A DNA stretch of 64,000 nucleotides from Halosolutus halophilus (lineage in GTDB: Archaea; Halobacteriota; Halobacteria; Halobacteriales; Natrialbaceae), in assembly GCF_022869805.1 (NCBI RefSeq), contig NZ_CP094974.1, positions 744,001-808,000 of the forward strand, read 5' to 3'. Of this stretch, positions 1 through 64,000 are shown one piece after another. A program made the position numbers and the translations under genes. Under the pieces are notes generated by a model. It had not been told where the DNA came from and did not search any database. It saw only the letters and a list, made by a program, of their open reading frames with translations. Numbering within the stretch: the stretch's first letter is position 1; every line of letters begins with the position of its first letter.

Positions 1-1
1 T

Positions 2-880
2 GGACAGGCGCTGACACTCACGCTAACGCTTCTCGTCCTGATTTACATGCTCGTCCGCGGGTACACGATCTACCGATCGGTCTTCGTAGCGATCGGCATT
101 CTCATGATTGTGAGTTCGATACAGCCCGGTTCCCGGATGGGAGTGAAACACATGACCGTCGCGCTAGACAAAGGTGCCCGGAACGCAACTCAGATCGCGA
201 TGGCGTGTGCTGCCGCGTCGATCGTACTCGGTTCGCTCAACATTACCGGACTGGGGGTGGTTTTCGGACAGTTCCTCGTGGGTGCGGCAGGAGGTGTTCT
301 CTGGGTACTGTTGATCATGGTGGCTGCCTTCTCCATCATCCTTGGGTTCGGGATGCCCACGACCGCGGCATACATTCTCGCCGCTTCGCTGTTGGCCCCA
401 GCGCTGGCGGCGGTCGATCTCGGTGGCCTGCCAAGTCACTTTTACATCTTCACGTTTGCCGTGTATTCGACGCTGACCCCGCCCGTCGCGCTTGCGGCGT
501 TCGCCGCTGGCCAAGTCGCAGACGCGGATCCGATCCGGATCGCGTTCAAAGCGATCAAGATGGTGCTTCCGACGTTCATCATCCCCGTGCGGTACGTGCT
601 CCACCCGGCGATTCTCCTGGAGATGAGTTGGCAGTGGATCGTGCTCGATTTCGGAATCCTGTTCGTCGCCGTCATCGCCATCCAGTCCGGACTCTGGGGC
701 TGGCCGGTCAAGGGGGTCGTTCCCCGAACGCTGGCAGTCGTCGGGTCGATTCTCCTGATACTGCCGGCTACGTTACTCCCCGTGGGGTTCTTTACGCTCA
801 TCGTCGCGGGGCTGATACTGGTCGGCTTTGCCGCGGCGACTCACATGACGGTCAACGGGCGACAGGCCGAACCGGTCTAG
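2..880 (+). CDS. TRAP transporter fused permease, C-terminal part
   Basis: The frame is open from the left edge, so the start lies outside the window and about 292 residues are visible. The protein is almost wholly hydrophobic with about eight membrane segments. It has the glycine- and proline-rich GFGMPTTAAYILAA loop and the YSTLTPPVALAAFAA segment that are typical of the large (DctM-like) half of the fused DctQM permeases of the uncharacterised TRAP family. In this family the permease works with a periplasmic-type solute-binding protein to import organic acids using an ion gradient; that partner would lie upstream, outside the window. The substrate cannot be read from this fragment. The gamma-glutamyltransferase gene next to it points toward it on the other strand. 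Confidence 0.85.
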   Translation, partial: GQALTLTLTLLVLIYMLVRGYTIYRSVFVAIGILMIVSSIQPGSRMGVKHMTVALDKGARNATQIAMACAAASIVLGSLNITGLGVVFGQFLVGAAGGVLWVLLIMVAAFSIILGFGMPTTAAYILAASLLAPALAAVDLGGLPSHFYIFTFAVYSTLTPPVALAAFAAGQVADADPIRIAFKAIKMVLPTFIIPVRYVLHPAILLEMSWQWIVLDFGILFVAVIAIQSGLWGWPVKGVVPRTLAVVGSILLILPATLLPVGFFTLIVAGLILVGFAAATHMTVNGRQAEPV

Positions 881-995
881 CTGCCCGAGAAACTCTGATT
901 CCTCGACGTCCGGGACGCGCTTCTGGTATACGTATACTGCGACGATTGCGACACGCCGGTCAGTGAGCACACCATTTCCGAAATTCGTTCGGTCG

Positions 996-2612
996 TCAGT
1001 AGCCGGTCGCGTTTCCGTCCTTTCGCGGTTCAGTTGCAGCCGAGAGCGTCCCGTGCCGATTTCGAGCGATCTGTGCGCCGCCGAAGTCCGCCGGAAGGCC
1101 GATTCGGACGTCGTGACCCCGGCGAAGGAGCTTTGAAGCGAGGTCTCCGTCGAAGCGTCCCTCGACTGCCAGTGTTCCGTCTACACGACAACACCATCGC
1201 GGGCGGTCGAGCGCGTGCTGGAGCGACAGATCGTCGTCGAGCAGGTGCGAGAGCACCTGCAGGTGGCCCTGGGGCTGCATGTATCCTCCCATCACGCCGA
1301 ACGCGGCCCAGTCATCCTCGTCGAACCGTACTAACCCCGGAATCAGCGTGTGAAACGGACGTTTGCTCGGTTCCAGACGGTTCGGATGGTCGGCTTCGAG
1401 GGAGAACGATCCTCCACGGTTCTGCAGTGCGATCCCTGTGCCGTCGGCGACCAGTCCCGATCCGAAGCCCTTGAACCGAGAGTTGATGTACGAGACCACG
1501 TTCCCCTCGTCATCGGCGACACACAAAAGGACGGTATCAGCTTCTTCTGCGTTCGCGTTCGGGACGCCAATCGAGACGTCCTCGAGGGCTTCCCGGCCGA
1601 TCTCAGCCGCTCGCTTTCGGGCCCACTCTCGGGAGGCAAGCGGTGGGATTGCCTCGTAGTCAGGGTCCGTGATGTAGTGATGGCCGTCGTGAAAGGCCAC
1701 TTTCATCGCCTCCACGAGCCGGTGGATTCGAGCGACGGAGTCCGGGGGCTCCGCACCCGCTTCGAGTTCGGCTGCGACGTTCAACGCCTCGAGAGCGATC
1801 AGCCCCTGGTTGTTCGGCGGCAACTCGAACACATCCGCGCCGCGATAGGATGTCGACACCGGATCCGGATACTCGACCTCGAAGTCCGCGAGGTCGTCCA
1901 TCGTCAGGAAGCCGCCTTTCGACTGTACTTCATCGACGATTGCCTCGCCGATTTCACCCTCGTATACCACGTCCGCACCCCGCTCGGCGATCGATCGCAT
2001 CGATTCCCCGAGCTCCGGGAAGCGGACGGTTTCACCGACCTCCGGCGCTCGCTCGCCCTCGACGAGGTAGGTTTCGCGGGCGTGTTTGTCCCTGAACAGT
2101 TCTTCGCCTTGCTTCCACGCCTCAGCGATTACTTCCGTGACCGGATAGCCCTCCATAGCATAGCGGATTGCGGGCTGAAGAACATCGGAAAGCGTTAGAC
2201 GTCCAAACTTTTCGACCGTCGCTTCCCACCCGCGAGCGGTCCCGGGAACGGTAACGGTGTGCGGTCCGGTCATTGGCATCGTGGCCTCTGCCGGGTCCCC
2301 ATCGGCGACTGTTTTCCGAACCCGTTCGATGGTGGACGCGGCGGGCGCGCCGCCACAGGCTCGCATTGCGCCGACCTCACCGTCGGCTGTCCGATACAGC
2401 GCAAAGACATCCCCGCCGAGTCCCGTGTATGTCGGCTCGACGACGTTCAACGTTGCCGCGGTTCCGACGGCTGCGTCGAAAGCGTTTCCCCCGGAACGAA
2501 GGATATCGATGCCAGCCTCGGCGGCCAGGGGCTGGCTGGTAGCCACGACTCCTTGAGTCGCATACACTGTCGATCGGCGCGACGCGAATCTATCGAGGTC
2601 TGGGTTAGCCAT
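996..2612 (-). CDS. ggt: gamma-glutamyltransferase
   Basis: About 538 residues, the usual length for an uncleaved GGT proenzyme. The frame extends further upstream, but the start at 2612 (MANPDLDRF) fits the family N-terminus. The large-subunit region has the SGGNAFDAA and GLGGDVF motifs near residues 40-70. The likely autoprocessing nucleophile is Thr360 in EEADTVLLCVADDEGN, followed by the small-subunit pattern FGSG ... NRGGSF and KRPFHTLIPG. GGTs hydrolyse or transfer gamma-glutamyl groups from glutathione, gamma-glutamylcysteine or other gamma-glutamyl amides. No signal peptide is visible, so the enzyme is probably cytoplasmic. It is divergent from the MFS gene at 2757, with about 145 bases between them. 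The substrate in this organism is not known. Confidence 0.92.
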   Translation of the reverse strand: MANPDLDRFASRRSTVYATQGVVATSQPLAAEAGIDILRSGGNAFDAAVGTAATLNVVEPTYTGLGGDVFALYRTADGEVGAMRACGGAPAASTIERVRKTVADGDPAEATMPMTGPHTVTVPGTARGWEATVEKFGRLTLSDVLQPAIRYAMEGYPVTEVIAEAWKQGEELFRDKHARETYLVEGERAPEVGETVRFPELGESMRSIAERGADVVYEGEIGEAIVDEVQSKGGFLTMDDLADFEVEYPDPVSTSYRGADVFELPPNNQGLIALEALNVAAELEAGAEPPDSVARIHRLVEAMKVAFHDGHHYITDPDYEAIPPLASREWARKRAAEIGREALEDVSIGVPNANAEEADTVLLCVADDEGNVVSYINSRFKGFGSGLVADGTGIALQNRGGSFSLEADHPNRLEPSKRPFHTLIPGLVRFDEDDWAAFGVMGGYMQPQGHLQVLSHLLDDDLSLQHALDRPRWCCRVDGTLAVEGRFDGDLASKLLRRGHDVRIGLPADFGGAQIARNRHGTLSAATEPRKDGNATGY

Positions 2613-2756
2613 GGTGGCGCGTTCTCGGGGCAGGGTATTAGTGTCTCGGGGCGTCTGCCCGTCGAAGACGGGAATGGACATCCCGTTTCAATGAGCGTCG
2701 ACAATTGGATGACAGAAACGACACAGTTTTTTCCCTCTATGAACCACTGCAATGCA

Positions 2757-3953
2757 ATGGATCGGTCGTACTGGCGAACGGTCGGCCTCGTGTTGTCGTG
2801 GCAGATCGCCGCGAGCTTGTGCTACTATGCCGTATATGCGGCCACCCCCTTCTTTCGGGACGAATTCGCTCTCTCACGGTTTCGCGTGGGACTTGTGATC
2901 ATGATGGTTACGTTCGGCTATGCCCTTTTTTTGCTTCCGCTTGGCGCGTTGACCGACCGGTTCGGGGAGCGGCGGACGCTCACGCTCGGTCTGGTCGGTC
3001 TAGCGGCCGCAGCGGTGATCGTCGCTGTTGCCCCGACGTTCGCGCTCTTGCTCGTCGCAACGTTCATTCTCGGATCGCTGTACGGGACGGCGATGCCGGG
3101 AACGAATAAGGCAATCTACGATAACATTCCATCGGGTCGACAGAACACGGCGGTCGGGATCAAGCAGGTTGGGGTCACGGCTGGGAGCGGTGCCAGCGCC
3201 CTGCTGATCACGGGGCTTGCTGGTGTTCTGTTCTGGCAATCGGGGTTTCTCGTCGCTGCATCCTTCGGCCTTCTCGTTGCCGTCCTCTTCTACGTTCTCT
3301 ATCGCGGTAGCGAGATGGGAGGACCCGCGGAGTACCCCAACTTCCGTGCACTGCTGTCCAACCGACCCTATCGGAGCCTCGTCCTTTCCGGACTGTTTCT
3401 GGGTGCGGCAGTCTTTACGACGTCCGGCTATACGGTTCTATACGTCGAGGAGTCGGTCGGGGCGTCGGTCGCCTTCGGAGGTATCGTGCTCGCACTCTTG
3501 CAGACTTCCGGCAGTGCAGGGCGCGTCGCAATGGGATGGTTGAGCGACGTTCTCCCGGGAGATCCTCGGATCAGGATCGGAGGAATCCTTTTCGTGCAAA
3601 CGCTTTCCAGTGTCGCGCTTTTTATCGTCGCTTCGACGACGTCAACGCCGCTGTCCGCTGCGATCGTCTTCTCTGCCCTCGGGTTCTTCGTGCTCGGATT
3701 AACCGGGATCTACTACTCTTGTATGGCGACACTCGTCGAAGTCGAGGAAATCGGCGGTGCCACCGCTGGCGGCCAGTTCGCGCTCACGACTGGTGGACTC
3801 GTCGCGCCGCCAGCGTTCGGGTATCTCGCTGACACGGTAGGCTACAGGGAGAGTTGGTTACTTCTCGCGGCCGGCTGTATGGTCGCCGCGTTGCTCATTC
3901 TGCGTGTCATTCGGATTGAACCCCCGACGACACAGCCAGCGATGAAGGAATGA
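2757..3953 (+). CDS. MFS transporter
   Basis: About 398 residues with twelve predicted membrane segments. The conserved cytoplasmic loop LTDRFGERRTL after the second segment is the MFS A-motif, and WLSDVLPGDPRIR is the related loop in the second half. The start at ATG 2757 (MDRSYWRT) places the first membrane segment near the N-terminus; in-frame ATGs at 2739 and 2691 are alternatives. It is a secondary carrier driven by an ion gradient. Being divergent from ggt, it could move a peptide or amino acid related to gamma-glutamyl metabolism, but that is only an inference from position. Confidence 0.88.
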   Translation: MDRSYWRTVGLVLSWQIAASLCYYAVYAATPFFRDEFALSRFRVGLVIMMVTFGYALFLLPLGALTDRFGERRTLTLGLVGLAAAAVIVAVAPTFALLLVATFILGSLYGTAMPGTNKAIYDNIPSGRQNTAVGIKQVGVTAGSGASALLITGLAGVLFWQSGFLVAASFGLLVAVLFYVLYRGSEMGGPAEYPNFRALLSNRPYRSLVLSGLFLGAAVFTTSGYTVLYVEESVGASVAFGGIVLALLQTSGSAGRVAMGWLSDVLPGDPRIRIGGILFVQTLSSVALFIVASTTSTPLSAAIVFSALGFFVLGLTGIYYSCMATLVEVEEIGGATAGGQFALTTGGLVAPPAFGYLADTVGYRESWLLLAAGCMVAALLILRVIRIEPPTTQPAMKE

Positions 3954-4482
3954 GCCGCTTGCCTTTCGGTCAACAGGTGTTCGCCACTTTGCGACTGTCG
4001 CTCGTCCCGGCTCATTGCCGATACTCTGGGTCCCGGTCGGGATCGTGTTTCCTAGAATAGTTGATAAGTTACAGATCGTTATCCGTCCGCCGGATCAGAG
4101 CACACGATTCACCCTTGTCGCGGGATCTTCGAAGCCGTGGTGGATCGTCCGCGTCGTTACCGCACTCTTTAGTCCGTTCCGGAAGGGGCATCGGCATCTT
4201 GGGGCGACCAACTCGACGGACTAGGGAGATCCCGTTCGATAGCGATCGTCCATCACCCTTCGAACATCGACCGCGTAGAGCGTCTCGGTTCACCGGACGA
4301 TCACGTCGGTGTCGAAGGCGGTATCGCTCCCGATACCGACGACGATCTAGCCGGAAGCCGGATCGAGGACCGCCGTGGCTTTCCTCGAAGGCGCCGATAG
4401 TGGTCCGAGGTCCTCCGAGTGATCCATGCAGTTATCGAACTCCCCTCATCGCTGTCGGTTGTATTCGCAGACGGCGAACCCA
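3954..4482. other. intergenic region without a convincing gene
   Basis: About 530 bases between convergent genes. Short open frames occur on both strands, but none has membrane segments, acidic haloarchaeal composition or a family motif. The Arg-rich products look like random GC-rich readings. I see no RNA gene or IS end. Confidence 0.5.
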
Positions 4483-4812
4483 TTAGGCCAGTAGACGGGT
4501 CACGAACAGCAAGAACAGCCCTATTCCGGTTCCCCACACGACGAATTTTGTCGACCGGTCCGAGAGCCGCGTCTCGATCACGGTCCCACGAATCCCCAGG
4601 AAAGCATGGACCAGTACAAGGGCGAGCGTGAGATCCAACAGCGGCCCGTAGATCCCCCACTCGGTGAGCGTAGCGAACCCGTAGTCTGGGTACAGTTGCA
4701 CGCCGATGTGAACCGTCAGAAGCGGTACGAGAGCGAGGGCGCTCACCCGGTGGACGATCCAGGGAAGGTATCCGTACGTTTCCGGGCCCCGCATCGACGA
4801 TCTGGCGCTCAT
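4483..4812 (-). CDS. succinate dehydrogenase/fumarate reductase membrane anchor, SdhD-like
   Basis: About 109 residues with three membrane segments. The first carries WIVHRVSALALVPLLTVHIG and the second HAFLGIRGTVIE, the spaced histidines expected of a small SDH cytochrome b subunit. The ATG at 4812 overlaps the stop of the upstream sdhC-like gene by four bases (ATGA), so the two are translationally coupled. The partner flavoprotein and iron-sulfur genes are not adjacent; they lie at 12.0-14.5 kb on the opposite strand. The call as SdhD rather than a second SdhC copy rests on gene order and size. Confidence 0.8.
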   Translation of the reverse strand: MSARSSMRGPETYGYLPWIVHRVSALALVPLLTVHIGVQLYPDYGFATLTEWGIYGPLLDLTLALVLVHAFLGIRGTVIETRLSDRSTKFVVWGTGIGLFLLFVTRLLA

Positions 4813-5168
4813 AGTCCGACCCCCAGCAAGATGATGAACAGTGCCGACAGGCCGAGAATCAGCCAGAACGACAACCGGTTCCCCGACGCAGTTAGCCCAC
4901 CGAGTTCTACGATCACGAGACGAATCCCGTTGAAAGAATGAAAGACAAGTACGGATAGGAGCGCGACGATTACCGGCCTCGATATCGGGGTATAGACGCT
5001 CGATGGCGTGGCCTGAAGGACCGGGACTATGAGGTGAACGCCGATCCATACGAGTAGTAGCCACCCCGTCAGCCGATGGAGGGTAAACGCTATGTGTCCA
5101 ACCGCGAAGTTCCGCCAGCTCCGTACCGCTAGTAGGTCTCTTTCGTAGATGAGTTTCTCGTCGTCCAT
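4809..5168 (-). CDS. sdhC: succinate dehydrogenase/fumarate reductase cytochrome b subunit, SdhC-like
   Basis: About 119 residues with three membrane segments. The signature HRLTGWLLLVWIGVHL starts the first segment and FHSFNGIRLVIVE sits in the second; both are diagnostic of the SdhC/cytochrome b556 family, where the histidines bind haem and the region contributes to the quinone site. It is the first gene of the two-gene anchor operon. It would hold an SdhAB-type catalytic dimer at the cytoplasmic membrane and pass electrons to or from menaquinone. It follows the UxaA-like genes on the same strand with a gap of about 106 bases, so read-through from them is possible. Confidence 0.88.
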   Translation of the reverse strand: MDDEKLIYERDLLAVRSWRNFAVGHIAFTLHRLTGWLLLVWIGVHLIVPVLQATPSSVYTPISRPVIVALLSVLVFHSFNGIRLVIVELGGLTASGNRLSFWLILGLSALFIILLGVGL

Positions 5169-5274
5169 GCGTATTCAGTGACTGTTGATCTCTATTATGT
5201 AGACCGGACGAAACCCGTCATCCGTCGATCGGGTATCGCGGCGGTCAAAGGTCTGTACGCGGATCGATGGCCGC

Positions 5275-6438
5275 TTACGTCGACGGACCGATCCGGTGGA
5301 TCGCAAACTGGCTCTCGCCGAACACTTCGCTGAGTGTTTGCTTGCCGTTGACGACCTCCATGATCTCGTCCCAGAGTTCGTCGGTGGCCCAGTCGATCGT
5401 CTGATCGCCGACCAGGGCTTCGCTGACGTCGACGTCGGTTTCTTCGGGAACGCGTTCGGCGCTGCCGGGGTTCCCCGTAATCTTGATCGTCGGCATGATC
5501 GCGTTCGAGAGCGTGTGGCCCTGGCCCGTGGAGATGATCATGAAGTGCGCACCCCCGGCACCGATCCCGGTGACCGATTCCGCGCCGTGGCCCGGCGTGT
5601 CCATGATGTACATGCCGCTTTCGTCGGGGATTTTCTCGGCGTAGTCGACCAGGTCCTGGATGGGGCCGTCGCCGGATTTAACCAGCGCACCGAGGGCCTT
5701 CTCCTCGATGGTCGTCAGTCCACCGTCCATGTTGTCCGGTGTCGGCTGGGCGCCACGGACGTCGTAGCCGGTTTCTTGTAGTCGCTGTTCCCAGTGGTCG
5801 ACGTAGTCGAGGATCTTTTCTGCGACTTCGTCGTTGACCGCGCGTTCGGCCAGCCCTTCCTCGCCGCCGAAGAACTCCGGCGTTTCCGCGAAGACGGCGC
5901 GGCCGCCTTCGTCGATGAGCCGCCAGGCTGCCCCCGCAGTGGCCTTGTGCTGGCACAGGCCGCTGGTGGTGTCCGAGGTCGCGCAGTTGATTCCGAAGGT
6001 GAGATTCGAGATGTCATGGGGCTGGCGCTGCTGGGCGCTCGCGTCCTGGACCATCTCCCGGGTGGCGTTGACGGTCGCTTTGAGCCCGTTCATCACGCCT
6101 TTCTCGTCGTGGATGTTAACGCTCGCGCTCGGGCGGCCGGTTTCCGCGATGTCGTCGGCCAGTTCGTCGCCGTCGACGATCTCGCCGGCGTGGGCGACGA
6201 CGACCGCCCCGTACGTGTTCGGATGGGTTGCATACCCCAAGAGAGTCCGGTAGGTCTGGAAGACGTCGGGTTTCGTCTGACACCGCCCCAGTGGATGGGT
6301 GATTGGAATCGCGTCGTCGACGATTTCCGCCGCTCGTTTGACCGTGTCGTTCGCGTAGGGGGCCGTCGCGATAATCGGGACGAAATTTCTAATACCGATG
6401 CTTCCGTCGTCGCGTTCGTATCCAAGGAATTCAGTCAT
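5275..6438 (-). CDS. UxaA/SuyB-family dehydratase or sulfo-lyase, large subunit
   Basis: 387 residues that begin FLGYERDDGSIGIRN, the entry motif of the catalytic part of altronate/galactarate dehydratases and of the (2R)-sulfolactate sulfo-lyase large subunit SuyB. Other family landmarks are HPLGRCQ, the Cys segment FGINCATSDTTSG and TGQGHTLSNAIMPTIKITGNP. The length matches SuyB (about 388 aa) and split archaeal UxaA proteins rather than fused UxaA (about 495 aa). The small SAF-domain subunit is encoded 46 bases upstream at 6485-6793. Family members eliminate water from sugar acids or sulfite from sulfolactate. The nearby TauE/SafE-family gene at 9544, a family that includes sulfite exporters, makes the sulfo-lyase reading attractive, but sequence alone does not decide it. 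Confidence 0.82.
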   Translation of the reverse strand: MTEFLGYERDDGSIGIRNFVPIIATAPYANDTVKRAAEIVDDAIPITHPLGRCQTKPDVFQTYRTLLGYATHPNTYGAVVVAHAGEIVDGDELADDIAETGRPSASVNIHDEKGVMNGLKATVNATREMVQDASAQQRQPHDISNLTFGINCATSDTTSGLCQHKATAGAAWRLIDEGGRAVFAETPEFFGGEEGLAERAVNDEVAEKILDYVDHWEQRLQETGYDVRGAQPTPDNMDGGLTTIEEKALGALVKSGDGPIQDLVDYAEKIPDESGMYIMDTPGHGAESVTGIGAGGAHFMIISTGQGHTLSNAIMPTIKITGNPGSAERVPEETDVDVSEALVGDQTIDWATDELWDEIMEVVNGKQTLSEVFGESQFAIHRIGPST

Positions 6439-6484
6439 GATATGGTGTCACTTTGATTGAAAGTGGCGCAACGATTCGATCCGC

Positions 6485-6793
6485 TCACGCAGTTCCTTCG
6501 GCGGCCTTGTCACCACGGCCGTAGTTGCTATCGACGTTGTGGACGTGGACCCAGTCGCCAGCCTCGATGTCCTCGCTGGCATAACCGATACTTAGCCCGT
6601 ACTTGTAGACGGTACCGCCTTCGTCGATATCAGTGAGGGCCACTTTGTGTCCGAACGGAATGTCGTCGTTGATAGTGATCGTTCGAGCTTCGCCGTTGAT
6701 GGAAATATCAACAGTTTCTCCCTCGTCGACTTGCCTGATGAAGGTCGCGACGTTGTCGTCTGGTTCTACGACCTTTACATATTGCTCTGCCAT
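6485..6793 (-). CDS. UxaA/SuyA-family small subunit, SAF domain
   Basis: 102 residues with the SAF-type pattern IPFGHKVALTDIDEGG ... YGLSIGYASEDIEAGDWVHVHNV, found at the N-terminus of altronate dehydratase and as the free small subunit of split UxaA enzymes and of SuyA. This domain forms part of the substrate and metal site of the large subunit at 5275-6438. The genes are in the usual small-then-large order and probably co-transcribed. A TATA-like AT-rich stretch lies just upstream on the minus strand near 6810-6830. Confidence 0.85.
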   Translation of the reverse strand: MAEQYVKVVEPDDNVATFIRQVDEGETVDISINGEARTITINDDIPFGHKVALTDIDEGGTVYKYGLSIGYASEDIEAGDWVHVHNVDSNYGRGDKAAEGTA

Positions 6794-7664
6794 TGCATAT
6801 CATGGTTCTGGCTGATGAGATATATACGTTATGGCGACGGTACTGGTTACGATGCGAGGAAGAAACGGCGACAAGAGTACAGGAAGAGGACTACGAGCGC
6901 ACTAAGAAGACTATTTACACTGGCGGCGGGCGGGACGCGGTGGTTCGTATAGATGGGAATACTTTTCTTTTCCCCACAAAAATCGGTATCAAGACGATCG
7001 GCACATCCGGATCCGAAGTGGACCGGCAGGACTCGGTGCGGTCGGCGGATACCGGACTCTATCGACCGGAGGGACACACGGATGGAAAAGAGCGTCTCAA
7101 AGGGGATGCTCCGCAGGACCGGAGACCCCGCAGAAAGTGCGACGAGGGGTTCACACGCACGTTACTTGAATCCCGCCGCTTACGAGGAGTACCTCGCCGC
7201 CCACGAGGAACACTCGATGCCCTCGAGGAGTGCGTCGAATGGCGGCCCACAACCCACGAACGTACCAAGGAGAGCACACGTGAGAAGATTATCCAGCAGA
7301 CCCTTGTTGAGCAGACGAGCGACGAAAAAACGAACAAGAACTCCGACGAGACCCCGTCTACAACTACGTCATGACGCGGCTCAACACTATTGCCTGGTCA
7401 ACGAACTAATCAGCGCCATTATCCGCCAAACCGGGGGCGACGATCACTTCGTCCTCAACGTCACTGCCATCGGCCACGTCGCACGATGATTTCATATATA
7501 CGGCGAGGAAGACGACTGCTGGCATCGAACGACCAATGTGGCAACCGAGTATATCGAAGAGTTCGAACCACCCGTCCTCGAAAACGACGGTGGGTCAGAA
7601 TTCGCCACTGCCTCGCGCTCCGTTGGACGGGTGGACAGACGACGTGCAGGGGGTGAAAGCGTAG
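6794..7664. other. intergenic region with decayed coding sequence
   Basis: About 870 bases with no intact gene. Readings on the plus strand at 7080-7270 (for example SHARYLNPAAYEEYLAAHEEH) and near 7530-7660 (EYIEEFEPPVLENDGG) look protein-like but are broken by stops and frame changes. I read this as a remnant of one or more lost genes, family not recognised. There are no clear inverted repeats at its edges. Confidence 0.4.
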
Positions 7665-8850
7665 ATGGTTGATCCAGGGACGGTCATAACAATCGTGGTC
7701 GCCGCAACTGCTAGCCTCTTTATGGCCTGGGCGATCGGCGTCGGCTCGAGCAGCTCGACGCCGTTCGCCCCTGCGGTGGGCGCGAATGCCATCTCAGTGA
7801 TGCGGGCCGGCTTCATTGTCGGTCTGCTCGGACTCGCGGGTGCCGTCCTCCAAGGCGCGAACGTTACCGAGGCCGTCGGCAGGGAACTGATCATCGGTGA
7901 GACGCTGACTGCGTCGGCTGCTGCAGTGGCGCTGCTTCTCGCCGCGGCCCTGGTCGCAGTCGGTGTCTTCGCCGGCTACCCGATTGCCACCGCCTTCACC
8001 GTCACCGGCGCAGTCGTCGGCGTCGGCCTCGCGATGGGCGGCGATCCTGCATGGGCGAAGTATCGCGTGATTCTCGGGCTGTGGATCCTCACCCCCTTCG
8101 TTGGCGGCGGGATCGCCTACTGGACCGCTAAACTCCTTCGCAGCCCCATCAAGACCACACTCACTCTGCCGGCACTGGGCGCGGCCGTCGGTGCGATATT
8201 GGCCAACGTGGAATTCGCTGTCCTTGGGTCTTCCGGCGAGGGATCGACGGTCGCAGTCGAAACCGCCAGGCTACTCCCGGGACCGTCGATCGTCGGGATA
8301 GCCGTAGCGACTGGCGCGTTGGCTACAATGGCTGCGGCGCTCCTCTACCGTGGGGTCCGAGCAGACTCGGTAACAGCCCAGCGGCGGTTCTTGCTGGTGA
8401 TGGGCGGTCTCGTCGCCTTCTCGGCGGGTGGTAGAGGTCGGACTCGCGATCGGTCCCCTGGTCCCACTGCTAGATTCCGTTTCGATCTCCCTTTGGACGA
8501 TGCTTGTCGGTGGCGGGTTCGGACTGTTAGTCGGCTCTTGGACCGGCGCACCGCGGATGATCAAAGCGATTGCCCGGGATTACTCCTCGCTCGGCCCTCG
8601 CCGATCGATCGCGGCGCTGATCCCCTCGTTTGCGGTCGCCCAAACCGCCGTCCTACTTGGTATCCCCGTTTCGTTCAACGAAATCATCGTCAGTGCGATC
8701 GTCGGCAGCGGTTACGCCGCCGGCGAAGGGGGAGTCAGCCGCACGAAAATGGCCTACACCGTACTTGCCTGGATCGCGTCACTCGCGCTTGCCCTCACCC
8801 TCGGCTATCTCGCGTACACTCTCACCAAGACACTCCTCATCGGATCATAG
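7665..8850 (+). pseudogene. PiT-family inorganic phosphate permease, frameshifted
   Basis: The first part (7665 to about 8430) encodes an N-terminal permease half with the PiT signature PFAPAVGANAISV and the internal repeat AGYPIATAFTVTGAVVGVGLA. The second part (about 8428-8850) continues in another frame as VGLAIGPLVPLLD ... VGSGYAAGEGGVSRTKMAYTVLAW, which is the expected C-terminal half. The two meet at GGTAGAGGTCG near 8428-8440, where a single extra base breaks the frame. An intact product would be about 394 aa with 10 or so membrane segments, importing phosphate (or sulfate in some relatives). It is either a recent pseudogene or a sequencing error; the rest is well preserved. Confidence 0.8.
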
Positions 8851-8886
8851 CCTCCCGAGTACTTCTCGACCAAGGGGAGAGGGGTA

Positions 8887-8896
8887 GCTTTTACTT
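8887..8896 (+). promoter_or_regulatory. TATA-like box for the DUF2299-like gene
   Basis: The sequence agcttttacttc lies about 27 bases before the ATG at 8919, the spacing of an archaeal TATA box for a leaderless transcript. This is what fixes the start of the downstream gene, whose frame is otherwise open far upstream into the permease relic. Confidence 0.45.
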
Positions 8897-8918
8897 CTTT
8901 GGTTGGATTGAATGGCTC

Positions 8919-9389
8919 ATGGAAACACCAATCAAGCAGGAGCAAGTCCTCGCGTGGATCGATGACGATCTCGTGGAGAGTTCCGAACTGATCGCCGACG
9001 AGGCGGCGGAGTTCAACGTGCTCGTGGAGATGTCGAACATCTACATTCATATCATCCGGCGGAAACCTGACGGTCCACTGCTTATCGGTCAACAGATCGA
9101 ATACGACGACGGAATCCGATCCCGGATTCAGGAACTTTCGGAAGCGGCCCGGAGCGACCTCATCTCCCGAATCCGCGAGACCCTTACGGCGACGCCCGTC
9201 GTCTACGGTTTCCACGACAGAAACGGAAACAACGTCCACTTCGCAGAGGTTCACCGAATCTTCCTCGAACACCGGATCTATCCGGGCTCGATCGACCAGC
9301 AGACCCTGATGAACGGTCTCATCGAGGTTTGGAAGGTGATGCGATACCTTGACGATATCTTCACGCTCATCGAGAGCGTGGAACAGTGA
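8919..9389 (+). CDS. DUF2299-like protein
   Basis: 156 residues, strongly acidic and soluble. Hydrophobic and charged patterns such as IYIHIIRRKPDGPLLIGQQIEY followed by a long helical C-terminal part resemble the archaeal DUF2299 family, which has a fold related to type III secretion chaperone-like proteins; no function is established. The ATG at 8919 follows a TATA-like box at the right distance. The reading frame is continuous with the frameshifted permease upstream, so an automated caller may wrongly fuse the two; they are separate genes. Confidence 0.7.
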   Translation: METPIKQEQVLAWIDDDLVESSELIADEAAEFNVLVEMSNIYIHIIRRKPDGPLLIGQQIEYDDGIRSRIQELSEAARSDLISRIRETLTATPVVYGFHDRNGNNVHFAEVHRIFLEHRIYPGSIDQQTLMNGLIEVWKVMRYLDDIFTLIESVEQ

Positions 9390-9543
9390 GTGCGACGACC
9401 AGGGTGGTGCCATTTCGAGTCCCAGTCATCGATGGCGAGGCGCCACCAGGTTCGCGGACCAGCGCTCCGTCCGGAGTCGGTCGTTGGTTCGACGGAGTCG
9501 GAACATATAATCAGTAGCCCGGACGAACTTAGAAAGAAGCGAA

Positions 9544-10344
9544 ATGACGGGAAGTGGTCTGGCTACGTCGGGTGTCTACGGTATCGTCGGAATCGAACTC
9601 ACTGCGTTCGAGATCGTCCTCGTGCTCAGTATCCTCCTACTGGGGGGATTCGTCAAGGGTACAATCGGTTTTGCAGTCGGGCTTATAACGGTGTCGGGGC
9701 TCGTCCAGATTGTGCCCCCGAGGCTCGCTCTGGTGGCGCTTTCGATCCCTTTTCTCGTATCAAACCTCGTTGTATTGGCTGGAGACGGGGTTCCCGTGGC
9801 GTTCCTCCGAAGACAGGTTCCGTTCATGATCGCCCTCGTTGTGGGTCTGTTCGCAGGGGTCTGGTTGCTCACCATTCTTTCACCGGGACTCCTGTATCTA
9901 TTTATTTCCGGGTACGTGTTCCTCTTCCTCGCGTTCCAGCGGGTTGAGGACCGAATACACGAGTACGCCACACATGGCAGCGTGGGTGTGTTTTCGGGGT
10001 CGCTCAGCGGTCTTCTCGGCGGCGCCGTGAGTGCCCCAGGGCCGCCGCTCGTCATTCACGCGTACCTGAACACTGTCGAGGACCACCGGACAGTGTTCGT
10101 CACCGGGGTGTCGGCACTATTTCTCCTCGCTCACGTCGTTCGCGTACTCTTCCTTGCGCACGCAGATCTGTTGCACGCCAGGGAGGTCATTCTGGGCGTC
10201 GCCTTCACGGTCCCGATTTTCGTGGGCGCGACCCTCGGGATCGTCTTCCGCCAGTACGTCGATGACGGGACATTCACGCTGCTGGTCAAGGTGCTTCTGG
10301 CTGCGATCGGGGTGCGGCTATTCCTGAACGGGATCGGCTGGTAG
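9544..10344 (+). CDS. TauE/SafE (TSUP) family anion exporter
   Basis: 266 residues with about eight membrane segments in two repeats. The first repeat has GGFVKGTIGFAVGLITV and the second GSLSGLLGGAVSAPGPPLVIHAY; these glycine-rich G-x-[IV]-[GS] motifs are characteristic of the TSUP family. Members export or import sulfite, sulfoacetate and related organosulfur or organic anions. A TATA-like acatataatc box about 36 bases upstream supports the ATG at 9544. It converges on the lyase gene at 10382. Together with the UxaA/SuyAB-like pair at 5.3-6.8 kb it raises the possibility that sulfite released by a sulfo-lyase is exported here. Confidence 0.85.
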   Translation: MTGSGLATSGVYGIVGIELTAFEIVLVLSILLLGGFVKGTIGFAVGLITVSGLVQIVPPRLALVALSIPFLVSNLVVLAGDGVPVAFLRRQVPFMIALVVGLFAGVWLLTILSPGLLYLFISGYVFLFLAFQRVEDRIHEYATHGSVGVFSGSLSGLLGGAVSAPGPPLVIHAYLNTVEDHRTVFVTGVSALFLLAHVVRVLFLAHADLLHAREVILGVAFTVPIFVGATLGIVFRQYVDDGTFTLLVKVLLAAIGVRLFLNGIGW

Positions 10345-10381
10345 TCCGGACCAGTACTCTGACAGAGCGGTCGAACGGGGG

Positions 10382-11884
10382 TTACGAGCGGATCGTCTCG
10401 ACACGATCTGCGAGTTTGTCACTGGCGTCTATGAGCGTCTCGCGTCGCCTGTTGATATAGACCGAATCCTCGTCGAGGGATGCTCGCCGATCCTGAATCA
10501 TCCGTCGGACCTCGCGGGGGGCGGGGCCGCCGGGGATGTCGTGGGCCTCGACGAATTCCCGCGGATCGAGCGCGGACTGGACGAACTCGTCGTCGATATC
10601 GAGCATGTCGCCGGTGATCTCCGTGGCGGACTCGTTTACGAGGTCGGCGTCGACCTCGGTTGCGTCGAGTCCCCGCTCCAGTGCCCGCCCGACGAGGTCG
10701 CCTACGATCCGGTGGGCTGTTCGGTAGGTAAGGTCAGTCTGCCGGTCGATCTTTGCTGCGAGTTCGCTACAGGACGCAAACCCTTCAGCGGCCAGTTCCT
10801 CCATCTGCTCGGCGTTGAACTCGGCGCTCCCGACGGTTCCATCCAATAGCTTGAGGGAACGGTCCACTTCATCGAACGCGTCGAACAGGGGGTGAACCGC
10901 GTTCTCCTCGACGTCCTTGATATCCTGAAAGTTGGTGTTGTGAAGCGTCTCATGGACCGACGACATGTACGCGGTCGCGTACGCTGCTCGTCCGCGAACG
11001 TACTCGAAGGGGTAGGGGTTCTTTTTTTGCGGCATGAGGCTGCTCGAACCGGAGTACTCGTCGCTGATCTCGACGAAGTCGAACTCCCAGGTATGCCAGG
11101 TATAGAGGTCTTGGCAGAAACGGCTCAGTGTCACCATCATGTTCGCCATCGCCGAGGCCGGCTCCATGTGGTGATCCCCGCCGGAGACACAGTCGATGGT
11201 GTTCTCCTTGTACCCGTCGAAGCCGAGCAGATCTGCGATAAGTTGGCGATCGAGATCGTAGGACGTCCCCGCCAGCGCTCCACAGCCGAGCGTACACTCG
11301 TTGACGGTGTCGTACGCGTTCATGAGCCGTTGGGTGTCGCGTTCGAGCGAGTCGGCAATCCCGAGCAGGTAGTGTGCCACTGTCGACACCTGTGCATGCT
11401 GGTAGTGGGTCCACTGCGGCATGACCGTCTTGATCTCCCGTTCGGCCAGATCGAGCAGCGTGGCGCGCAACGAGACGACACGGTCGAGCACGTCGAGCAA
11501 CCGCTCACGCTCGACTATTCTGGCGAGCGGTTCGGGACGGGTTCGTCCAATGTTGATGTTGCCGGCGACCTCCTCGCCGATCCGCTTGTTGAGTTGGTAC
11601 TCCATGTGCGAGTAAAAGTACTCGAGATTCGGGTTGTACTCTCCCAGTTCCTCTGGCCCGGCCTCTTCAAGATCCGCAACCGCATCCAGGAGTTGTGCGC
11701 CCACGTCCTCATCGATGATCCCTGTGTCAACAAGCATCACTGCCCACGCTTTGTTCGTCTCGATTAGCGGCGAAAAGTAGTGCTCCCGCTTGAACTCGTA
11801 GGTCGGTTCCTGAATCGTCTCGGTGTACACTTTTCCGGGGGCCGCTTCTAGTCGTTCCCGTGAGATATTCTCGTCTGACGACAT
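10382..11884 (-). CDS. aspartase/fumarase-superfamily lyase, argininosuccinate-lyase-like
   Basis: 500 residues. The family signature SGSSSLMPQKKNPYP, with the catalytic serine in the GSSxMPxKxN loop, is near residue 285. NINIGRTRPEP, QWTHYQHAQVS and the C-terminal RQTDLTYRTAHRIVGDLV match argininosuccinate lyases and relatives such as ethylenediamine-disuccinate lyase. These enzymes split a C-N bond by beta-elimination and release fumarate. It is not in an arginine biosynthesis context: no argG is nearby, and the neighbours are a fumarate reductase/succinate dehydrogenase module, an IclR regulator and organic-acid transporters. I infer a catabolic lyase acting on an N-succinyl amine or amino acid; a true ArgH role cannot be excluded. 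Confidence 0.82.
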   Translation of the reverse strand: MSSDENISRERLEAAPGKVYTETIQEPTYEFKREHYFSPLIETNKAWAVMLVDTGIIDEDVGAQLLDAVADLEEAGPEELGEYNPNLEYFYSHMEYQLNKRIGEEVAGNINIGRTRPEPLARIVERERLLDVLDRVVSLRATLLDLAEREIKTVMPQWTHYQHAQVSTVAHYLLGIADSLERDTQRLMNAYDTVNECTLGCGALAGTSYDLDRQLIADLLGFDGYKENTIDCVSGGDHHMEPASAMANMMVTLSRFCQDLYTWHTWEFDFVEISDEYSGSSSLMPQKKNPYPFEYVRGRAAYATAYMSSVHETLHNTNFQDIKDVEENAVHPLFDAFDEVDRSLKLLDGTVGSAEFNAEQMEELAAEGFASCSELAAKIDRQTDLTYRTAHRIVGDLVGRALERGLDATEVDADLVNESATEITGDMLDIDDEFVQSALDPREFVEAHDIPGGPAPREVRRMIQDRRASLDEDSVYINRRRETLIDASDKLADRVETIRS

Positions 11885-12018
11885 CGATATCTCTTTTTTC
11901 CCCAGTCAGTATAAAGGCAGGGGTGGTTCGGGATCAGGAGTGAGTCCCATTCGCTGTCGTAACCCTCGCCGTGGGTTAGACTCAAATACTTCCAGTACGG
12001 TACATTGTACCAGACCAC

Positions 12019-13770
12019 ATGGTCGGATACACGGAGCGAGAGACTGATGTATTGATCGTCGGGGCCGGCGGCGCGGGGCTATTCACCGCGATGTACGCTG
12101 CCGACGATGGCCCAGTGGACCTCGACGTCACCGTCGTCGTCAAGAAACTTGCGGGGAAAAGCGGCTGTACCCGCATGGTACAGGGTGGCTACAACGCCGT
12201 TCTCCACTCCGAGGATTCGGTCGAGGACCACTACATGGATACCATTGAAGGTGGAAAGTGGATCAACGATCAGAAGCTTGCGTGGACGCTTGTCGAAAAC
12301 GCGCCGAAGGTCATCCGCAAACTCGAGAACGATCTGGGAGTCTTCTTCGATCGTGACGAGGACGGGCATATCCACCAGAAACCGTTCGCGGGGCAGTCGT
12401 TCGACCGGACGGTTCACAAGGGCGACCTAACGGGGATCGAGATCATGACGAAGATTCGTGACGAGTTGTTGACCCGCGATGTGACGTTTCTCGAGGAGAC
12501 CCGGGCCGTCGATCTCCTGACACGCGACGGCGAAGCCGTCGGGGCTGTCGTGTTGGACATGCGATCGGGTGAGTTCGAAGTTATCACTGCTAAGGCCGTC
12601 GTCCTCGCCACAGGGGGAGGCGCAACGATGTACAGTATCTCGACACCAGCCCTAGAGAAATCGGCCGACGGGCAGGCGATGGCGTATCGTCAAGGGCTCC
12701 CGCTCCAGGACATGGAGATGATGCAGTTCCACCCGACGGGCCTGCTCGCGGGGGACACGAAACTGACGGGCGGCGTCATTGAGGAAGGAATCCGAGGGGA
12801 AGGTGCTCACCTCTACAACACCGAGGACGAACGTTTCATGGAGAAGTACGCGCCCGAGAAGATGGAACGGGCGACACGCGATATCGTCTCGCGGGCTAGC
12901 TACGAAGAGATTATGGCTGGTCGGGGAACGGAACGGGGAGGCGTACTACTCGACGCGACGCACCTCGGGACCGAGTTCGTTGAGGAAACCTTCCCGGGAA
13001 TGACAGAGCGGACACGAAACGTCGGGCAAGACCTCTCGACCCAGCGTGTCGAGGTGTCGCCAACGTCCCACTATCACATGGGTGGGGTAACTATTGACGC
13101 GAACTGTCGGACGAACCTTCCTGGACTATTCGTTGCCGGGGAGGACGCCGGCGGCGCGCACGGGGCGAACCGGTTAGGCGGGAACGGCGTCGTCGATTCG
13201 ACGGTGCTCGGCAAACAGGCAGGACAGGTCGTTCCCGATCGAATCGAGGGGCGATCCCCCCCGTCATACGATCCAGACCAGGCGGAACGTATCATTGAGC
13301 GGATCACGGAGCCTCTCAATCGTCCAGGAGGGGCCGACGTCTACGAACTCCGTGACGAACTCGAAGAGGTGATGTGGGAATACGTCGGCGTCGTCCGAAC
13401 CGGAGAAAAACTCGAAGAGGGCATCGAGCGGCTCGTCGAGATCCGCAAGAGGCTCGAAGACGTGGCGGTGTCGGGGAGCAGGCGGTATAATCTGGAGTGG
13501 AATGAGTACATGGATCTCGAAAACCTCGCACTGATCGCGGAGACGGTAGCTCGGAGCGCCCTCTACCGGACGGAGAGTCGGGGTGCCCATTATCGCGAGG
13601 ACTATCCCGAGCGTGACGACGACGAGTGGCTTGCCAACGTACACGTCAGACGAAACGACGACGGCATGGAGACCTGGAAAGAGGACGTCGTGTTCAGTCA
13701 GACACATCCGGCCAACGTTGACGGTAGCATTGTCACAGTCTCTGACAATACACACGCAGAGAGCAACTAA
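12019..13770 (+). CDS. succinate dehydrogenase/fumarate reductase flavoprotein, SdhA/FrdA-like
   Basis: 583 residues. The FAD-binding GAGGAG is near residues 14-20. The substrate and active-site regions are MQFHPTGL, EGIRGEGAHLYN, SHYHMGGV and HGANRLGGNGVVDSTVLG. Classical SdhA/FrdA proteins link FAD covalently to a His before a conserved QGG; here the stretch KSGCTRMVQGG has no His, and Cys50 occupies the position. The FAD is therefore probably non-covalent, as in L-aspartate oxidase and soluble fumarate reductases, which would lower its potential. SdhB follows 27 bases downstream. The anchors are 7 kb away on the other strand. It is likely a second, specialised complex rather than the housekeeping SDH. 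Confidence 0.88.
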   Translation: MVGYTERETDVLIVGAGGAGLFTAMYAADDGPVDLDVTVVVKKLAGKSGCTRMVQGGYNAVLHSEDSVEDHYMDTIEGGKWINDQKLAWTLVENAPKVIRKLENDLGVFFDRDEDGHIHQKPFAGQSFDRTVHKGDLTGIEIMTKIRDELLTRDVTFLEETRAVDLLTRDGEAVGAVVLDMRSGEFEVITAKAVVLATGGGATMYSISTPALEKSADGQAMAYRQGLPLQDMEMMQFHPTGLLAGDTKLTGGVIEEGIRGEGAHLYNTEDERFMEKYAPEKMERATRDIVSRASYEEIMAGRGTERGGVLLDATHLGTEFVEETFPGMTERTRNVGQDLSTQRVEVSPTSHYHMGGVTIDANCRTNLPGLFVAGEDAGGAHGANRLGGNGVVDSTVLGKQAGQVVPDRIEGRSPPSYDPDQAERIIERITEPLNRPGGADVYELRDELEEVMWEYVGVVRTGEKLEEGIERLVEIRKRLEDVAVSGSRRYNLEWNEYMDLENLALIAETVARSALYRTESRGAHYREDYPERDDDEWLANVHVRRNDDGMETWKEDVVFSQTHPANVDGSIVTVSDNTHAESN

Positions 13771-13797
13771 ATCACAACAGTAATACGACATCAACCA

Positions 13798-14529
13798 ATG
13801 AACGAACGAGAATTCACCGTTCATCGATACGATCCGAAAGTAGACACAGAACCGCGGTTCGAATCCTATGACGTCCCGATTAGCGCGTCCACATCGGTAC
13901 TCGACGGACTGTTCCACATTCAGGAGACGCTTGGCGAGAACCTCTCGATGCGGTTCTCCTGTCGCCAGGGAGTTTGTGGCAGCTGTTGTATGGAAATCAA
14001 CGGGAAGGCGCGGCTCGCCTGCCAGACGCCGGTAACTGGCCTCAATGATCGGAAGGTCACCGTCCGACCCCTGTACAATCTGCCCGTCATCAAGGACCTC
14101 GTCGTCGACATGGATCCGTTCTTCGAGAGTTTCGAAGCGATCGACCCATCGTTCGTGGCCGAGGGATTAGACGAGAACAGCGATCCGGCTGTGATCCCTC
14201 CGGACTCCCGGGAACGGGAGGTCATCGAACCTCGGACGGACTGTGTCGGGTGCGGTGCCTGCTATTCGAGTTGTAGCGTTGCGGGCGATACGTATCTGGG
14301 TCCAGCCGCAATAAACAAGGCCCTAACACTCCTCAAGGACTCACGAGAGATGAAGACCGATGAGCGCTTCGAGCGACTCTCCGAGACCGATGGGGTCCAG
14401 GGCTGTCACGTCCAAGGGGAGTGTAGCAACACGTGTCCAAAGGATATCCCCGTCTCGGAGGGAATTCAACTACTCAAGCGCGACGCCATCAAACGAGGGA
14501 TCAAACAGCGACTGTTTCCCTCGGACTGA
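13798..14529 (+). CDS. sdhB: succinate dehydrogenase/fumarate reductase iron-sulfur subunit
   Basis: 243 residues with all three cluster motifs. CRQGVCGSCCMEING binds the [2Fe-2S] centre near residue 60. CVGCGACYSSC near residue 150 is the [4Fe-4S] motif. CHVQGECSNTCPKDIPVSEGI near residue 200 is the [3Fe-4S] motif. The protein relays electrons between the flavoprotein encoded just upstream and the membrane anchors, presumably those at 4.5-5.2 kb. A short 27-base gap to the flavoprotein gene indicates co-transcription. All cluster cysteines appear intact, so the odd flavoprotein is not part of a dead complex. Confidence 0.93.
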   Translation: MNEREFTVHRYDPKVDTEPRFESYDVPISASTSVLDGLFHIQETLGENLSMRFSCRQGVCGSCCMEINGKARLACQTPVTGLNDRKVTVRPLYNLPVIKDLVVDMDPFFESFEAIDPSFVAEGLDENSDPAVIPPDSREREVIEPRTDCVGCGACYSSCSVAGDTYLGPAAINKALTLLKDSREMKTDERFERLSETDGVQGCHVQGECSNTCPKDIPVSEGIQLLKRDAIKRGIKQRLFPSD

Positions 14530-14597
14530 CTTGGCCTATCGCTTTATTATATCCACCCGTTCTAAACGACCCCGGTTCGATGTTGACGAACACGACG

Positions 14598-14608
14598 TTT
14601 TATATACT
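14598..14608 (+). promoter_or_regulatory. TATA-like box for the IclR gene
   Basis: gttttatatac ends about 20 bases before the ATG at 14629. This supports a leaderless or near-leaderless start at 14629 rather than the in-frame TTG at 14620. Confidence 0.5.
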
Positions 14609-14628
14609 ATTCACGTCCATTGTCCCCT

Positions 14629-15423
14629 ATGCCAGGAACCAACGACAAGGGACGGGGGATACAATCCGACGAACATTTGTTCGACATCATAGAATTCATT
14701 AGAGAGAGGGATGAGGCAGGTGTCACGGAGATTGCCTCGGAGATCGGACTCGCAAAGAGCACCGTTCACGGACATCTAACCGCGCTACGTCGACGTGGGT
14801 ACGTGGTGAGAACTGACAACGGGTACCGTCTCGGTCTTGAGTTTCTGAACCACGGAAAGCATGTCCAGACCTCCTACAACCTCTACTCTATCGGTCAAAA
14901 AAAGGTCCAGCAGCTGGCAACGGAAACCGACGAACGCGCGTGGTGTATCGTCGAAGAGAATGGACTCGGTTACTACCTTTCCGGGGCCGAGGGGAAACAT
15001 CCGGTGAATCCGCCCGCCCGCATTGGGAAGGGCGTTCACCTGCATCCACTGGCAGCCGGCAAAGCGATCCTTGCACACTTGTCCGACCCCCGTGTAGAGG
15101 AGATAATCGACCAACACGGACTTCCAAAAATAACGCCAAACACGATCACCGACGAGGAGGCGCTGTTTGCGGAACTGGAGAGAATCAGGGAGCGCGGCTA
15201 CGCCATAAACAACGCAGAGTCACTGTCCGGACTGTACGCGATCGGTGCGCCTGTCATCGATGAGGACGGTGTCGTCAGGGGTGCCCTGTCGATTTCTGGG
15301 CCGAAAAACCGGTTGCAGACCGAGGACAAACAGAACCGGTTCGTTGACCTATTGCTCGGTGCGACAAATGAACTCGAGATCAACATTCATAACCACCGTT
15401 CGTTACGATCGAACATCGAGTGA
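14629..15423 (+). CDS. IclR family transcriptional regulator
   Basis: 264 residues. The N-terminal winged helix-turn-helix has GVTEIASEIGLAKSTVHGHLTALRR at about residues 26-50. The C-terminal ligand-binding domain has the IclR pattern HPLAAGKAILAHLSD, TITDEEALFAELERIRERGYA and SGLYAIGAPV. Such proteins bind a small catabolic intermediate and control adjacent catabolic genes. It lies directly downstream of sdhB on the same strand and is the likely regulator of the 4.5-17.4 kb organic-acid genes. Confidence 0.92.
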   Translation: MPGTNDKGRGIQSDEHLFDIIEFIRERDEAGVTEIASEIGLAKSTVHGHLTALRRRGYVVRTDNGYRLGLEFLNHGKHVQTSYNLYSIGQKKVQQLATETDERAWCIVEENGLGYYLSGAEGKHPVNPPARIGKGVHLHPLAAGKAILAHLSDPRVEEIIDQHGLPKITPNTITDEEALFAELERIRERGYAINNAESLSGLYAIGAPVIDEDGVVRGALSISGPKNRLQTEDKQNRFVDLLLGATNELEINIHNHRSLRSNIE

Positions 15424-16206
15424 CCGCCTCAGCGGAGGGTTCTCGGTTCAGGCGGAAATGTCGAACCCGATTTCTGCGTTGGCGGGTATCTACACAGCAA
15501 CTCACGTGCATACCATTGTCAGAGAGACGATTGCCCAGAGTTTTACAATAGTACGTCTGTAAAGTGGCTCCGCTCCGGTCCGGGTTTACTGGACAAAAGG
15601 GAAGTGTGAAAACAGTATCCACTCGAGTATCGGTCCGCTCTCCGCGGGATGCGGGAGTTCAGAGCCTTTTTCGGCAGCGTATTCGTCTTTCCAAATTCGA
15701 TACCTCATCATAAATCTACTGAACGAGCTAACACACGGGTCATCTCGCGATCGAAACCGGGTACGAGTGAGTCGTTCTCCGACCGGCAACGCGATCGATC
15801 TGGACCACGTCAACCGAGAAGGGGTCATTGGTTTTACGACCATGACCGACGGGAAACTCACCATACACCGGAAGATGGCGGAATTCGCGGCAGATCACGT
15901 CTGTGATCGTCTCGGTGTTACATCAACGTGCCGGACAGTTACCAACCACTTCCCGGCCAGGACGATCCAGCACACTCGACGACTACGTTCGCGAGTTCGA
16001 AGTTGTGTCCCCGGCCCCCGGTTCAATCGGTCTGTCCGGATAGTTGCCGTACTGTTATGCAGACGTTCATTGCTAGTCCGACGCTGCTTCGCAATCGTCT
16101 CCGTTTGCCTGACTATTTCGCCCCAAGTGTTCGACTGTGTCGAACACTTCTGATCGAAACCGGTTCATCGCTACGCTATCGTGTCGAGCCTGCAGGCTGC
16201 ATTCTC
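15424..16206. other. intergenic region with a short coding relic
   Basis: About 780 bases without an intact gene. On the plus strand at about 15785-15910 one frame reads IDLDHVNREGVIGFTTMTDG and continues as an ordinary-looking acidic peptide, then breaks. It may be the tail of a lost enzyme gene, family not recognised. No IS ends or RNA genes are visible. Confidence 0.4.
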
Positions 16207-17382
16207 TCATCGCTGTCGGATCCAAATGAGAGCACCGACCGAGAGAAGTCCGAGCAGTGCGCCGGCGGCGAGAGTCGGGAACGCAACTGGGTAGCCCGCC
16301 CTATCGAGTACGAGTCCGAAGACGACCGGCGAGATGACGGTCGTCGTGAACCCGACCAGCGACTGAAACGATAGGGCGGTCCCGACCTGCGAATCGTCGA
16401 CCACTTCCGTCACCATCGTCGAGGTCGGGGCACTGTCCATCGTAATCACGAACCCGTATACGAGGATAATCACGATCAACGCGGCGATCGGAAGACTGCT
16501 GAGCAGGCCGAAGACCGTGGTCAGGGACGCGCTGGTAGCGAGACCGATCGCGATCGTGCGTGTCCGGCCGATGCGGTCACTGAGCCAGCCACCAGTCACG
16601 TTCCCGAGCCCACCAATGACGATCATGAGGCCGACGATGAATCCGGGAAGCAGTGTCGACTCGGTCGCCGCGAAGGCCGGCGCCGTGACGAGGAAAGCCA
16701 ACAGCCAGTTCCGGACGCCAAACAGCTCCCAATTGTGCCACGAGTAGATGCTGACCGCACAGAGGAATTCGCGGTTGCGGAGCACCGAGAGATCGAACTC
16801 GTTTCCGGCCGCACCTGACCGGTCGGGATGATCGCGGGTCAAGCCGAGCATCAGCGGGGCGACGAACAACGCACCGATGCTCGTGACTGCGATAGCGAGC
16901 CGCCAGCCGACTGCGTCTGCGGCCGCCGTGGCGAACACGAACGATAGCCCGGAGCCGAGGGAAAACGTCCCGATATAGACGCCGAGCGCTCGACCGCGAA
17001 CGGATTCAGGAAACCAGTCGCTGACAAACCGCATCCCGGGAACGTAGACGCCGGCGATGAACGCGCCCGAAAGAAATCGAAGGAACGTCCCGACGAGGAA
17101 GCCGTCCGCGACCCCGGCGAACAGAACGCTTGGTATCCCGGTCCCAGTCGCGCCGACGGCGATCACCCACCGCGGCGAGTAGCGGTCTGCGAGCCAGCCC
17201 GCTGGGAGAATCGCCACCAGGTAGCCGGCCTGAAACGCGCCAAAGATGAGCCCGGCTTTCGTGCCCGAGAGCCCCCACTCGTCGACGATCAATGGCAGGA
17301 CGGCCGAGTAATTGAACCACACCAGCACCGAGAAGAACAGCGCGGCCGCCGTCACGCCAAGTACCCGCCGTCGTTCTTGCAT
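16207..17382 (-). CDS. MFS transporter
   Basis: 391 residues with twelve predicted membrane segments. GWLADRYSPRWVIAVG after segment 2 and GWLSDRIGRTRTIAIG after segment 8 are the paired MFS A-motifs. The N-terminus (MQERRRVLGVTAAALFF) leads straight into the first segment, which supports the start at 17382. It is a secondary carrier, likely for an organic anion given its neighbours; the substrate cannot be read. Confidence 0.88.
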   Translation of the reverse strand: MQERRRVLGVTAAALFFSVLVWFNYSAVLPLIVDEWGLSGTKAGLIFGAFQAGYLVAILPAGWLADRYSPRWVIAVGATGTGIPSVLFAGVADGFLVGTFLRFLSGAFIAGVYVPGMRFVSDWFPESVRGRALGVYIGTFSLGSGLSFVFATAAADAVGWRLAIAVTSIGALFVAPLMLGLTRDHPDRSGAAGNEFDLSVLRNREFLCAVSIYSWHNWELFGVRNWLLAFLVTAPAFAATESTLLPGFIVGLMIVIGGLGNVTGGWLSDRIGRTRTIAIGLATSASLTTVFGLLSSLPIAALIVIILVYGFVITMDSAPTSTMVTEVVDDSQVGTALSFQSLVGFTTTVISPVVFGLVLDRAGYPVAFPTLAAGALLGLLSVGALIWIRQR

Positions 17383-17479
17383 GTGAGAAAATCAGTAAAC
17401 GGATGGGTCGATTACTCTTCCGACTTGATGCTGAATGCGCGTATGTGCGTAACGGGTGGCGTTAGACAGTAGGAAGAAT

Positions 17480-18038
17480 CTACTGTTTTGTCCCCACCAC
17501 CACAAACGTCTCGCAGCGTTCGTGCGCGTCCACGATGCGGAAATCAGTTCTCAAAAGGGCCGACTGTACGGTTGTGAGGGCGAGGTACTCCTCTTGGTCG
17601 CGCCCCTCACGCTCTCCAGCACCCGTAGCCGACCAGTCGACAATTACGAGGCGGCCGCCCGGACGAACGACACGCGCGATTTCGTCGATGGCCGTTCCGA
17701 ACCCGTGGTGGTATGTGCGAATCGATACACCGCCGTCCAGGTGATTATCGGGAAAGGGAAGGTCCGTAAAGTCGGCGGTGACCGGAGTGACGTTCGCCGG
17801 CATCCCACGTTTGCGATACACCTCGTGGAGGCCGTGTCTAGCGTCGACCGCAAAGACGGTTTCAGCGACTGGAGCTAGTTCACTCGTGAAGAGACCTGTC
17901 CCGCTTCCGAAATCGGCGACGCGCCAGTCTGGTCCCGTATCGAGCAACGTCCGAAGCTCTTCACCGGGAACAATAGCGAAATGCGTTCGGGTCGTTCAGT
18001 TTGTCAATCCTCTTCTGGTCGTATGGTTCTGGAGGCAT
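17480..18038 (-). pseudogene. class I SAM-dependent methyltransferase, frameshifted
   Basis: The N-terminal part starts at ATG 18038 (MPPEPYDQKRIDKLNDPNAFRYCSR) and meets a stop at about 17962. The rest continues in the next frame as EELRTLLDTGPDWRVADFGSGTGLFT. The SAM-binding motif FGSGTG, the acidic motif VDARHG and the IARVVRPGGRLVIVDW segment are all preserved. Removing one A on the plus strand near 17963 restores RYCSREELRTLL, a normal junction for this family, giving about 185 aa. A TATA-like gtatatttaac lies about 40 bases upstream on the minus strand. It is either a recent loss or a base-calling error. The methyl acceptor is unknown. Confidence 0.78.
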
Positions 18039-18339
18039 AATTGGCCAATCAGATAGGGAATTGCCCTCTCGTAAGTTAAATATACGGATCAAGTCCTCGT
18101 TTGACACCTGCATCGGTAGATGTTGGCTGCCAATCTGTCGGCGGATAGTTGTTTGACCACCATTCAACAACCCGTTCGTGACCCCATCCGGGTGGTTCTG
18201 TTTGGCAGTGGCTACCCTCACGAACGACTATTCGGCTCCGCATCGGTAATTTGTCCAGTTCCTCCAGTGAGATTCTCACCCTCATCAGCCGATCGGCTCG
18301 TGGTAACATTTTTCACTCCACTTGACCAATCGACTCCGT

Positions 18340-19152
18340 ATGGCCTCCGATTCGACTAGCGCCAGCCAGTGGACAACCATCGAAATCAACCGCGATGGAC
18401 ACGTCGGTCACATCACTCTTTCTCGCCCCGAGGCGATGAACACATTCAGCACGGGACTCGCTCAGGATCTTAACGAAGCGCTCCGCACGCTCGACCGGGA
18501 ATCCAATATACGGGCAATCGTAGTCGATGGTGCGGGCAAGACCTTCTCAGCTGGCATCGATCTCAGTGAGCATGCTGATCACGAAACCAAGGCGGAGTTC
18601 GAGGAATGGGTAGCGCTGATGGAAGAACCGTTCCACACGCTGACCGAAATGGGGACGCCCGTGGTCGCAGCAGTCCATGGCCATGCAGCCGCCAACGGAA
18701 TCGGACTCGTTGCGGCCTGTGACTTAGCCGTGGCCGCGGAGGGAACCCAGTTCGGGGCGACGGCTCCCAAGGTCGGGTTATTCTGCATGGGACCGTCCGT
18801 ACCGTTAATGAAGTCGCTCACAAAAAAACGGTGTCTCGAACTGATTCTGACCGGTGAACTGATCGACGCGGAAACGGCGTTAGAGTGGGGGCTAATCAAC
18901 CGAGTCGTGGCAAGCGGCGAGCACCGGGAGGCAGCAGTGGAACTCGCCGAAACCATAACATCGAAGAGTCCGATGGCGATTCAGATGGGCAAAGAAGCGT
19001 TCTATAACATGGTCGAATTAGACTACGGCGAAGCGCTGGACTACTCGAACGAACGATTTGCAGCCCTCTGTACGACGGCGGATGCACGCGACGGCATTGA
19101 GGCCTTTCTCGATGGGGTGCCTCTCTCCGCCGATGAGTGGCCCGGAAAATAA
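18340..19152 (+). CDS. enoyl-CoA hydratase/isomerase family protein
   Basis: About 270 residues from ATG 18340 (MASDSTSASQW). Crotonase-fold landmarks are present: GAGKTFSAGIDL (first oxyanion-hole strand), HGHAAANGIGLVAACDLAVAAE (second oxyanion peptide) and ELILTGELIDAETALEWGLINRVV. Members hydrate enoyl-CoA or isomerise, dehalogenate or decarboxylate acyl-CoAs. The usual GGG before the CD motif is replaced by ANGIG, so the exact reaction is uncertain. It stands alone between the broken methyltransferase and the transhydrogenase operon. Confidence 0.88.
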   Translation: MASDSTSASQWTTIEINRDGHVGHITLSRPEAMNTFSTGLAQDLNEALRTLDRESNIRAIVVDGAGKTFSAGIDLSEHADHETKAEFEEWVALMEEPFHTLTEMGTPVVAAVHGHAAANGIGLVAACDLAVAAEGTQFGATAPKVGLFCMGPSVPLMKSLTKKRCLELILTGELIDAETALEWGLINRVVASGEHREAAVELAETITSKSPMAIQMGKEAFYNMVELDYGEALDYSNERFAALCTTADARDGIEAFLDGVPLSADEWPGK

Positions 19153-19619
19153 CGGTTGGGCGTCTCAGTCCGGGCTGAATCTCTTTCACTTCGATTCCTC
19201 GGCCGTCTGATGGATGTCCGCTTTGGAGCCAGCCCACCATTCTCGACAGAATCTCGATAGTTCATACAGCTTGTACTGAATGGCAGGTACATTCATCGCG
19301 CCGGGTCTCAGTACTGAGATGAATTGGCACACTAGTCACAAGGGGAATTGTGTGAATAAAACAAAATATCGGCCGAGTGTTTTGGAACGCTCGATGACAA
19401 GTTGCGTGAGTAACTGTAGCAGATCAGAAATACGGCCAAACAAAAATAATTCGAAATATTACAGGATCACCAAGGGATATATAGGATCCCCACAATTACC
19501 GTAACCACGACTAATCGAAGGGAGTTCACCAAGAGAATGAACGGGTATACACATCGAGTAGGACCGGGACACGAGACGTATCCTATTGCTTCGATACGAA
19601 CCGACGTGAGGGACGGCCC
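19153..19619. other. AT-rich intergenic region before the transhydrogenase operon
   Basis: About 470 bases with no supported gene. AT-rich stretches around 19430-19500 (including gggatatataggatcc) could contain promoter elements for the downstream operon. No RNA gene is recognised. Confidence 0.45.
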
Positions 19620-20840
19620 GTGATCGTCGGCGTCCCTACCGAGACGGCCGAAGACGAGAACCGCGTCGCAGTCATCCCGTCCGTCGCCGCGGACCTGATC
19701 GATGACGGTCACGAGGTCCTCGTCGCGGCCGGGGCCGGCGAGGCTTCGAACTGGGCCGATACGGAGTACGAAGCCGTCGGCTGTGAGGTACTTTCGGACC
19801 GAAAGGCGGTGTTCGAACGGGCCGACGTCGTCTTCCAGGTCCGCGGGCTCGGTTCCGCGGACGTCGAGACCGATCCGTACGAAGAGGGCCAGATAGCCAT
19901 CGGGATGTACAGTCCGTACGAGGTCGCCGATGGTACTCTCGAGGAACTGGCTGACCAAAACGTGAGCGCATTCTCACTCGAGTTGATGCCCCGAATCAGC
20001 CGGGCACAAAGCATGGACGCGCTATCGTCACAATCCAGCCTCGGTGGGTACAAGGCCACCTTGCTGGCTGCAGCGGAACTGCCCAGGATGTTCCCGATGG
20101 AAATGACCGCTGCTGCCACCATCCAGCCGGCAGACGTGTTCGTCATCGGGGCGGGCGTCGCCGGCCTCAAAGCCATTGCAACCGCCGAACGGCTCGGGGC
20201 GGCCACGCGCGCCTACGATATCCGGCTCGAGGTCAAACGTGAGGTCGAGAGCCTCGGCGCGGATTTCGTCGAACTCGACCTCGAAACTGAGGGGTCGGGT
20301 GATGAGGAGGGTTACGCCCAGGAGATGGACGAGGAGTTCTACGCCGAGCAACGCAAGCAGATGAAGCGGGTCGTCCCCGAATCGGACGTGGTCATCACGA
20401 CGGCAGCTATCCCTGGCGCGCCCGCACCGGAGCTGGTCTCGACAGAAATGATCGAGCGGATGGCTCCCGGGTCGGTCATTGTCGACCTCGCGGCCCCGAC
20501 CGGGGGCAACTGTGAGCCCACCGTGGCCGATGAGACGGTCCACCACGAGGGAGTCACCATCTTTGGGCCGACGAACCTGCCCTCGAGGGTCAGCCACACT
20601 GCGAGTCAGCAGTACGCCAATAACCTGCGTAGCTTTCTCGAGAACCTGCTCGACGAGGACGGCAACCTCGATATCGACGTCGAGGACGAAATCATCGACT
20701 CGACGCTTCTGGTCCACGCAGGGGCCGTTCGAAATCCACACATCAATGACGAGGATGACACGGACACGAATGACAGTGAACCCGACGAGACGGTGGATGA
20801 GGACGAAGACGATTACGTGGAGGCAACTGATGCCGAGTAA
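19620..20840 (+). CDS. pntA: NAD(P) transhydrogenase alpha subunit, soluble NAD-binding part
   Basis: 406 residues starting with GTG at 19620 (IVGVPTETAEDENRVAVIP), the standard N-terminus of PntA domain I. The NAD-binding Rossmann motif VFVIGAGVAGLKAIATAERLGA is near residue 170. The mobile-loop and dimer segments and LAAPTGGNCEPT follow. The last 30 residues are almost all Asp, Glu, Asn and Thr, a haloarchaeal acidic tail without family homology. With the two downstream genes it forms a proton-translocating transhydrogenase that exchanges hydride between NADH and NADP. Confidence 0.94.
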   Translation: MIVGVPTETAEDENRVAVIPSVAADLIDDGHEVLVAAGAGEASNWADTEYEAVGCEVLSDRKAVFERADVVFQVRGLGSADVETDPYEEGQIAIGMYSPYEVADGTLEELADQNVSAFSLELMPRISRAQSMDALSSQSSLGGYKATLLAAAELPRMFPMEMTAAATIQPADVFVIGAGVAGLKAIATAERLGAATRAYDIRLEVKREVESLGADFVELDLETEGSGDEEGYAQEMDEEFYAEQRKQMKRVVPESDVVITTAAIPGAPAPELVSTEMIERMAPGSVIVDLAAPTGGNCEPTVADETVHHEGVTIFGPTNLPSRVSHTASQQYANNLRSFLENLLDEDGNLDIDVEDEIIDSTLLVHAGAVRNPHINDEDDTDTNDSEPDETVDEDEDDYVEATDAE

Positions 20841-20894
20841 GAGTTCGAGGCTGCCACGTGTCCTGTCGCGCTTGACGGCCCGGGAGGTGATCGC

Positions 20895-21179
20895 ATGACG
20901 TTCGTCGAGAACCTGACGCTATTCGTGCTGGCTGCCTTCGTCGGCTACGAAATAATCACGAAGATCCCGACCAATCTGCACACGCCGCTAATGTCCGGGG
21001 CGAACGCCATCTCGGGGATTACGCTGCTGGGATCGGTCGTAGTTGCCGGATCGGGGTCGACGACGATAGCGACGGTCCTCGGCTTTCTGGCGGTCGTCAT
21101 GGCGACGATCAACGTCATCGGCGGTTATCTGGTGAGTCACTTCATGCTCGACCAGTTCAGTCACGGAGGACGTAATTGA
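20895..21179 (+). CDS. NAD(P) transhydrogenase alpha subunit 2, membrane part
   Basis: 94 residues with three membrane segments. EIITKIPTNLHTPLMSGANAISGI is the conserved entry of PntA domain II when encoded as a separate polypeptide. The stop overlaps the start of pntB by four bases (ATGA). It forms the proton channel together with PntB. Confidence 0.93.
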   Translation: MTFVENLTLFVLAAFVGYEIITKIPTNLHTPLMSGANAISGITLLGSVVVAGSGSTTIATVLGFLAVVMATINVIGGYLVSHFMLDQFSHGGRN

Positions 21180-22624
21180 TGACGGGTATTATCGGCGGGC
21201 TGCCGGACTCGATCCTTCAGTTCACGTATCTCGTCGCCGGCGTCCTGTTCATTCAGGGGCTCCGGGATATGACCCACCCGCGGACGGCGACGCGCGGGAA
21301 CAAAATCTCCTCCGGAGGGATGTTCCTCGCGGTGGTCGTCACTATCCTCTGGTTCGAGGTTCTCTCCCCGCTGGTTCTGGGTGCCGGGCTGCTCGTCGGC
21401 GGAGCGATCGGCGTCTGGCTGGCCGTCACCGTCGAGACGACGGAGATGCCGCAGTTGGTTGGGCTGTTCAACGGGTTCGGCGGCGGCGCGTCCGCGCTGG
21501 TCGCAGGTGCGGAACTGATCGACGTGATGGGATCCGGTAACTCACTCTCCGTGGGGTTAGCCTCGACGGCCGCAATCGCCGGCATTATCGGGGCTGTCAC
21601 GTTCTGGGGTAGCCTCGTCGCCGCCGGGAAGCTCCACGGGGTAGTCGGGGATTCGCCGGTCAGCGAGACCGTCGGCCACGGTATCAAGATCCTCTTCTTA
21701 TCGGCGGCCGTAGTGGCTGGCTTGTTCCTGATCGTCCGTCCGGATATTTTCGGGTCGGCACCGCTAGCCGCGTGGATACCCTCCTACTGGGTGCTAGTCG
21801 CGGCCGCGTCCATTCTCGGTATCTTCCTCGTCGTACCGATCGGCGGCGCGGATATGCCCGTGGTCATCGCCTTGCTTAACTCCTACTCCGGATTGGCGGC
21901 AGCGACGACGGGGTTCGTGCTGAACAACACTGTCCTTATTATCGCTGGAACGCTCGTCGGTGCGTCTGGTCTCATCCTGACGGTTATCATGTGCGAGTCG
22001 ATGAACCGCTCGCTGACGAACGTCCTATTCGGCGGCCTCGGCATCGGTGACAGAGACAGCGAGGATATGGAGGATATCTACGAAGGGAAAATAACCGAAT
22101 CTTCCGCCGAGGAGATTGTGATGCTCATGGAAACGGCCCAGCGCGTCGTCATCGTTCCCGGGTACGGAATGGCTGTCGCCCAGGCGCAGCACGCCGTCGC
22201 CGAACTCGTCGAACTCCTCGACGAGAACGGTGTCGACGTCGAGTTCGGAATCCATCCCGTCGCCGGTCGGATGCCCGGCCACATGAATGCGCTGCTGGCC
22301 GAAGCCGACGTGCCCTACGACAAGATGCGCGAACTCGAGGAGGTCAACCCAACCTTCTCACAAACTGACCTCGTGATCGTCACGGGTGCGAACGACGTTG
22401 TCAACCCGAAGGCAAACACCGACGACTCTAGTCCCATCAGCGGCATGCCCGTGCTGAATGTTGCAGAAGCACAATCAGTGGCGGTCAACAAGCGAAGTCT
22501 CAGTCCGGGATTTTCCGGGATTCCGAACCCGCTGTTTGCGAAGGACAATACGAGCATGCTCTTTGGCGACGCCAAAGAATCGATGCAGGAACTGGTCAAC
22601 CAATACAAAGACGCAACTTCATAA
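21176..22624 (+). CDS. pntB: NAD(P) transhydrogenase beta subunit
   Basis: 482 residues. The N-terminal half has about eight membrane segments (domain II), including LFNGFGGGASALVAG and LLNSYSGLAAATTGFVLNN. The C-terminal domain III binds NADP through VIVPGYGMAVAQAQHAV and PVAGRMPGHMNALLAEADVPYD, and ends with GANDVVNP and DAKESMQELV. All family motifs are intact. It is the third gene of the pnt operon, translationally coupled to the second. Confidence 0.95.
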   Translation: MMTGIIGGLPDSILQFTYLVAGVLFIQGLRDMTHPRTATRGNKISSGGMFLAVVVTILWFEVLSPLVLGAGLLVGGAIGVWLAVTVETTEMPQLVGLFNGFGGGASALVAGAELIDVMGSGNSLSVGLASTAAIAGIIGAVTFWGSLVAAGKLHGVVGDSPVSETVGHGIKILFLSAAVVAGLFLIVRPDIFGSAPLAAWIPSYWVLVAAASILGIFLVVPIGGADMPVVIALLNSYSGLAAATTGFVLNNTVLIIAGTLVGASGLILTVIMCESMNRSLTNVLFGGLGIGDRDSEDMEDIYEGKITESSAEEIVMLMETAQRVVIVPGYGMAVAQAQHAVAELVELLDENGVDVEFGIHPVAGRMPGHMNALLAEADVPYDKMRELEEVNPTFSQTDLVIVTGANDVVNPKANTDDSSPISGMPVLNVAEAQSVAVNKRSLSPGFSGIPNPLFAKDNTSMLFGDAKESMQELVNQYKDATS

Positions 22625-22915
22625 GCTAACCTGAATATTCTGGAGAGAGAGAGAGAGAGTACTATCATCGTCTCTTGTATAGACGGTCCAGTCACCGGTT
22701 TCGTCGGCCCACGCGTCGTTGAGAACCACGCTATCGATACTCGCAAGGCCACCGTCGGTTTCTGAGACGGCCTTGAGTTCGTTCGAAGACCCGGTAGACG
22801 AACTCCGCATTCTGCTCGACGACAAGGTGGATCGTGTGTGGGACGTCTTCGCCGTCTTCGACGGTAATCCGACCGAGTTTCGATTCCGGCTCAGAAAATG
22901 CGTTTGTGGGGGTTG
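22619..22915 (-). pseudogene. relic of a haloarchaeal secreted/lipoprotein-type protein
   Basis: On the minus strand from about 22915 the reading KLGRITVEDGEDVPHTIHL VVEQNAEFVYR is followed, one frame over, by SNELKAVSETDGGLASIDSV and DETGDWTVYTRDDD. This is the pattern of a small beta-rich domain common in haloarchaeal secreted proteins. A frameshift and the loss of the start make it a relic. Its end abuts the stop of pntB. Confidence 0.5.
22643..22659. repeat. GA dinucleotide microsatellite
   Basis: About nine consecutive GA units directly after pntB, inside the end of the decayed minus-strand gene. Such simple repeats are uncommon in haloarchaea and prone to slippage. Confidence 0.8.
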
Positions 22916-22919
22916 AACA

Positions 22920-23555
22920 TCCAGAAATAGGTAGAAGCAGGCTTATCGTACCTTCAGCGATGGTTTTATGCCGGCCAGCATTTACTGAAATTATATACTA
23001 CGTAGGATTCTATCAATTAATAACGGTTCGGTTTCACTGATCAGGAAGCTTCCTTGTGAACAGTTATTTTACATCATCGCTCTTCGGTCCGGAGGGACTC
23101 GCGAGCACAGGCCAGCGTCTTTTTGTTGCCGGTTATCCTCCCGTGGCTCTTTACAGAGATCGCAGTGCTCATCTTGGATACGATTTTGCGGAGTGAGACG
23201 CGGCACCGAGCGAGCAGATGCAGTTGAGTATTCCACTCGATCTGCCAAGCTATCAATTTTGAATAAAGTATGCGTCTTATAGAGTTTCAGTATCCAACCA
23301 ATCTAACCAATTGTCCATAAATAGTTATAGAAAACTAAATTATAACCATCAGATAGAGACCAACCGAATCACGTTGTAATCCACGGAACCGGGATTGCTC
23401 TTGACGATCAACGCCACTTACTATACTTCAACCTCGAACCCACAATAACTATCTTCTATGAAGTACGACTCTTTCAACACGATATATTGCCCATACGTAG
23501 AGTTTCCTGTATAAAAGTAAAGAGAAACACACCGACAAAGACGCTGTGATTCTCG
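22920..23555. other. AT-rich intergenic region without an intact gene
   Basis: About 635 bases of markedly lower GC than the genes around it. On the minus strand near 23080-23250 one frame gives a broken peptide with a CxxC pair (EHCDLCKEP), possibly a fragment of a zinc-finger protein. Nothing else is recognisable. Confidence 0.4.
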
Positions 23556-23559
23556 TCGA

Positions 23560-23745
23560 TTAGCACTATGACTCAAAGCCACAGTTCATCGCCATAAGCC
23601 CTAATATCGATACAAAAGACACGGAAATCGGAACGTTATCGAACATATAATATTATTAGTGGGAACTTATATCCCTTAGTTCAAGAACCGTTTTAGGGAC
23701 GGCGATTCAACAATCACTCAAACATGGTTCCCGAGCGCCACGTAC
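23560..23745 (+). pseudogene. decayed IS6-type transposase C-terminus
   Basis: Two stretches match the IS6-type transposase relic at 62.1-62.3 kb. Bases 23570-23660 align with 62115-62205, sharing gacacggaaatcggaacg. Bases 23700-23745 (ggcgattcaacaatcactc then aaacatggtt) align with 62250-62290. Many substitutions and an insertion of about 35 AT-rich bases have destroyed the frame. As at 62 kb, a dehydrogenase-epimerase relic follows immediately. Confidence 0.6.
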
Positions 23746-23979
23746 ACTTAGAACCAGACACTCTGAAGAACGCTTACAGCGGCGCCGAGGAACACGGGGG
23801 GTGAGTTCGCCGATGTGATCACCCAGTTCGCCGACGAGGGGCTCCGTTCGACTTACGCCCATAGTTGCACTGGCACTAGCTGACCGTCCGGGCGTCCCAG
23901 TTCGCAAAATCCGACACCCTTTGGGTGGGCGCCTGAGTCCGGAAGCGACGGCGCAGTTCGACGGGCGACCCGAGAACCG

Positions 23980-24400
23980 ATCGACATCAACCAGACGATC
24001 GTCGATACGATCACCGATGGCCGCGCGCCGAACGACGAACCCGACCCCGGCGACCTCCTGGGCGCGCACGCCGGCGAACGACTCACGTCAGCGAATCGTC
24101 CGCGGCCTCGAACGCGCCGCCGAGCACCAACTCACCGGCATCTATAACCTCGGGACGGGCGACGCCGACAGCGTCACCGAACTCGTCGCGATGCTCAATG
24201 CGGAACTGGGGATCGAGATCAAGCCGGAGTACGTCGCGAACCCGATCCCCGAGGACGTCTACGTCCACGACACCTGCGCCGATACGTCGGCGTTCGAAGC
24301 CGCGACCGGGTGGGCGCCCGCGATCGACGTCGAGGAGGGCCTGCGGCGCGTCTGTGCACAGTACACGGACGGTACAGCGGAGACGTCGTCCTCCCAGTAA
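23980..24400 (+). pseudogene. chimeric relic: UDP-glucose dehydrogenase fragment joined to epimerase C-terminus
   Basis: Bases 23980-24095 read QTIVDTITDGRAPNDEPD then a short LLGAHAGERL, which corresponds to residues about 30-65 of UDP-glucose/GDP-mannose dehydrogenases (family consensus INDGRAPIHEPGLDDLL). From about 24098, in another frame, follows VRGLERAAEHQLTGIYNLGTG ... YVHDTCADTSAFEAATGWAP, the C-terminal third of an NAD-dependent nucleotide-sugar epimerase, to the stop at 24400. The middle of both genes is missing. The epimerase tail and its downstream flank recur at 62.5 kb and partly at 34.5 kb. Confidence 0.72.
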
Positions 24401-24546
24401 TCCGAGCAGCGCACGTTCGCCGGACTGCTTTGCGTGGGCACGTGCTGCGGCTCTCAGCCGGTGAATTCAGCCTCGAAATGGAGGGCGATCCATGGCGGCC
24501 CAGAAAACGACACCACGGGCTCCGTTGAAAGCTCATTCTTCAGGTG
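24228..24546 (+). repeat. repeat copy A: epimerase tail plus conserved 3' flank
   Basis: About 320 bases nearly identical to 62467-62797, and for the central 110 bases to 34463-34575. It runs from the epimerase tail through the stop, a shared non-coding segment (taatccgagcagcgcacgtt and onward), and ends at an IS5-like terminus (cgttgaaagctcat). Conservation continues past the stop codon, so the unit was copied as DNA rather than kept by selection on the protein. Confidence 0.75.
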
Positions 24547-24715
24547 GGTTCTTACGTGAAACACACGTTCACGACACGTGCGAACTGAGCGGACCGTTCC
24601 TGAGTAAAGCGGCCACACGCAAATCCGTCTCCGATCCGGCTGGTGAGTACACGTTATTCGTTATCGCTTTCATACGGGAAAGCTCTTTATCGGATCCCTG
24701 AATAACTTGCCAGCA

Positions 24716-25159
24716 ATGCATCGGCGGACCCTCTTGTTATCCGTCAGTGCGGCCGGAATCGGCTGTATTGGAGGTTGTCTCGGCTCTACTGAGTGCGATG
24801 AGACATCAAACCATCTCTATATTGAAAATCAACTGGCAGAGCCACAGGAGATGGATATCCGGGTTATGCAGAAATCAGACGGATTGGTTGCTGACCAAGA
24901 GTGGACAGGGATCTTCAGTGAGTACATCGAACTCGCGGGAGAAGAATACCGGATCGTTGAAGGCGTATACGATGAGCATGGCACGTATCGAACACTGGCC
25001 GAACAAGAAACTGGGCATGAAATAATCTCCGAACAGGAGACCTCAGACATTGATAGCTGCCACGATCAAAATATCACCGTGGGGATTGCTGACAGTCGCA
25101 TCGATATATTACATGGGGTCCCAGACCATCTTGCGTCCGAAACAGAAACTGACTCGTGA
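24716..25159 (+). CDS. hypothetical lipoprotein
   Basis: 147 residues from ATG 24716. The N-terminus MHRRTLLLSVSAAGIGCIGGC has a twin Arg, a hydrophobic stretch and a lipobox (IGGC), the typical haloarchaeal Tat lipoprotein signal. The mature part is acidic and beta-rich (NHLYIENQLAEPQEMDIRV), a small extracellular domain of unknown function that is common in haloarchaea. Several paralogous proteins of this style are usual per genome. No neighbour suggests a role. Confidence 0.75.
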   Translation: MHRRTLLLSVSAAGIGCIGGCLGSTECDETSNHLYIENQLAEPQEMDIRVMQKSDGLVADQEWTGIFSEYIELAGEEYRIVEGVYDEHGTYRTLAEQETGHEIISEQETSDIDSCHDQNITVGIADSRIDILHGVPDHLASETETDS

Positions 25160-25171
25160 TTTGCTCCAGTG

Positions 25172-25205
25172 AGTTGACATCCTCCCCGCTTTGAAGGGCG
25201 AGGAT
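25172..25205 (-). repeat. TnpB-type (IS200/IS605) terminal hairpin, orphan
   Basis: Plus-strand gttgacatcctccccgcttt followed by gaagggcgaggat forms an imperfect hairpin (ATCCTC pairs with GAGGAT at 25179-25205). The minus-strand version is typical of the right end of haloarchaeal IS1341-type elements, where the TnpB guide RNA scaffold ends. No intact tnpB or tnpA is found beside it, so it is a solo end or relic. Confidence 0.5.
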
Positions 25206-26120
25206 TCCCGAGCGTTGGGATATTACGGGTTGCAGTCCACCTCGTCTCGCTGCGGTTGGAATCCGCAGTCGAGGACTGACAAATAGCGTCCGAACGTCGA
25301 CCGTCCTGCCGACCGACGATGCGGACGGGGAGATCGAGTAACGTGATCGATCCGCTGGTCGGCGCGTCTCACCGACGCCGTCGACGGAGAGGATTTCAGC
25401 AGGCAGTAGCTGCTGCCGGAGGTTGCCAATCTCTCCGAGTTCATTCGTCAGATGGCGCGCTGGGGATGAACACGCCTGAGGCGATCGACGACGAGGTGCC
25501 CGCCGACCCGCGCGGTCCTGACGTGAGCTGAGCGAAGGCTCGCCGACCCGAGAGGTCCGATTCAACCTGCGCCGATCAGAGAGCCCGCGGGTGGTTCTCC
25601 GCGGGCTTTCGCCCAGAGAGCGACGCGTCGGCGTCTCGGTCATTTCTCGGGTACCGCCCGTTCGAACTCAGACGAGAAGCAGACGAATGCGAGTACAACC
25701 AGTATGCCACCGAGGCGATTTATCGGGGTATGGTTCGGTCACGCGAAGTACACCCATCTATATGATGAGTTGACAGGTATGCGACAATTGTGTGGCGATA
25801 TTGGAGACCCGGCGTCTGTTCTGTCTCAGTCGTGACAGGCGAGTCTTCTCTCGCTGTTTTGCGAGATGCATTTCGGCTAAAATCTGTTCACCACGTTCGT
25901 GTGACTGTTGACTCGGCGGGTCGCGTCGCCTGTCAGTGGTATGGAATGTCTGATCAGAGGTAGTCGCATGGCCCACTGTCACGTCTCGTTCGGAGCCACG
26001 CGAATTAACTATAATAATTAATAAATGTTATCCAAAGTAGTTTGGAACAGTATTTACCTCCATACCGTTCTATTATTCAGAATTAAAATCCTCATTTCTT
26101 ATTTCTCTACACAATTTCGG
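25206..26120. other. intergenic region without an intact gene
   Basis: About 915 bases. The first 500 are GC-rich and may include IS200/IS605 debris next to the hairpin at 25179-25205; a strong small hairpin (agcccgcgggtggttctccg then cgggct, about 25581-25608) resembles a transcription terminator. The last 250 are AT-rich and lead to the promoter of the multicopper oxidase. Confidence 0.4.
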
Positions 26121-26131
26121 AAGATATATGG
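26121..26131 (+). promoter_or_regulatory. TATA-like box for the multicopper oxidase
   Basis: aagatatatgg lies about 30 bases before the ATG at 26157, the spacing expected for a leaderless archaeal transcript. It favours 26157 over the in-frame upstream codon at 26136. Confidence 0.5.
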
Positions 26132-26156
26132 CTGATTGTTCAATTACGTCACCTCT

Positions 26157-29100
26157 ATGGTTGATAACGAGAACAACCAAGGTGGGAAAGGGCTTCAGTC
26201 GAAACGCCGGACGTTCATTCAGGGACTCGGCATGGTGCCGATGTCGGGCTTTTTGACGAACGACGTCAGCGCTACGCAGGCCGGAGACGTCAGCACCGAA
26301 AGCGACGGCACCGTTCGAACGTATACCGTCCACGCGATCGAGGTCGATATCGTCTACAACAGGTTCGATCTGCACCAGCCAAATGGTGCGATGTACGTCC
26401 TTGAGGAGAACCTCGAGGAAGCCAGAGAAGCGTCCGGGAAGACCCCCGACGACGGGTTCGCGATGATCGACGAGGGTGGATCCAGCAGCTCCGCCGCGGG
26501 CGCCATCGAGCCGCTGGTGATCCGCGCGAACAGGGGTGACACGGTCGAGATCGAGTTCCACAACCATCTCGACGAACCCGCCTCGATGCACCAGACCGGG
26601 CTGCCCTACGACGTGCAGACGTCCGATGGGATGTCGGTCGGCTACAACGCGGATACGACGGCCGCCCCGGGCGAGACGATCACGTACACGTGGGAAGCAG
26701 CCAATATCGGCACCCACTTCTTCTACGACGGCGCCAACCAGGCGCTCGACAGCGGACCCGGCAGTATCGATCAGGTGAACCTCCTGTCGCGGGGGCTGTT
26801 CGGCGCGATCGTCGTCGAACCGCCGGGGGCGACCTGGACTGACCCAGAGACGGGCGAAGAACTCCGCAGCGGCGTCCGAGCGGACATCCACGACCCCAAC
26901 GCTCTGGAGACGAGTTACCGCGAGTTCGTCGTCTTCTACCACTCGCCGTCGGGCTTGAAACACGACGTCTACTGGCCGCACAGTGACAAGACACAGCACC
27001 CGCACGCGATCAACTACCGGTCCGATCCCAGCGGGCAACGAGTCAACGACAGCTGTCCCGACTGCAACACCGAGAAGACGTTCTATCACTCCTGGACCCA
27101 CGGCGATCCGGGAGGCGGTGACAACATCTACGACGTCTACAAGGGCGACCCCGTCAAGTTCTGCTTCGTCGGGGCGTCCCAGGAGGAAAACCACGTCCAC
27201 CACATCCACAACAGCCGCTGGAAGCAGGTGCCGCGAACGGACGCCGACACGATCGACGCCCAGACGATCGGACTCGGCGACGCCTTCCAGTCGTACTTCG
27301 TTGCGGGCCACGGCCCGGGGTCGGTCCGGCCCGACATGACGTTCGAGGAGGCGTTCGAGAACGGTGGCGGCGGCTATATGCACGAGGGTGCGGGAGACGT
27401 TCTCTTCCACTGTCATATGTTCCCCCACTACGCCGAGGGGATGTGGGGATCGATGCGAGTCCACGACAAGGAGCGGGACTTCCTTGAGCCCCTGCCCAAT
27501 TCCAGCGAACTCATTTCGGCGGGCTCGGACACGCCCGGGTACCCGGAGTTCATCGGTGATGCGATCGAGAAGGTGAACGGCGTCGACGATCCGAAGGGCT
27601 ACATCGCCCCCGAACCGCCGCTGCAGTCGGTCGACGATCCGCGACAGCCGACAGGGGCCGAACGAAAAGCCCTCGGCGATGACATCGAGCCCGGCGCCCC
27701 CTATGCGGGCCCGGTTCCCGACGGTGAAACGCCGAACCGGGTCATCGAGTACACCATCGTCGCCATGCCGGCCCAGGTCGCGTACAACGACGCGGGCGAA
27801 CACGACCCCGACGGGATCGTCTACGTCCTGGAGGAGGCGAACGTCCCCGGCGTGACCGACGGCACCGTGACGGTCAACAATGCGGAACAGGTCCGGAACG
27901 GTGAGCTCAACCCCGAACCACTCTTCCTGCGGGCCAACGTTGGCGACCTGATCAAGGTCAGGCTGAAGAACGAAGTCGACGGTGCCGGGGCCTCGATTCA
28001 TCCGCACTTCGTCGGCTTCGACGTGCTCGGGTCGGACTCGCTCGCCAACGGCTACAACTACTACCAGGGAACCGACCACGGCGAAACGAACGAGTACCGG
28101 TGGTACGCCGACGAGCGGGGAACGATCTACTTCCACGACCACATCATCGCGCTGAAGGAAGGTCAACACGGCATGTTCAACGCCCTGCTGGTCGAACCGG
28201 AGGGCTCGGAGTGGGTCGATCCCTACTCGGGCGAACCGGCGTTCAGCGGCGCCCAGGCGAACATCATCACGCCTGACGACTCCGACGAGAACGACTTCCG
28301 CGAGCAGGCGCTCTTCCTCCACGACTTCGTCCCCCTGCGGAACCGCGACGGCGAACTCATCACCCAGAACACACAGCACAACGTCAACGCCGGGACGATG
28401 GCGGTCAACCTCCGGAACGCGCCCTACTACAACCGCGACGGCGAGGATCCCGCCTACGTCCACAGCTCGAAGGCCCACGGCGATCCGCCGACACCAGTGC
28501 TGGAGGCCTACGAGGGCGATCCGATCAAGTTCCGCGTCCTCCAGGGCGCCTACGAGGAGATGCACAACTTCGCCATCCACGGCCTCCGGATGGACCCGGA
28601 AGGGTTCGCCCCGGACGACTACGTCTCCCACGTGATCGGCCCCTCGGAGGCGTTCACCTTCGACGTCGCGCCGGAGGCCACGCAGAACGCCTTCGACAAG
28701 ACGACCAACCCGGACGGCGTGCCGGTACGGGACTACCGGTACGGGTCGAACGTTATCGACGATCTGTGGTCCGGCCTGTGGGGACTCGTCCGAATCTGGG
28801 GCGGGTCCGTCAATCACCTGGAGTGTCTGCCGGACCACGGTTCGCCGGCGCTCGCGATCACCGACGACCAGCTCGCGGAGATGGGCCACCCCTCGCAGTT
28901 CTCGGACTTCGACTGGACCGAAGAGGGCCAGTGGGCCAAGCACTACTACCATCCAGACGACACCGACCGGAAGACCCCACCGGACAAGAACGCGCGCCAG
29001 AACCCGAACGTGGGTGAGACGCCGCCCCAGGCACCCGGTGACGTCGAGAGCCTGACGAGTCGACTGGACCTCCCGGAGGGTAAGGTGCGGGAGTTCGATG

Positions 29101-30728
29101 TCACGGCCATCGAGACGGAGATTCCCTACAACGACTACGGCGACCACGATCCGAAGGGCGTCGTCTTCGTCCACGATCGGTACGCGGACGAGGTTCGCAA
29201 CGGCGACCGCGACCCGCAGCCGCTGACGCTGCACGCCAACGAAGACGAACTCGTCAGGGTGAACCTCACCAACGACCTCCCATGGGACCTGAACAACGAC
29301 GACGAGCACCCGCTGACGCGCGTGCACAAGGACCACTCGTGGAAGCGGTCCCATCGGATCTCGTTGCACCCGAACCAGGTTCGGTACGACACCAACACCT
29401 CCGACGGCTCCGCGGTCGGCTTCAACTACGACACGACCGTCGGCCGCGACGAGACGGTCACTTACGAGTGGTACGCCGACGGTGACCTTGGGACGGTCCT
29501 GTTGACCGACGCGGCGGACGTCCGGAGCAACCGCCACCACGGCGCCTTCGGCCAGTTGATCGTGAAGGAGGAAGGCGCGATCGCACTCGACGCCGTGACT
29601 GCAGAGCCCACGCCAGACGCGTTCACGAACATCGTCAGGACCCGGGGAGACGAAGAGGACTACCGCCAGACCTCGTTGCTGTTCGCCGACGGGCAGTTCA
29701 TCTTGAACCGTCACAACCCGGACCAGCCGATCGTGCCGGCCGGCGAGGAAGACGATCCGAACGATCCGCCGAACCAGCTCGGCGAGGAGCCCCAGGATCA
29801 CGGCTTCGGCGCGGTCAACTACCGCTCGGAGCCGTTCCGGTACCGCTTCGAGGGCGACGAGGCCCAGAACAAGGTGTTCAGCTCCGACGTCCATGGCGAC
29901 CCGAACACGCCGATCCTCGAGGCGTTCGCGGACGACCCCACGCGCTTCCGGATCGGCTGCGTCGCGGACAAGGGGCGGACGGTCACGTTCCACCTCGCGG
30001 GTCACCAGTGGCAGCGCTATCAGGGCGTCGACGAGTCGCCGATCACCGGCGTCGACGCGGACCTGAGCCCCGGCAAGTCCGAGACGTTCGACCTCCTCGG
30101 CGGAACCTCCGACCACCCGGGCGACTACCTCTACGCCGACGCCAAGCAATACCGCAAGCTGGAGTCGGGGATGTGGGGGATGGTTCGCGTCACTGACGGC
30201 AACGACAACGACGCGGCCGATCCGCAACCGCTCCCGGATCGGTCCGACGACGTGCCGCTCCGGGACCGACCCGGGTACGCCGTCGTCGAGGGATACGTCA
30301 CCGCCAACGCCGAACTGGACACCGTCGTCGGCGTCTCGGCCAGCGCCATCGGCGCCGTCGGCGCCGGCGGCGTCTACCTGTTCACCGACACGACCGCCGA
30401 CCAAGTCACCGACCTCTCGAACGCCGACGTCCAGCTCCTCAACCAGTACGTCCACGAGGGAGCAGGAGCCGACATCTCGCTGGTCAACGAGTCGACCCTG
30501 GCGGTATCCGACCTCGTCGTCCACACCGAGACCGACATCAACATCGTTCTCGAGGGCACTGTCCTGGCGGACCTCCTCGAGCAGGAACCCGACTCAAAGC
30601 TCGCTGCGTTCGTCCGATCGACGACCAATTCTCGAGCAAACAGGATCGCGCCGTTGAGCGGCATCGGGAACCGGACCACGAAGACCCTAGAGAAAATCGT
30701 TGACGATCTAGGCGGCAACCTGCTGTAA
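26157..30728 (+). CDS. giant multicopper oxidase-like cupredoxin protein
   Basis: About 1523 residues, three times a laccase. A Tat-type signal (KRRTFIQGLG) starts near residue 17. Three homologous repeats of about 450 residues follow, starting near residues 45, 535 and 970; each opens with a Y-N motif such as VHAIEVDIVYN, IVAMPAQVAYND or VTAIETEIPYND. The four HxH copper motifs are split between repeats. Repeat 1 has HVHHIH (from His346) and HCHMFPHYAEGM (His418-Cys419-His420). Repeat 2 has HPH (615-617) and HDH (660-662). Equivalent positions in the other repeats are degenerate. One blue-copper and trinuclear centre could form between repeats 1 and 2, as in ceruloplasmin- and MnxG-like enzymes. 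It probably acts outside the cell; the substrate is unknown. It stands alone. Confidence 0.85.
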   Translation: MVDNENNQGGKGLQSKRRTFIQGLGMVPMSGFLTNDVSATQAGDVSTESDGTVRTYTVHAIEVDIVYNRFDLHQPNGAMYVLEENLEEAREASGKTPDDGFAMIDEGGSSSSAAGAIEPLVIRANRGDTVEIEFHNHLDEPASMHQTGLPYDVQTSDGMSVGYNADTTAAPGETITYTWEAANIGTHFFYDGANQALDSGPGSIDQVNLLSRGLFGAIVVEPPGATWTDPETGEELRSGVRADIHDPNALETSYREFVVFYHSPSGLKHDVYWPHSDKTQHPHAINYRSDPSGQRVNDSCPDCNTEKTFYHSWTHGDPGGGDNIYDVYKGDPVKFCFVGASQEENHVHHIHNSRWKQVPRTDADTIDAQTIGLGDAFQSYFVAGHGPGSVRPDMTFEEAFENGGGGYMHEGAGDVLFHCHMFPHYAEGMWGSMRVHDKERDFLEPLPNSSELISAGSDTPGYPEFIGDAIEKVNGVDDPKGYIAPEPPLQSVDDPRQPTGAERKALGDDIEPGAPYAGPVPDGETPNRVIEYTIVAMPAQVAYNDAGEHDPDGIVYVLEEANVPGVTDGTVTVNNAEQVRNGELNPEPLFLRANVGDLIKVRLKNEVDGAGASIHPHFVGFDVLGSDSLANGYNYYQGTDHGETNEYRWYADERGTIYFHDHIIALKEGQHGMFNALLVEPEGSEWVDPYSGEPAFSGAQANIITPDDSDENDFREQALFLHDFVPLRNRDGELITQNTQHNVNAGTMAVNLRNAPYYNRDGEDPAYVHSSKAHGDPPTPVLEAYEGDPIKFRVLQGAYEEMHNFAIHGLRMDPEGFAPDDYVSHVIGPSEAFTFDVAPEATQNAFDKTTNPDGVPVRDYRYGSNVIDDLWSGLWGLVRIWGGSVNHLECLPDHGSPALAITDDQLAEMGHPSQFSDFDWTEEGQWAKHYYHPDDTDRKTPPDKNARQNPNVGETPPQAPGDVESLTSRLDLPEGKVREFDVTAIETEIPYNDYGDHDPKGVVFVHDRYADEVRNGDRDPQPLTLHANEDELVRVNLTNDLPWDLNNDDEHPLTRVHKDHSWKRSHRISLHPNQVRYDTNTSDGSAVGFNYDTTVGRDETVTYEWYADGDLGTVLLTDAADVRSNRHHGAFGQLIVKEEGAIALDAVTAEPTPDAFTNIVRTRGDEEDYRQTSLLFADGQFILNRHNPDQPIVPAGEEDDPNDPPNQLGEEPQDHGFGAVNYRSEPFRYRFEGDEAQNKVFSSDVHGDPNTPILEAFADDPTRFRIGCVADKGRTVTFHLAGHQWQRYQGVDESPITGVDADLSPGKSETFDLLGGTSDHPGDYLYADAKQYRKLESGMWGMVRVTDGNDNDAADPQPLPDRSDDVPLRDRPGYAVVEGYVTANAELDTVVGVSASAIGAVGAGGVYLFTDTTADQVTDLSNADVQLLNQYVHEGAGADISLVNESTLAVSDLVVHTETDINIVLEGTVLADLLEQEPDSKLAAFVRSTTNSRANRIAPLSGIGNRTTKTLEKIVDDLGGNLL

Positions 30729-30840
30729 CGCCCTTCGCCCGACTCCCACTTCCGTCTCACGTCGCGTTTCGACGCGACCGGGTTTTTCGAGTACCGTACC
30801 CCTCAAAATACGGCCGCCGTACTCGCGGCTCGAAATCACT

Positions 30841-30882
30841 GACGAGCTACGCCACCTGTTTCAGAACCTGCTGTCGAACGGG
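30841..30882 (+). pseudogene. fragment of a histidine kinase
   Basis: Fourteen codons read DELRHLFQNLLSNG, almost identical to the N-box region of both histidine kinases in this window (LRQLFQNLLSNAIEYSG). The flanks do not continue the homology. It is a scrap left from a third kinase gene, just upstream of the intact one at 31010. Confidence 0.5.
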
Positions 30883-31009
30883 CATTCGCTCCCGCGTTGT
30901 CACCGCAGTTTATTACCTCGTATATAAATATTATTTGGATTTTTAAACGGTTCATTCGGGGATCACGACTAGCACGGCTTTTAACTCCGTCAATCCCTTC
31001 CGAGATGCT

Positions 31010-33292
31010 ATGAACGATCGAGCGGATGCCACGGAAACAGCGTTTTGGCCGGACGACGCTGGCGATTCCGTGGCACTCCAACGCTACCGAACGCTCGTCA
31101 ATACGGTCGACGACGGTATCTACCAGCTCGATGCCGCTGGACGGTTCGTCGCGGTCAACGATATTATCGTCGAACTGACCGGGTACGCGCGGGACGAACT
31201 CATCGGCGAACACGCCTCGATCGTGCTTGCGGACGACGATGTCGAGCGAATCACGCTCGAAATTGCCCAGAGTGTGGCGAACGATGAGCAGTTGACCGAC
31301 TGCTTCGAGATCACAGCGCACACTGCCGCCGGCGAGACTCGATATTGCGAACTGCGAGCGAGTCTGCTCGTCGAAGATGGTACGTTTCAGGGATCGGTTG
31401 GGATCGTGCGTGACATCACCGATAGAAAACGAACGGAAGAGACACTCGACGAACGCGAGCGGCAACTCGAGCGCGAGCGTGATCTGATTGATCGAATTCT
31501 CGAGACCAGTCCCGTCGGCATTCAGGTATTCGACGCCGACGGGGAGGTCACCCGTATGAACGAGCGGGTCAGGGACATTCTCGAGATTCCCGAGGAAGAA
31601 GCGGAGATATACGATCCGTCACAGCGGCCGGTCTACGACGAGGATGGCCGCGAAGTTCCGGCCACCGAACATCCATTCGCTCGAACCCTCGAGACCGGTG
31701 AACCAGTTTACGAGGACGTCCTCCAGATTGACCTCCCGAGCGGCGACTCGCGTTGGCTCTCGGTCAACGCGGCACCCCTCTTCGACGACGCCGGCGACAT
31801 CGATCGCGTCGTTACGACTGGTGAGGACATCACCGACCTCAAAGAACGGGAACGAGACCTTGAGACCGAACTGAACGAGATTTTCGGTCGGATCTCTGAT
31901 GCTTTCTACGCACTCGACGAGGAGTTTCGATTCACCCACGTCAATGACCGGGCCGCGGAACTCCTGCAACACGACGAGGAAGAGTTGCTCGGCAAGAACC
32001 TCTGGGAGACCTTCCCCTCCGCCGCGGAAATCGACGAGGTCTGGGAGGCATTCCACACGGCACGCGAAACACAGGAGGCGACCAGTTACGAACTTTACTA
32101 CGATCTGCTCGGGATCTGGGTCGAAGCGAACCTCTATCCGTCCGAAACTGGCGTCTCGGTCTATTTCCGGGATGTAACCGAGCGTAAGGAGCGTGAGCGT
32201 GCCCTCGAGGAATCCGAGCGGCGGTACCGCACGCTCGTGGAGTACTTCCCAAACGGACTCGTAACCCTGTTTGATCACGACCTCGAGTACACGCTGGCGG
32301 CCGGGCAGGGATTCGACCGCATCCCCGTCGAACCCAACGATCTCGAGGGGAAGCAGTTCCACGATGTCTGGCCGGACGAGACCGCCGCCGGCTTGAGGCC
32401 CGTGTTCCAGGCCGCACTCGACGGCGAGGAGGCGTCGGTCGAACTCGAATACGCTGATCGAGAGTGGGTGGTCCACGCGGCCCCGATCACCGACGAGCGT
32501 GGCGAGGTCTTCGCCGGCATGACGATGGCCCAGGACATCACCGAACGCCGTGAGTATCAGCGGAAACTCGAAGAGACGATCGAGCGCCTCGAAGATTCGA
32601 ACGAACGACTCGAACACTTCGCGTACGCCGCCTCACACGACCTGCAAGAACCGTTGCGGATGGTGTCGAGTTATCTGCAATTGATCGAGGACAGATACGG
32701 CGACGCACTCGACGAGGACGGGAAAGAGTTTCTGGCGTTCGCCATCGAGGGCGCGGAGCGGATGCGAAAGATGATCGAGGGCCTCCTCGAGTACTCGCGG
32801 GTCGAAACGCAGGGCGATCCATTCGAACCAACCGACCTCGAAGATGTCGTCGGAGACGTCCTCACGGATCTCCAGTTTCGGATCGAGGAAAGTGCTGCCG
32901 ACGTCTCGATCGACGAGCTCCCTCGTGTGAATGGTGACGCCAGCCAGTTACGACAACTGTTCCAAAACCTCCTGTCGAACGCGATCGAATACAGCGGTGA
33001 CGAACCGCCGACAATCCACGTCGAGGCGGAGAACCAGGGCGGAACGTGGATCATCTCGGTCCACGACGAGGGGATCGGGATCGAGGCTGATGACACGGAA
33101 CGCGTGTTCGAGGTCTTCCAGCGACTCCACAGCCGCGAGGAGTACGATGGGACTGGGATCGGACTGGCACTCTGTCAACGAATCGTCGAACGCCACGGCG
33201 GCGAGATCTGGGTCGAGTCCGAACCGGACGAGGGAACGACGGTGTCGTTTACGCTGCCAGCCGGACCATGGTCCGGGAACTGCTCTGAGTGA
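31010..33292 (+). CDS. multi-PAS sensor histidine kinase
   Basis: 760 residues, no membrane segment, so cytoplasmic. Four PAS domains lie at about residues 25-140, 155-275, 285-395 and 405-520, each ending in a DxTxRK- or DITER-type motif. The HisKA domain has the phosphoacceptor His543 in ASHDLQEPLRM. HATPase_c follows with the N-box LFQNLLSNAIEYSG, G1 DEGIGIEAD and G2 GTGIGLALC. This is a common haloarchaeal bacteriophytochrome/bat-like kinase layout. A receiver-only protein is encoded nearby at 33590-34048 on the other strand and may be its partner. The signal is unknown. Its kinase core is very similar to that of the protein at 36821-38674. Confidence 0.92.
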   Translation: MNDRADATETAFWPDDAGDSVALQRYRTLVNTVDDGIYQLDAAGRFVAVNDIIVELTGYARDELIGEHASIVLADDDVERITLEIAQSVANDEQLTDCFEITAHTAAGETRYCELRASLLVEDGTFQGSVGIVRDITDRKRTEETLDERERQLERERDLIDRILETSPVGIQVFDADGEVTRMNERVRDILEIPEEEAEIYDPSQRPVYDEDGREVPATEHPFARTLETGEPVYEDVLQIDLPSGDSRWLSVNAAPLFDDAGDIDRVVTTGEDITDLKERERDLETELNEIFGRISDAFYALDEEFRFTHVNDRAAELLQHDEEELLGKNLWETFPSAAEIDEVWEAFHTARETQEATSYELYYDLLGIWVEANLYPSETGVSVYFRDVTERKERERALEESERRYRTLVEYFPNGLVTLFDHDLEYTLAAGQGFDRIPVEPNDLEGKQFHDVWPDETAAGLRPVFQAALDGEEASVELEYADREWVVHAAPITDERGEVFAGMTMAQDITERREYQRKLEETIERLEDSNERLEHFAYAASHDLQEPLRMVSSYLQLIEDRYGDALDEDGKEFLAFAIEGAERMRKMIEGLLEYSRVETQGDPFEPTDLEDVVGDVLTDLQFRIEESAADVSIDELPRVNGDASQLRQLFQNLLSNAIEYSGDEPPTIHVEAENQGGTWIISVHDEGIGIEADDTERVFEVFQRLHSREEYDGTGIGLALCQRIVERHGGEIWVESEPDEGTTVSFTLPAGPWSGNCSE

Positions 33293-33589
33293 TTGGCTCC
33301 TACTCCGAGAACTCGCGGCTGTTGGGGATTCCGATCGCAGTCGTGCGCGCCTGCTGAAAGAGAGGCTCGTGCTCGTAATGAACGGTGGGACGGATGACGA
33401 GTGATGGGGACGGGACTGTGAGAGCCCCAATCATCGCTCCGACGATTGCTCCACCAACCCAGTCCCAGCTGTCAGGTTCTGCTGCGGTTCTCTTCCTCAG
33501 ACAGTTAGCTCAATGAAACGGACGCACCTTCCAGCTACGGATCAAGCGCTAATCCAGTGTCAGTCACTCCAATTGATGGATACGATGCC

Positions 33590-34048
33590 TTATGTCTCCT
33601 TCGGAGGCAGATGAACGAGTTTGAGCCAGAACTCCACGATCGCGTCTACCAACTGATCGAACTCGTCCGCCGAATCCGGCTTTTGCACGTAGGCGTTCGC
33701 GTGGAGTTCATAAGATCGGGTGACCGCCGCTGGTTCGTCCGACGATGTCAAGACGAGCACAGGGATGAGTCGTAACTCGGGTCTGTCTTTGAGTTCGGTG
33801 AGGATCTCGATGCCACTCGATTCGGGAAGGTGGAGATCGAGAAGAATGAGATCCGGCGGGGGAGCCTCCGTATAATCGCCGTGCTGAGTGATGTAATCGA
33901 GTGCTTGGTTCCCGGTGGAGACGACGGTTACGTCGTTCGGAATCTCTGTCGCCTCAAACGAGTTGATAAAACGTGAGGCACTATGTGGCTCGGGTTCTAC
34001 GAGAAGGATATCATAGGTTCGATGTTGCTGTCGTGTGAATTCATCCAC
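33590..34048 (-). CDS. response regulator receiver domain protein
   Basis: 152 residues forming one CheY-like domain. DILLVEPEPHS holds the N-terminal acidic pocket, in which the usual second Asp is replaced by Glu. The phosphoacceptor is Asp71 in LILLDLHLPESSG. VLVLTSSDEP and YVQKPDSADEF give the conserved Thr/Ser and Lys. There is no output domain, as in many haloarchaeal receiver-only proteins. It lies between two PAS histidine kinases and could receive phosphate from either. Confidence 0.9.
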   Translation of the reverse strand: MDEFTRQQHRTYDILLVEPEPHSASRFINSFEATEIPNDVTVVSTGNQALDYITQHGDYTEAPPPDLILLDLHLPESSGIEILTELKDRPELRLIPVLVLTSSDEPAAVTRSYELHANAYVQKPDSADEFDQLVDAIVEFWLKLVHLPPKET

Positions 34049-34313
34049 TCACAATCCCCACGGTCATCAATGCACATGGCTATAATAACAGCACTACCCG
34101 AACACTTTGGCCAGTGAAGTCCCGGTGGATTTCCGTTCTACGACGGTAGAGCTCCGTGGTGATCCCGGTATTCCGTGGAAAGTACTGATCTTGGTCTCGA
34201 GAGACAGCCGCGTAGCTGGCGAGTAGATCATGTGCCAGCACCGTGACGGCCACTACCGCTCGCGTTCGAGACTCCGTTTTTCCGAAGCAGTTCCTCAAAT
34301 ATGCCGCGAGGAG

Positions 34314-34420
34314 TTATTCGATGTGAATGCGACCGTCGCTTCGGACGGTTACCGCGTACCCCTCGTACTCAAATTCGATTCGAACTGGGCAGACAGTCGT
34401 AGACGTCGGCGAGCGACGAC
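34314..34420 (-). pseudogene. relic of a HalOD1 domain C-terminus
   Basis: The minus strand reads VRIEFEYEGYAVTVRSDGR followed by IHIE and a stop. This is the C-terminal strand pair of the halobacterial output domain HalOD1. There is no matching N-terminal part upstream. It directly abuts the epimerase tail copy at 34463. Confidence 0.5.
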
Positions 34421-34462
34421 GGCACACACGATTATGGAAGACCTGTTTCCTAATCTCCCGGC

Positions 34463-34575
34463 GATCGACTTCGAAGAAGGACTCCGACGCGTCTGTGCAC
34501 AGTACACTGACGGTACAGCGGAGACGTCGTCCGTCCAGTAATCCGAGCAGCGCACGTTCTCCGGACTGCTTTGCA
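34463..34575 (+). repeat. repeat copy B: epimerase tail plus 3' flank, short
   Basis: The segment encodes AIDFEEGLRRVCAQYTDGTA followed by the stop at 34539-34541 and 34 bases of the same non-coding flank (atccgagcagcgcacgttct). It matches the central part of the copies at 24228-24546 and 62467-62797. Nothing of the dehydrogenase part is present here. Confidence 0.75.
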
Positions 34576-34918
34576 TAGCCGGGGAGCCGCGCTCGTCACG
34601 GTGACACACCGTTAACAAAGAGTGCTCTGTAGGATCACTAGACTGCGACGACTTCGGAGCAATTGGAGCTGGTTAATTGCGATGTGATCTGGATGAATAT
34701 TTCCCGATGCTGATGGCTGGCTGAATAGATTTCTGCAAAATCAAGAGATTGCGGGGGATTCCAGATACTAGTCCAGTGACTGACTGTTCTCCGACGATAG
34801 TAGGCTACTCACAGCGTCATCTAGCGATCCTCCAGTGCAGAATACAGAGCATGGCTGCAGCAAACCAGTTCGATTCTTCCAGCTGATTTGTGCTGAAGCA
34901 GCCGATCAGTAGACCTGC
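34576..34918. other. intergenic region, no gene seen
   Basis: About 340 bases of mixed composition between the repeat copy and a small membrane protein. No coding pattern, RNA gene or IS end is recognised. Confidence 0.4.
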
Positions 34919-35164
34919 TTACTGTTCGTAAGCAATTCGCTCAACCGCAAGTACCAGTCTGTAAAAAAGGTAGATGACGAATACAGTCACACCAAGCGAA
35001 ACCAACGCCATGAGCCCCCATATCCAAGCGCCAATCTGTCCGATGGCTACAGCGTAAACGAGACTCAGGAGAAGAATGGCGAGAAGGGCAGCGAGATACT
35101 GTGTCGGAATCCTGTTCGGGAATTGAGCTGCTTCCATAGAGTATAATTCAGTCTGTTCGGCCAT
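34919..35164 (-). CDS. small membrane protein
   Basis: 81 residues with a short acidic N-terminus and two membrane segments (LAALLAILLLSLVYAVAIG and WGLMALVSLGVTVFVIYLFY), ending in a charged tail (RIAYEQ). No family is recognised. Composition is typical of a real haloarchaeal membrane protein. Confidence 0.65.
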   Translation of the reverse strand: MAEQTELYSMEAAQFPNRIPTQYLAALLAILLLSLVYAVAIGQIGAWIWGLMALVSLGVTVFVIYLFYRLVLAVERIAYEQ

Positions 35165-35206
35165 ATGTATTGGGGTATGAACAGGTATGGTTACCTGTTA
35201 CATACG

Positions 35207-35290
35207 CACCCTGTACTGACCGTTCCCCACTCTTCGTAGATCGACCTTCGGTTCGTGCCACAGTCGCGCCTTCTATTCAGCAGAGGCTAC
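35207..35290. repeat. degenerate non-coding repeat, copy 1
   Basis: Contains ccctgtactgaccgtt and, 50 bases on, cgcgccttctattcagcaga. The same two anchors in the same order are found in the copies at 36655, 41293 and, in part, 40440 and 41668. Confidence 0.5.
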
Positions 35291-35352
35291 AAGAATTACC
35301 ACCCAACTGGTAAGGTATCAAAACGAAGCTAACGGACGGCAGAAGGGACGGT

Positions 35353-35505
35353 ATGAAGTGGGTTGACGAATCAGAAAAGGTCGTAGCAATCTGCACTGAC
35401 TGTAAATCACCATACGCAGCCCGTCGGTTTCCAACTGGGGACGTTCGACCAATTGGAACGGGTGAAAGCTGTCCCTGTGGGAATTCTGATTTTGAACAGT
35501 TCTAG
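35353..35505 (+). CDS. small zinc-ribbon protein
   Basis: A 50-residue reading frame from ATG 35353 to TAG 35503-35505: MKWVDESEKVVAICTDCKSP near the start and GESCPCGNSDFEQF at the end. The CTDC and CPCG pairs give four zinc ligands, the pattern of the many small CPxCG-type zinc-finger proteins of haloarchaea. It is too short for most gene callers. Several bacterial and archaeal proteins of this type affect biofilm, motility or stress, but no role can be assigned here. Confidence 0.65.
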   Translation: MKWVDESEKVVAICTDCKSPYAARRFPTGDVRPIGTGESCPCGNSDFEQF

Positions 35506-35846
35506 TCATCGAGATCCACTCTGGATTGAGCGTTCAGCTGCTGTGTTGCTTGTCCTCAGTCATGCCACTTGTCTCTCGCAAGGTTCCCCACGACCTGTCC
35601 AGCAACTGGTAGAATCAGGATACAAGATACAGAAGATATAATCAGCACGAGGTTTTGTTTGTTTTATCCCGAAGTCAATGAACCAGCCGTTCAGTAAATA
35701 TGCAAACTGACCACTGAGGTTCCTACCAGTTCGAGATGATGTCTGGCGAGTCCTACAGATACAGGGCGTGTCTGCAATAGAACGAACCAGACTGTGTCAT
35801 GCAGTTATTAGCAACGTTATTTTAGAATGTTTACAATACAAAGATA
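35506..35846. other. intergenic region, no gene seen
   Basis: About 340 AT-rich bases between the zinc-ribbon gene and the convergent membrane protein gene. The stretch at 35705-35800 contains gaccactgaggttcc and similar scraps of the degenerate repeat family, but no gene. Confidence 0.4.
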
Positions 35847-36437
35847 CTACTGAACCTGAGATTGGTTTTGTAAGTAATATACTGGGAAAGTATATATGCC
35901 GGCGATAGCGACGACGATCCCGCCTGCAACAACCCATATCGGAAGAGCAATTGCCAACGTATGACCGGCTGTCAGCACGGCTGCAAGTGGTATTAACAAT
36001 ATGAATACCAGTCCCGAGATACAGAAAGAGCCTATTTGTTGAGACGAATAGCTATCTAAATCAGCCAGAATAATCGAGAACAACCACGTAACACAGAACC
36101 CAACATAGTGAGATGGATTCGTATAATTCATGATAATCCAGTGAAGCTCACGTCCGACTAACGGTCTTCTGGCTAACTCAGTCCCAGTAATAATCACGAC
36201 AACCATTCCTGCAGTGAGAAGAGCGATATGGAGCGGAAGGCTCCGTGATTGGGAAACCTGACCCCAGCCCACGACAACAACTCCAAAGACGGAATACACG
36301 ATACCAATACTAAACGGATCCATAACAGAATTGATGAAAAAGCTTCTGCTGTATATTTCGATTAGATAAGAAATCAATACAAATCCGATTCCGATTCCGA
36401 CCAAACTGATCCCTAATCGTTGAAGGGATTTCATCAC
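35847..36437 (-). CDS. hypothetical membrane protein
   Basis: 196 residues with about six membrane segments (for example LVGIGIGFVLISYLIEIY, IVYSVFGVVVVGWG, HIALLTAGMVVVIITG). The GC content is clearly lower than that of neighbouring genes, which suggests later acquisition. No family motif is recognised. The next codon is also ATG, so the start may be 36437 or 36434. Confidence 0.65.
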   Translation of the reverse strand: MMKSLQRLGISLVGIGIGFVLISYLIEIYSRSFFINSVMDPFSIGIVYSVFGVVVVGWGQVSQSRSLPLHIALLTAGMVVVIITGTELARRPLVGRELHWIIMNYTNPSHYVGFCVTWLFSIILADLDSYSSQQIGSFCISGLVFILLIPLAAVLTAGHTLAIALPIWVVAGGIVVAIAGIYTFPVYYLQNQSQVQ

Positions 36438-36654
36438 TTCCTATCTAAATCATAGTGGGATAAGTTTTAGGGGACGCAAGATACTGTTCAATCTCTCCTC
36501 TGAGGGTGATTTTCTATTCGTATGCACTTTGGTTGATTGATTCAGAATGGATCACTCAGAACAATCAAGGTCGGTTTACTAAATCCATCCTCCGTATTCA
36601 TCACGCAGTTCTTGACATCTATCAGTAAGATCGATTGCTTCTCCGTTACCTGCT

Positions 36655-36790
36655 TGACCTGTACTGAGCGATCATCATCGTCGCAAATCGCGTGCACCAT
36701 TCGCGCCCTCTATTCCGCACGACCGGACTTGACCTATACAGATTCTCTCAGAAATCGCCTGCTGAATAGAGGGGATGAGTTCAGCACGAG
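36655..36790. repeat. degenerate non-coding repeat, copy 2
   Basis: Contains gacctgtactgagcgatcat, then cgcgccctctattccgcacg, then cctgctgaatagaggggatg and gttcagcac. The last part is an inverted form of the middle anchor, so the unit has a loose palindrome. Confidence 0.55.
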
Positions 36791-36820
36791 AGGGTCGGTT
36801 GGTTCACAGGCACGGGTCAT

Positions 36821-38674
36821 TTACTCGTGATCGTGCGCTGCGGGGAGCGTCAACGAGAACGTCGATCCCTCGCCGGGTTCAGACTCGACCCCGATCTCGC
36901 CGCCGTGACGCTCGATAATCCGCTCGCACAGCGCCAAGCCAATACCCGACCCCTCGTGGTCGTCTCGGGAATGGAGTCGCTGGAACACCTCGAAGATCCG
37001 ATCTTGCGCATCTGGCTCGATCCCGATCCCCTCGTCTTGAACCGACACTTCCCACATTGAACTGTTCCGCTCGGCGGAAATCTGTACCCGTGGTGGCTCG
37101 TCACCGCTATACTCTATCGCGTTACTCAGTAAATTCTGAAACACTTGGTGCAACTGATTCTCATCTCCCAGCACACGGGGCAACTCATCAACCTCTACGT
37201 AGGCATCACTTTCGGTGAGACGCATCTCGAGGTTGGCCTGGACGTCTGCAACCACCTCGGTGAGGTCGACTGGTTCGAGTGGCTCCCCCTGCGTCTCCAC
37301 GCGTGAGTATGCCAGTAGTCCGTCGATCATATGACGCATACGGTCGGCGCCGTCGACGGCGAACTCGAGGAATTCTTCGGTCTCTGCAGTCAGCTCATCG
37401 TCGGCCCGGCTCTCGATCAACTGCAGATAACTCGAGACCATCCGGAGTGGCTCCTGAAGGTCGTGAGAGGCGGCATAGGCGAACTGCTCGAGCCGCTCAT
37501 TGGATTCCTCGAGCTTGAGCTCGTACGTCTTCCGGTCGGTAACGTCACGGGCCACGCCAACCATCCGCGTCGAGCCGTCGTTGTCTTCGACTGGGTGGCC
37601 TGGAGCTTCAATCCATCGTGTTTCGCCGTTCCGGACGATTCGGATCTCCTCGTGTTTCGGTTCGCCCGTCTCCAGGGATTTCTCGATGGTCTGCTGTACC
37701 TTCTGTCTGTCCTCTGGATGAATGATCTCGATGAAATCCTCCCAGTTCTCGACCGTTGTTCCATAGAGCGACTCCGCCGAGGGATAGAAGGAGGCTTCGT
37801 TGGCCTCTACGTTCCAGTCCCAGACGACCGCATCGGTTGCGTTGAGGGCGAATTCCATCCGCTCTCGGACGCGCTGTAGTTCCTGCTCATGCTCTTTGCG
37901 CTCCGTAATGTCCTGTGCCGCCCCACGGAGCGACACGACATCGTCGCCGACGATTTCAGGAACTCCTTGGATCCGAAGCCACCGCACCTCTCCCGCAGGC
38001 GTATGGAACCGTCCTTCCACATCGAAGGGCGCGCCTTCCTCAAGCGCCGCTTCGATGGCGTTCTCGATGATCGACCGGTCATCTTCGTGGTAGACATCGA
38101 GGACTTCATCCACTGACGGTTCTTCATCCCAAGACCGTCCCAGAATCTCAAAGAGGTGCTGAGTCCAGTACGCCTCCATCGTGTCCGGATCGATTTCCCA
38201 GCCACCGACGTTCGCGATACGCTCCGATTTGTGGAGGAGATCGACCGTCCGTTCGAGAACGAACGCGTTTGATTTGGCCCGTGCATCATTGACTCCCCCA
38301 GCAAACGAAGGGACGAGTACAAACGCCGAGATTATGAGAATTGCCCGTCCGGGACTGCTAATACTCGCGGCGGGTTGGAGGTGGTAGAGCGTGAGAAGAC
38401 CGGTCAACACCCCGATCCCACCGAGACACCAGCCCATGATTCTGGAATAGAATTTGGGATTGATTTCGGTTTCTGGCAATCGATACCCACCGTACAGGAC
38501 GATCATGCCCGGCCCGGCGACAAAGAACGAGATGACCATCACATTCGAGAGTGGCGTACCTCGTGAGATCTCTACATATGCCCACCCAAGTCCGAGGAGA
38601 ACGTAGAGCGCTCCCAAGGCGACAATTGCTCGCCTCCAGTAGGTGCCGAACCCGACCGTTTTCCAGGACTTCAT
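36821..38674 (-). CDS. membrane-anchored PAS sensor histidine kinase
   Basis: 617 residues. Four hydrophobic segments occupy the first 130 residues, so the sensor is membrane bound. Two PAS/PAC domains follow at about residues 145-270 and 280-395. HisKA has phosphoacceptor His404 in ASHDLQEPLRM. HATPase_c has LFQNLLSNAIEYSGDEPPRV, DEGIGIEPD and GSGIGLALC. From residue 390 on it is nearly the same as the kinase at 31010, which points to duplication of the kinase core with different sensor parts. The partner may be the receiver at 33590-34048. The signal is unknown. Confidence 0.92.
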   Translation of the reverse strand: MKSWKTVGFGTYWRRAIVALGALYVLLGLGWAYVEISRGTPLSNVMVISFFVAGPGMIVLYGGYRLPETEINPKFYSRIMGWCLGGIGVLTGLLTLYHLQPAASISSPGRAILIISAFVLVPSFAGGVNDARAKSNAFVLERTVDLLHKSERIANVGGWEIDPDTMEAYWTQHLFEILGRSWDEEPSVDEVLDVYHEDDRSIIENAIEAALEEGAPFDVEGRFHTPAGEVRWLRIQGVPEIVGDDVVSLRGAAQDITERKEHEQELQRVRERMEFALNATDAVVWDWNVEANEASFYPSAESLYGTTVENWEDFIEIIHPEDRQKVQQTIEKSLETGEPKHEEIRIVRNGETRWIEAPGHPVEDNDGSTRMVGVARDVTDRKTYELKLEESNERLEQFAYAASHDLQEPLRMVSSYLQLIESRADDELTAETEEFLEFAVDGADRMRHMIDGLLAYSRVETQGEPLEPVDLTEVVADVQANLEMRLTESDAYVEVDELPRVLGDENQLHQVFQNLLSNAIEYSGDEPPRVQISAERNSSMWEVSVQDEGIGIEPDAQDRIFEVFQRLHSRDDHEGSGIGLALCERIIERHGGEIGVESEPGEGSTFSLTLPAAHDHE

Positions 38675-38766
38675 TATCAGTATTCGGTAGTAGGACGGTT
38701 AAAGCAGTTTGTGTTAGACCGTACTGCTATCCACAGTTTTCCCTGCGTTTTCGATTTCGGTTCGTT

Positions 38767-38782
38767 GGCTCTGTTGACATCC
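38767..38782 (+). repeat. IS5-type terminal inverted repeat
   Basis: GGCTCTGTTGACATCC is the inverted complement (one or two mismatches) of ggatttcaacagagc at 40322-40336. It marks the outer end of an IS5-type element or of an older insertion. Confidence 0.55.
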
Positions 38783-38902
38783 TATCGATTCAACACCTTT
38801 CCTACTGAAACAGCCGTTAGGCAGGGGTGCGTACTGAACGGAAGTGAAACCCTGATTTGACCCTACAGAAGAGATTTACATGGTTCCGCCAATCAAGGCG
38901 AT

Positions 38903-39337
38903 ATGAACCGCCGATGGTTCCTCGCTGCAGTCGGAATCGCCCTTTCGACTCCCCTCGTCGGCAACCTCGGTGTTCTGTCCGGGGATGATGAGGACGACCT
39001 CGAACCGTTCAGTCCTCATCAGAAGGGGAGCGTTATGGTCGTTCCTGATGCGGAAGCATCACACCACGTAGAAGTGACAATAGCACCTCTCAACTCCAAT
39101 GGCGAAGAAGAAGCACCTACATTTGAGGCGAGTGCAACGCTGACTCCGGGCGACGGCATAAGTGCGAACAGCATCGAGTTCCTTCCGGGGATGTATCGTA
39201 TCACGGTCAATGCCAACGACGAGACCGAGACATACGAGTGGGACGTCGAGGAATCGGAACGGCGCGGAGTTGGGAAAGCGTGGATACGGGTTGATGACGA
39301 CGACCTCAACATCGACGTCATAACGACGGTCTCATAG
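38903..39337 (+). CDS. hypothetical Tat-signal protein
   Basis: 144 residues. MNRRWFLAAVGIALSTPLVG is a twin-arginine-type signal, without a lipobox Cys. The mature part is acidic and beta-rich (VEVTIAPLNSNGEEEAPTF; EFLPGMYRITVNANDETETY), like a small extracellular immunoglobulin-like domain. No family is recognised. The gene lies between two inverted IS5-type ends (38767 and 40336), together with a broken transposase, so it may have been carried by the element. Confidence 0.7.
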   Translation: MNRRWFLAAVGIALSTPLVGNLGVLSGDDEDDLEPFSPHQKGSVMVVPDAEASHHVEVTIAPLNSNGEEEAPTFEASATLTPGDGISANSIEFLPGMYRITVNANDETETYEWDVEESERRGVGKAWIRVDDDDLNIDVITTVS

Positions 39338-39468
39338 CACCGACTGACAGTCGGTTTTGAATCGCTGTGAAAGTGGCACTGCTGTCTGTTCTTGGTTCAG
39401 TTTCAACTCTGTCCGCAGCGATACTACCGCTTGCAGCGGGCGATATGCGAGTTTCCTATATCTGCCGA

Positions 39469-40287
39469 TTAGAGTGAGCGGTCGAGATTGTGAGTGAAGC
39501 AGGTGATGGTGAGTTCCCGAAACTGCTTCCACCACCACCGTGAGCGGACGAACGCACCGTACTTCCGTTTGAGCCGGGAATACACGGTCTCGTTCTGACT
39601 GCGCTGCCCGTAGAGAGTAGCGTCCAGTCGAGCATCCACGCCTTCTGAAGCGACGAGAACTCTCGATGCTTGATAAGCGGGCGCCCCTTCTCCTTGCGGG
39701 CTCACGTACGAACGTTCTGGTCGACGTATCCCTTGTCACCGAGGAGAATGGCCACCTCACTGGTGTTCCGCTCGATAAGGGACGGCGCGATTTTCGAGGC
39801 GTGTTTTCTGGTCGTCATGACGTGAATATCAATGATCGCATTCGCTCCCGTGTCCGCGAGAAGTGTGACTTTCAACTGCTGAATCGTCAGCTTTGCCCGC
39901 TTCGTGTGGTGTTTCGAGGCGTGACTTCGGTCAAAGCCGGATGCGTCGATACCGACGACACCGTTAGTCGGGAGAGCGTTACTGAGAGGTTGAGAAGAAC
40001 CCGCCAAACAGCCATGTCAAGCCGGTTGAACGCCTTGCACAATTCGAGGGGGATGGGAGTTCCTCAAGGTCGATGGCGCTCCGAATCCGGGGCATCTCGA
40101 TGAGTTCGTCAAGCAGCATCCGGTACGTAGTATTCTTCCGTACCTTGAGACAGAGCAAGACGATGTGCTGGTGGAGTGTGTACCGCCGTTTCGAGAACTT
40201 CGAGGAGTAGCGAGCGACAGCTCGCCGGGCCAAGTGTATCGCTTGCTCAACGAACCGGAGTAACCGCGACTTCGGGAAAGCTTGCAT
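39469..40287 (-). pseudogene. IS5-family transposase, frameshifted
   Basis: The gene reads in three pieces. 40287-39979 has the N-terminal part (LRFVEQAIHLARRAVARYSS, LHQHIVLLCLKVRKNTTYR). Then LPTNGVVGIDASGFDRSHAS, with the first catalytic Asp, and LLGDKGYVDQNVR, with the second, lie at 39990-39702. The last piece, YGQRSQNETVYSRLKRKYGA and RWWWKQFRELTI, ends at 39469. Frame changes occur near 40040 and 39705 and part of the region between the N-terminus and the first Asp is lost. It cannot make active enzyme. Another fragment of the same family lies at 63183. Confidence 0.82.
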
Positions 40288-40321
40288 TCGATCAAGTCAC
40301 CGGTTGAACCTGTAATTCTCT

Positions 40322-40336
40322 GCGGATTTCAACAGA
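40322..40336 (-). repeat. IS5-type terminal inverted repeat
   Basis: ggatttcaacagagc just upstream of the transposase start (40287, minus strand); pairs with 38767-38782. A solo copy of the same end, ctctgcgggtttcaacaggg, lies at 41775-41794. Confidence 0.6.
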
Positions 40337-40439
40337 GCTGGTTCGTTATGAATACAGCACCGCTTCTAGCATGGACCTCTATTAGAGGAGTTGTTCGTAC
40401 GTCTTCGAAACTGATTGGTCACAGTCTTCGCCGACTGAT

Positions 40440-40545
40440 CTCTAATTCGTGCTGTATTCGCGCCCTCTATTCAGCAAAACCTGCTCGAGCTATCGAACTG
40501 CTGTCAAGAGGGGTGTGCTGAATACAGAGAATAAGTTCAGCACGC
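40440..40545. repeat. degenerate non-coding repeat, copy 3
   Basis: Contains tcgcgccctctattcagcaa followed by gtgtgctgaatacagagaat and gttcagcac, the same anchors as at 36655-36790. The gtactga anchor is missing. Confidence 0.5.
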
Positions 40546-40812
40546 CGAGTTCGTTTGTTTCATTTCGAAGGCGATGAACCAGCCGTTCAGTAGAACGTGC
40601 GGAGGTAACGCTGCGAGTCTTATCAAACCGAGATGACGGTGGGAGAATCGTGGTGAATACCAGGTACGTATGTGGCACGTACACTGTCCGAACAGAGCGG
40701 AGCCAGAATCGGCCAGTACTGACCACAGAGTAGTCAAAACCGATAATTACCGGGCCCCTCGCTACCATCCACCATTGAAGGATACAAGTCTCTGGATCTC
40801 TTTACTCGTTCC

Positions 40813-41157
40813 ATGGCCACCGAGACGCGATCGACTTGTTGTGAATGTACACCTGTGGGAGAGACGCGATTCGGGGAAGAGCGTGGGCGTCCACCATCTC
40901 TGGCAATCGTCGAAGCAGTGGCAGCCGTCGAAGGTGTTGCTCCGACGGAGTTCGACCCACTCTATGAGACAATTGACCCAGAATCAATAGACCAGTTGTT
41001 CACGGACAGTGGCAACACGTCAACACCGGCGAGTTTCCTTCGGCTCTCTGTCGCCGGTTGGAACGTCTTCGTTCGCGGTGACGGTGTTATCCGAGTCTGC
41101 GACCCTGACCAGATGACTGACCCCGCTTCAGCGTTCCACAAACCACTCCGCGAGTAA
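40813..41157 (+). CDS. HalOD1 output-domain protein
   Basis: 114 residues. PSLAIVEAVAAVEGVAPTEF, LYETIDPESIDQLF and the final strands VFVRGDGVIRV match the halobacterial output domain HalOD1 over its whole length. Such single-domain proteins are thought to be signalling outputs in haloarchaea; the target is unknown. It lies about 2 kb from a PAS kinase but is not in an operon with it. Confidence 0.82.
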   Translation: MATETRSTCCECTPVGETRFGEERGRPPSLAIVEAVAAVEGVAPTEFDPLYETIDPESIDQLFTDSGNTSTPASFLRLSVAGWNVFVRGDGVIRVCDPDQMTDPASAFHKPLRE

Positions 41158-41292
41158 CACACAACGTACTAACAGACTGGTACAGTACCTACACGACGAA
41201 ATAAATCGAGTCCCTGTACTGTATCGACCCCCTGTATTCAACGTGCAGTTTTGATAGCTGTCTGTGAAATCGACTGCCATCTCGTTACTTCT

Positions 41293-41425
41293 TCACCTGT
41301 ACTGAGCGATCATCACTTTCGCAGATCAAGCCGAATCTTGTGGGACATTCGCGCGGTCTATTCAGCAGCGGCTGAACGAACTCTCTGGATGCTGGCAGAC
41401 ATTGCGTGCTGAATAGAGAGAATGG
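41293..41425. repeat. degenerate non-coding repeat, copy 4
   Basis: Contains cacctgtactgagcgatcat, cgcgcggtctattcagcagc and gcgtgctgaatagagagaat in the same order and spacing as at 36655-36790. It is the best pair for defining the unit. Confidence 0.6.
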
Positions 41426-41667
41426 GCCATGTTTAGGCGTGGGAATTTGAGGGATAGAGGGCCGATCGGACGCGAGTAGCGTACAAAAGATTCAGAAATG
41501 GAGATGACGTACAGGGGACTCGTTTCGACCACTTCGTCGTTTCAACCGTTCTATCGAGGATGAAGGGACACATCGTCTCGGGCTATGGTCAAAACTCTCA
41601 ACGATGACATGCAGATACTGACCGGAGGCAGGCCAGAGAGCTGTTCTCACGAGCGTCTAACCAAGCC

Positions 41668-41765
41668 CCATCCTCTGTATTCAGTACACGGTTTCTGACA
41701 GCTACCGGGAGGTGAACCACGGCTCCGGTAACGCCTTCGTCTGTACTGACCGCAGAGGGTTGTGA
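41668..41765. repeat. degenerate non-coding repeat, partial copy 5
   Basis: Contains catcctctgtattcagtaca and cgtctgtactgaccgcagag. It ends at a solo IS5-type terminus (41775-41794). Confidence 0.4.
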
Positions 41766-41824
41766 ACCGATTACTCTCTGCGGGTTTCAACAGGGCTACA
41801 AAACGTGGCCTGAGTTCTCATCAC

Positions 41825-42863
41825 CTACCGCTCTACCGCGATGTCCACCTCGAACCCGATCGGTGGGACAGCGACCGCGGTTCGTCGGCGTCCGACTCCG
41901 GACCGCGCTGGGATCCGGGTGGTCGGTCCGATCAGCGCGCCGGAGCGCGCCACCCCTTCGAGGCGGACGTCCGCGTCGATGATCGACCGGCGCACCGTCG
42001 TCCCCTCGAACGTGGCGTCCGGGAAGACCACCGATCGCTCCACCTCGGCGTCGATGAGCGTCGCGCCCGGCATCACGTGGACGTCGTCGCCGATCGTCGC
42101 GTTCGCGAGGGTCGCACTTTTCGCAACGAGCGTGTCCCCGTCGAGATGCCACGCGACGGCGTCGAGATAGCTCTCGGGCGTGCCGATGTCGAACCACGCG
42201 CCCTCGAAGGCGTAGGCGTACGTGGCCTCGCGATTCTGGAGCCACTGGATAAACCAGCCGGGTTCGTCGGGGTTGTTGCCCTCTCGAGATAGGTCCCGAG
42301 CAACGACAGGGCGTCCTGCGGGAACGCGTAGCAGGCGATCGACACCAGCGTGCTCTTCGGATCGGCGGGTTTTTCCTGGAAGTCGACGACGCGCTCGCCG
42401 TCGAGGTCGACCAACCCGTACGACGTGGCCTTCTCACGCGAGCCGACGTCGTAGGCGGCGAGCGTCGGTGCCTCTCGGTGGTCGAAGTAATCGAGAAAGT
42501 CCCCAATATCGAAACTGATCAGGTTATCGCCGGCGATCACCAGCAGGTCGTCGTTGATCCCCTCGCGCTCGACGAGCTGGGCGAGCGCGCCGACGACGCC
42601 GAACTTCTCGTCCTCGGCGGTCGTTTCCTCGATCGACAATTGCGGTTTCGCGAACGCGCTGTCCGCGAGATGGGCCTCGAACGCCTCGGCGAAGCGCTCG
42701 TTCGTACTCACGAACACCTCGTCGATGCGTGCGTCTGCCTCGAGGTCGCGAAAGATGCGATCGATGACGGTCGTCTCCCCGATCGGCAGAAACATCTTGG
42801 GCCGGTGTTTCGTGATCGGCCACAACCGGGTGGCGTACCCCCCGCCAGCACAACGGCTTTCAT
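41825..42863 (-). pseudogene. sugar-phosphate nucleotidyltransferase, two frameshifts
   Basis: The start ATG at 42863 gives MKAVVLAGG, then one missing G in a run near 42840 shifts the frame; the expected YATRLWPITKHRPKMFLPIG follows in the frame read from 42825. A second single-base deletion near 42285 breaks LGTYLERGNNPDEP. The C-terminal part (to 41825) has hexapeptide-type repeats such as PGATLIDAEVERSVVFPDA. The intact enzyme would be a bifunctional-type glucose-1-phosphate nucleotidyltransferase of about 345 aa that makes activated sugars for surface glycans. Two independent lesions suggest genuine decay rather than a sequencing error. Confidence 0.82.
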
Positions 42864-43007
42864 TACCTCAGCGTGATCAGTAGCGTTCCAAGAACTTTCT
42901 GGTTATTGGTAATACCACGCCGGCGGTGCGACGCCGGCAGGTACCATCCCCGCGTCGATGCCGTATATACCAGCCGACAGTCACGAGTGAGATGGGTTCG
43001 CGCCACG

Positions 43008-43145
43008 CGCGATCACGACAAGATGCGCCTTTCGATCGCGAACCTTGCCGCGCTCGGGTGGGCGCCGGAGTACGAGAGCGATCGCGCCGTGCGAACGACG
43101 AAGCGGGAACTGATTGTGGATCTCGGCGTGGCGACACACGAGTGA
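43008..43145 (+). pseudogene. tail of an NAD-dependent epimerase-type gene
   Basis: The reading DKMRLSIANLAALGWAPEYE and SDRAVRTTKRELIVDLG matches the C-terminal helices of nucleotide-sugar epimerases (consensus RLSIDRLRALGWEPEYTSDEAVR). Upstream sequence has no epimerase homology. It stands next to the nucleotidyltransferase relic and belongs to the same lost glycan locus. Confidence 0.5.
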
Positions 43146-43305
43146 ACGCGCGGTCGGAGGAGGGCTGACGGTGTCGCGCGATCGAGTCTCGTGCGCCGTA
43201 CAGCGGGTATCTGCAGCACACTGCCATCGTGCTCACCAGTCATAGTAGCGATTCGCCCAGAATGTAGGAAGAATTGATTTGTTCTAGTAGCTACATGAGG
43301 GTGGT

Positions 43306-44007
43306 ATGTCTCCCGAGGTCTGGGCAGACAGCCCCGAAGAGCGAATCACGAGAGAAGAGTACAGAGCGTCGAAAGCCGGGTTAACTGCCGGACAATACGG
43401 AGAAGACGGCGAGCCGAGAGGGGTCGGACGGTTCTTGGAACGAATTGTAATCAGGGAACTCCAGAAAATCGCTCACGAGCAGTACGATTCGGAGTTACGG
43501 TTTGAACACGGAGTTGTCGTCGAGGACTACGGATCACGGAAATATCCGGGTGCTTCGGCTTCAGGTGCGTCTGGAGTGGATACCGATGCGTCGCCGGAAT
43601 TCGACATCGTGTGCTATCGAGGAGACGTTGCTTGGACGTACAGTGATGGGAAACCGCTCGCGGTAGTACCTGAGTCATTTCTGTACGGCGTGGTTGAGGT
43701 GAAACGTGGAGTGAACGGCAGTAATCTGGATGCGATCAACCGGCAGCTTCGCCGTCAAAGTGAGTACCTAGATTCTGCTCGTGGTGTGCGGGTCCCTCAG
43801 ATATTGGTTGGGGTGCAATATTTTGGCGGCCAAGTGGTGGAGATGGTAACCGAAGCTGTTTCGGAGTACGTCGCGTTAATTGGCGATATCAACGGTAGTG
43901 GTTCGGCAAGAAGTATGACCGAGCCCGTTGAGGTGGGTGAGAAGGGGTTCGTTGGCCGTGGATGCTTAGAATCCGTGGTATCGGTGCTGAACGAGCAGGC
44001 CGAATAG
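43306..44007 (+). CDS. putative PD-(D/E)XK nuclease-like protein (DUF6602-like)
   Basis: 233 residues. The central region has PEFDIVCYRGDVAWTY and then YGVVEVKRGV about 40 residues later, the D...(E)xK arrangement of PD-(D/E)XK nucleases. GVGRFLERIVIRELQKI upstream could supply the first acidic residue. The arrangement resembles DUF6602 proteins, which are often found near defence genes. No methylase or specificity subunit is nearby, so it is a solitary candidate. Composition is less acidic than most neighbours. Confidence 0.6.
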   Translation: MSPEVWADSPEERITREEYRASKAGLTAGQYGEDGEPRGVGRFLERIVIRELQKIAHEQYDSELRFEHGVVVEDYGSRKYPGASASGASGVDTDASPEFDIVCYRGDVAWTYSDGKPLAVVPESFLYGVVEVKRGVNGSNLDAINRQLRRQSEYLDSARGVRVPQILVGVQYFGGQVVEMVTEAVSEYVALIGDINGSGSARSMTEPVEVGEKGFVGRGCLESVVSVLNEQAE

Positions 44008-44056
44008 CAGCGGACCACGGTCGCAGTGTAGCCCGTGGTAAGCGATTACAGAATAG

Positions 44057-45277
44057 TTAGGAGTTGTCGAGAGTCACACTCGGTTTGTCGGGCCACGGTG
44101 CGGATTCCAGATTCGCTTCGTTCTCGACGTGAATCCGAGAGAAGGAGTACTCCCCGCTCGCTGCCTCATCCGAGACCGTGTACGTCCAGACGGTTTCCCA
44201 GAGGTCTTGGTCGACTTCGGTGAACTCCCACCCTTGCCCGCCACCGCGAATGTTCCCGTTCGGCCCTTCGAGACTGATATGAAGCCAGTTAACGGTGATA
44301 TTCGATTCGGCAAGCACAGTGAGTCGGAGTTCCGTCCCATCACGCACGTCAACAGCTTCCAACGAAACCTCTTCGAGCGTTGGTTCTTCAGGATTGACGT
44401 CTGTTTCGATCGTGACGCTGGGCTCTTCAGCCCAGGGAGCGGATTCAAGACCTCCCTCGTTCTCGACGTGAACCCGCGAGAAGGAGTATTCCCCGCTCGC
44501 CGCTTCATCCGAGACCGTGTACGTCCAGACGGTTTCCCACGTGCCGTCCTCGATTTCGGTGAACTCCCACCCTTGTCCGCCACCGCGAATGTTTCCGTTC
44601 GGTCCTTCGAGGCTGATATGGAGCCAGTTAACAGGTACGTTCGATTCAGCGAGAACCGTCAGCCGCAGCTCAGTTCCACTACTCACGTCAACGGGTTCTA
44701 ACGAGACGTCGCTCAGAACGGGGCGCTCGGGATCAGCATCAGTTCGAATAGTCGCACTCGGCTCGGCGGGCCACGGAGCGGATTCCAGATTCGCTTCGTT
44801 CTCGACGTGAACCCGCGAGAAGGAGTACTCACCGCTCGCCGCCTCATCTGAAACCGTATATGTCCATTCAGTTTTCCAGACGCCGTCTTCAACCTCCTCG
44901 AAGTCCCATCCCTGGCCGCCCCCTCGAATATTTCCGTTCGGTCCTTCGAGGCTGATATGGAGCCAGTTGACGGTGGTATTCGATTCGGCAAGCACAATGA
45001 GTCGAAGGGTCGTCCCATCACGCACGTCAGCGGTTTCTAACGAAACGTCTCTGAGAACTGGTGATTCGCCGGTTGGTCCCTCATCAGTTGGTCCCTCGTC
45101 GGTTGGTCCCTCACCAGTCGACTCTGATGCCGTCTCGTCCGCACTCTCTCGCTCTGCATCGTCTCCGGCATCCACTCTCCCGGTCTCCGGATCGCCATCC
45201 CGTCCGATGCACCCGATGAGGCCTATCGCACCCGAGACAGTAGCGAGGCGGAGGAACTGTCGACGGTCTGCCGTCAT
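44057..45277 (-). CDS. lipoprotein with three near-identical beta repeats
   Basis: 406 residues from ATG 45277. The signal RRQFLRLATVSGAIGLIGC has a Tat motif and lipobox. A linker of TDEGPTDEGP-type repeats is followed by three tandem units of about 107 residues. Each contains VLAESNxxVNWLHISLEGPN, GGGQGW and TYTVSDEAASGEYSFSR, differing at few positions. The DNA of the three units is also highly similar, so they are recent duplications or are kept alike by gene conversion. It is likely a cell-surface protein; function unknown. Confidence 0.8.
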   Translation of the reverse strand: MTADRRQFLRLATVSGAIGLIGCIGRDGDPETGRVDAGDDAERESADETASESTGEGPTDEGPTDEGPTGESPVLRDVSLETADVRDGTTLRLIVLAESNTTVNWLHISLEGPNGNIRGGGQGWDFEEVEDGVWKTEWTYTVSDEAASGEYSFSRVHVENEANLESAPWPAEPSATIRTDADPERPVLSDVSLEPVDVSSGTELRLTVLAESNVPVNWLHISLEGPNGNIRGGGQGWEFTEIEDGTWETVWTYTVSDEAASGEYSFSRVHVENEGGLESAPWAEEPSVTIETDVNPEEPTLEEVSLEAVDVRDGTELRLTVLAESNITVNWLHISLEGPNGNIRGGGQGWEFTEVDQDLWETVWTYTVSDEAASGEYSFSRIHVENEANLESAPWPDKPSVTLDNS

Positions 45278-45427
45278 GCTTACTGATATTCGATACGTCG
45301 AACATAGTTCTGCTGAAGAGAGCTGTAGGGTAGCGAATGACCGCAAATGGGAGGCGATCGAGGAGCACCAGCCGACGAGGTGGTCACGGCAGTACTATAG
45401 TAACCGTTAGAACTATTTACTCAGATA

Positions 45428-46460
45428 GTGTTGCTGAGTGTAGTGGATCATCTCGACGAGATCTCTGTCGAGGAACTACAAACTGCCCTCGACAGTGTGG
45501 AAGGAAAGAAGCCGACACAACGGCTCTTAGCCGCAATAGCGTACAAAAATGGTCTTACGCAAACTGAACTAGCTGAGTGGTACGACGTTCAGCGCCGGAC
45601 GATCTATAACTGGCTCAAGCGACTCGACACCGACGAGTCGCTTGAGCAGGCTGTTACTGATGCTCATCGGTCTGGGAGAAAACGAAAGCTTTCAGAACAA
45701 GAGCAAACAGAGTTCGAAGAGGTTGTCCATGAATCTCCCGAAGAAGTTGGCGTTGACGCGCCGGCATGGACGCCGGCGCTCGTCCAGCAATACCTTGACG
45801 AGATATACGATGTCGAGTATTCAATCCCGAGCTGTCGGCGGTTGCTCAACGAAGCGGGATTGAGCTATCAAAAACCTCGCCGTACAGCCGCCGAATCTGA
45901 TGCTGATGAGCAAGAAGCGTTCCGCGAGCAACTCAAAAAAAGCGGCGGGAGATGGACGCCACGGTAGTCTGTATCGATCAACCCAAGAAATCCGTGCAAG
46001 TCGAGCCGCGTGCCGAGTCGAGCCGCGTGCCGCGTGGTTTCCGTGCGGCACGCGGCCGTCCGTCGAATTGTCTGGACAACGCGACTGGACGTGTCTGTTG
46101 GGCGCGATCACCGAGGACGGTGATCGCTTTTTCTCTCGATTCGAAGAGTATGTGACTGCCGAACACGCAGAGCATTTCATTCTCGCGTTATGCCAAGAAT
46201 TCGAAGATGATTTGATCATTGTACTAGATGGAGCGCCGTATTTTCAGGCGTCGGCCGTCACGGACCTGACGACCCGTGACGACCTCGCCTTCGTGACATT
46301 GCCGGCGTATTCACCTGAACTAAACTCGGTCGAAGAGTGCTGGAGACAACTTCAATCAGCACTTAGCAACCGGTTCTTCGACTCACTACCTGAACTTACA
46401 ACAGCGATCGATACCGCTCTTGATCAACTCTCGCTTCCAAAAGTGAGCAATTATTTCTAA
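45428..46460 (+). pseudogene. IS630-family transposase, two frameshifts
   Basis: The N-terminal helix-turn-helix (LTQTELAEWYDVQRRTIYNW) and linker lie in the first frame to about 45935. At the A-run near 45934-45940 the frame shifts to MDATVVCIDQPKKSVQVEPR, with the first catalytic Asp. A 17-base tandem duplication (45999-46032) then shifts it again. DGAPYFQ and LPAYSPELNSVEECW, with the other catalytic residues, follow to the stop at 46460. Without both lesions it would be about 340 aa. The rest is well preserved, so inactivation is recent. Confidence 0.85.
45999..46032 (+). repeat. 17-base tandem duplication in the transposase
   Basis: agtcgagccgcgtgccg occurs twice in direct succession. 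Seventeen is not a multiple of three, so it shifts the transposase frame. Confidence 0.9.
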
Positions 46461-46472
46461 CGACTACTATAG

Positions 46473-47359
46473 GCGGGGTGCTTTTGACAGTGTCGAGGCC
46501 GGACCCTGGTCGGGCAGTGTAAACCACCTCACGTCGGCGTCCGACTGCCCTTCGTCGCCGTCAGCTCCGTTGGTTCTTTGCGGCCGAGCGTGACCCTTGA
46601 GTCACCCGTGCTGGAGGCGCCCGCTCTACCTATTTGATTTCATATATATTTCCAAATCTATAGTATAATTAATATATACATTCGGTGCTGCGGGAGAGTC
46701 CGGTTGGAACTAGACCTAAGGCCGAGTAGCAGGTGGCACTGTTCCATCACCAGAACAAAAGACTCGAAATAAGTAGTAAAATCCGGATCTAGTCGATGAT
46801 TATATGTGAAGAAGAATAATTTACGCACGATAGAAGGCAGATTTCAAGCCAGGATTGGCCCAACCTCAACCCTGTCTCTCCCAGGTCGAGATCGCCAACT
46901 ACCGCCAAAAACGACCAAAACATCTGAATTCAGAACAATATTAAAGACCGAGAAATAGTCATATCGACGTGCGGAGTCGCACATCCCATTCCCCGCTCGT
47001 AGTGCGGGTCACAGCGAGCCCAGTTCAGCAGGGGCGCCAGACACGCCCCAGCCAGCGACGGGGAGTTGGACGCAGATTGACCGTCGACCATCTGGCGTGA
47101 GCGGCCTTCACTCATCGATTTCTAGGATCGACCGATCGACCCGATAACTATAACAATCATTAGTGTTATACGAGCCAAAACAGCTGAGTTGGGGGGTGCT
47201 GGTTGACATTTTTACGAAAGTACTGTTGTAATACATCGACGCAAGGAGAAGACTTCCCGTCGATGACTTAGTTTTGACAATGTCAAAAGTTGTGGGAACG
47301 TTCATGGGAGTTGGGAGAAGCCAACTGCCATCCTTCTTGCAGAGAAGAATCGACTACAC
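46473..47359. other. intergenic region, no gene seen
   Basis: About 890 bases between the IS630 relic and the IclR gene. It alternates GC-rich scraps (46480-46620 and 46970-47100) and AT-rich stretches (46630-46680). No frame has haloarchaeal protein character over more than about 40 codons, and no IS end or RNA gene is recognised. Confidence 0.4.
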
Positions 47360-48151
47360 TTAATTTCTACCCGGCGACGGTGTTTGAAGGGTGACTTCGA
47401 TCACATTCGCCGAATCGACGAGTCGGTCGGGGACCGTCGTTGCAAACCGTTCCCCGCGCACACGACTCGTTGGTGCGGACAAGCTAATCGCTCCGTATAC
47501 GGTCTCAGCATGAATTATAGGCGCTGCGACGGCACGAACTCCAGAAATTTGCTCCTCATCGTTGCGGGCGAAGCCGTCGGCACGGACGTCCTCGAGTTCG
47601 GCCCGTAAGGTCGCTTCGTCAGTAATCGTGTTTGGCGTTCGCGGAACGAACTCATAGTCGTCGAGGATGGCATTGCGGCGCTCCGGGGGCAGATGCGCCA
47701 GAATCGCTTTGCTGGCCGCCGAACAATGGAGATTCCGTCGCGGAAATCCTTTGATCCGCGTGTAGAGATCCTCGCCGACGGCATCCGGGCCGAACTGCTC
47801 GTAGAGGAGAATTTCCCGGCCATGGCTTTCTACGACCAGGTGACTGGCTTCACCCGTCTCTTGGGCGAGTTTATCGACTTCGGACTTCCCGGCCTGATAG
47901 AGGCGCGAGCGCGACCGCACGTATTCGCCGAGCGGTAGCGCAAAGAAGCCAACATGATACTCGCCGTTACTCGTCCGAACATACCCGAGGTCCCGCAGCG
48001 TCTGAAGGTAGGTATGGGTGGTCCCGGGCGACCGGTCGATGTGCGTGGCGACCTCTGAGACGGTCGCCCCTTCTTCATCCCGTAACACTTTGAGGATTTC
48101 AAACGCTAACTCCACGGATTGAATCCGCCGCGGGCTTCGATCGTCGGCCAT
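47360..48151 (-). CDS. IclR family transcriptional regulator of the sugar cluster
   Basis: 263 residues. The winged helix-turn-helix is at about residues 10-70 (ATVSEVATHIDRSPGTTHTY). The ligand-binding domain has LHCSAASKAILAHLPPERR, TITDEATLRAELEDVRADGF and ISGVRAVAAPI. It is divergent from the ABC transporter operon, with about 140 bases between the two starts, the classic position of a local regulator that senses a pathway intermediate. The nearest palindromic operator could not be picked out by eye. Confidence 0.93.
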   Translation of the reverse strand: MADDRSPRRIQSVELAFEILKVLRDEEGATVSEVATHIDRSPGTTHTYLQTLRDLGYVRTSNGEYHVGFFALPLGEYVRSRSRLYQAGKSEVDKLAQETGEASHLVVESHGREILLYEQFGPDAVGEDLYTRIKGFPRRNLHCSAASKAILAHLPPERRNAILDDYEFVPRTPNTITDEATLRAELEDVRADGFARNDEEQISGVRAVAAPIIHAETVYGAISLSAPTSRVRGERFATTVPDRLVDSANVIEVTLQTPSPGRN

Positions 48152-48292
48152 ACAGGCCGATTAGGGGCAACCCACATAATTTTTGGTATTGTCAAACTCG
48201 TGTGCGTACTCAGTTCGCCGTTGGGTCCCGAGGCGTACCGGGGTCCAACGGTACCTTTTTATCCTTACCAACATAGAACGATGGACGTTACT

Positions 48293-49393
48293 ATGAGCGA
48301 AGTACGTCTCGCCGACGTAACAAAGGTGTACGACGATATTCTCGCCGTTGAGGAGATCGATTTGACCGTCCGCGACGGTGAGTTCCTCGTGATGGTCGGT
48401 CCTTCCGGCTGTGGGAAATCAACGACACTCCGGATGATCGCTGGCCTCGAGACGATCACTGCCGGGGAAATCGGCATCGGCGACCAAGTCGTCAACGACG
48501 TGCGCCCCCAGGATCGGGATATCGCAATGGTGTTCCAGAACTACGCGCTGTACCCGCATATGACCGTGCGGGAGAACATGGCGTTTGGCCTGAAACTGGC
48601 CGACGAATTTGACGAGGCCGAAATCGACACCCGCGTCGAGGAGGCTGCTGATCTCCTTGAGATCCCGGAACTACTCGACCAGTATCCGAAACAACTTTCA
48701 GGGGGCCAACAGCAGCGGGTCGCCCTCGGCCGGGCGATCGTCCGCGATCCAGACGTCTTCCTGATGGACGAACCGCTCAGTAATCTGGATGCGAAGTTGC
48801 GCACCCAAATGCGGACGGAACTGCAACGCATCCAGGAGGAACTCGGGGTGACGACGATTTATGTTACCCATGATCAGACCGAAGCGATGACGATGGGGGA
48901 TCGCATCGCGATCCTCAACGAGGGCCAACTCCAACAGGTTGCCCGCCCGGAGGTGTGTTATGACCGCCCGAACAACGAGTTCGTTGCCGGATTCATCGGC
49001 TCGCCAAGTATGAACTTCTTCGAGGTGACCGTGTCACCGACGGACGATGGGGTTCGCGTACAGGGCACCGGGTTCGAAACGACGCTGCCGGTGACACTGG
49101 ACGCCGGCGAGTACACCCTCGGCGTCCGGCCGGAGGATTTCACTGCGACAGACGGGACTGGCCGTCTCGAGACGGTCGTCGACGTTGTCGAACCGATGGG
49201 ATCCGACAATTTCCTCTATCTCCATCCTGTTGATGGCGAGAACGAGATTATTGCGCGTGTTGATAGCGAGTTCCGCCCGGAATCCGGCGACTTGGTTGCG
49301 CTCGACTTCGCAGCGGTCGACGCGCACTTTTTCGAGCAGACCGGCGACCGCGTACCGCTTGAAGACGAATTCGAATCCGTGACAACTGCCTAA
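48293..49393 (+). CDS. sugar ABC transporter ATPase, MalK/UgpC-like
   Basis: About 366 residues from ATG 48293; an in-frame ATG at 48281 is possible, and a TATA-like cctttttatcc lies about 30 bases upstream. Walker A is GPSGCGKST, the signature LSGGQQQR, Walker B VFLMDEPLSNLD and the H-loop YVTHDQTEAM. The C-terminal TOBE-type regulatory domain (GVRPEDF ...) places it with the MalK/UgpC group serving carbohydrate importers of the CUT1 family. The partner permeases and binding protein are at 50.3-53.4 kb. Confidence 0.95.
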   Translation: MSEVRLADVTKVYDDILAVEEIDLTVRDGEFLVMVGPSGCGKSTTLRMIAGLETITAGEIGIGDQVVNDVRPQDRDIAMVFQNYALYPHMTVRENMAFGLKLADEFDEAEIDTRVEEAADLLEIPELLDQYPKQLSGGQQQRVALGRAIVRDPDVFLMDEPLSNLDAKLRTQMRTELQRIQEELGVTTIYVTHDQTEAMTMGDRIAILNEGQLQQVARPEVCYDRPNNEFVAGFIGSPSMNFFEVTVSPTDDGVRVQGTGFETTLPVTLDAGEYTLGVRPEDFTATDGTGRLETVVDVVEPMGSDNFLYLHPVDGENEIIARVDSEFRPESGDLVALDFAAVDAHFFEQTGDRVPLEDEFESVTTA

Positions 49394-49398
49394 AGACC

Positions 49399-50202
49399 AT
49401 GCTATACGACGCTATTGGAGCCACGAGTAGTGAGTGGGCCGGAAAATCATACGCGGAGATCAAAGAGACCGCGGCGAGGGACGGATCAGTCCTTGTGATC
49501 CCAGTTGGCAGTATCGAACAACACGGCCACCATCTTCCCGTCGCGACCGATACCATTCTTGTTGAGGCGATGGTCACCGGGGCCGCGGAACGGGCGCCCG
49601 AGGACGCCCCGGTCCTGGTCGTCCCGCCGGTCTGGAGTGGCTTCTCCCCCCATCATCTCTCGTTCGGGGGGACGCTCTCCCTTGAGTTCGAGCACCTCCG
49701 ATCAGTCCTCGAGGACGTCGCTTTAACCGGGGTCAAAAGCGGATTCGATGCGGTCTGTTTCGTGAACGGCCATGGCGGGAATACGGCGCTGATTAACGCG
49801 GTAGTCAGTACGGTCGGGACTTCGACAGACGCCGAAGTGCTTGGGACGACGTATTTCACGTTGGCCACCGAGGAAATCGACGCCCTCCGGGAGAGCGAAC
49901 TCGGGGGGATGGCACACGGCGGGGAGTACGAAACGTCACTCATGCTTCATCTCCGCCCGGATCTCGTGGCCGATTCGGATACCGCCGCGGCAACGGCGTG
50001 GGATGAACACTACGACTGGGGCGGCAGCGACCTACTGAAAGGCGGCACGCTGGCCGTCTATCGTGGGTTCGACGAGTACTCCGAGTCGGGGGCGATCGGG
50101 GCGCCGCACCTGGCCAGCGCCGAAAAGGGGTCCCGTATTTACGACATCGTCACGGAGGAACTCGCGGCCCTGTTCGTCGCGATCCACGAACACAACGCGT
50201 GA
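49399..50202 (+). CDS. creatininase-family amidohydrolase
   Basis: 267 residues, six bases after the ATPase gene. The metal motif IPVGSIEQHGHHLPVATD supplies Glu40, a His and Asp51. VNGHGGN and MAHGGEYETS supply the remaining His and Glu. The family includes creatinine amidohydrolase and the archaeal formamide hydrolase ArfB, so it hydrolyses a C-N amide bond using divalent metals. In this operon with N-acetylhexosaminidases it could remove the acetyl group from an N-acetylated sugar or sugar acid; this is inference. All metal ligands appear intact. Confidence 0.88.
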   Translation: MLYDAIGATSSEWAGKSYAEIKETAARDGSVLVIPVGSIEQHGHHLPVATDTILVEAMVTGAAERAPEDAPVLVVPPVWSGFSPHHLSFGGTLSLEFEHLRSVLEDVALTGVKSGFDAVCFVNGHGGNTALINAVVSTVGTSTDAEVLGTTYFTLATEEIDALRESELGGMAHGGEYETSLMLHLRPDLVADSDTAAATAWDEHYDWGGSDLLKGGTLAVYRGFDEYSESGAIGAPHLASAEKGSRIYDIVTEELAALFVAIHEHNA

Positions 50203-50253
50203 CACGCCCCAATCATTTCTATTATTTATTATAATCAAAAATATGATTCCCGG

Positions 50254-50262
50254 TATATTTTA
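50254..50262 (+). promoter_or_regulatory. TATA-like box for the binding-protein gene
   Basis: tatatttta about 30 bases before the ATG at 50289, in an 86-base AT-rich gap. It suggests an internal promoter that gives extra transcript of the binding lipoprotein, which is usually needed in excess. Confidence 0.45.
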
Positions 50263-50288
50263 ATAGTTTCAGCATAAGGGTAGTGCAT

Positions 50289-51596
50289 ATGCCGAACGAC
50301 GCGACAGATCCGTTTGGAGAAGAAAGTATCGATCGCCGACAGATGATGAAAGGCCTTGGCGCCGGCGGGATTATCGCGCTGGCTGGCTGTATCGGCGGTG
50401 GTGGTGATGGGAGCGACGACAGCGACATTCAGTTCCTGACGATGGGCGTTGGGGATAATATCGAAGACTTCTTCGAAGAAAACAATGCCCAATTCGAAGA
50501 GGAACACGACATCACCCTCGAGTTCACGAGCGTCACCTGGGATAACGCCCAGCAGACCGTCAATAACCGGGTCGATGGCAACGAAGCCCCAGATGTCGGA
50601 CGCTGGCCTGCTCGGTGGATTCCGCAACTCGTCGGGAAGGAAGCCCTCGAGCCCATCGATGACCTGATGGAAAGCGAGTGGGGCGACCGGTTCTATGACG
50701 GGATGGCCGAGGGGTGTATGTACCAAGGGAGCTACTACGGGGCCCCGTGGGCGGCGTCGAACAAATGCCTCTACTACAATAAGGACGTCTTCGAGGCGGC
50801 CGGACTCGACCCGGAGGACCCGCAGCTCGATACCTGGGACGATATGCTCGCGGCGGCCCAACAGATCCGTGATGAAGCGGAGACGCCGGCGCTCGGGCTT
50901 GCCGGGGCCGATGCGATCGAGACCGGCTCGCAGTATTACCACTACCACTGGTCGTATGGGGCCGACCTGATCGACGACGATAGTAACCCCGCCGTGAACT
51001 CGAGTGAAGCCGTTGATGCGTTGACCTTTTACACGAATCTCCACCTCGAACACGAGGTCACGCAGTCGTCGCCGCTCTCGTCGACGCGACAAGACATCCG
51101 CCAGATGTTTGAGACCGGTGAACTGGGGATGGTTATTGCGCACGTCTACACCAGCCTCAACATCGACGAAGCGAAGGAAAACGGGGAGGTGGATTTCGAC
51201 TACGGGATCGTCCAGGTGCCTGCCGGACCTGAAGGCCGCTACAGTCTGAACACGATCGATGCGATCTCGATCTTCAGTCAGACCGAGGTCCGCGATCTGG
51301 CCGAAGAACTGCTCCAGTTCTACTTTGACGAGGATCGCCACTTCGAATACGCTACTAACAAAGGATTTATGCCGACGATCGAAGCGGTCGGTGAGCGGGA
51401 TCACTTCCAGAACTCGGAAAACTGGGCCCCGTATATTGAGGCTGCCCAGTATGCGCGTGCCCGGCCGAAACTCTCGAACTTCAATGAGTTTAACAACCGG
51501 ATGGTGCAAGCGATCCAAGAAGCCCTAGCTGATCAGAAATCGCCGCAGGAAGCGCTTGATGATGCCCAGTCCGACCTCGAAGACACGATGGAATAA
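50289..51596 (+). CDS. sugar ABC transporter substrate-binding lipoprotein
   Basis: About 435 residues. The N-terminus has RRQMMKGLGAGGIIALAGC, a Tat signal ending in a lipobox. The mature part is acidic with family 1 binding-protein features such as WAASNKCLYYNKDVFEAAGL and DTWDDMLAAAQQI. It binds the sugar outside the cell and delivers it to the permeases downstream. The start ATG at 50289 (MPNDATD) fits the TATA-like box. Confidence 0.92.
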   Translation: MPNDATDPFGEESIDRRQMMKGLGAGGIIALAGCIGGGGDGSDDSDIQFLTMGVGDNIEDFFEENNAQFEEEHDITLEFTSVTWDNAQQTVNNRVDGNEAPDVGRWPARWIPQLVGKEALEPIDDLMESEWGDRFYDGMAEGCMYQGSYYGAPWAASNKCLYYNKDVFEAAGLDPEDPQLDTWDDMLAAAQQIRDEAETPALGLAGADAIETGSQYYHYHWSYGADLIDDDSNPAVNSSEAVDALTFYTNLHLEHEVTQSSPLSSTRQDIRQMFETGELGMVIAHVYTSLNIDEAKENGEVDFDYGIVQVPAGPEGRYSLNTIDAISIFSQTEVRDLAEELLQFYFDEDRHFEYATNKGFMPTIEAVGERDHFQNSENWAPYIEAAQYARARPKLSNFNEFNNRMVQAIQEALADQKSPQEALDDAQSDLEDTME

Positions 51597-51605
51597 CCTC
51601 GTCGT

Positions 51606-52544
51606 ATGAGTATTGCAGAAGAATACACAGAGACCCCAGCCGATTCACGGCTCAAGCGGAGCCTGACGTATCTCTGGCAGCGGAGACGTGCGTACTTGCT
51701 CATCGCACCGGTGACGCTGTTCCTGTGCAGTGTTATTGCCTATCCGATCTTCGAGACGTTCAGGCTGTCGCTGTACGAATCGCCGGCTGATTCGAACATT
51801 GAAACGTACGTCGGATTACAGCACTACGTAGAAATCTTCAACAGTGATATCTTCTACCAGCTGCTCTCGCAGACTGGTCGCTGGGTTGTTGTCGGCGTTG
51901 CCGGGAAGGCCCTCCTTGGCTTACTGATCGCAGTCCATCTCAATCAGGATATCCGCGGTCGGAAGTTCTTCCGGACGGCGTTCCTGATCCCATGGGGGAT
52001 CCCGTACGCGATCTCTGCGGTTGTGTTTCGATGGATCGAACACCCCCAATACGGCTACCTCAACGCCGTTTTACTGGAGTTGGGGATCATCGACCAAGGG
52101 ATCGGAATCCTCGGCAATCCGAATATCGCCTGGATCGGCGTCGTCGTCGCCGATATCTGGATCGGCACACCGTTTATGGCGATCATTTTCTTGGCCGGTC
52201 TCCAGTCGATTCCACAGGAATTGTACGAAGCGGCGGCGATCGATGGCGCCGAGAAGTGGCAACAGTTCCGCTACATTACGCTCCCACAGCTGAAGCCAGT
52301 CATTCTGATCGCAACACTGCTCTCGACGATTTGGACCTTCGTTAGCTTCGATACGATCTGGACCATGACTGGCGGTGGCCCGATCAACACGACATCCACG
52401 CTTGTCATCTGGATCTACCAGGTCGGCCTTAAGAACGGCAATCTCGGCGAGGGAGCCGCGTACAGCGTGCTTGGCTTCGTGTTCCTGTTCGTGTTCGCCA
52501 TCATCTACCTGCGAATCTACACGTCCGGTGGTGAAGAACTATGA
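51606..52544 (+). CDS. sugar ABC transporter permease 1
   Basis: 312 residues with six membrane segments. The EAA loop lies at LYEAAAIDGAEKWQQFRYITLP, near residue 207. It is UgpA/MalF-like. The stop overlaps the start of the second permease by four bases. Confidence 0.94.
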   Translation: MSIAEEYTETPADSRLKRSLTYLWQRRRAYLLIAPVTLFLCSVIAYPIFETFRLSLYESPADSNIETYVGLQHYVEIFNSDIFYQLLSQTGRWVVVGVAGKALLGLLIAVHLNQDIRGRKFFRTAFLIPWGIPYAISAVVFRWIEHPQYGYLNAVLLELGIIDQGIGILGNPNIAWIGVVVADIWIGTPFMAIIFLAGLQSIPQELYEAAAIDGAEKWQQFRYITLPQLKPVILIATLLSTIWTFVSFDTIWTMTGGGPINTTSTLVIWIYQVGLKNGNLGEGAAYSVLGFVFLFVFAIIYLRIYTSGGEEL

Positions 52545-53386
52545 CGATGGCTGGCCACGACCAAGCGGGACTCCGGAAAGTCCGCATCTACGGCGTCCTC
52601 ATTGCCTTGCTCGGGTTGATGATGTTCCCGTTCTACGCCATGTTCTCGAGTACACTCAAGTCGGAGTCGGAGATCTTCTCCAGCCCGGCAACACTCGTGC
52701 CGACGGACCCCTCGATTGGAGCATACGTCTCGGTTTGGACGCAGACGGACGTGGTGCTGTGGATCGCGAACAGTTTCCTCATCTCGATCGGCACGGTCGT
52801 GTTGACGCTGCTGCTCGCGATTCCGGCCGCCTACTCGTGCGCACGCAACGAGTTCGTCGGCAAGCGGGTCTTCCTCCTTGGGGTACTGGTTGTGCAGATG
52901 TTCGCACCCGTGGTGCTGATCGTCGGATTATTCGACGTGATTACGAGTTTCGGGCTGTTCAACAGTTATCTGGCGGTTATCATCCCGGCAGCAGCGTTTA
53001 CGCTCCCATTCAACGTGTGGATGTTGTACGGTTACTTCAAGACGATACCTGTCTCACTGGAGGAGGCGGCCCGCATCGACGGCGCCTCGCAGCTGCAGAT
53101 CCTCACGAAGGTCGTGTTGCCGCTCACGAAACCGGCACTGGTGGCCAGCATCACGTACACGTTCCTCTACGCGTGGAACCGACTCCTGTTCGTCTTGACC
53201 TTCCTGACGGATGCGTCGAAGTATAACATCCCGCGTGGCGTGTTCTCGATGGTTGGGGCACTCCAGACTGACTGGCGGATGATGCTGACTGTCTCAGTCA
53301 TCGGGATTCTGCCGCTCTTGATACTGTTTGCCTTCCTCGAGGAATACATCGTGAGCGGGATGACCGCCGGCGCCGTCAAAGAGTAA
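52541..53386 (+). CDS. sugar ABC transporter permease 2
   Basis: 281 residues with six membrane segments. The EAA loop is SLEEAARIDGASQLQILTKV and MalG-family N- and C-termini are present (ends GAVKE). It pairs with the permease at 51606. A T-run follows the gene at 53403-53407. Confidence 0.94.
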   Translation: MTMAGHDQAGLRKVRIYGVLIALLGLMMFPFYAMFSSTLKSESEIFSSPATLVPTDPSIGAYVSVWTQTDVVLWIANSFLISIGTVVLTLLLAIPAAYSCARNEFVGKRVFLLGVLVVQMFAPVVLIVGLFDVITSFGLFNSYLAVIIPAAAFTLPFNVWMLYGYFKTIPVSLEEAARIDGASQLQILTKVVLPLTKPALVASITYTFLYAWNRLLFVLTFLTDASKYNIPRGVFSMVGALQTDWRMMLTVSVIGILPLLILFAFLEEYIVSGMTAGAVKE

Positions 53387-53395
53387 CGACAGCCC

Positions 53396-53408
53396 ACGCT
53401 CCTTTTTG
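53396..53408 (+). terminator. possible poly-T terminator
   Basis: A run of five T after a GC-rich stretch (acgctcctttttgcg), 15-20 bases after the permease stop. Archaeal termination often uses such T-runs. The next gene starts at 53451, so any termination is likely partial. Confidence 0.35.
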
Positions 53409-53450
53409 CGCCACCCAAACCACTAACACGGGTCCGTTCGTACGACCATT

Positions 53451-54590
53451 ATGGAGTTCGCGATCTGGGGCTATCCCTGGGACGTTCGGGACGAGGGGCC
53501 CACCCGTGTCGCCGCTCGCCTCCGCGAGATCGGTGTCTCTGAACTGAATCTGGCAACCAATTACCACACCGTCCAAGCGTTCACACCGCACAATCCGACC
53601 CGCCGAACGCACTTCGCTCGGGCGAGTTCGTACTTCAGACCCGATGGCCGATATGGCCGGGTAGAGCCGACGCCCTACGAGGGAATGGAGGGAGACTGGA
53701 TCGACGAGATCGCCGCCCAACTTCCTGAGTTCACCCTGACCTCGTGGACCGTTGGATGTCACAACTCCCGCCTGGGAATGGCCGCTCCCGACCTCACGCT
53801 CGAGTCACCTCATGGCGATGATCTCGTTTTCGGACTCTGTCCGACGAATCCGGCTGTGCAAGAGTACCTCGTCGCCGTAGTCGGGGACCTGGCCGATCGC
53901 GACCACTTCGACCGAATCGAACTAGAGACGTTCGATTACTTCTACGGCACCGGGTTTGGCTGGCATCACCAGAAGATCCATGCGCGCCTCGGCACCCTCG
54001 GCGAATTTCTCCTTGGGTTGTGTTTCTGCGAGTATTGTCGGGCGGCGGCAGCGGACGCCGGAATCGATGTCGAGACAGTCCGGGAAACGGCTGCGCGAAC
54101 GCTTGATCACATCGTTGCCGGCCGCGTGCCCCACGACCTCAATCCGGACCGGTGGCTTCGAGCCCAGCCGGCAGTCGCCGACTACGTCGATATTCGGGAG
54201 CAGACCCTCATCGACCTGTATGCCGACCTCGCCGACGCCGCGGGTGACACCCCACTCGGCTACTATGCCGGCATGCCGGAACCCGGCCGCGAGTGGCTCG
54301 TGGGGGCGGATCTGAACCGGTTGGCTGACTACGTCGATTATTACTGCGTTCCGGCGTATGAATCCTCTCGGGACGCCGTGCTCGACGCGTACCGGACCGT
54401 CAACGAGCTGACGCCGGAGATCCCAATCCACGTCGGCGTGCTGCCCGGCCATCCCGCGATCCATGACGAGGCGACCGTCGTTGACATTGTCGACGGATTA
54501 CGGTCGATCGGTGTCCGGCGGGTGTCGTTTTACAATTACGGACTTCTGCCGGACCGATCGCTCGAGTGGATCGAGTCGGCAACGCGCTAA
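53451..54590 (+). CDS. uncharacterised TIM-barrel-like protein of the sugar cluster
   Basis: 379 residues, soluble, no signal. MEFAIWGYPWDVRDEGP and VAARLREIGVSELNLATNYH look like the first strands and helices of a beta/alpha barrel. Later FDRIELETFDYFYGTGFGWH and LCFCEYCRAAAADAGIDVE, with a CxxC pair, suggest a catalytic Glu and possibly a metal site. GYYAGMPEP and PEIPIHVGVLPGHPAIHD complete the barrel pattern. It resembles hypothetical glycoside-hydrolase-like barrel proteins, but I cannot name a family. Its place inside the operon, between the transporter and the dehydratase, implies a step on the imported sugar. Confidence 0.6.
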   Translation: MEFAIWGYPWDVRDEGPTRVAARLREIGVSELNLATNYHTVQAFTPHNPTRRTHFARASSYFRPDGRYGRVEPTPYEGMEGDWIDEIAAQLPEFTLTSWTVGCHNSRLGMAAPDLTLESPHGDDLVFGLCPTNPAVQEYLVAVVGDLADRDHFDRIELETFDYFYGTGFGWHHQKIHARLGTLGEFLLGLCFCEYCRAAAADAGIDVETVRETAARTLDHIVAGRVPHDLNPDRWLRAQPAVADYVDIREQTLIDLYADLADAAGDTPLGYYAGMPEPGREWLVGADLNRLADYVDYYCVPAYESSRDAVLDAYRTVNELTPEIPIHVGVLPGHPAIHDEATVVDIVDGLRSIGVRRVSFYNYGLLPDRSLEWIESATR

Positions 54591-54665
54591 GAGCGCCGGG
54601 GTAGCAGTTCACCTCGATGCCGGCGAGACGGTATCTTCATTGTGGTTCACGAATCAGCACTGTGC

Positions 54666-55832
54666 ATGGAGATCACAGACGTGACTGCGACGACCGTCGA
54701 CGTACCGCTGATCGAGTTGGACGAGACGCTCGGCATCGGGCCGTATGTGACCAACCACGGCCAGGTCGAGTCGATGGAACGCGTGCTCGTCCGCGTCGAG
54801 ACGGATGCGGGCATCGCTGGCTGGGGGGAAATGCGGACCTTTCTCTCGGCCGAAGCGACGGAATCCGTCCTCGAGGACGGCATTGGGCCACTGATCGAGG
54901 GCCAGTCGCCGTTCGAGGTCGAACGGCTCCGCCGACAGGTGTTCATCGAGTACACCAATATCGAACTGTTTTTCGCCGCTGTCGAGACGGCCTGCTGGGA
55001 TATCGTTGGGAAAGCACTGAACAAGCCCGTGTGCGAGCTGCTCGGTGGCGCGACCGCGCCCGAGCAGACGGAAGCGATGAATGCCGACGCGGCTGACGCG
55101 GAGTCCCGACCCGATCGTGAGGTGGAGTTCGCGTTCTGTCTCGGGATCCTCTCGCCCGAGGAGTCGCGCCGCAAAGCATGCGAAGCGCTCGAGGCTGGCT
55201 TCTCGGTGCTCAAGACGAAAGCCGGCCGCGACTGGCAGCAAGACGTCGCCCGCATTGAGGCGATGCACGACGAGGTTGATGGGCAACTCGAGTTCCGGCT
55301 CGATCCCAACCAAGGATGGACGCTCGATGAAGCCGTTCGCGTCGGCGCTGCGCTCGAAGATTCGGGCATCTATCTCCAGTATATGGAGCAGCCGATTCGT
55401 GTCAACAACCACACCTCCCTCGCAACGCTTCGCCAGCGGTTACGACAACCCATCGCGCCAAACGAGGATACCTACATCCCGAACAACCTCCGGTCGCTCA
55501 TCACGACCGGAGCGATGGACGTCGCTGTCCTGGATCTCACCCCGGCGGGCGGCATCGCTGGCCTCCGCCAGCAGGCGGCCATCGTCGAGGACGCCGGCGT
55601 CCCATATACACATCACTGCGCGTTCGACCTCGGGATTCGAACGGCCGCGATCCTCCATGCTGTCCACGGGCTTCCGGGCTTTTCGCTCCCGCCGGATACG
55701 ACCTACTACGCGTGGGAGGAGGATATCCTCACGGACCCGTTCGAACTCGCCGACGGCCGGATGACCGTCCCGGATGCGCCTGGACTTGGCGTCGACATCG
55801 ATCTAGACACGATCGAGAAGTTCCAGGTGTAA
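54666..55832 (+). CDS. enolase-superfamily (mandelate racemase/muconate lactonizing-type) dehydratase
   Basis: 388 residues from ATG 54666. Acid-base residues are Lys183-Thr-Lys185 (KxK motif). Magnesium ligands are Asp213 (RLDPNQ), Glu241 (MEQPI) and Glu267 (PNEDTY). An Asp290 (AVLDL) and His316/317 (THHCAF) pair, 26 residues apart, mirrors the Asp-His dyad of mandelate racemase. Members abstract the proton next to a carboxylate and many dehydrate sugar acids. In this operon the natural substrate would be an aldonic acid made from the imported sugar, possibly a 2-amino or 2-acetamido acid. The exact specificity cannot be read. Confidence 0.88.
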   Translation: MEITDVTATTVDVPLIELDETLGIGPYVTNHGQVESMERVLVRVETDAGIAGWGEMRTFLSAEATESVLEDGIGPLIEGQSPFEVERLRRQVFIEYTNIELFFAAVETACWDIVGKALNKPVCELLGGATAPEQTEAMNADAADAESRPDREVEFAFCLGILSPEESRRKACEALEAGFSVLKTKAGRDWQQDVARIEAMHDEVDGQLEFRLDPNQGWTLDEAVRVGAALEDSGIYLQYMEQPIRVNNHTSLATLRQRLRQPIAPNEDTYIPNNLRSLITTGAMDVAVLDLTPAGGIAGLRQQAAIVEDAGVPYTHHCAFDLGIRTAAILHAVHGLPGFSLPPDTTYYAWEEDILTDPFELADGRMTVPDAPGLGVDIDLDTIEKFQV

Positions 55833-55956
55833 CGCCTGCCTGCCACGTACTGGGAAACCGCATCGGTGACCTGTCGGGGGATACTGATGCGAATCCAACG
55901 AGTCGACGACGAGACGGAGCCCGTCGGATGCGCGTGATCGACAGTGAGGGAAATCT

Positions 55957-55966
55957 ATTTTATACC
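55957..55966 (+). promoter_or_regulatory. TATA-like box for the SDR gene
   Basis: attttatacc centred about 27 bases before the ATG at 55988. A separate promoter for the second half of the cluster is likely, since the gap from the dehydratase is 155 bases. Confidence 0.5.
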
Positions 55967-55987
55967 TGAAAGAGTATAACAAATCGC

Positions 55988-56830
55988 ATGGTCGAGTTGT
56001 CTTTAGCTGACCGTCCGGCTATCGTTACCGGTGCATCACGAGGGATTGGCCGCCAGATCGCAACGACGTTCGCCGCTGCTGGCGGCGACGTGGCCATCTG
56101 CTCGCGGTCGTACGAGGACGTCGAATCGATCGCTGCACAGATCACGGCCCAACACGACGGGCGCGTTGTCCCCGTCGAATGTGACGTGACGAACGCTGAC
56201 GAGGTTGCGAATCTGGTCGAGACCACGATCGAAGAGTTCGGCGATCTCCGTGTGCTCGTGAACAACGCCGGCGGCTCGGTCGAATCGGCGGATCTCCTCC
56301 ATCGGTGCGACGAAGAGACGTATGAGTGGTTGCTCGAGCTCAACCTGAAGGGGCCGTATCTGCTTGCTCGGGAAGTGCTCCCCGCGATGATCGCTGCGGG
56401 GGGCGGTTCGATGATTCATGTGGGGTCAGTCAACGGCTTATTCGGCATCGGTCTTGCAGGCTACTCCGAGGCGAAGAGCGGACTGCTTGCCCTCTCACGG
56501 AATATTGCGACCCACTACGGCCAGTATGGCATCCGGTCGAACGTCCTCTCCGCCGGGACGATCGAAACACAGAATCGCAAGGATGAGATGGAGAACACCG
56601 AAGAACGAACGGACGAGACCAGCGCTCGCGATCGCTGGCTCGACCAGTATCCGTTAGGTCGGTTCGGTCGCCCGGAGGAGGTCGCAGATACCGCCCTCTT
56701 TCTCGCCACGGAGCGGGCCGGCTTCATCACGGGTGAAAATATCGTCGTCGATGGTGGCCTCACGGTTAGCCTGCCGACCTCGTTCCAAAATGAAATTTAT
56801 CAAGCAAATGATCCGCCCGCCGAGCGATGA
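55988..56830 (+). CDS. short-chain dehydrogenase/reductase
   Basis: 280 residues. The cofactor motif TGASRGIGR is at about residues 15-23 and NNAGG near 91. The catalytic Tyr159 and Lys163 lie in YSEAKSG, with Ser about 12 residues before. The C-terminal PLGRFGRPEEVAD and ITGENIVVDGGL are typical of classical SDRs that oxidise sugars, sugar acids or 3-oxoacyl substrates. Arg in the GASRGIG loop suggests that NADP could be accepted. It overlaps the next gene by four bases. In this cluster it may oxidise the imported amino sugar or a later intermediate. Confidence 0.92.
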   Translation: MVELSLADRPAIVTGASRGIGRQIATTFAAAGGDVAICSRSYEDVESIAAQITAQHDGRVVPVECDVTNADEVANLVETTIEEFGDLRVLVNNAGGSVESADLLHRCDEETYEWLLELNLKGPYLLAREVLPAMIAAGGGSMIHVGSVNGLFGIGLAGYSEAKSGLLALSRNIATHYGQYGIRSNVLSAGTIETQNRKDEMENTEERTDETSARDRWLDQYPLGRFGRPEEVADTALFLATERAGFITGENIVVDGGLTVSLPTSFQNEIYQANDPPAER

Positions 56831-57486
56831 AACGCTGTCGGATCAGTCGGGTCGATGAGCCGGTCCCCCTTACAGGGAAAGTAACGGACACGCCGTGGGA
56901 AGCCGCAGATCCAGTTCGGATACATGAATATCCATGGGGCGTTCCGGGCCCGAAGCGGTCGACAGTTGTCCGATCGGTATACGATGAGGACGCGCTGTAC
57001 CTGCAGTATCGCGCGGACGACGCGATCATCCGTGCAGAGACAGTAGAACTCAACGGGCCAGTCTGGGAAGACAGCTGTGTCGAATTTTTTGCGACAATCG
57101 ACCCCCAGCGTAGACCGCACTACATCAACTTCGAAGTCAACTGTATCGGAGCATTCCGGCTCGGATTCGGCCCAAATCGGCACACCCGGGAACTGATCAC
57201 CGCTGACCAAGCAGCGTCGATTCGGGTCGCATCCTCCCTCGACGAACGTTTAGCGGCGAACTCCGCGGATGACAACCAGTGGTGGGTTGCCGTCGCGCTT
57301 CCGTTCGAGACGCTCGCAACCGTCACCGGGAGTTCGATCTCGCCGAGCGAAGGGACAGTCTGGCAAGGGAATTTTCATCGGCTCGGGCCATGTGAGACCT
57401 CGTTCTTCGCCACATGGTGCCCGGTCAATACACCCGAACCGGATTTCCACCAGTCATCGGCGTTCGGCCAACTCGTCTTCAAGTAA
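56827..57486 (+). CDS. carbohydrate-binding family 9-like protein
   Basis: 219 residues with no signal peptide. VPLTGKVTDTPWEAADPV, LYLQYRADDA and GPVWEDSCVEFFA match the CBM9-like domain found in enzymes and small proteins of carbohydrate loci. NFEVNCIGAFRLGFG and HRLGPCETSFFATWCPV continue the fold. Without a signal it should be cytoplasmic, which is unusual for a polysaccharide-binding module; it may bind or modify an intracellular sugar. Confidence 0.8.
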   Translation: MKRCRISRVDEPVPLTGKVTDTPWEAADPVRIHEYPWGVPGPKRSTVVRSVYDEDALYLQYRADDAIIRAETVELNGPVWEDSCVEFFATIDPQRRPHYINFEVNCIGAFRLGFGPNRHTRELITADQAASIRVASSLDERLAANSADDNQWWVAVALPFETLATVTGSSISPSEGTVWQGNFHRLGPCETSFFATWCPVNTPEPDFHQSSAFGQLVFK

Positions 57487-57533
57487 ACTAGCAAACCGAC
57501 AGATTCAATGGAGAGGTGTGAGATATCGGAACT

Positions 57534-57911
57534 ATGGAAGAGATCGTTACTGATGACGCTCCCGATGCGATCGGACCGTACTCACAAGGGATCAAAGATG
57601 GGAACCGGATCTATGTGTCCGGACAGGGACCGGTTGATCCCGAGACCGGGGAAGTCGTCTCAGAGGATATCAGTGAACAGACCGAACAGACGCTCGAGAA
57701 CATCGCAGCGATCCTGGAAGCCGGCGGCGCGTCCCTCGATGATGTCCTGAAGGCAAACGTATACGTTACCGATATGGATGACTATGACGACGTAAACGAG
57801 GTGTACGCGGAGTACATGACCGACCCGTATCCGGCACGAGCGGCCGTGGAAGTCTCAAGACTTCCAATTGAGATCGGCGTCGAGATCGAAGTCACTGCAC
57901 GCGTCGAGTAG
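57534..57911 (+). CDS. ridA: RidA family imine deaminase
   Basis: 125 residues, the full family length. AIGPYSQGIKDGNRIYVSGQ, LENIAAILEAGGASLDDVLK and PARAAVEVSRLPIEIGVEIE are the diagnostic segments, and the Arg that binds the substrate carboxylate (PARAAVEV) is present. RidA proteins hydrolyse reactive enamines and imines to ketoacids and ammonia. Placing one inside a sugar-acid dehydratase operon suggests that a pathway step generates a 2-imino acid, as dehydration of a 2-amino sugar acid would. Confidence 0.95.
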   Translation: MEEIVTDDAPDAIGPYSQGIKDGNRIYVSGQGPVDPETGEVVSEDISEQTEQTLENIAAILEAGGASLDDVLKANVYVTDMDDYDDVNEVYAEYMTDPYPARAAVEVSRLPIEIGVEIEVTARVE

Positions 57912-58177
57912 GTGGTGAGGCGGTGACGGGGTTTTAGATTCGATCGAAACCGTACTGGAGAGCGGTTTTTGCGTGCTCGTGCCAGAAATCGGTACCGTAC
58001 GGCTTCTCGCTTCCCGAGTAACGGACGTTGATGGCGGAGAGAAACAGTGCCGAATCTGTCTCGGTGGTGCATCGTCGGATCGGACCGGTGGCGTTTGAGC
58101 CACTGAGAGGTGGGAAACCGGCAGGTGAATTTTATTCATCTTCTAATATATAATATATATAGAATTTCAGGAAACAC

Positions 58178-58187
58178 TTATTATAAC
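58178..58187 (+). promoter_or_regulatory. TATA-like box for the GH109-like gene
   Basis: cttattataacc about 30 bases before ATG 58212. A second AT-rich block (taatatataatatatataga) lies 35 bases further upstream. Confidence 0.5.
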
Positions 58188-58211
58188 CAATGTGGACGAT
58201 TGGCATGCGCC

Positions 58212-59624
58212 ATGAATCGACGCAACTATCTGAAAGGAGTCGCAGGCGCTGCTAGTATCGTTACCGTGTCACACACGGGTGCTGCACAGGAATGGAGCGA
58301 CGGTCACCTGCGGGACGGCAAAGAGTTGCCGAATGAGACACCGCCGCGAAAAGGGGAGTCGGTAATCGGGCTCACCGACCAGATCGATACAGTCAACGCG
58401 GGGATCATCGGACTCGGGAACAGAGGCTCCTCGATGACGCAGCTCATCGATGCGATGTACCCGGAGAAGGGCGAAATCCGGGCCATCTGTGACATCCGCG
58501 AAGAGGCCGTCAAGAGCATGTATTCCTGGATCGACGAGGAAGGAGAGAACGACACCGAGAACGTGGCTACATACTCGGGATCGAAAAACAGCTGGAAGAA
58601 GCTGGTACAGCGCGATGATCTCGACCTCGTCTTCGTATTTACGCACCATCAGGCCCATACGCCGATGGCGGAGTATGCTATGAAGAAGGGAAAGCACGTG
58701 GCTGTCGAAGTGCCTGCGGCGACATCGATCAAGGAGTGTTGGACCCTCGTTGAGACCGCTGAGCAGACCCAGCAGCAGTGTATGATGCTGGAGAACGTCT
58801 GTTACTTCGACGAGGAGCTGTGGATTACCAATATGGTTCAGGAAGGCGTGTTCGGTGACCAGTTGAACTACGCCTCTGGGGGATATATTCACAACCTGGT
58901 GTCCCACTACTTCTTCCAGGCGTACTGGAACGACTGGCGGGCGAAGAATCACCTCCAGTACAAGGGCGATCTGTACCCGACTCATGGGCTAGGCCCCATT
59001 GCGTTCTATATGGGACTCAACCGTGGCGATCAAATGGAGTACATTGCGAGCCAGGAGAGTCCGGAGAGCAGGCTGACCCAGCGGGCGCAGGAACTCCCCG
59101 AGGACCACTGGGCTCACGGCATCGATGACTGGGCCAACGGCGACACGACGCGATCGGAGATCATAACGAATCAGGGGCGCCAGATCCACCTCCAGTTCGA
59201 CGTCAAGACCAACCGCGGCTACAGTCGCAAGAACGAACTCGCGGGGTCAGAAGCCTACCACGAAGGCTTCCCGAGCCAGCTGGCCCTCAACAGCGAAGGC
59301 CATGGGTTCGTCGACGACGAGACCTACGATGACTACTATGAGGAGTACCGCCATCCGCTCTGGAAAGAGATGGAAGAGATTGCCGAGGAGTACGGTGGTC
59401 ATGGCGGCGGCGACTTCCTCGAGATCTACCGCTTGTTCGACGCGTTCAACGAGGGGCGCCCCCTCGATATGGACGTCTACGACGCCGCTGCGTGGAGCGC
59501 AGTCCGGCCGTTGTCCGCGATCTCGATCGAACACGGCGGCAAACCGGTGAAGTTCCCTGACTTCACTCGTGGCGCGTGGAAAGAGGACCGCGAACTGCAG
59601 GTCATGGACTTCGATACGATTTGA
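58212..59624 (+). CDS. Tat-exported Gfo/Idh/MocA-family protein, GH109-like
   Basis: 470 residues. MNRRNYLKGVAGAASIVTVS is a Tat signal. The Rossmann motif AGIIGLGNRGSS is near residues 63-74, then AICDIREE. FVFTHHQAHTPMAEYAMKKG and HVAVEVPAATSIKECW are family core. MLENVCYFDEELWITNMV and especially GDLYPTHGLGPIA (His258) match GH109 alpha-N-acetylgalactosaminidases, Tat-exported enzymes that use a bound NAD for oxidation-elimination cleavage. A glucose-fructose oxidoreductase-type role is the alternative. The next gene is a GH20 hexosaminidase, which supports the GH109 reading. Confidence 0.8.
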   Translation: MNRRNYLKGVAGAASIVTVSHTGAAQEWSDGHLRDGKELPNETPPRKGESVIGLTDQIDTVNAGIIGLGNRGSSMTQLIDAMYPEKGEIRAICDIREEAVKSMYSWIDEEGENDTENVATYSGSKNSWKKLVQRDDLDLVFVFTHHQAHTPMAEYAMKKGKHVAVEVPAATSIKECWTLVETAEQTQQQCMMLENVCYFDEELWITNMVQEGVFGDQLNYASGGYIHNLVSHYFFQAYWNDWRAKNHLQYKGDLYPTHGLGPIAFYMGLNRGDQMEYIASQESPESRLTQRAQELPEDHWAHGIDDWANGDTTRSEIITNQGRQIHLQFDVKTNRGYSRKNELAGSEAYHEGFPSQLALNSEGHGFVDDETYDDYYEEYRHPLWKEMEEIAEEYGGHGGGDFLEIYRLFDAFNEGRPLDMDVYDAAAWSAVRPLSAISIEHGGKPVKFPDFTRGAWKEDRELQVMDFDTI

Positions 59625-59629
59625 GGACC

Positions 59630-59643
59630 TGTTCTCCTTTTTG
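59630..59643 (+). terminator. possible poly-T terminator
   Basis: tgttctcctttttgag shortly after the stop of the GH109-like gene. The GH20 gene follows after an AT-rich 150-base gap with its own TATA-like elements, so it is probably transcribed separately. Confidence 0.4.
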
Positions 59644-59771
59644 AGATGCGACGCCGCGCGCCATCATTTATAAAGTAATTAAAGTCATATAAAATAATAC
59701 TATTTGTTATTTATTTATAGTAGTAAATATTACATAACTTTTTAGTAATGAGGTGTGGAATAGCACTTTAT

Positions 59772-61367
59772 ATGTCAAATACTGGCATGGGACGACGCAG
59801 AGCCCTGCAAACGATTGGTGGCATCGGCACCCTCTCATTCGGGATTGGATCCGCTGCAGCACAAGGATCCGGGAGCAGTGACACACGTCGTGTGGAGAAT
59901 ATTGTGCCTATACCGGTCGAAACTGAAGTGACAAGCGCTGGTTACGAGATTACCGACGAGACGGCGATCTACGTCGGTGAGACGCCAGCGACGGATGTTG
60001 CGAAATATCTGGCCAACTTCTTCCGGACACCGACAGGTTACGAACTTCCTATCCGCAAGCGGCCACCTCGAGGGTCGACCGGCGGCATCTCGTTGCGACT
60101 CGCCGGCGCGTCTGATGAGGTCGGTGAGGAGGGGTATCGCTTGCAGGTCAACCCCAGCGGGGTGACGATTCGTGCCAACGCGCCAGCCGGGCTGTTCGCC
60201 GGTGTACAGACACTCCGTCAACTCCTGCCGCCCGCAGTTGAGGCTGACTCGGTACGGGCAGCCGACTGGACCGTACCCGGCGTCCAGATTCGGGATTATC
60301 CACGGTTCGCCTACCGGGGTGCACACTTGGATGTTGCACGGCACTTCTTCGATGTCGATGACGTCAAACAGTACATCGATTATCTCGCCCAGTATAAGGC
60401 GAACCACCTGCATCTACATCTCACTGACGATCAGGGCTGGCGCATTGAGATCGAGAGTTGGCCGAAACTCACCGAGATCGGCGGCTCCACAGAGGTCGGC
60501 GGCGGTGAGGGTGGCTTCTACACCCAAGACGAGTACCGCGAAATCGTTGAGTACGCACACGAACGATTTATTACCGTTGTCCCGGAGATCGACATGCCGG
60601 GGCATACCAATGCGGCGCTGGCCTCGTACGCTGAACTCAACTGCGATGGCGAGCGGGAAGATCTCTACACTGGCACGCAGGTTGGATTCAGTTCACTGTG
60701 TGTTGACAAGGAGATCACCTATGAGTTCGTTGATGATGTGATCCGCGAGGTGGCAGAACTCACACCCGGACCGTACATCCATATTGGCGGCGACGAAGCC
60801 TACGTCATCACCGATGAAGAATATAACTACTTCATGGAACGAGCAATCGACATTGTCCGAGACCATGGAAAACGTCCCCTGGGCTGGCACCAGATCCTCG
60901 GGCCTGATCCGGAAACCGACGTGATTCCCCAGTACTGGTATCCGGGGAGCGAGGCCCCAGAAGTCGCCGAGGCCGCACAGAAGGGGAATGAAATCATCGC
61001 TTCCCCCGCGAGCCGTGCCTACCTCGATATGAAATACCACGAGGACACCGAACTCGGTCTCGACTGGGCAGGGCTCACATCTGTGAGAGAGGCCTACGAC
61101 TGGGATCCTGGGACGTTCATCGAAGGAGTTAACGAGTCATCAATTATGGGTCCTGAGACGGCACTTTGGGCCGAGACCCTAGAGACGCTGGACGACATCG
61201 AGTTCATGCTGTTCCCCAGGTTCCCTGCTATCGCCGAACTTGGATGGTCACCTGATACCAAAACTGACGACTGGGAGTCGTTCCGCGAACGGTTGGCTAC
61301 TCAAGGTCCACGCTGGGATATCCAAGATATCAACTATTACGGATCGTCACAGCTTCCCTGGCCATAA
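59772..61367 (+). CDS. Tat-exported GH20 beta-N-acetylhexosaminidase
   Basis: About 531 residues from ATG 59772; in-frame ATGs at 59748 and 59787 are alternatives. GRRRALQTIGGIGTLSFGIG is a Tat signal. An N-terminal GH20b-type domain (residues about 35-160) precedes the barrel. YRGAHLDVARHFFDVDDVKQ, HLHLHLTDDQGWRIEIESWP and PEIDMPGHTNAALA lead to the catalytic pair Asp341-Glu342 in HIGGDEAY. The Asp orients the 2-acetamido group and the Glu is the general acid, as in substrate-assisted GH20 enzymes. It removes terminal GlcNAc or GalNAc from external glycans, for import by the upstream ABC system. Confidence 0.93.
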   Translation: MSNTGMGRRRALQTIGGIGTLSFGIGSAAAQGSGSSDTRRVENIVPIPVETEVTSAGYEITDETAIYVGETPATDVAKYLANFFRTPTGYELPIRKRPPRGSTGGISLRLAGASDEVGEEGYRLQVNPSGVTIRANAPAGLFAGVQTLRQLLPPAVEADSVRAADWTVPGVQIRDYPRFAYRGAHLDVARHFFDVDDVKQYIDYLAQYKANHLHLHLTDDQGWRIEIESWPKLTEIGGSTEVGGGEGGFYTQDEYREIVEYAHERFITVVPEIDMPGHTNAALASYAELNCDGEREDLYTGTQVGFSSLCVDKEITYEFVDDVIREVAELTPGPYIHIGGDEAYVITDEEYNYFMERAIDIVRDHGKRPLGWHQILGPDPETDVIPQYWYPGSEAPEVAEAAQKGNEIIASPASRAYLDMKYHEDTELGLDWAGLTSVREAYDWDPGTFIEGVNESSIMGPETALWAETLETLDDIEFMLFPRFPAIAELGWSPDTKTDDWESFRERLATQGPRWDIQDINYYGSSQLPWP

Positions 61368-61487
61368 TCCGCACAGAGGTGTATCCGTTAATCTGGTCCA
61401 CGCTCTTCGGAAGCAGATTATTGATCGAACAGAGCTGGTGCTGTGAAAGCGTAGCGGGCAAGGGCGATGCGTCAACATCACCCGACT

Positions 61488-61676
61488 ATGTTCCCAGTTG
61501 AAGTGTTTCGCTCGGAGGCGAGCGCCGCGAACCTGCTCCAGCAGGTTCGCTGGCGCGAGGGCCTCCAGTGCCCGCGCTGCCAGTCTGAATCGGTGATCAA
61601 GTACGGCAGCTATCGAGAGTATCAGCGGTATCGCTGTAAAAATTGTGGACGCACGTTCAGGCGCTGTTCAGATTAG
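61488..61676 (+). pseudogene. IS1595-type transposase N-terminus, truncated
   Basis: About 62 residues with LLQQVRWREGLQCPRCQSES, YGSYREYQRYRCKNCGRTF: the zinc-ribbon start of IS1595-family (ISH4-like) transposases. The frame is cut at GRTF where the IS6 end begins, and the rest of the gene is not found downstream. Confidence 0.8.
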
Positions 61677-62320
61677 AGTTTGAAGGAGTGAGGCGGTAGA
61701 ATTCAGAGTGGTTATGCCAGAATTCGACCGCCTCACCGGAGCTAGCATCGGGATTGAATTAGATTTTGTGGAGCGCGAGCAGACACCGCGTGAGCTGATG
61801 CAGCCGAGTATCCAGCTCCAGCTACGCGGATTATCACTTTCGGATACTGTATCTGTCTTGGAGAGTTTCGGTGTCGAGCGGGCCCGATCCACGATTCATA
61901 ACTGGGTGCAAAAAGCCGATCTACAGCCGGTCGGTGGCAACCAAACGGATCACGTCGCGCTCGACGAAACCGTGATCCATCTCAACGATCAACGCTACTG
62001 GCTGTACGCTGCTATCGATCCAAAACGAACGAATTTCGCCATGCCAGTCTGTTTTCGACGCGGAACGAAGGAGTTACCTCGATCTTTCTCTCCGCACTCA
62101 TCGATTCCGGGTCATGGCTCAAAGCAGCACTCTATCGACACGGACTCCGATTTCGACATGAAAAACACGGAAATCGGAACGCTATCGAACATCTCTTCCA
62201 AAAGATACCACGTCGTATCTCTCAATTTGGAAACTACTTCAGAAATGCCGATCCAACAACCGCTGAAACATGGTTGCAGAGCTACGCATACTGCTGGAAC
62301 CAACTCATCTGAACAATGCC
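61660..62320 (+). mobile_element. IS6-family element, internally deleted
   Basis: The left end ggcgctgttcagat at 61660 and, in reverse, ggcattgttcagat at 62320 are imperfect inverted repeats. The 660-base element contains a broken transposase. It has inserted into, or recombined with, the IS1595 fragment. Confidence 0.65.
61714..62312 (+). pseudogene. IS6-family transposase, frameshifted and deleted
   Basis: The N-terminal part reads MPEFDRLTGASIGIELDFVE and TIHNWVQKADLQPVGGNQTD, then DHVALDETVIHLNDQRYWLY with the first catalytic Asp. After about 62060 the frame changes and the family C-terminus resumes as SGSWLKAALYRHGLRFRHEK, HGNRNAIEHLFQKIPRRISQ and ADPTTAETWLQSYAYCWNQL to the stop at 62312. 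The segment with the second catalytic Asp (FLVDGA) is missing. A more decayed copy of the C-terminal part is at 23560-23745. Confidence 0.82.
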
Positions 62321-62366
62321 TCGTAGTACCACAACGTTCATTCCGGTTGGGCAAGCCCCTCACTAC

Positions 62367-62654
62367 GTGCAGATCAGCGTCATCGGGAGCGGCTACGTGG
62401 AGACGACGATCGCGGCCTGTGTCGCGGAGGTTGGGCACGAGGTGACCGCGATTGACATCGACCCGGGGTACGTCGAGAACCCGATCCCCGAGGCCGTCTA
62501 CGTCCACGATACGTGTGCCGATACGTCGGCGTTCGAAGCCGCGACCGGCTGGGCACCCGCGATCGACTTCGAAGAAGGACTTCGACGCGTCTGTGCACAG
62601 TACACTGACGCCACAGCGGAGACAGAAGCCGCGGCAGAGTCGTCGTCCCAGTAA
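62367..62654 (+). pseudogene. chimeric relic: UDP-glucose dehydrogenase start joined to epimerase tail
   Basis: The frame begins VQISVIGSGYVETTIAACVA EVGHEVTAIDID, the first 33 residues of UDP-glucose/GDP-mannose dehydrogenase (GSGYVGTT Rossmann motif, with a Gly to Glu change). It then runs without a break into YVENPIPEAVYVHDTCADTS and EEGLRRVCAQYT, an epimerase C-terminus. The join at DIDPGY is in frame, so a 95-residue hybrid could be made, but neither active site is complete. The tail has extra EAAAESSS residues compared with copy A. Confidence 0.75.
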
Positions 62655-62797
62655 TCCGAGCAGCGCACGTTCTCCGGACTGCTTTGCGTGGGCACGTGCT
62701 GTGGCTCTCAGCCGGTGAATTCAGCCTCGAAAGGAGGGCGATCCATGGCGGCCCAGAAAACGACACCACGGGCTTTGTTGAAAGCTCATCCTTCAGA
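62467..62797 (+). repeat. repeat copy C: epimerase tail plus conserved 3' flank
   Basis: Nearly identical to 24228-24546, including about 130 non-coding bases after the stop (taatccgagcagcgcacgtt onward), and ends at an IS5-like terminus (ggctttgttgaaagctcatc, 62771-62790). Confidence 0.75.
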
Positions 62798-62931
62798 TGT
62801 GTTTTTGACTGAAACAACTGTTATGTAGATGTGCGAATGGAACATAGGTTGACGATTTTCAAACTCGAATTCAGTATCTCGATATAGTTGAAAACAGAAT
62901 ATTTACGTCGACAATATTTTGATGTAGTCGT

Positions 62932-63099
62932 ATGTCCGATCGCACCGATCGATTACTCGCCGTGCTTGTCGTGCTGGTGGCATTGTTGGTCCTGTCCGCA
63001 CCGAATCTAACCGGAAATGATCTGGGGCTGATCATACCAAATCTGATCGCAATTTTCGCTCTACTGTATGGACTGATCGCACTGGTGAGAACGTCCTGA
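62932..63099 (+). CDS. small two-segment membrane protein
   Basis: 55 residues from ATG 62932: a charged start (MSDRTDR), a first membrane segment (LLAVLVVLVALLVLS), a short loop (APNLTGNDLG) and a second segment (LIIPNLIAIFALLYGLIALV). The hydrophobic pattern and a TATA-like tatttac about 33 bases upstream make it credible despite its size. Haloarchaea have many such small membrane proteins; function unknown. Confidence 0.55.
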   Translation: MSDRTDRLLAVLVVLVALLVLSAPNLTGNDLGLIIPNLIAIFALLYGLIALVRTS

Positions 63100-63182
63100 C
63101 GAACCTATCCAAATTGATACGTCTGCGCCCTATACGTAACACGGCCACCGGGAACCTATCATGACTGGAGGATTTCAACAGA

Positions 63183-63495
63183 GCCGATCAAGCGCAATCC
63201 CGGGGCGATTGACATTCTTCTCGGTGACAAAGGATATGACGACCAGAAAATCAGACTACTTGCTCGTCAATACGAGGTTCGTCCCCTGATCAAGCATCGT
63301 GAGTTCACGACGCTTCATAAGGTACGGAACGCACGCTTAGACGCTGATCTCTACGGACAGCGGAGTCAATCAGAGACAGTCAACTCAACGCTCAAGCGGA
63401 AATCCGGCGCGTTCGTTCGCTCACGATGATGGTGGAAGCAGTTCCGTGAACTCACCATCGCTTGTCTCATCCATGATATCGACCGATCACTCTGA
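63183..63495 (+). pseudogene. IS5-family transposase C-terminal fragment
   Basis: It reads IKRNPGAIDILLGDKGYDDQ, RPLIKHREFTTLHKVRNARL, YGQRSQSETVNSTLKRKSGA and ends WKQFRELTIACLIHDIDRSL. An in-frame TGA replaces Trp in the SRWWWKQF motif (near 63427). The N-terminal two thirds are missing; the fragment begins right at an IS5-type end (ggatttcaacagagcc, about 63169-63184). Confidence 0.82.
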
Positions 63496-63545
63496 ACGGT
63501 CAGTACAGGCGTCGAAGTTAACAACCCAAGTTGAACGAGTTTCTC

Positions 63546-63998
63546 CTATTCGTCTGACCGAGGGGCAATCCGGATGAAGTCTGCCGCGACACTCTCGTCT
63601 GAGGAAACTGATTCGTGCGAGACTGGCTGAGCAGGTGTCCCGACATCCTTGACCGGCTCAGAAAGCACGGTGATGAGGTATCCGGTGTCGGAAAAGACAT
63701 CGGACTCCGAATTCACGTGGAGTAACACGTTTCTCTGGTTATCTCGGTGTTGCAGATCAGCAGTGATACCGATATCCGATCCCGTGGGTCGGTTCACTGG
63801 AGTGGGACTGGAACTCGACTCTCCGTCTTCCCGAGGAGACTGTCGCGTCGACGTACGGTTGGCTTCATCATCGGGCGCCGCGACCGGAATCTCGGTAAGT
63901 TGCGATTCTTCGCTGCTGTCTAATTGTGCAACTCCGTCGATTGAGAGGTCGTCAGGGACGCTTGCAGTCGTTGAACACCAGTATGCGAGACTCACGTG
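63546..63998 (-). CDS. hypothetical protein, runs off the right edge
   Basis: At least 149 residues, reading leftward from beyond the window; a GTG at 63995 is the only visible start and is probably not the true one. The product is acidic and Ser/Thr-rich with a probably disordered middle (EANRTSTRQSPREDGESSSS). RNVLLHVNSESDVFSDTGYL gives a short structured part near the end. No family is recognised. Confidence 0.5.
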   Translation of the reverse strand, partial: HVSLAYWCSTTASVPDDLSIDGVAQLDSSEESQLTEIPVAAPDDEANRTSTRQSPREDGESSSSPTPVNRPTGSDIGITADLQHRDNQRNVLLHVNSESDVFSDTGYLITVLSEPVKDVGTPAQPVSHESVSSDESVAADFIRIAPRSDE

Positions 63999-64000
63999 CT

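Follow-up and report, generated by a model that had tools for sequence, protein, structure and literature searches.

In Bacillus sp. PL-12, the genes mnxE, mnxF and mnxG are jointly required for activity, and the enzyme is a complex of MnxG with an E3F3 hexamer; of the multicopper oxidases (MCOs) characterised, MnxG alone is said to require accessory proteins (PMC5622069). A 2013 study of six-domain multicopper proteins assigned the trinuclear ligands to domains 2 and 3, both in algal Fox1-type proteins and in all of the bacterial six-domain MCOs analysed, with the mononuclear site of the bacterial proteins confined to domain 2 (PMC3600357). Two haloarchaeal proteins, Hlac_1576 of Halorubrum lacusprofundi (1525 aa) and Htur_3146 of Haloterrigena turkmenica (1476 aa), clustered with Bacillus and Clostridium MnxG in that study, and the proteobacterial large MCOs (Pseudomonas MnxG/McoA type and others, 1569-2681 aa), which have six domains and a domain 2/domain 3 trinuclear site like the oxidase described here, formed a separate cluster (PMC3600357). 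The literature that we found reported no function for Hlac_1576 or Htur_3146, and searches of it returned no haloarchaeal enzyme of Mn oxidation. To our knowledge, no archaeal Mn oxidase has been characterised so far.

We analysed a stretch of 64,000 nucleotides of the Halosolutus halophilus genome (NZ_CP094974.1, positions 744,001 to 808,000), hereafter called the window. The open reading frame (ORF) at 26157-30728 (+) is intact, and translation of 26157-30725 (+) gives 1523 aa. Its product is almost certainly a six-domain MCO of the MnxG-like family, probably exported, and appears to be another member beside Hlac_1576 and Htur_3146, which, likened by their published description, share its family, host group and size class. 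The gene is laid out as follows.

26157..30728 (+): gene of the MnxG-type six-domain multicopper oxidase, 1523 aa; alternative TTG start at 26136
26157..26291 (+): putative N-terminal export signal, recognised from sequence, with a Tat-type twin-arginine motif, KRRTFIQG (residues 16-23)
26316..26840 (+): domain 1, cupredoxin, about residues 54-228, without a complete copper site
26841..27491 (+): domain 2, about residues 229-445, predicted T1 copper and half of the trinuclear site
27192..27209 (+): motif HxH-3 in domain 2, H346 (T1), H349 and H351 (trinuclear)
27408..27443 (+): motif HCH-4 in domain 2, H418, C419 (T1), H420, H424 (T1), M429 (T1 axial)
27735..28256 (+): domain 3, about residues 527-700, other half of the predicted trinuclear site
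27999..28007 (+): motif HxH-1 in domain 3, H615 and H617
28134..28142 (+): motif HxH-2 in domain 3, H660 and H662
28257..28841 (+): domain 4, about residues 701-895, without the T1 Cys
29082..29651 (+): domain 5, about residues 976-1165, degenerate
29652..30206 (+): domain 6, about residues 1166-1350, degenerate
30246..30686 (+): C-terminal module, residues about 1364-1510, with a confidently predicted fold

Family membership and domain architecture

A phmmer search against solved structures returned MnxG of Bacillus sp. PL-12 (9bxa chain A) as the best match at E 2e-175, in four stretches covering the six-domain core; the next family was factor V, at 1.6e-11. Pfam recognised two generic Cu-oxidase families in the protein (Cu-oxidase_3 at 3.5e-23). 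The NCBIfam equivalog NF041487 (copper_ox_MnxG, a 1894-residue model) scored 157.6 bits, far under its cutoff of 3100 bits, and the window oxidase is therefore not of that narrower MnxG type. Identity to Priestia megaterium MnxG was 39% at aligned positions.

The six cupredoxin domains of the core form three homologous repeats of two domains each, as indicated by the sequence and by the fold matches of domains 1-4 and 5-6, and the core is collinear with MnxG of Bacillus sp. PL-12/Priestia megaterium (9bxa), which shares this organisation. An AlphaFold2 model of residues 48-900, made with 19 sequences and of moderate quality (mean pLDDT 61.5, pTM 0.55), had 9bxa_A as its best solved match (Z 31.5, rmsd 4.7 over 719 residues; next entry Z 22.1), with a TM of 0.70 in a structure search, and the predicted arrangement of domains 1-4 follows that of MnxG. 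For domains 5-6, the model of residues 960-1523 (mean pLDDT 66.9) matched many cupredoxin entries at about Z 12-14, with 9bxa merely tied among them. Since this fold match is unspecific, the assignment of that half to MnxG rests on sequence, the third repeat by itself matching MnxG at 1.2e-115 among solved structures.

Ceruloplasmin and factor V also have six cupredoxin domains and a related fold, and the two-domain unit of the Streptomyces two-domain laccase SLAC resembles one repeat of the window oxidase (Z about 19.8). Two-domain laccases such as SLAC are homotrimers of two-domain chains, whereas the window oxidase holds its three repeats in one chain. As originally predicted, its 1523 aa exceed the 1217-1227 aa of Bacillus MnxG (PMC3600357); compared with a Bacillus MnxG of about 1227 aa, it has longer linkers, a Tat signal and an extra C-terminal module. 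Twin Arg residues occupy the equivalent place in the aligned homologues L003, L004, L006 and L007, and Tat export of the window oxidase is likely from its motif. The C-terminal module (about residues 1364-1510) is separate and without counterpart in Bacillus-type MnxG, and its pLDDT was mostly about 85-95 in the model of residues 960-1523. Many members of the family have a C-terminal extension, a modestly new feature, and Pfam recognised an FG-GAP-like repeat there in several homologues; the Pfam search of the window oxidase's own C-terminus gave no match, FG-GAP included.

A 1483-aa antisense ORF, 26073-30524 (-), spans the whole oxidase gene, and the homologues have mirror ORFs too; it is most likely a mirror-ORF artefact of GC-rich codon use in a coding gene.

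Copper ligands and motif order

The original prediction placed motifs 3 and 4 ahead of motifs 1 and 2, and the translation reproduced its residue positions exactly: H346-V-H-H349-I-H351, H418-C419-H420-MFP-H424-YAEG-M429, H615-P-H617 and H660-D-H662. Given the MnxG and Pfam matches and the homologues that keep these residues, chance can be dismissed as their source. In the alignment with Priestia MnxG the motifs were collinear and all 12 ligands were paired with identical residues (window/Priestia), namely H346/H281, H349/H284, H351/H286, H418/H334, C419/C335, H420/H336, H424/H340 and M429/M345 in domain 2 and H615/H529, H617/H531, H660/H575 and H662/H577 in domain 3. By its title, entry 9bxa holds the H340A form of the complex, and its sequence has Ala at the H424-equivalent position, which confirms the alignment register. 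These ligands were invariant in all 27 haloarchaeal sequences aligned, the window's included, and the remaining intact haloarchaeal sequences, compared by motif blocks outside that count, also keep all 12. The surroundings of the T1 site differ: E343 and H348, invariant among the haloarchaea, replace K278 and F283 of the Bacillus-type MnxG of Priestia, a modestly new feature.

Domain 2 contains a CxxC motif (CPDC, residues 300-303; 27054-27065) that also occurs in Bacillus-type MnxG and in some haloarchaeal homologues and is missing from others.

According to the sequence alignment, the T1 position of domains 4 and 6 is not occupied by Cys, and HxH pairs are missing from domains 1 and 5; repeat 3 proved degenerate, as had been noted, with neither HxH pairs nor the HCH Cys in domains 5-6. 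T1 ligands (His, Cys, His, Met) occur only in domain 2, and a full set of trinuclear ligands was found only at the domain-2/domain-3 interface, the other interfaces being incomplete. Because ligands are absent from domains 1, 4, 5 and 6, we predict a single T1 copper, in domain 2, and a single trinuclear site, shared by domains 2 and 3. This agrees with the single catalytic centre that had been proposed between repeats 1 and 2 and with the MnxG-type layout proposed alongside it, which Bacillus-type MnxG shares in its T1 site restricted to domain 2, its domain 2/domain 3 trinuclear site, its 12 identical ligands and its order of motifs C/D before A/B.

The accompanying comparison with ceruloplasmin did not stand. 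In ceruloplasmin-type chordate proteins the trinuclear site lies between domains 1 and 6. Ceruloplasmin, by keeping that site, has the motif order 1-2 then 3-4, as in laccases, whereas the order in the window oxidase is 3-4 then 1-2; a ceruloplasmin-like site at domains 1/6 was ruled out because the HxH/HCH ligands are absent from both domains. Nor is the order a novelty, since the same domain 2/domain 3 layout was published in 2013 with haloarchaeal members in the data set (PMC3600357). In the PCR primers for Bacillus mnxG, region D (HCHL) likewise comes first and region B (HQQH) second (PMC3039467). With three equivalent interdomain sites of which a different one is kept, the order 3-4-1-2 is the MnxG family's own, and what had been called permuted is the standard, already published arrangement in six-domain oxidases of the MnxG type and in algal ferroxidases. 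The order therefore adds nothing to the importance of the gene, whose interest lies in the apparent absence of MnxE/MnxF and in the candidate Mn(II) activity.

Accessory subunits and gene neighbourhood

The Priestia gene run is mnxE (95 aa), mnxF (107 aa) and mnxG, and its MnxE and MnxF match the MnxE and MnxF chains of 9bxa at E 2.7e-27 and 1.8e-17, respectively. With these Priestia proteins as queries, eight oxidase-carrying haloarchaeal genomes, the window's included, gave background only, with nothing below E 0.1, and neither protein was found beside 22 haloarchaeal oxidase loci; in searches with such short proteins, very diverged versions could be missed. Thus, whereas mnxE and mnxF are adjacent in the Bacillus Mnx system, neither lies in the operon of the window oxidase or was found in the eight genomes. 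The lack of recognisable MnxE/MnxF in genomes and flanks suggests that the haloarchaeal oxidase works alone or with unrecognised partners. An archaeal MnxG-type oxidase that apparently dispenses with the MnxE/MnxF needed by the bacterial enzyme would be modestly new.

When the neighbours at the 22 loci were clustered, no conserved operon partner recurred widely next to the oxidase, mirror ORFs aside. A PAS histidine-kinase relative was present at eight of these loci, and each genome has dozens of this kinase type. The window oxidase is adjoined by PAS-domain histidine kinases and a response regulator (31010-33292, +; 33590-34048, -; 36821-38674, -); PAS kinases are very numerous in this genome, so that a regulatory link to the oxidase is no more than a possibility. 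CHRD-domain relatives lie within 8 kb of the oxidase gene at 4 of the 22 loci (L044, L041, L042 and L034), about 300 bases downstream of it at L044 and not adjacent at the others, and a CHRD-domain exported protein or relative is also within 8 kb of the gene at L046. A functional link of these proteins to the oxidase is possible.

A 117-bp direct repeat, with copies at 24317-24433 and 34458-34574 that are 91% identical, flanks the oxidase and the adjacent two-component genes. Its copies resemble the final part of a sugar-nucleotide epimerase gene (sequence EEGLRRVCAQYTDGTAETSS; identified by eye), and the genome has further copies near 689 kb and 806 kb. Rearrangement or insertion may have shaped the oxidase locus. 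Positions 21000-22645 of the window, which hold most of an NAD(P) transhydrogenase beta-subunit gene (pntB), have a second copy at 487 kb on the same chromosome, 96% identical over 1.65 kb.

Proposed mechanism and distribution in haloarchaea

Established MCO chemistry, together with the ligand conservation, leads us to infer that substrate electrons would enter at the T1 copper of domain 2 (H346, C419, H424 and axial M429) and move through the His-Cys-His bridge (H418-C419-H420) to trinuclear copper at the domain 2/domain 3 interface. This site would be held by H349, H351, H418 and H420 from domain 2 and by H615, H617, H660 and H662 from domain 3, and O2 would be reduced to water there, with domains 1 and 4-6 as scaffold. 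The window protein very probably has oxidase activity. A metal ion would be oxidised outside the cell without MnxE/MnxF subunits, with Mn(II) as the best guess; as the main substrate, Mn(II) is plausible by homology, an even prospect in our estimation, and the missing MnxE/MnxF mean that substrate and assembly may differ from those of MnxG. The reading as a whole, that is, a Tat-exported MnxG-like oxidase with one T1 and one domain 2/domain 3 site that acts on an extracellular metal, Mn(II) at best guess, without MnxE/MnxF, is at most somewhat favoured.

An enzyme of the same architecture might have a different main job, either Fe(II)/Cu(I) detoxification in the manner of Fox1 and ceruloplasmin or laccase-like oxidation of organic or phenolic compounds, and we give this possibility real weight without thinking it probable. 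Copper ligands do not reveal the substrate of an MCO, MnxG-like proteins and algal ferroxidases have the domain 2/domain 3 site in common, the characterised MnxG is distant (39% identity to that of Priestia) with MnxE/MnxF absent here, and a remote Rubrobacter homologue is located near CopC/CopD and metal transporters; in both sequence and fold, MnxG is nevertheless by far the closest characterised relative. Coagulation factors V and VIII are non-catalytic relatives of ceruloplasmin, and a degenerate or structural role for the window protein would find parallels in its repeat 3 and in a Pseudonocardia plasmid homologue (L049) from which both the HCH motif and HxH-2 have disappeared. Such a role is very improbable, given that all T1 and trinuclear ligands are intact in the window oxidase and in every full-length haloarchaeal homologue examined. 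It is scarcely credible that motifs 3/4 came to precede 1/2 through circular permutation or fusion of a laccase-type gene: although the order 3-4-1-2 would fit such an event, it is explained by which of three equivalent interfaces retains ligands, and collinearity with MnxG extends over the entire protein and its three homologous repeats, with no homology breakpoints seen inside the gene, so that this origin was ruled out.

Within the preferred MnxG-like reading, the proposal of a stand-alone Mn(II) oxidase that haloarchaea export, an MnxG without the MnxE3F3 hexamer and perhaps aided by the C-terminal module and longer linkers, is tentative and on balance doubtful. If true, the enzyme would be the first characterised archaeal Mn oxidase, and MnxEF would not be intrinsic to MnxG chemistry. 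Were it active on Mn(II), enzymatic Mn oxidation would be known from brine archaea too, and the role of MnxE/MnxF could be tested with an MnxG-type enzyme that consists of one chain and lacks accessory subunits.

Homologues at about 30 other haloarchaeal loci share 46-66% identity with the window oxidase and keep all of the ligands. The gene was present in 12 of the 125 genomes of the window's family, in 24 of 391 sampled in its class and in five of 393 sampled in its phylum, all five in the window's own order. Among named genomes, a scan yielded 21 loci, all haloarchaeal, with two copies each in two species; members in Halorientalis marina, Haladaptatus pallidirubidus and Halalkalicoccus jeotgali are plasmid-borne. 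This patchy but wide and sometimes plasmid-borne occurrence in haloarchaea is modestly new. The sampled haloarchaeal sequences formed one clade in our tree (100/100), in which branches cross host families, suggesting gene transfer of the oxidase among haloarchaeal families; the order of archaeal versus bacterial lineages is unsure in the tree, which has long branches there.

The Pseudonocardia homologue, on plasmid pBCI1-2 of an ant-associated strain (L049 5842-9756), is probably no longer an oxidase, to judge by its missing HCH motif and HxH-2. In Natronococcus jeotgali DSM 18795 (L043 7470-10349 and the downstream ORF), the gene is split in domain 4 into two frames of 960 and 703 aa, reflecting either a pseudogene or a sequencing error.
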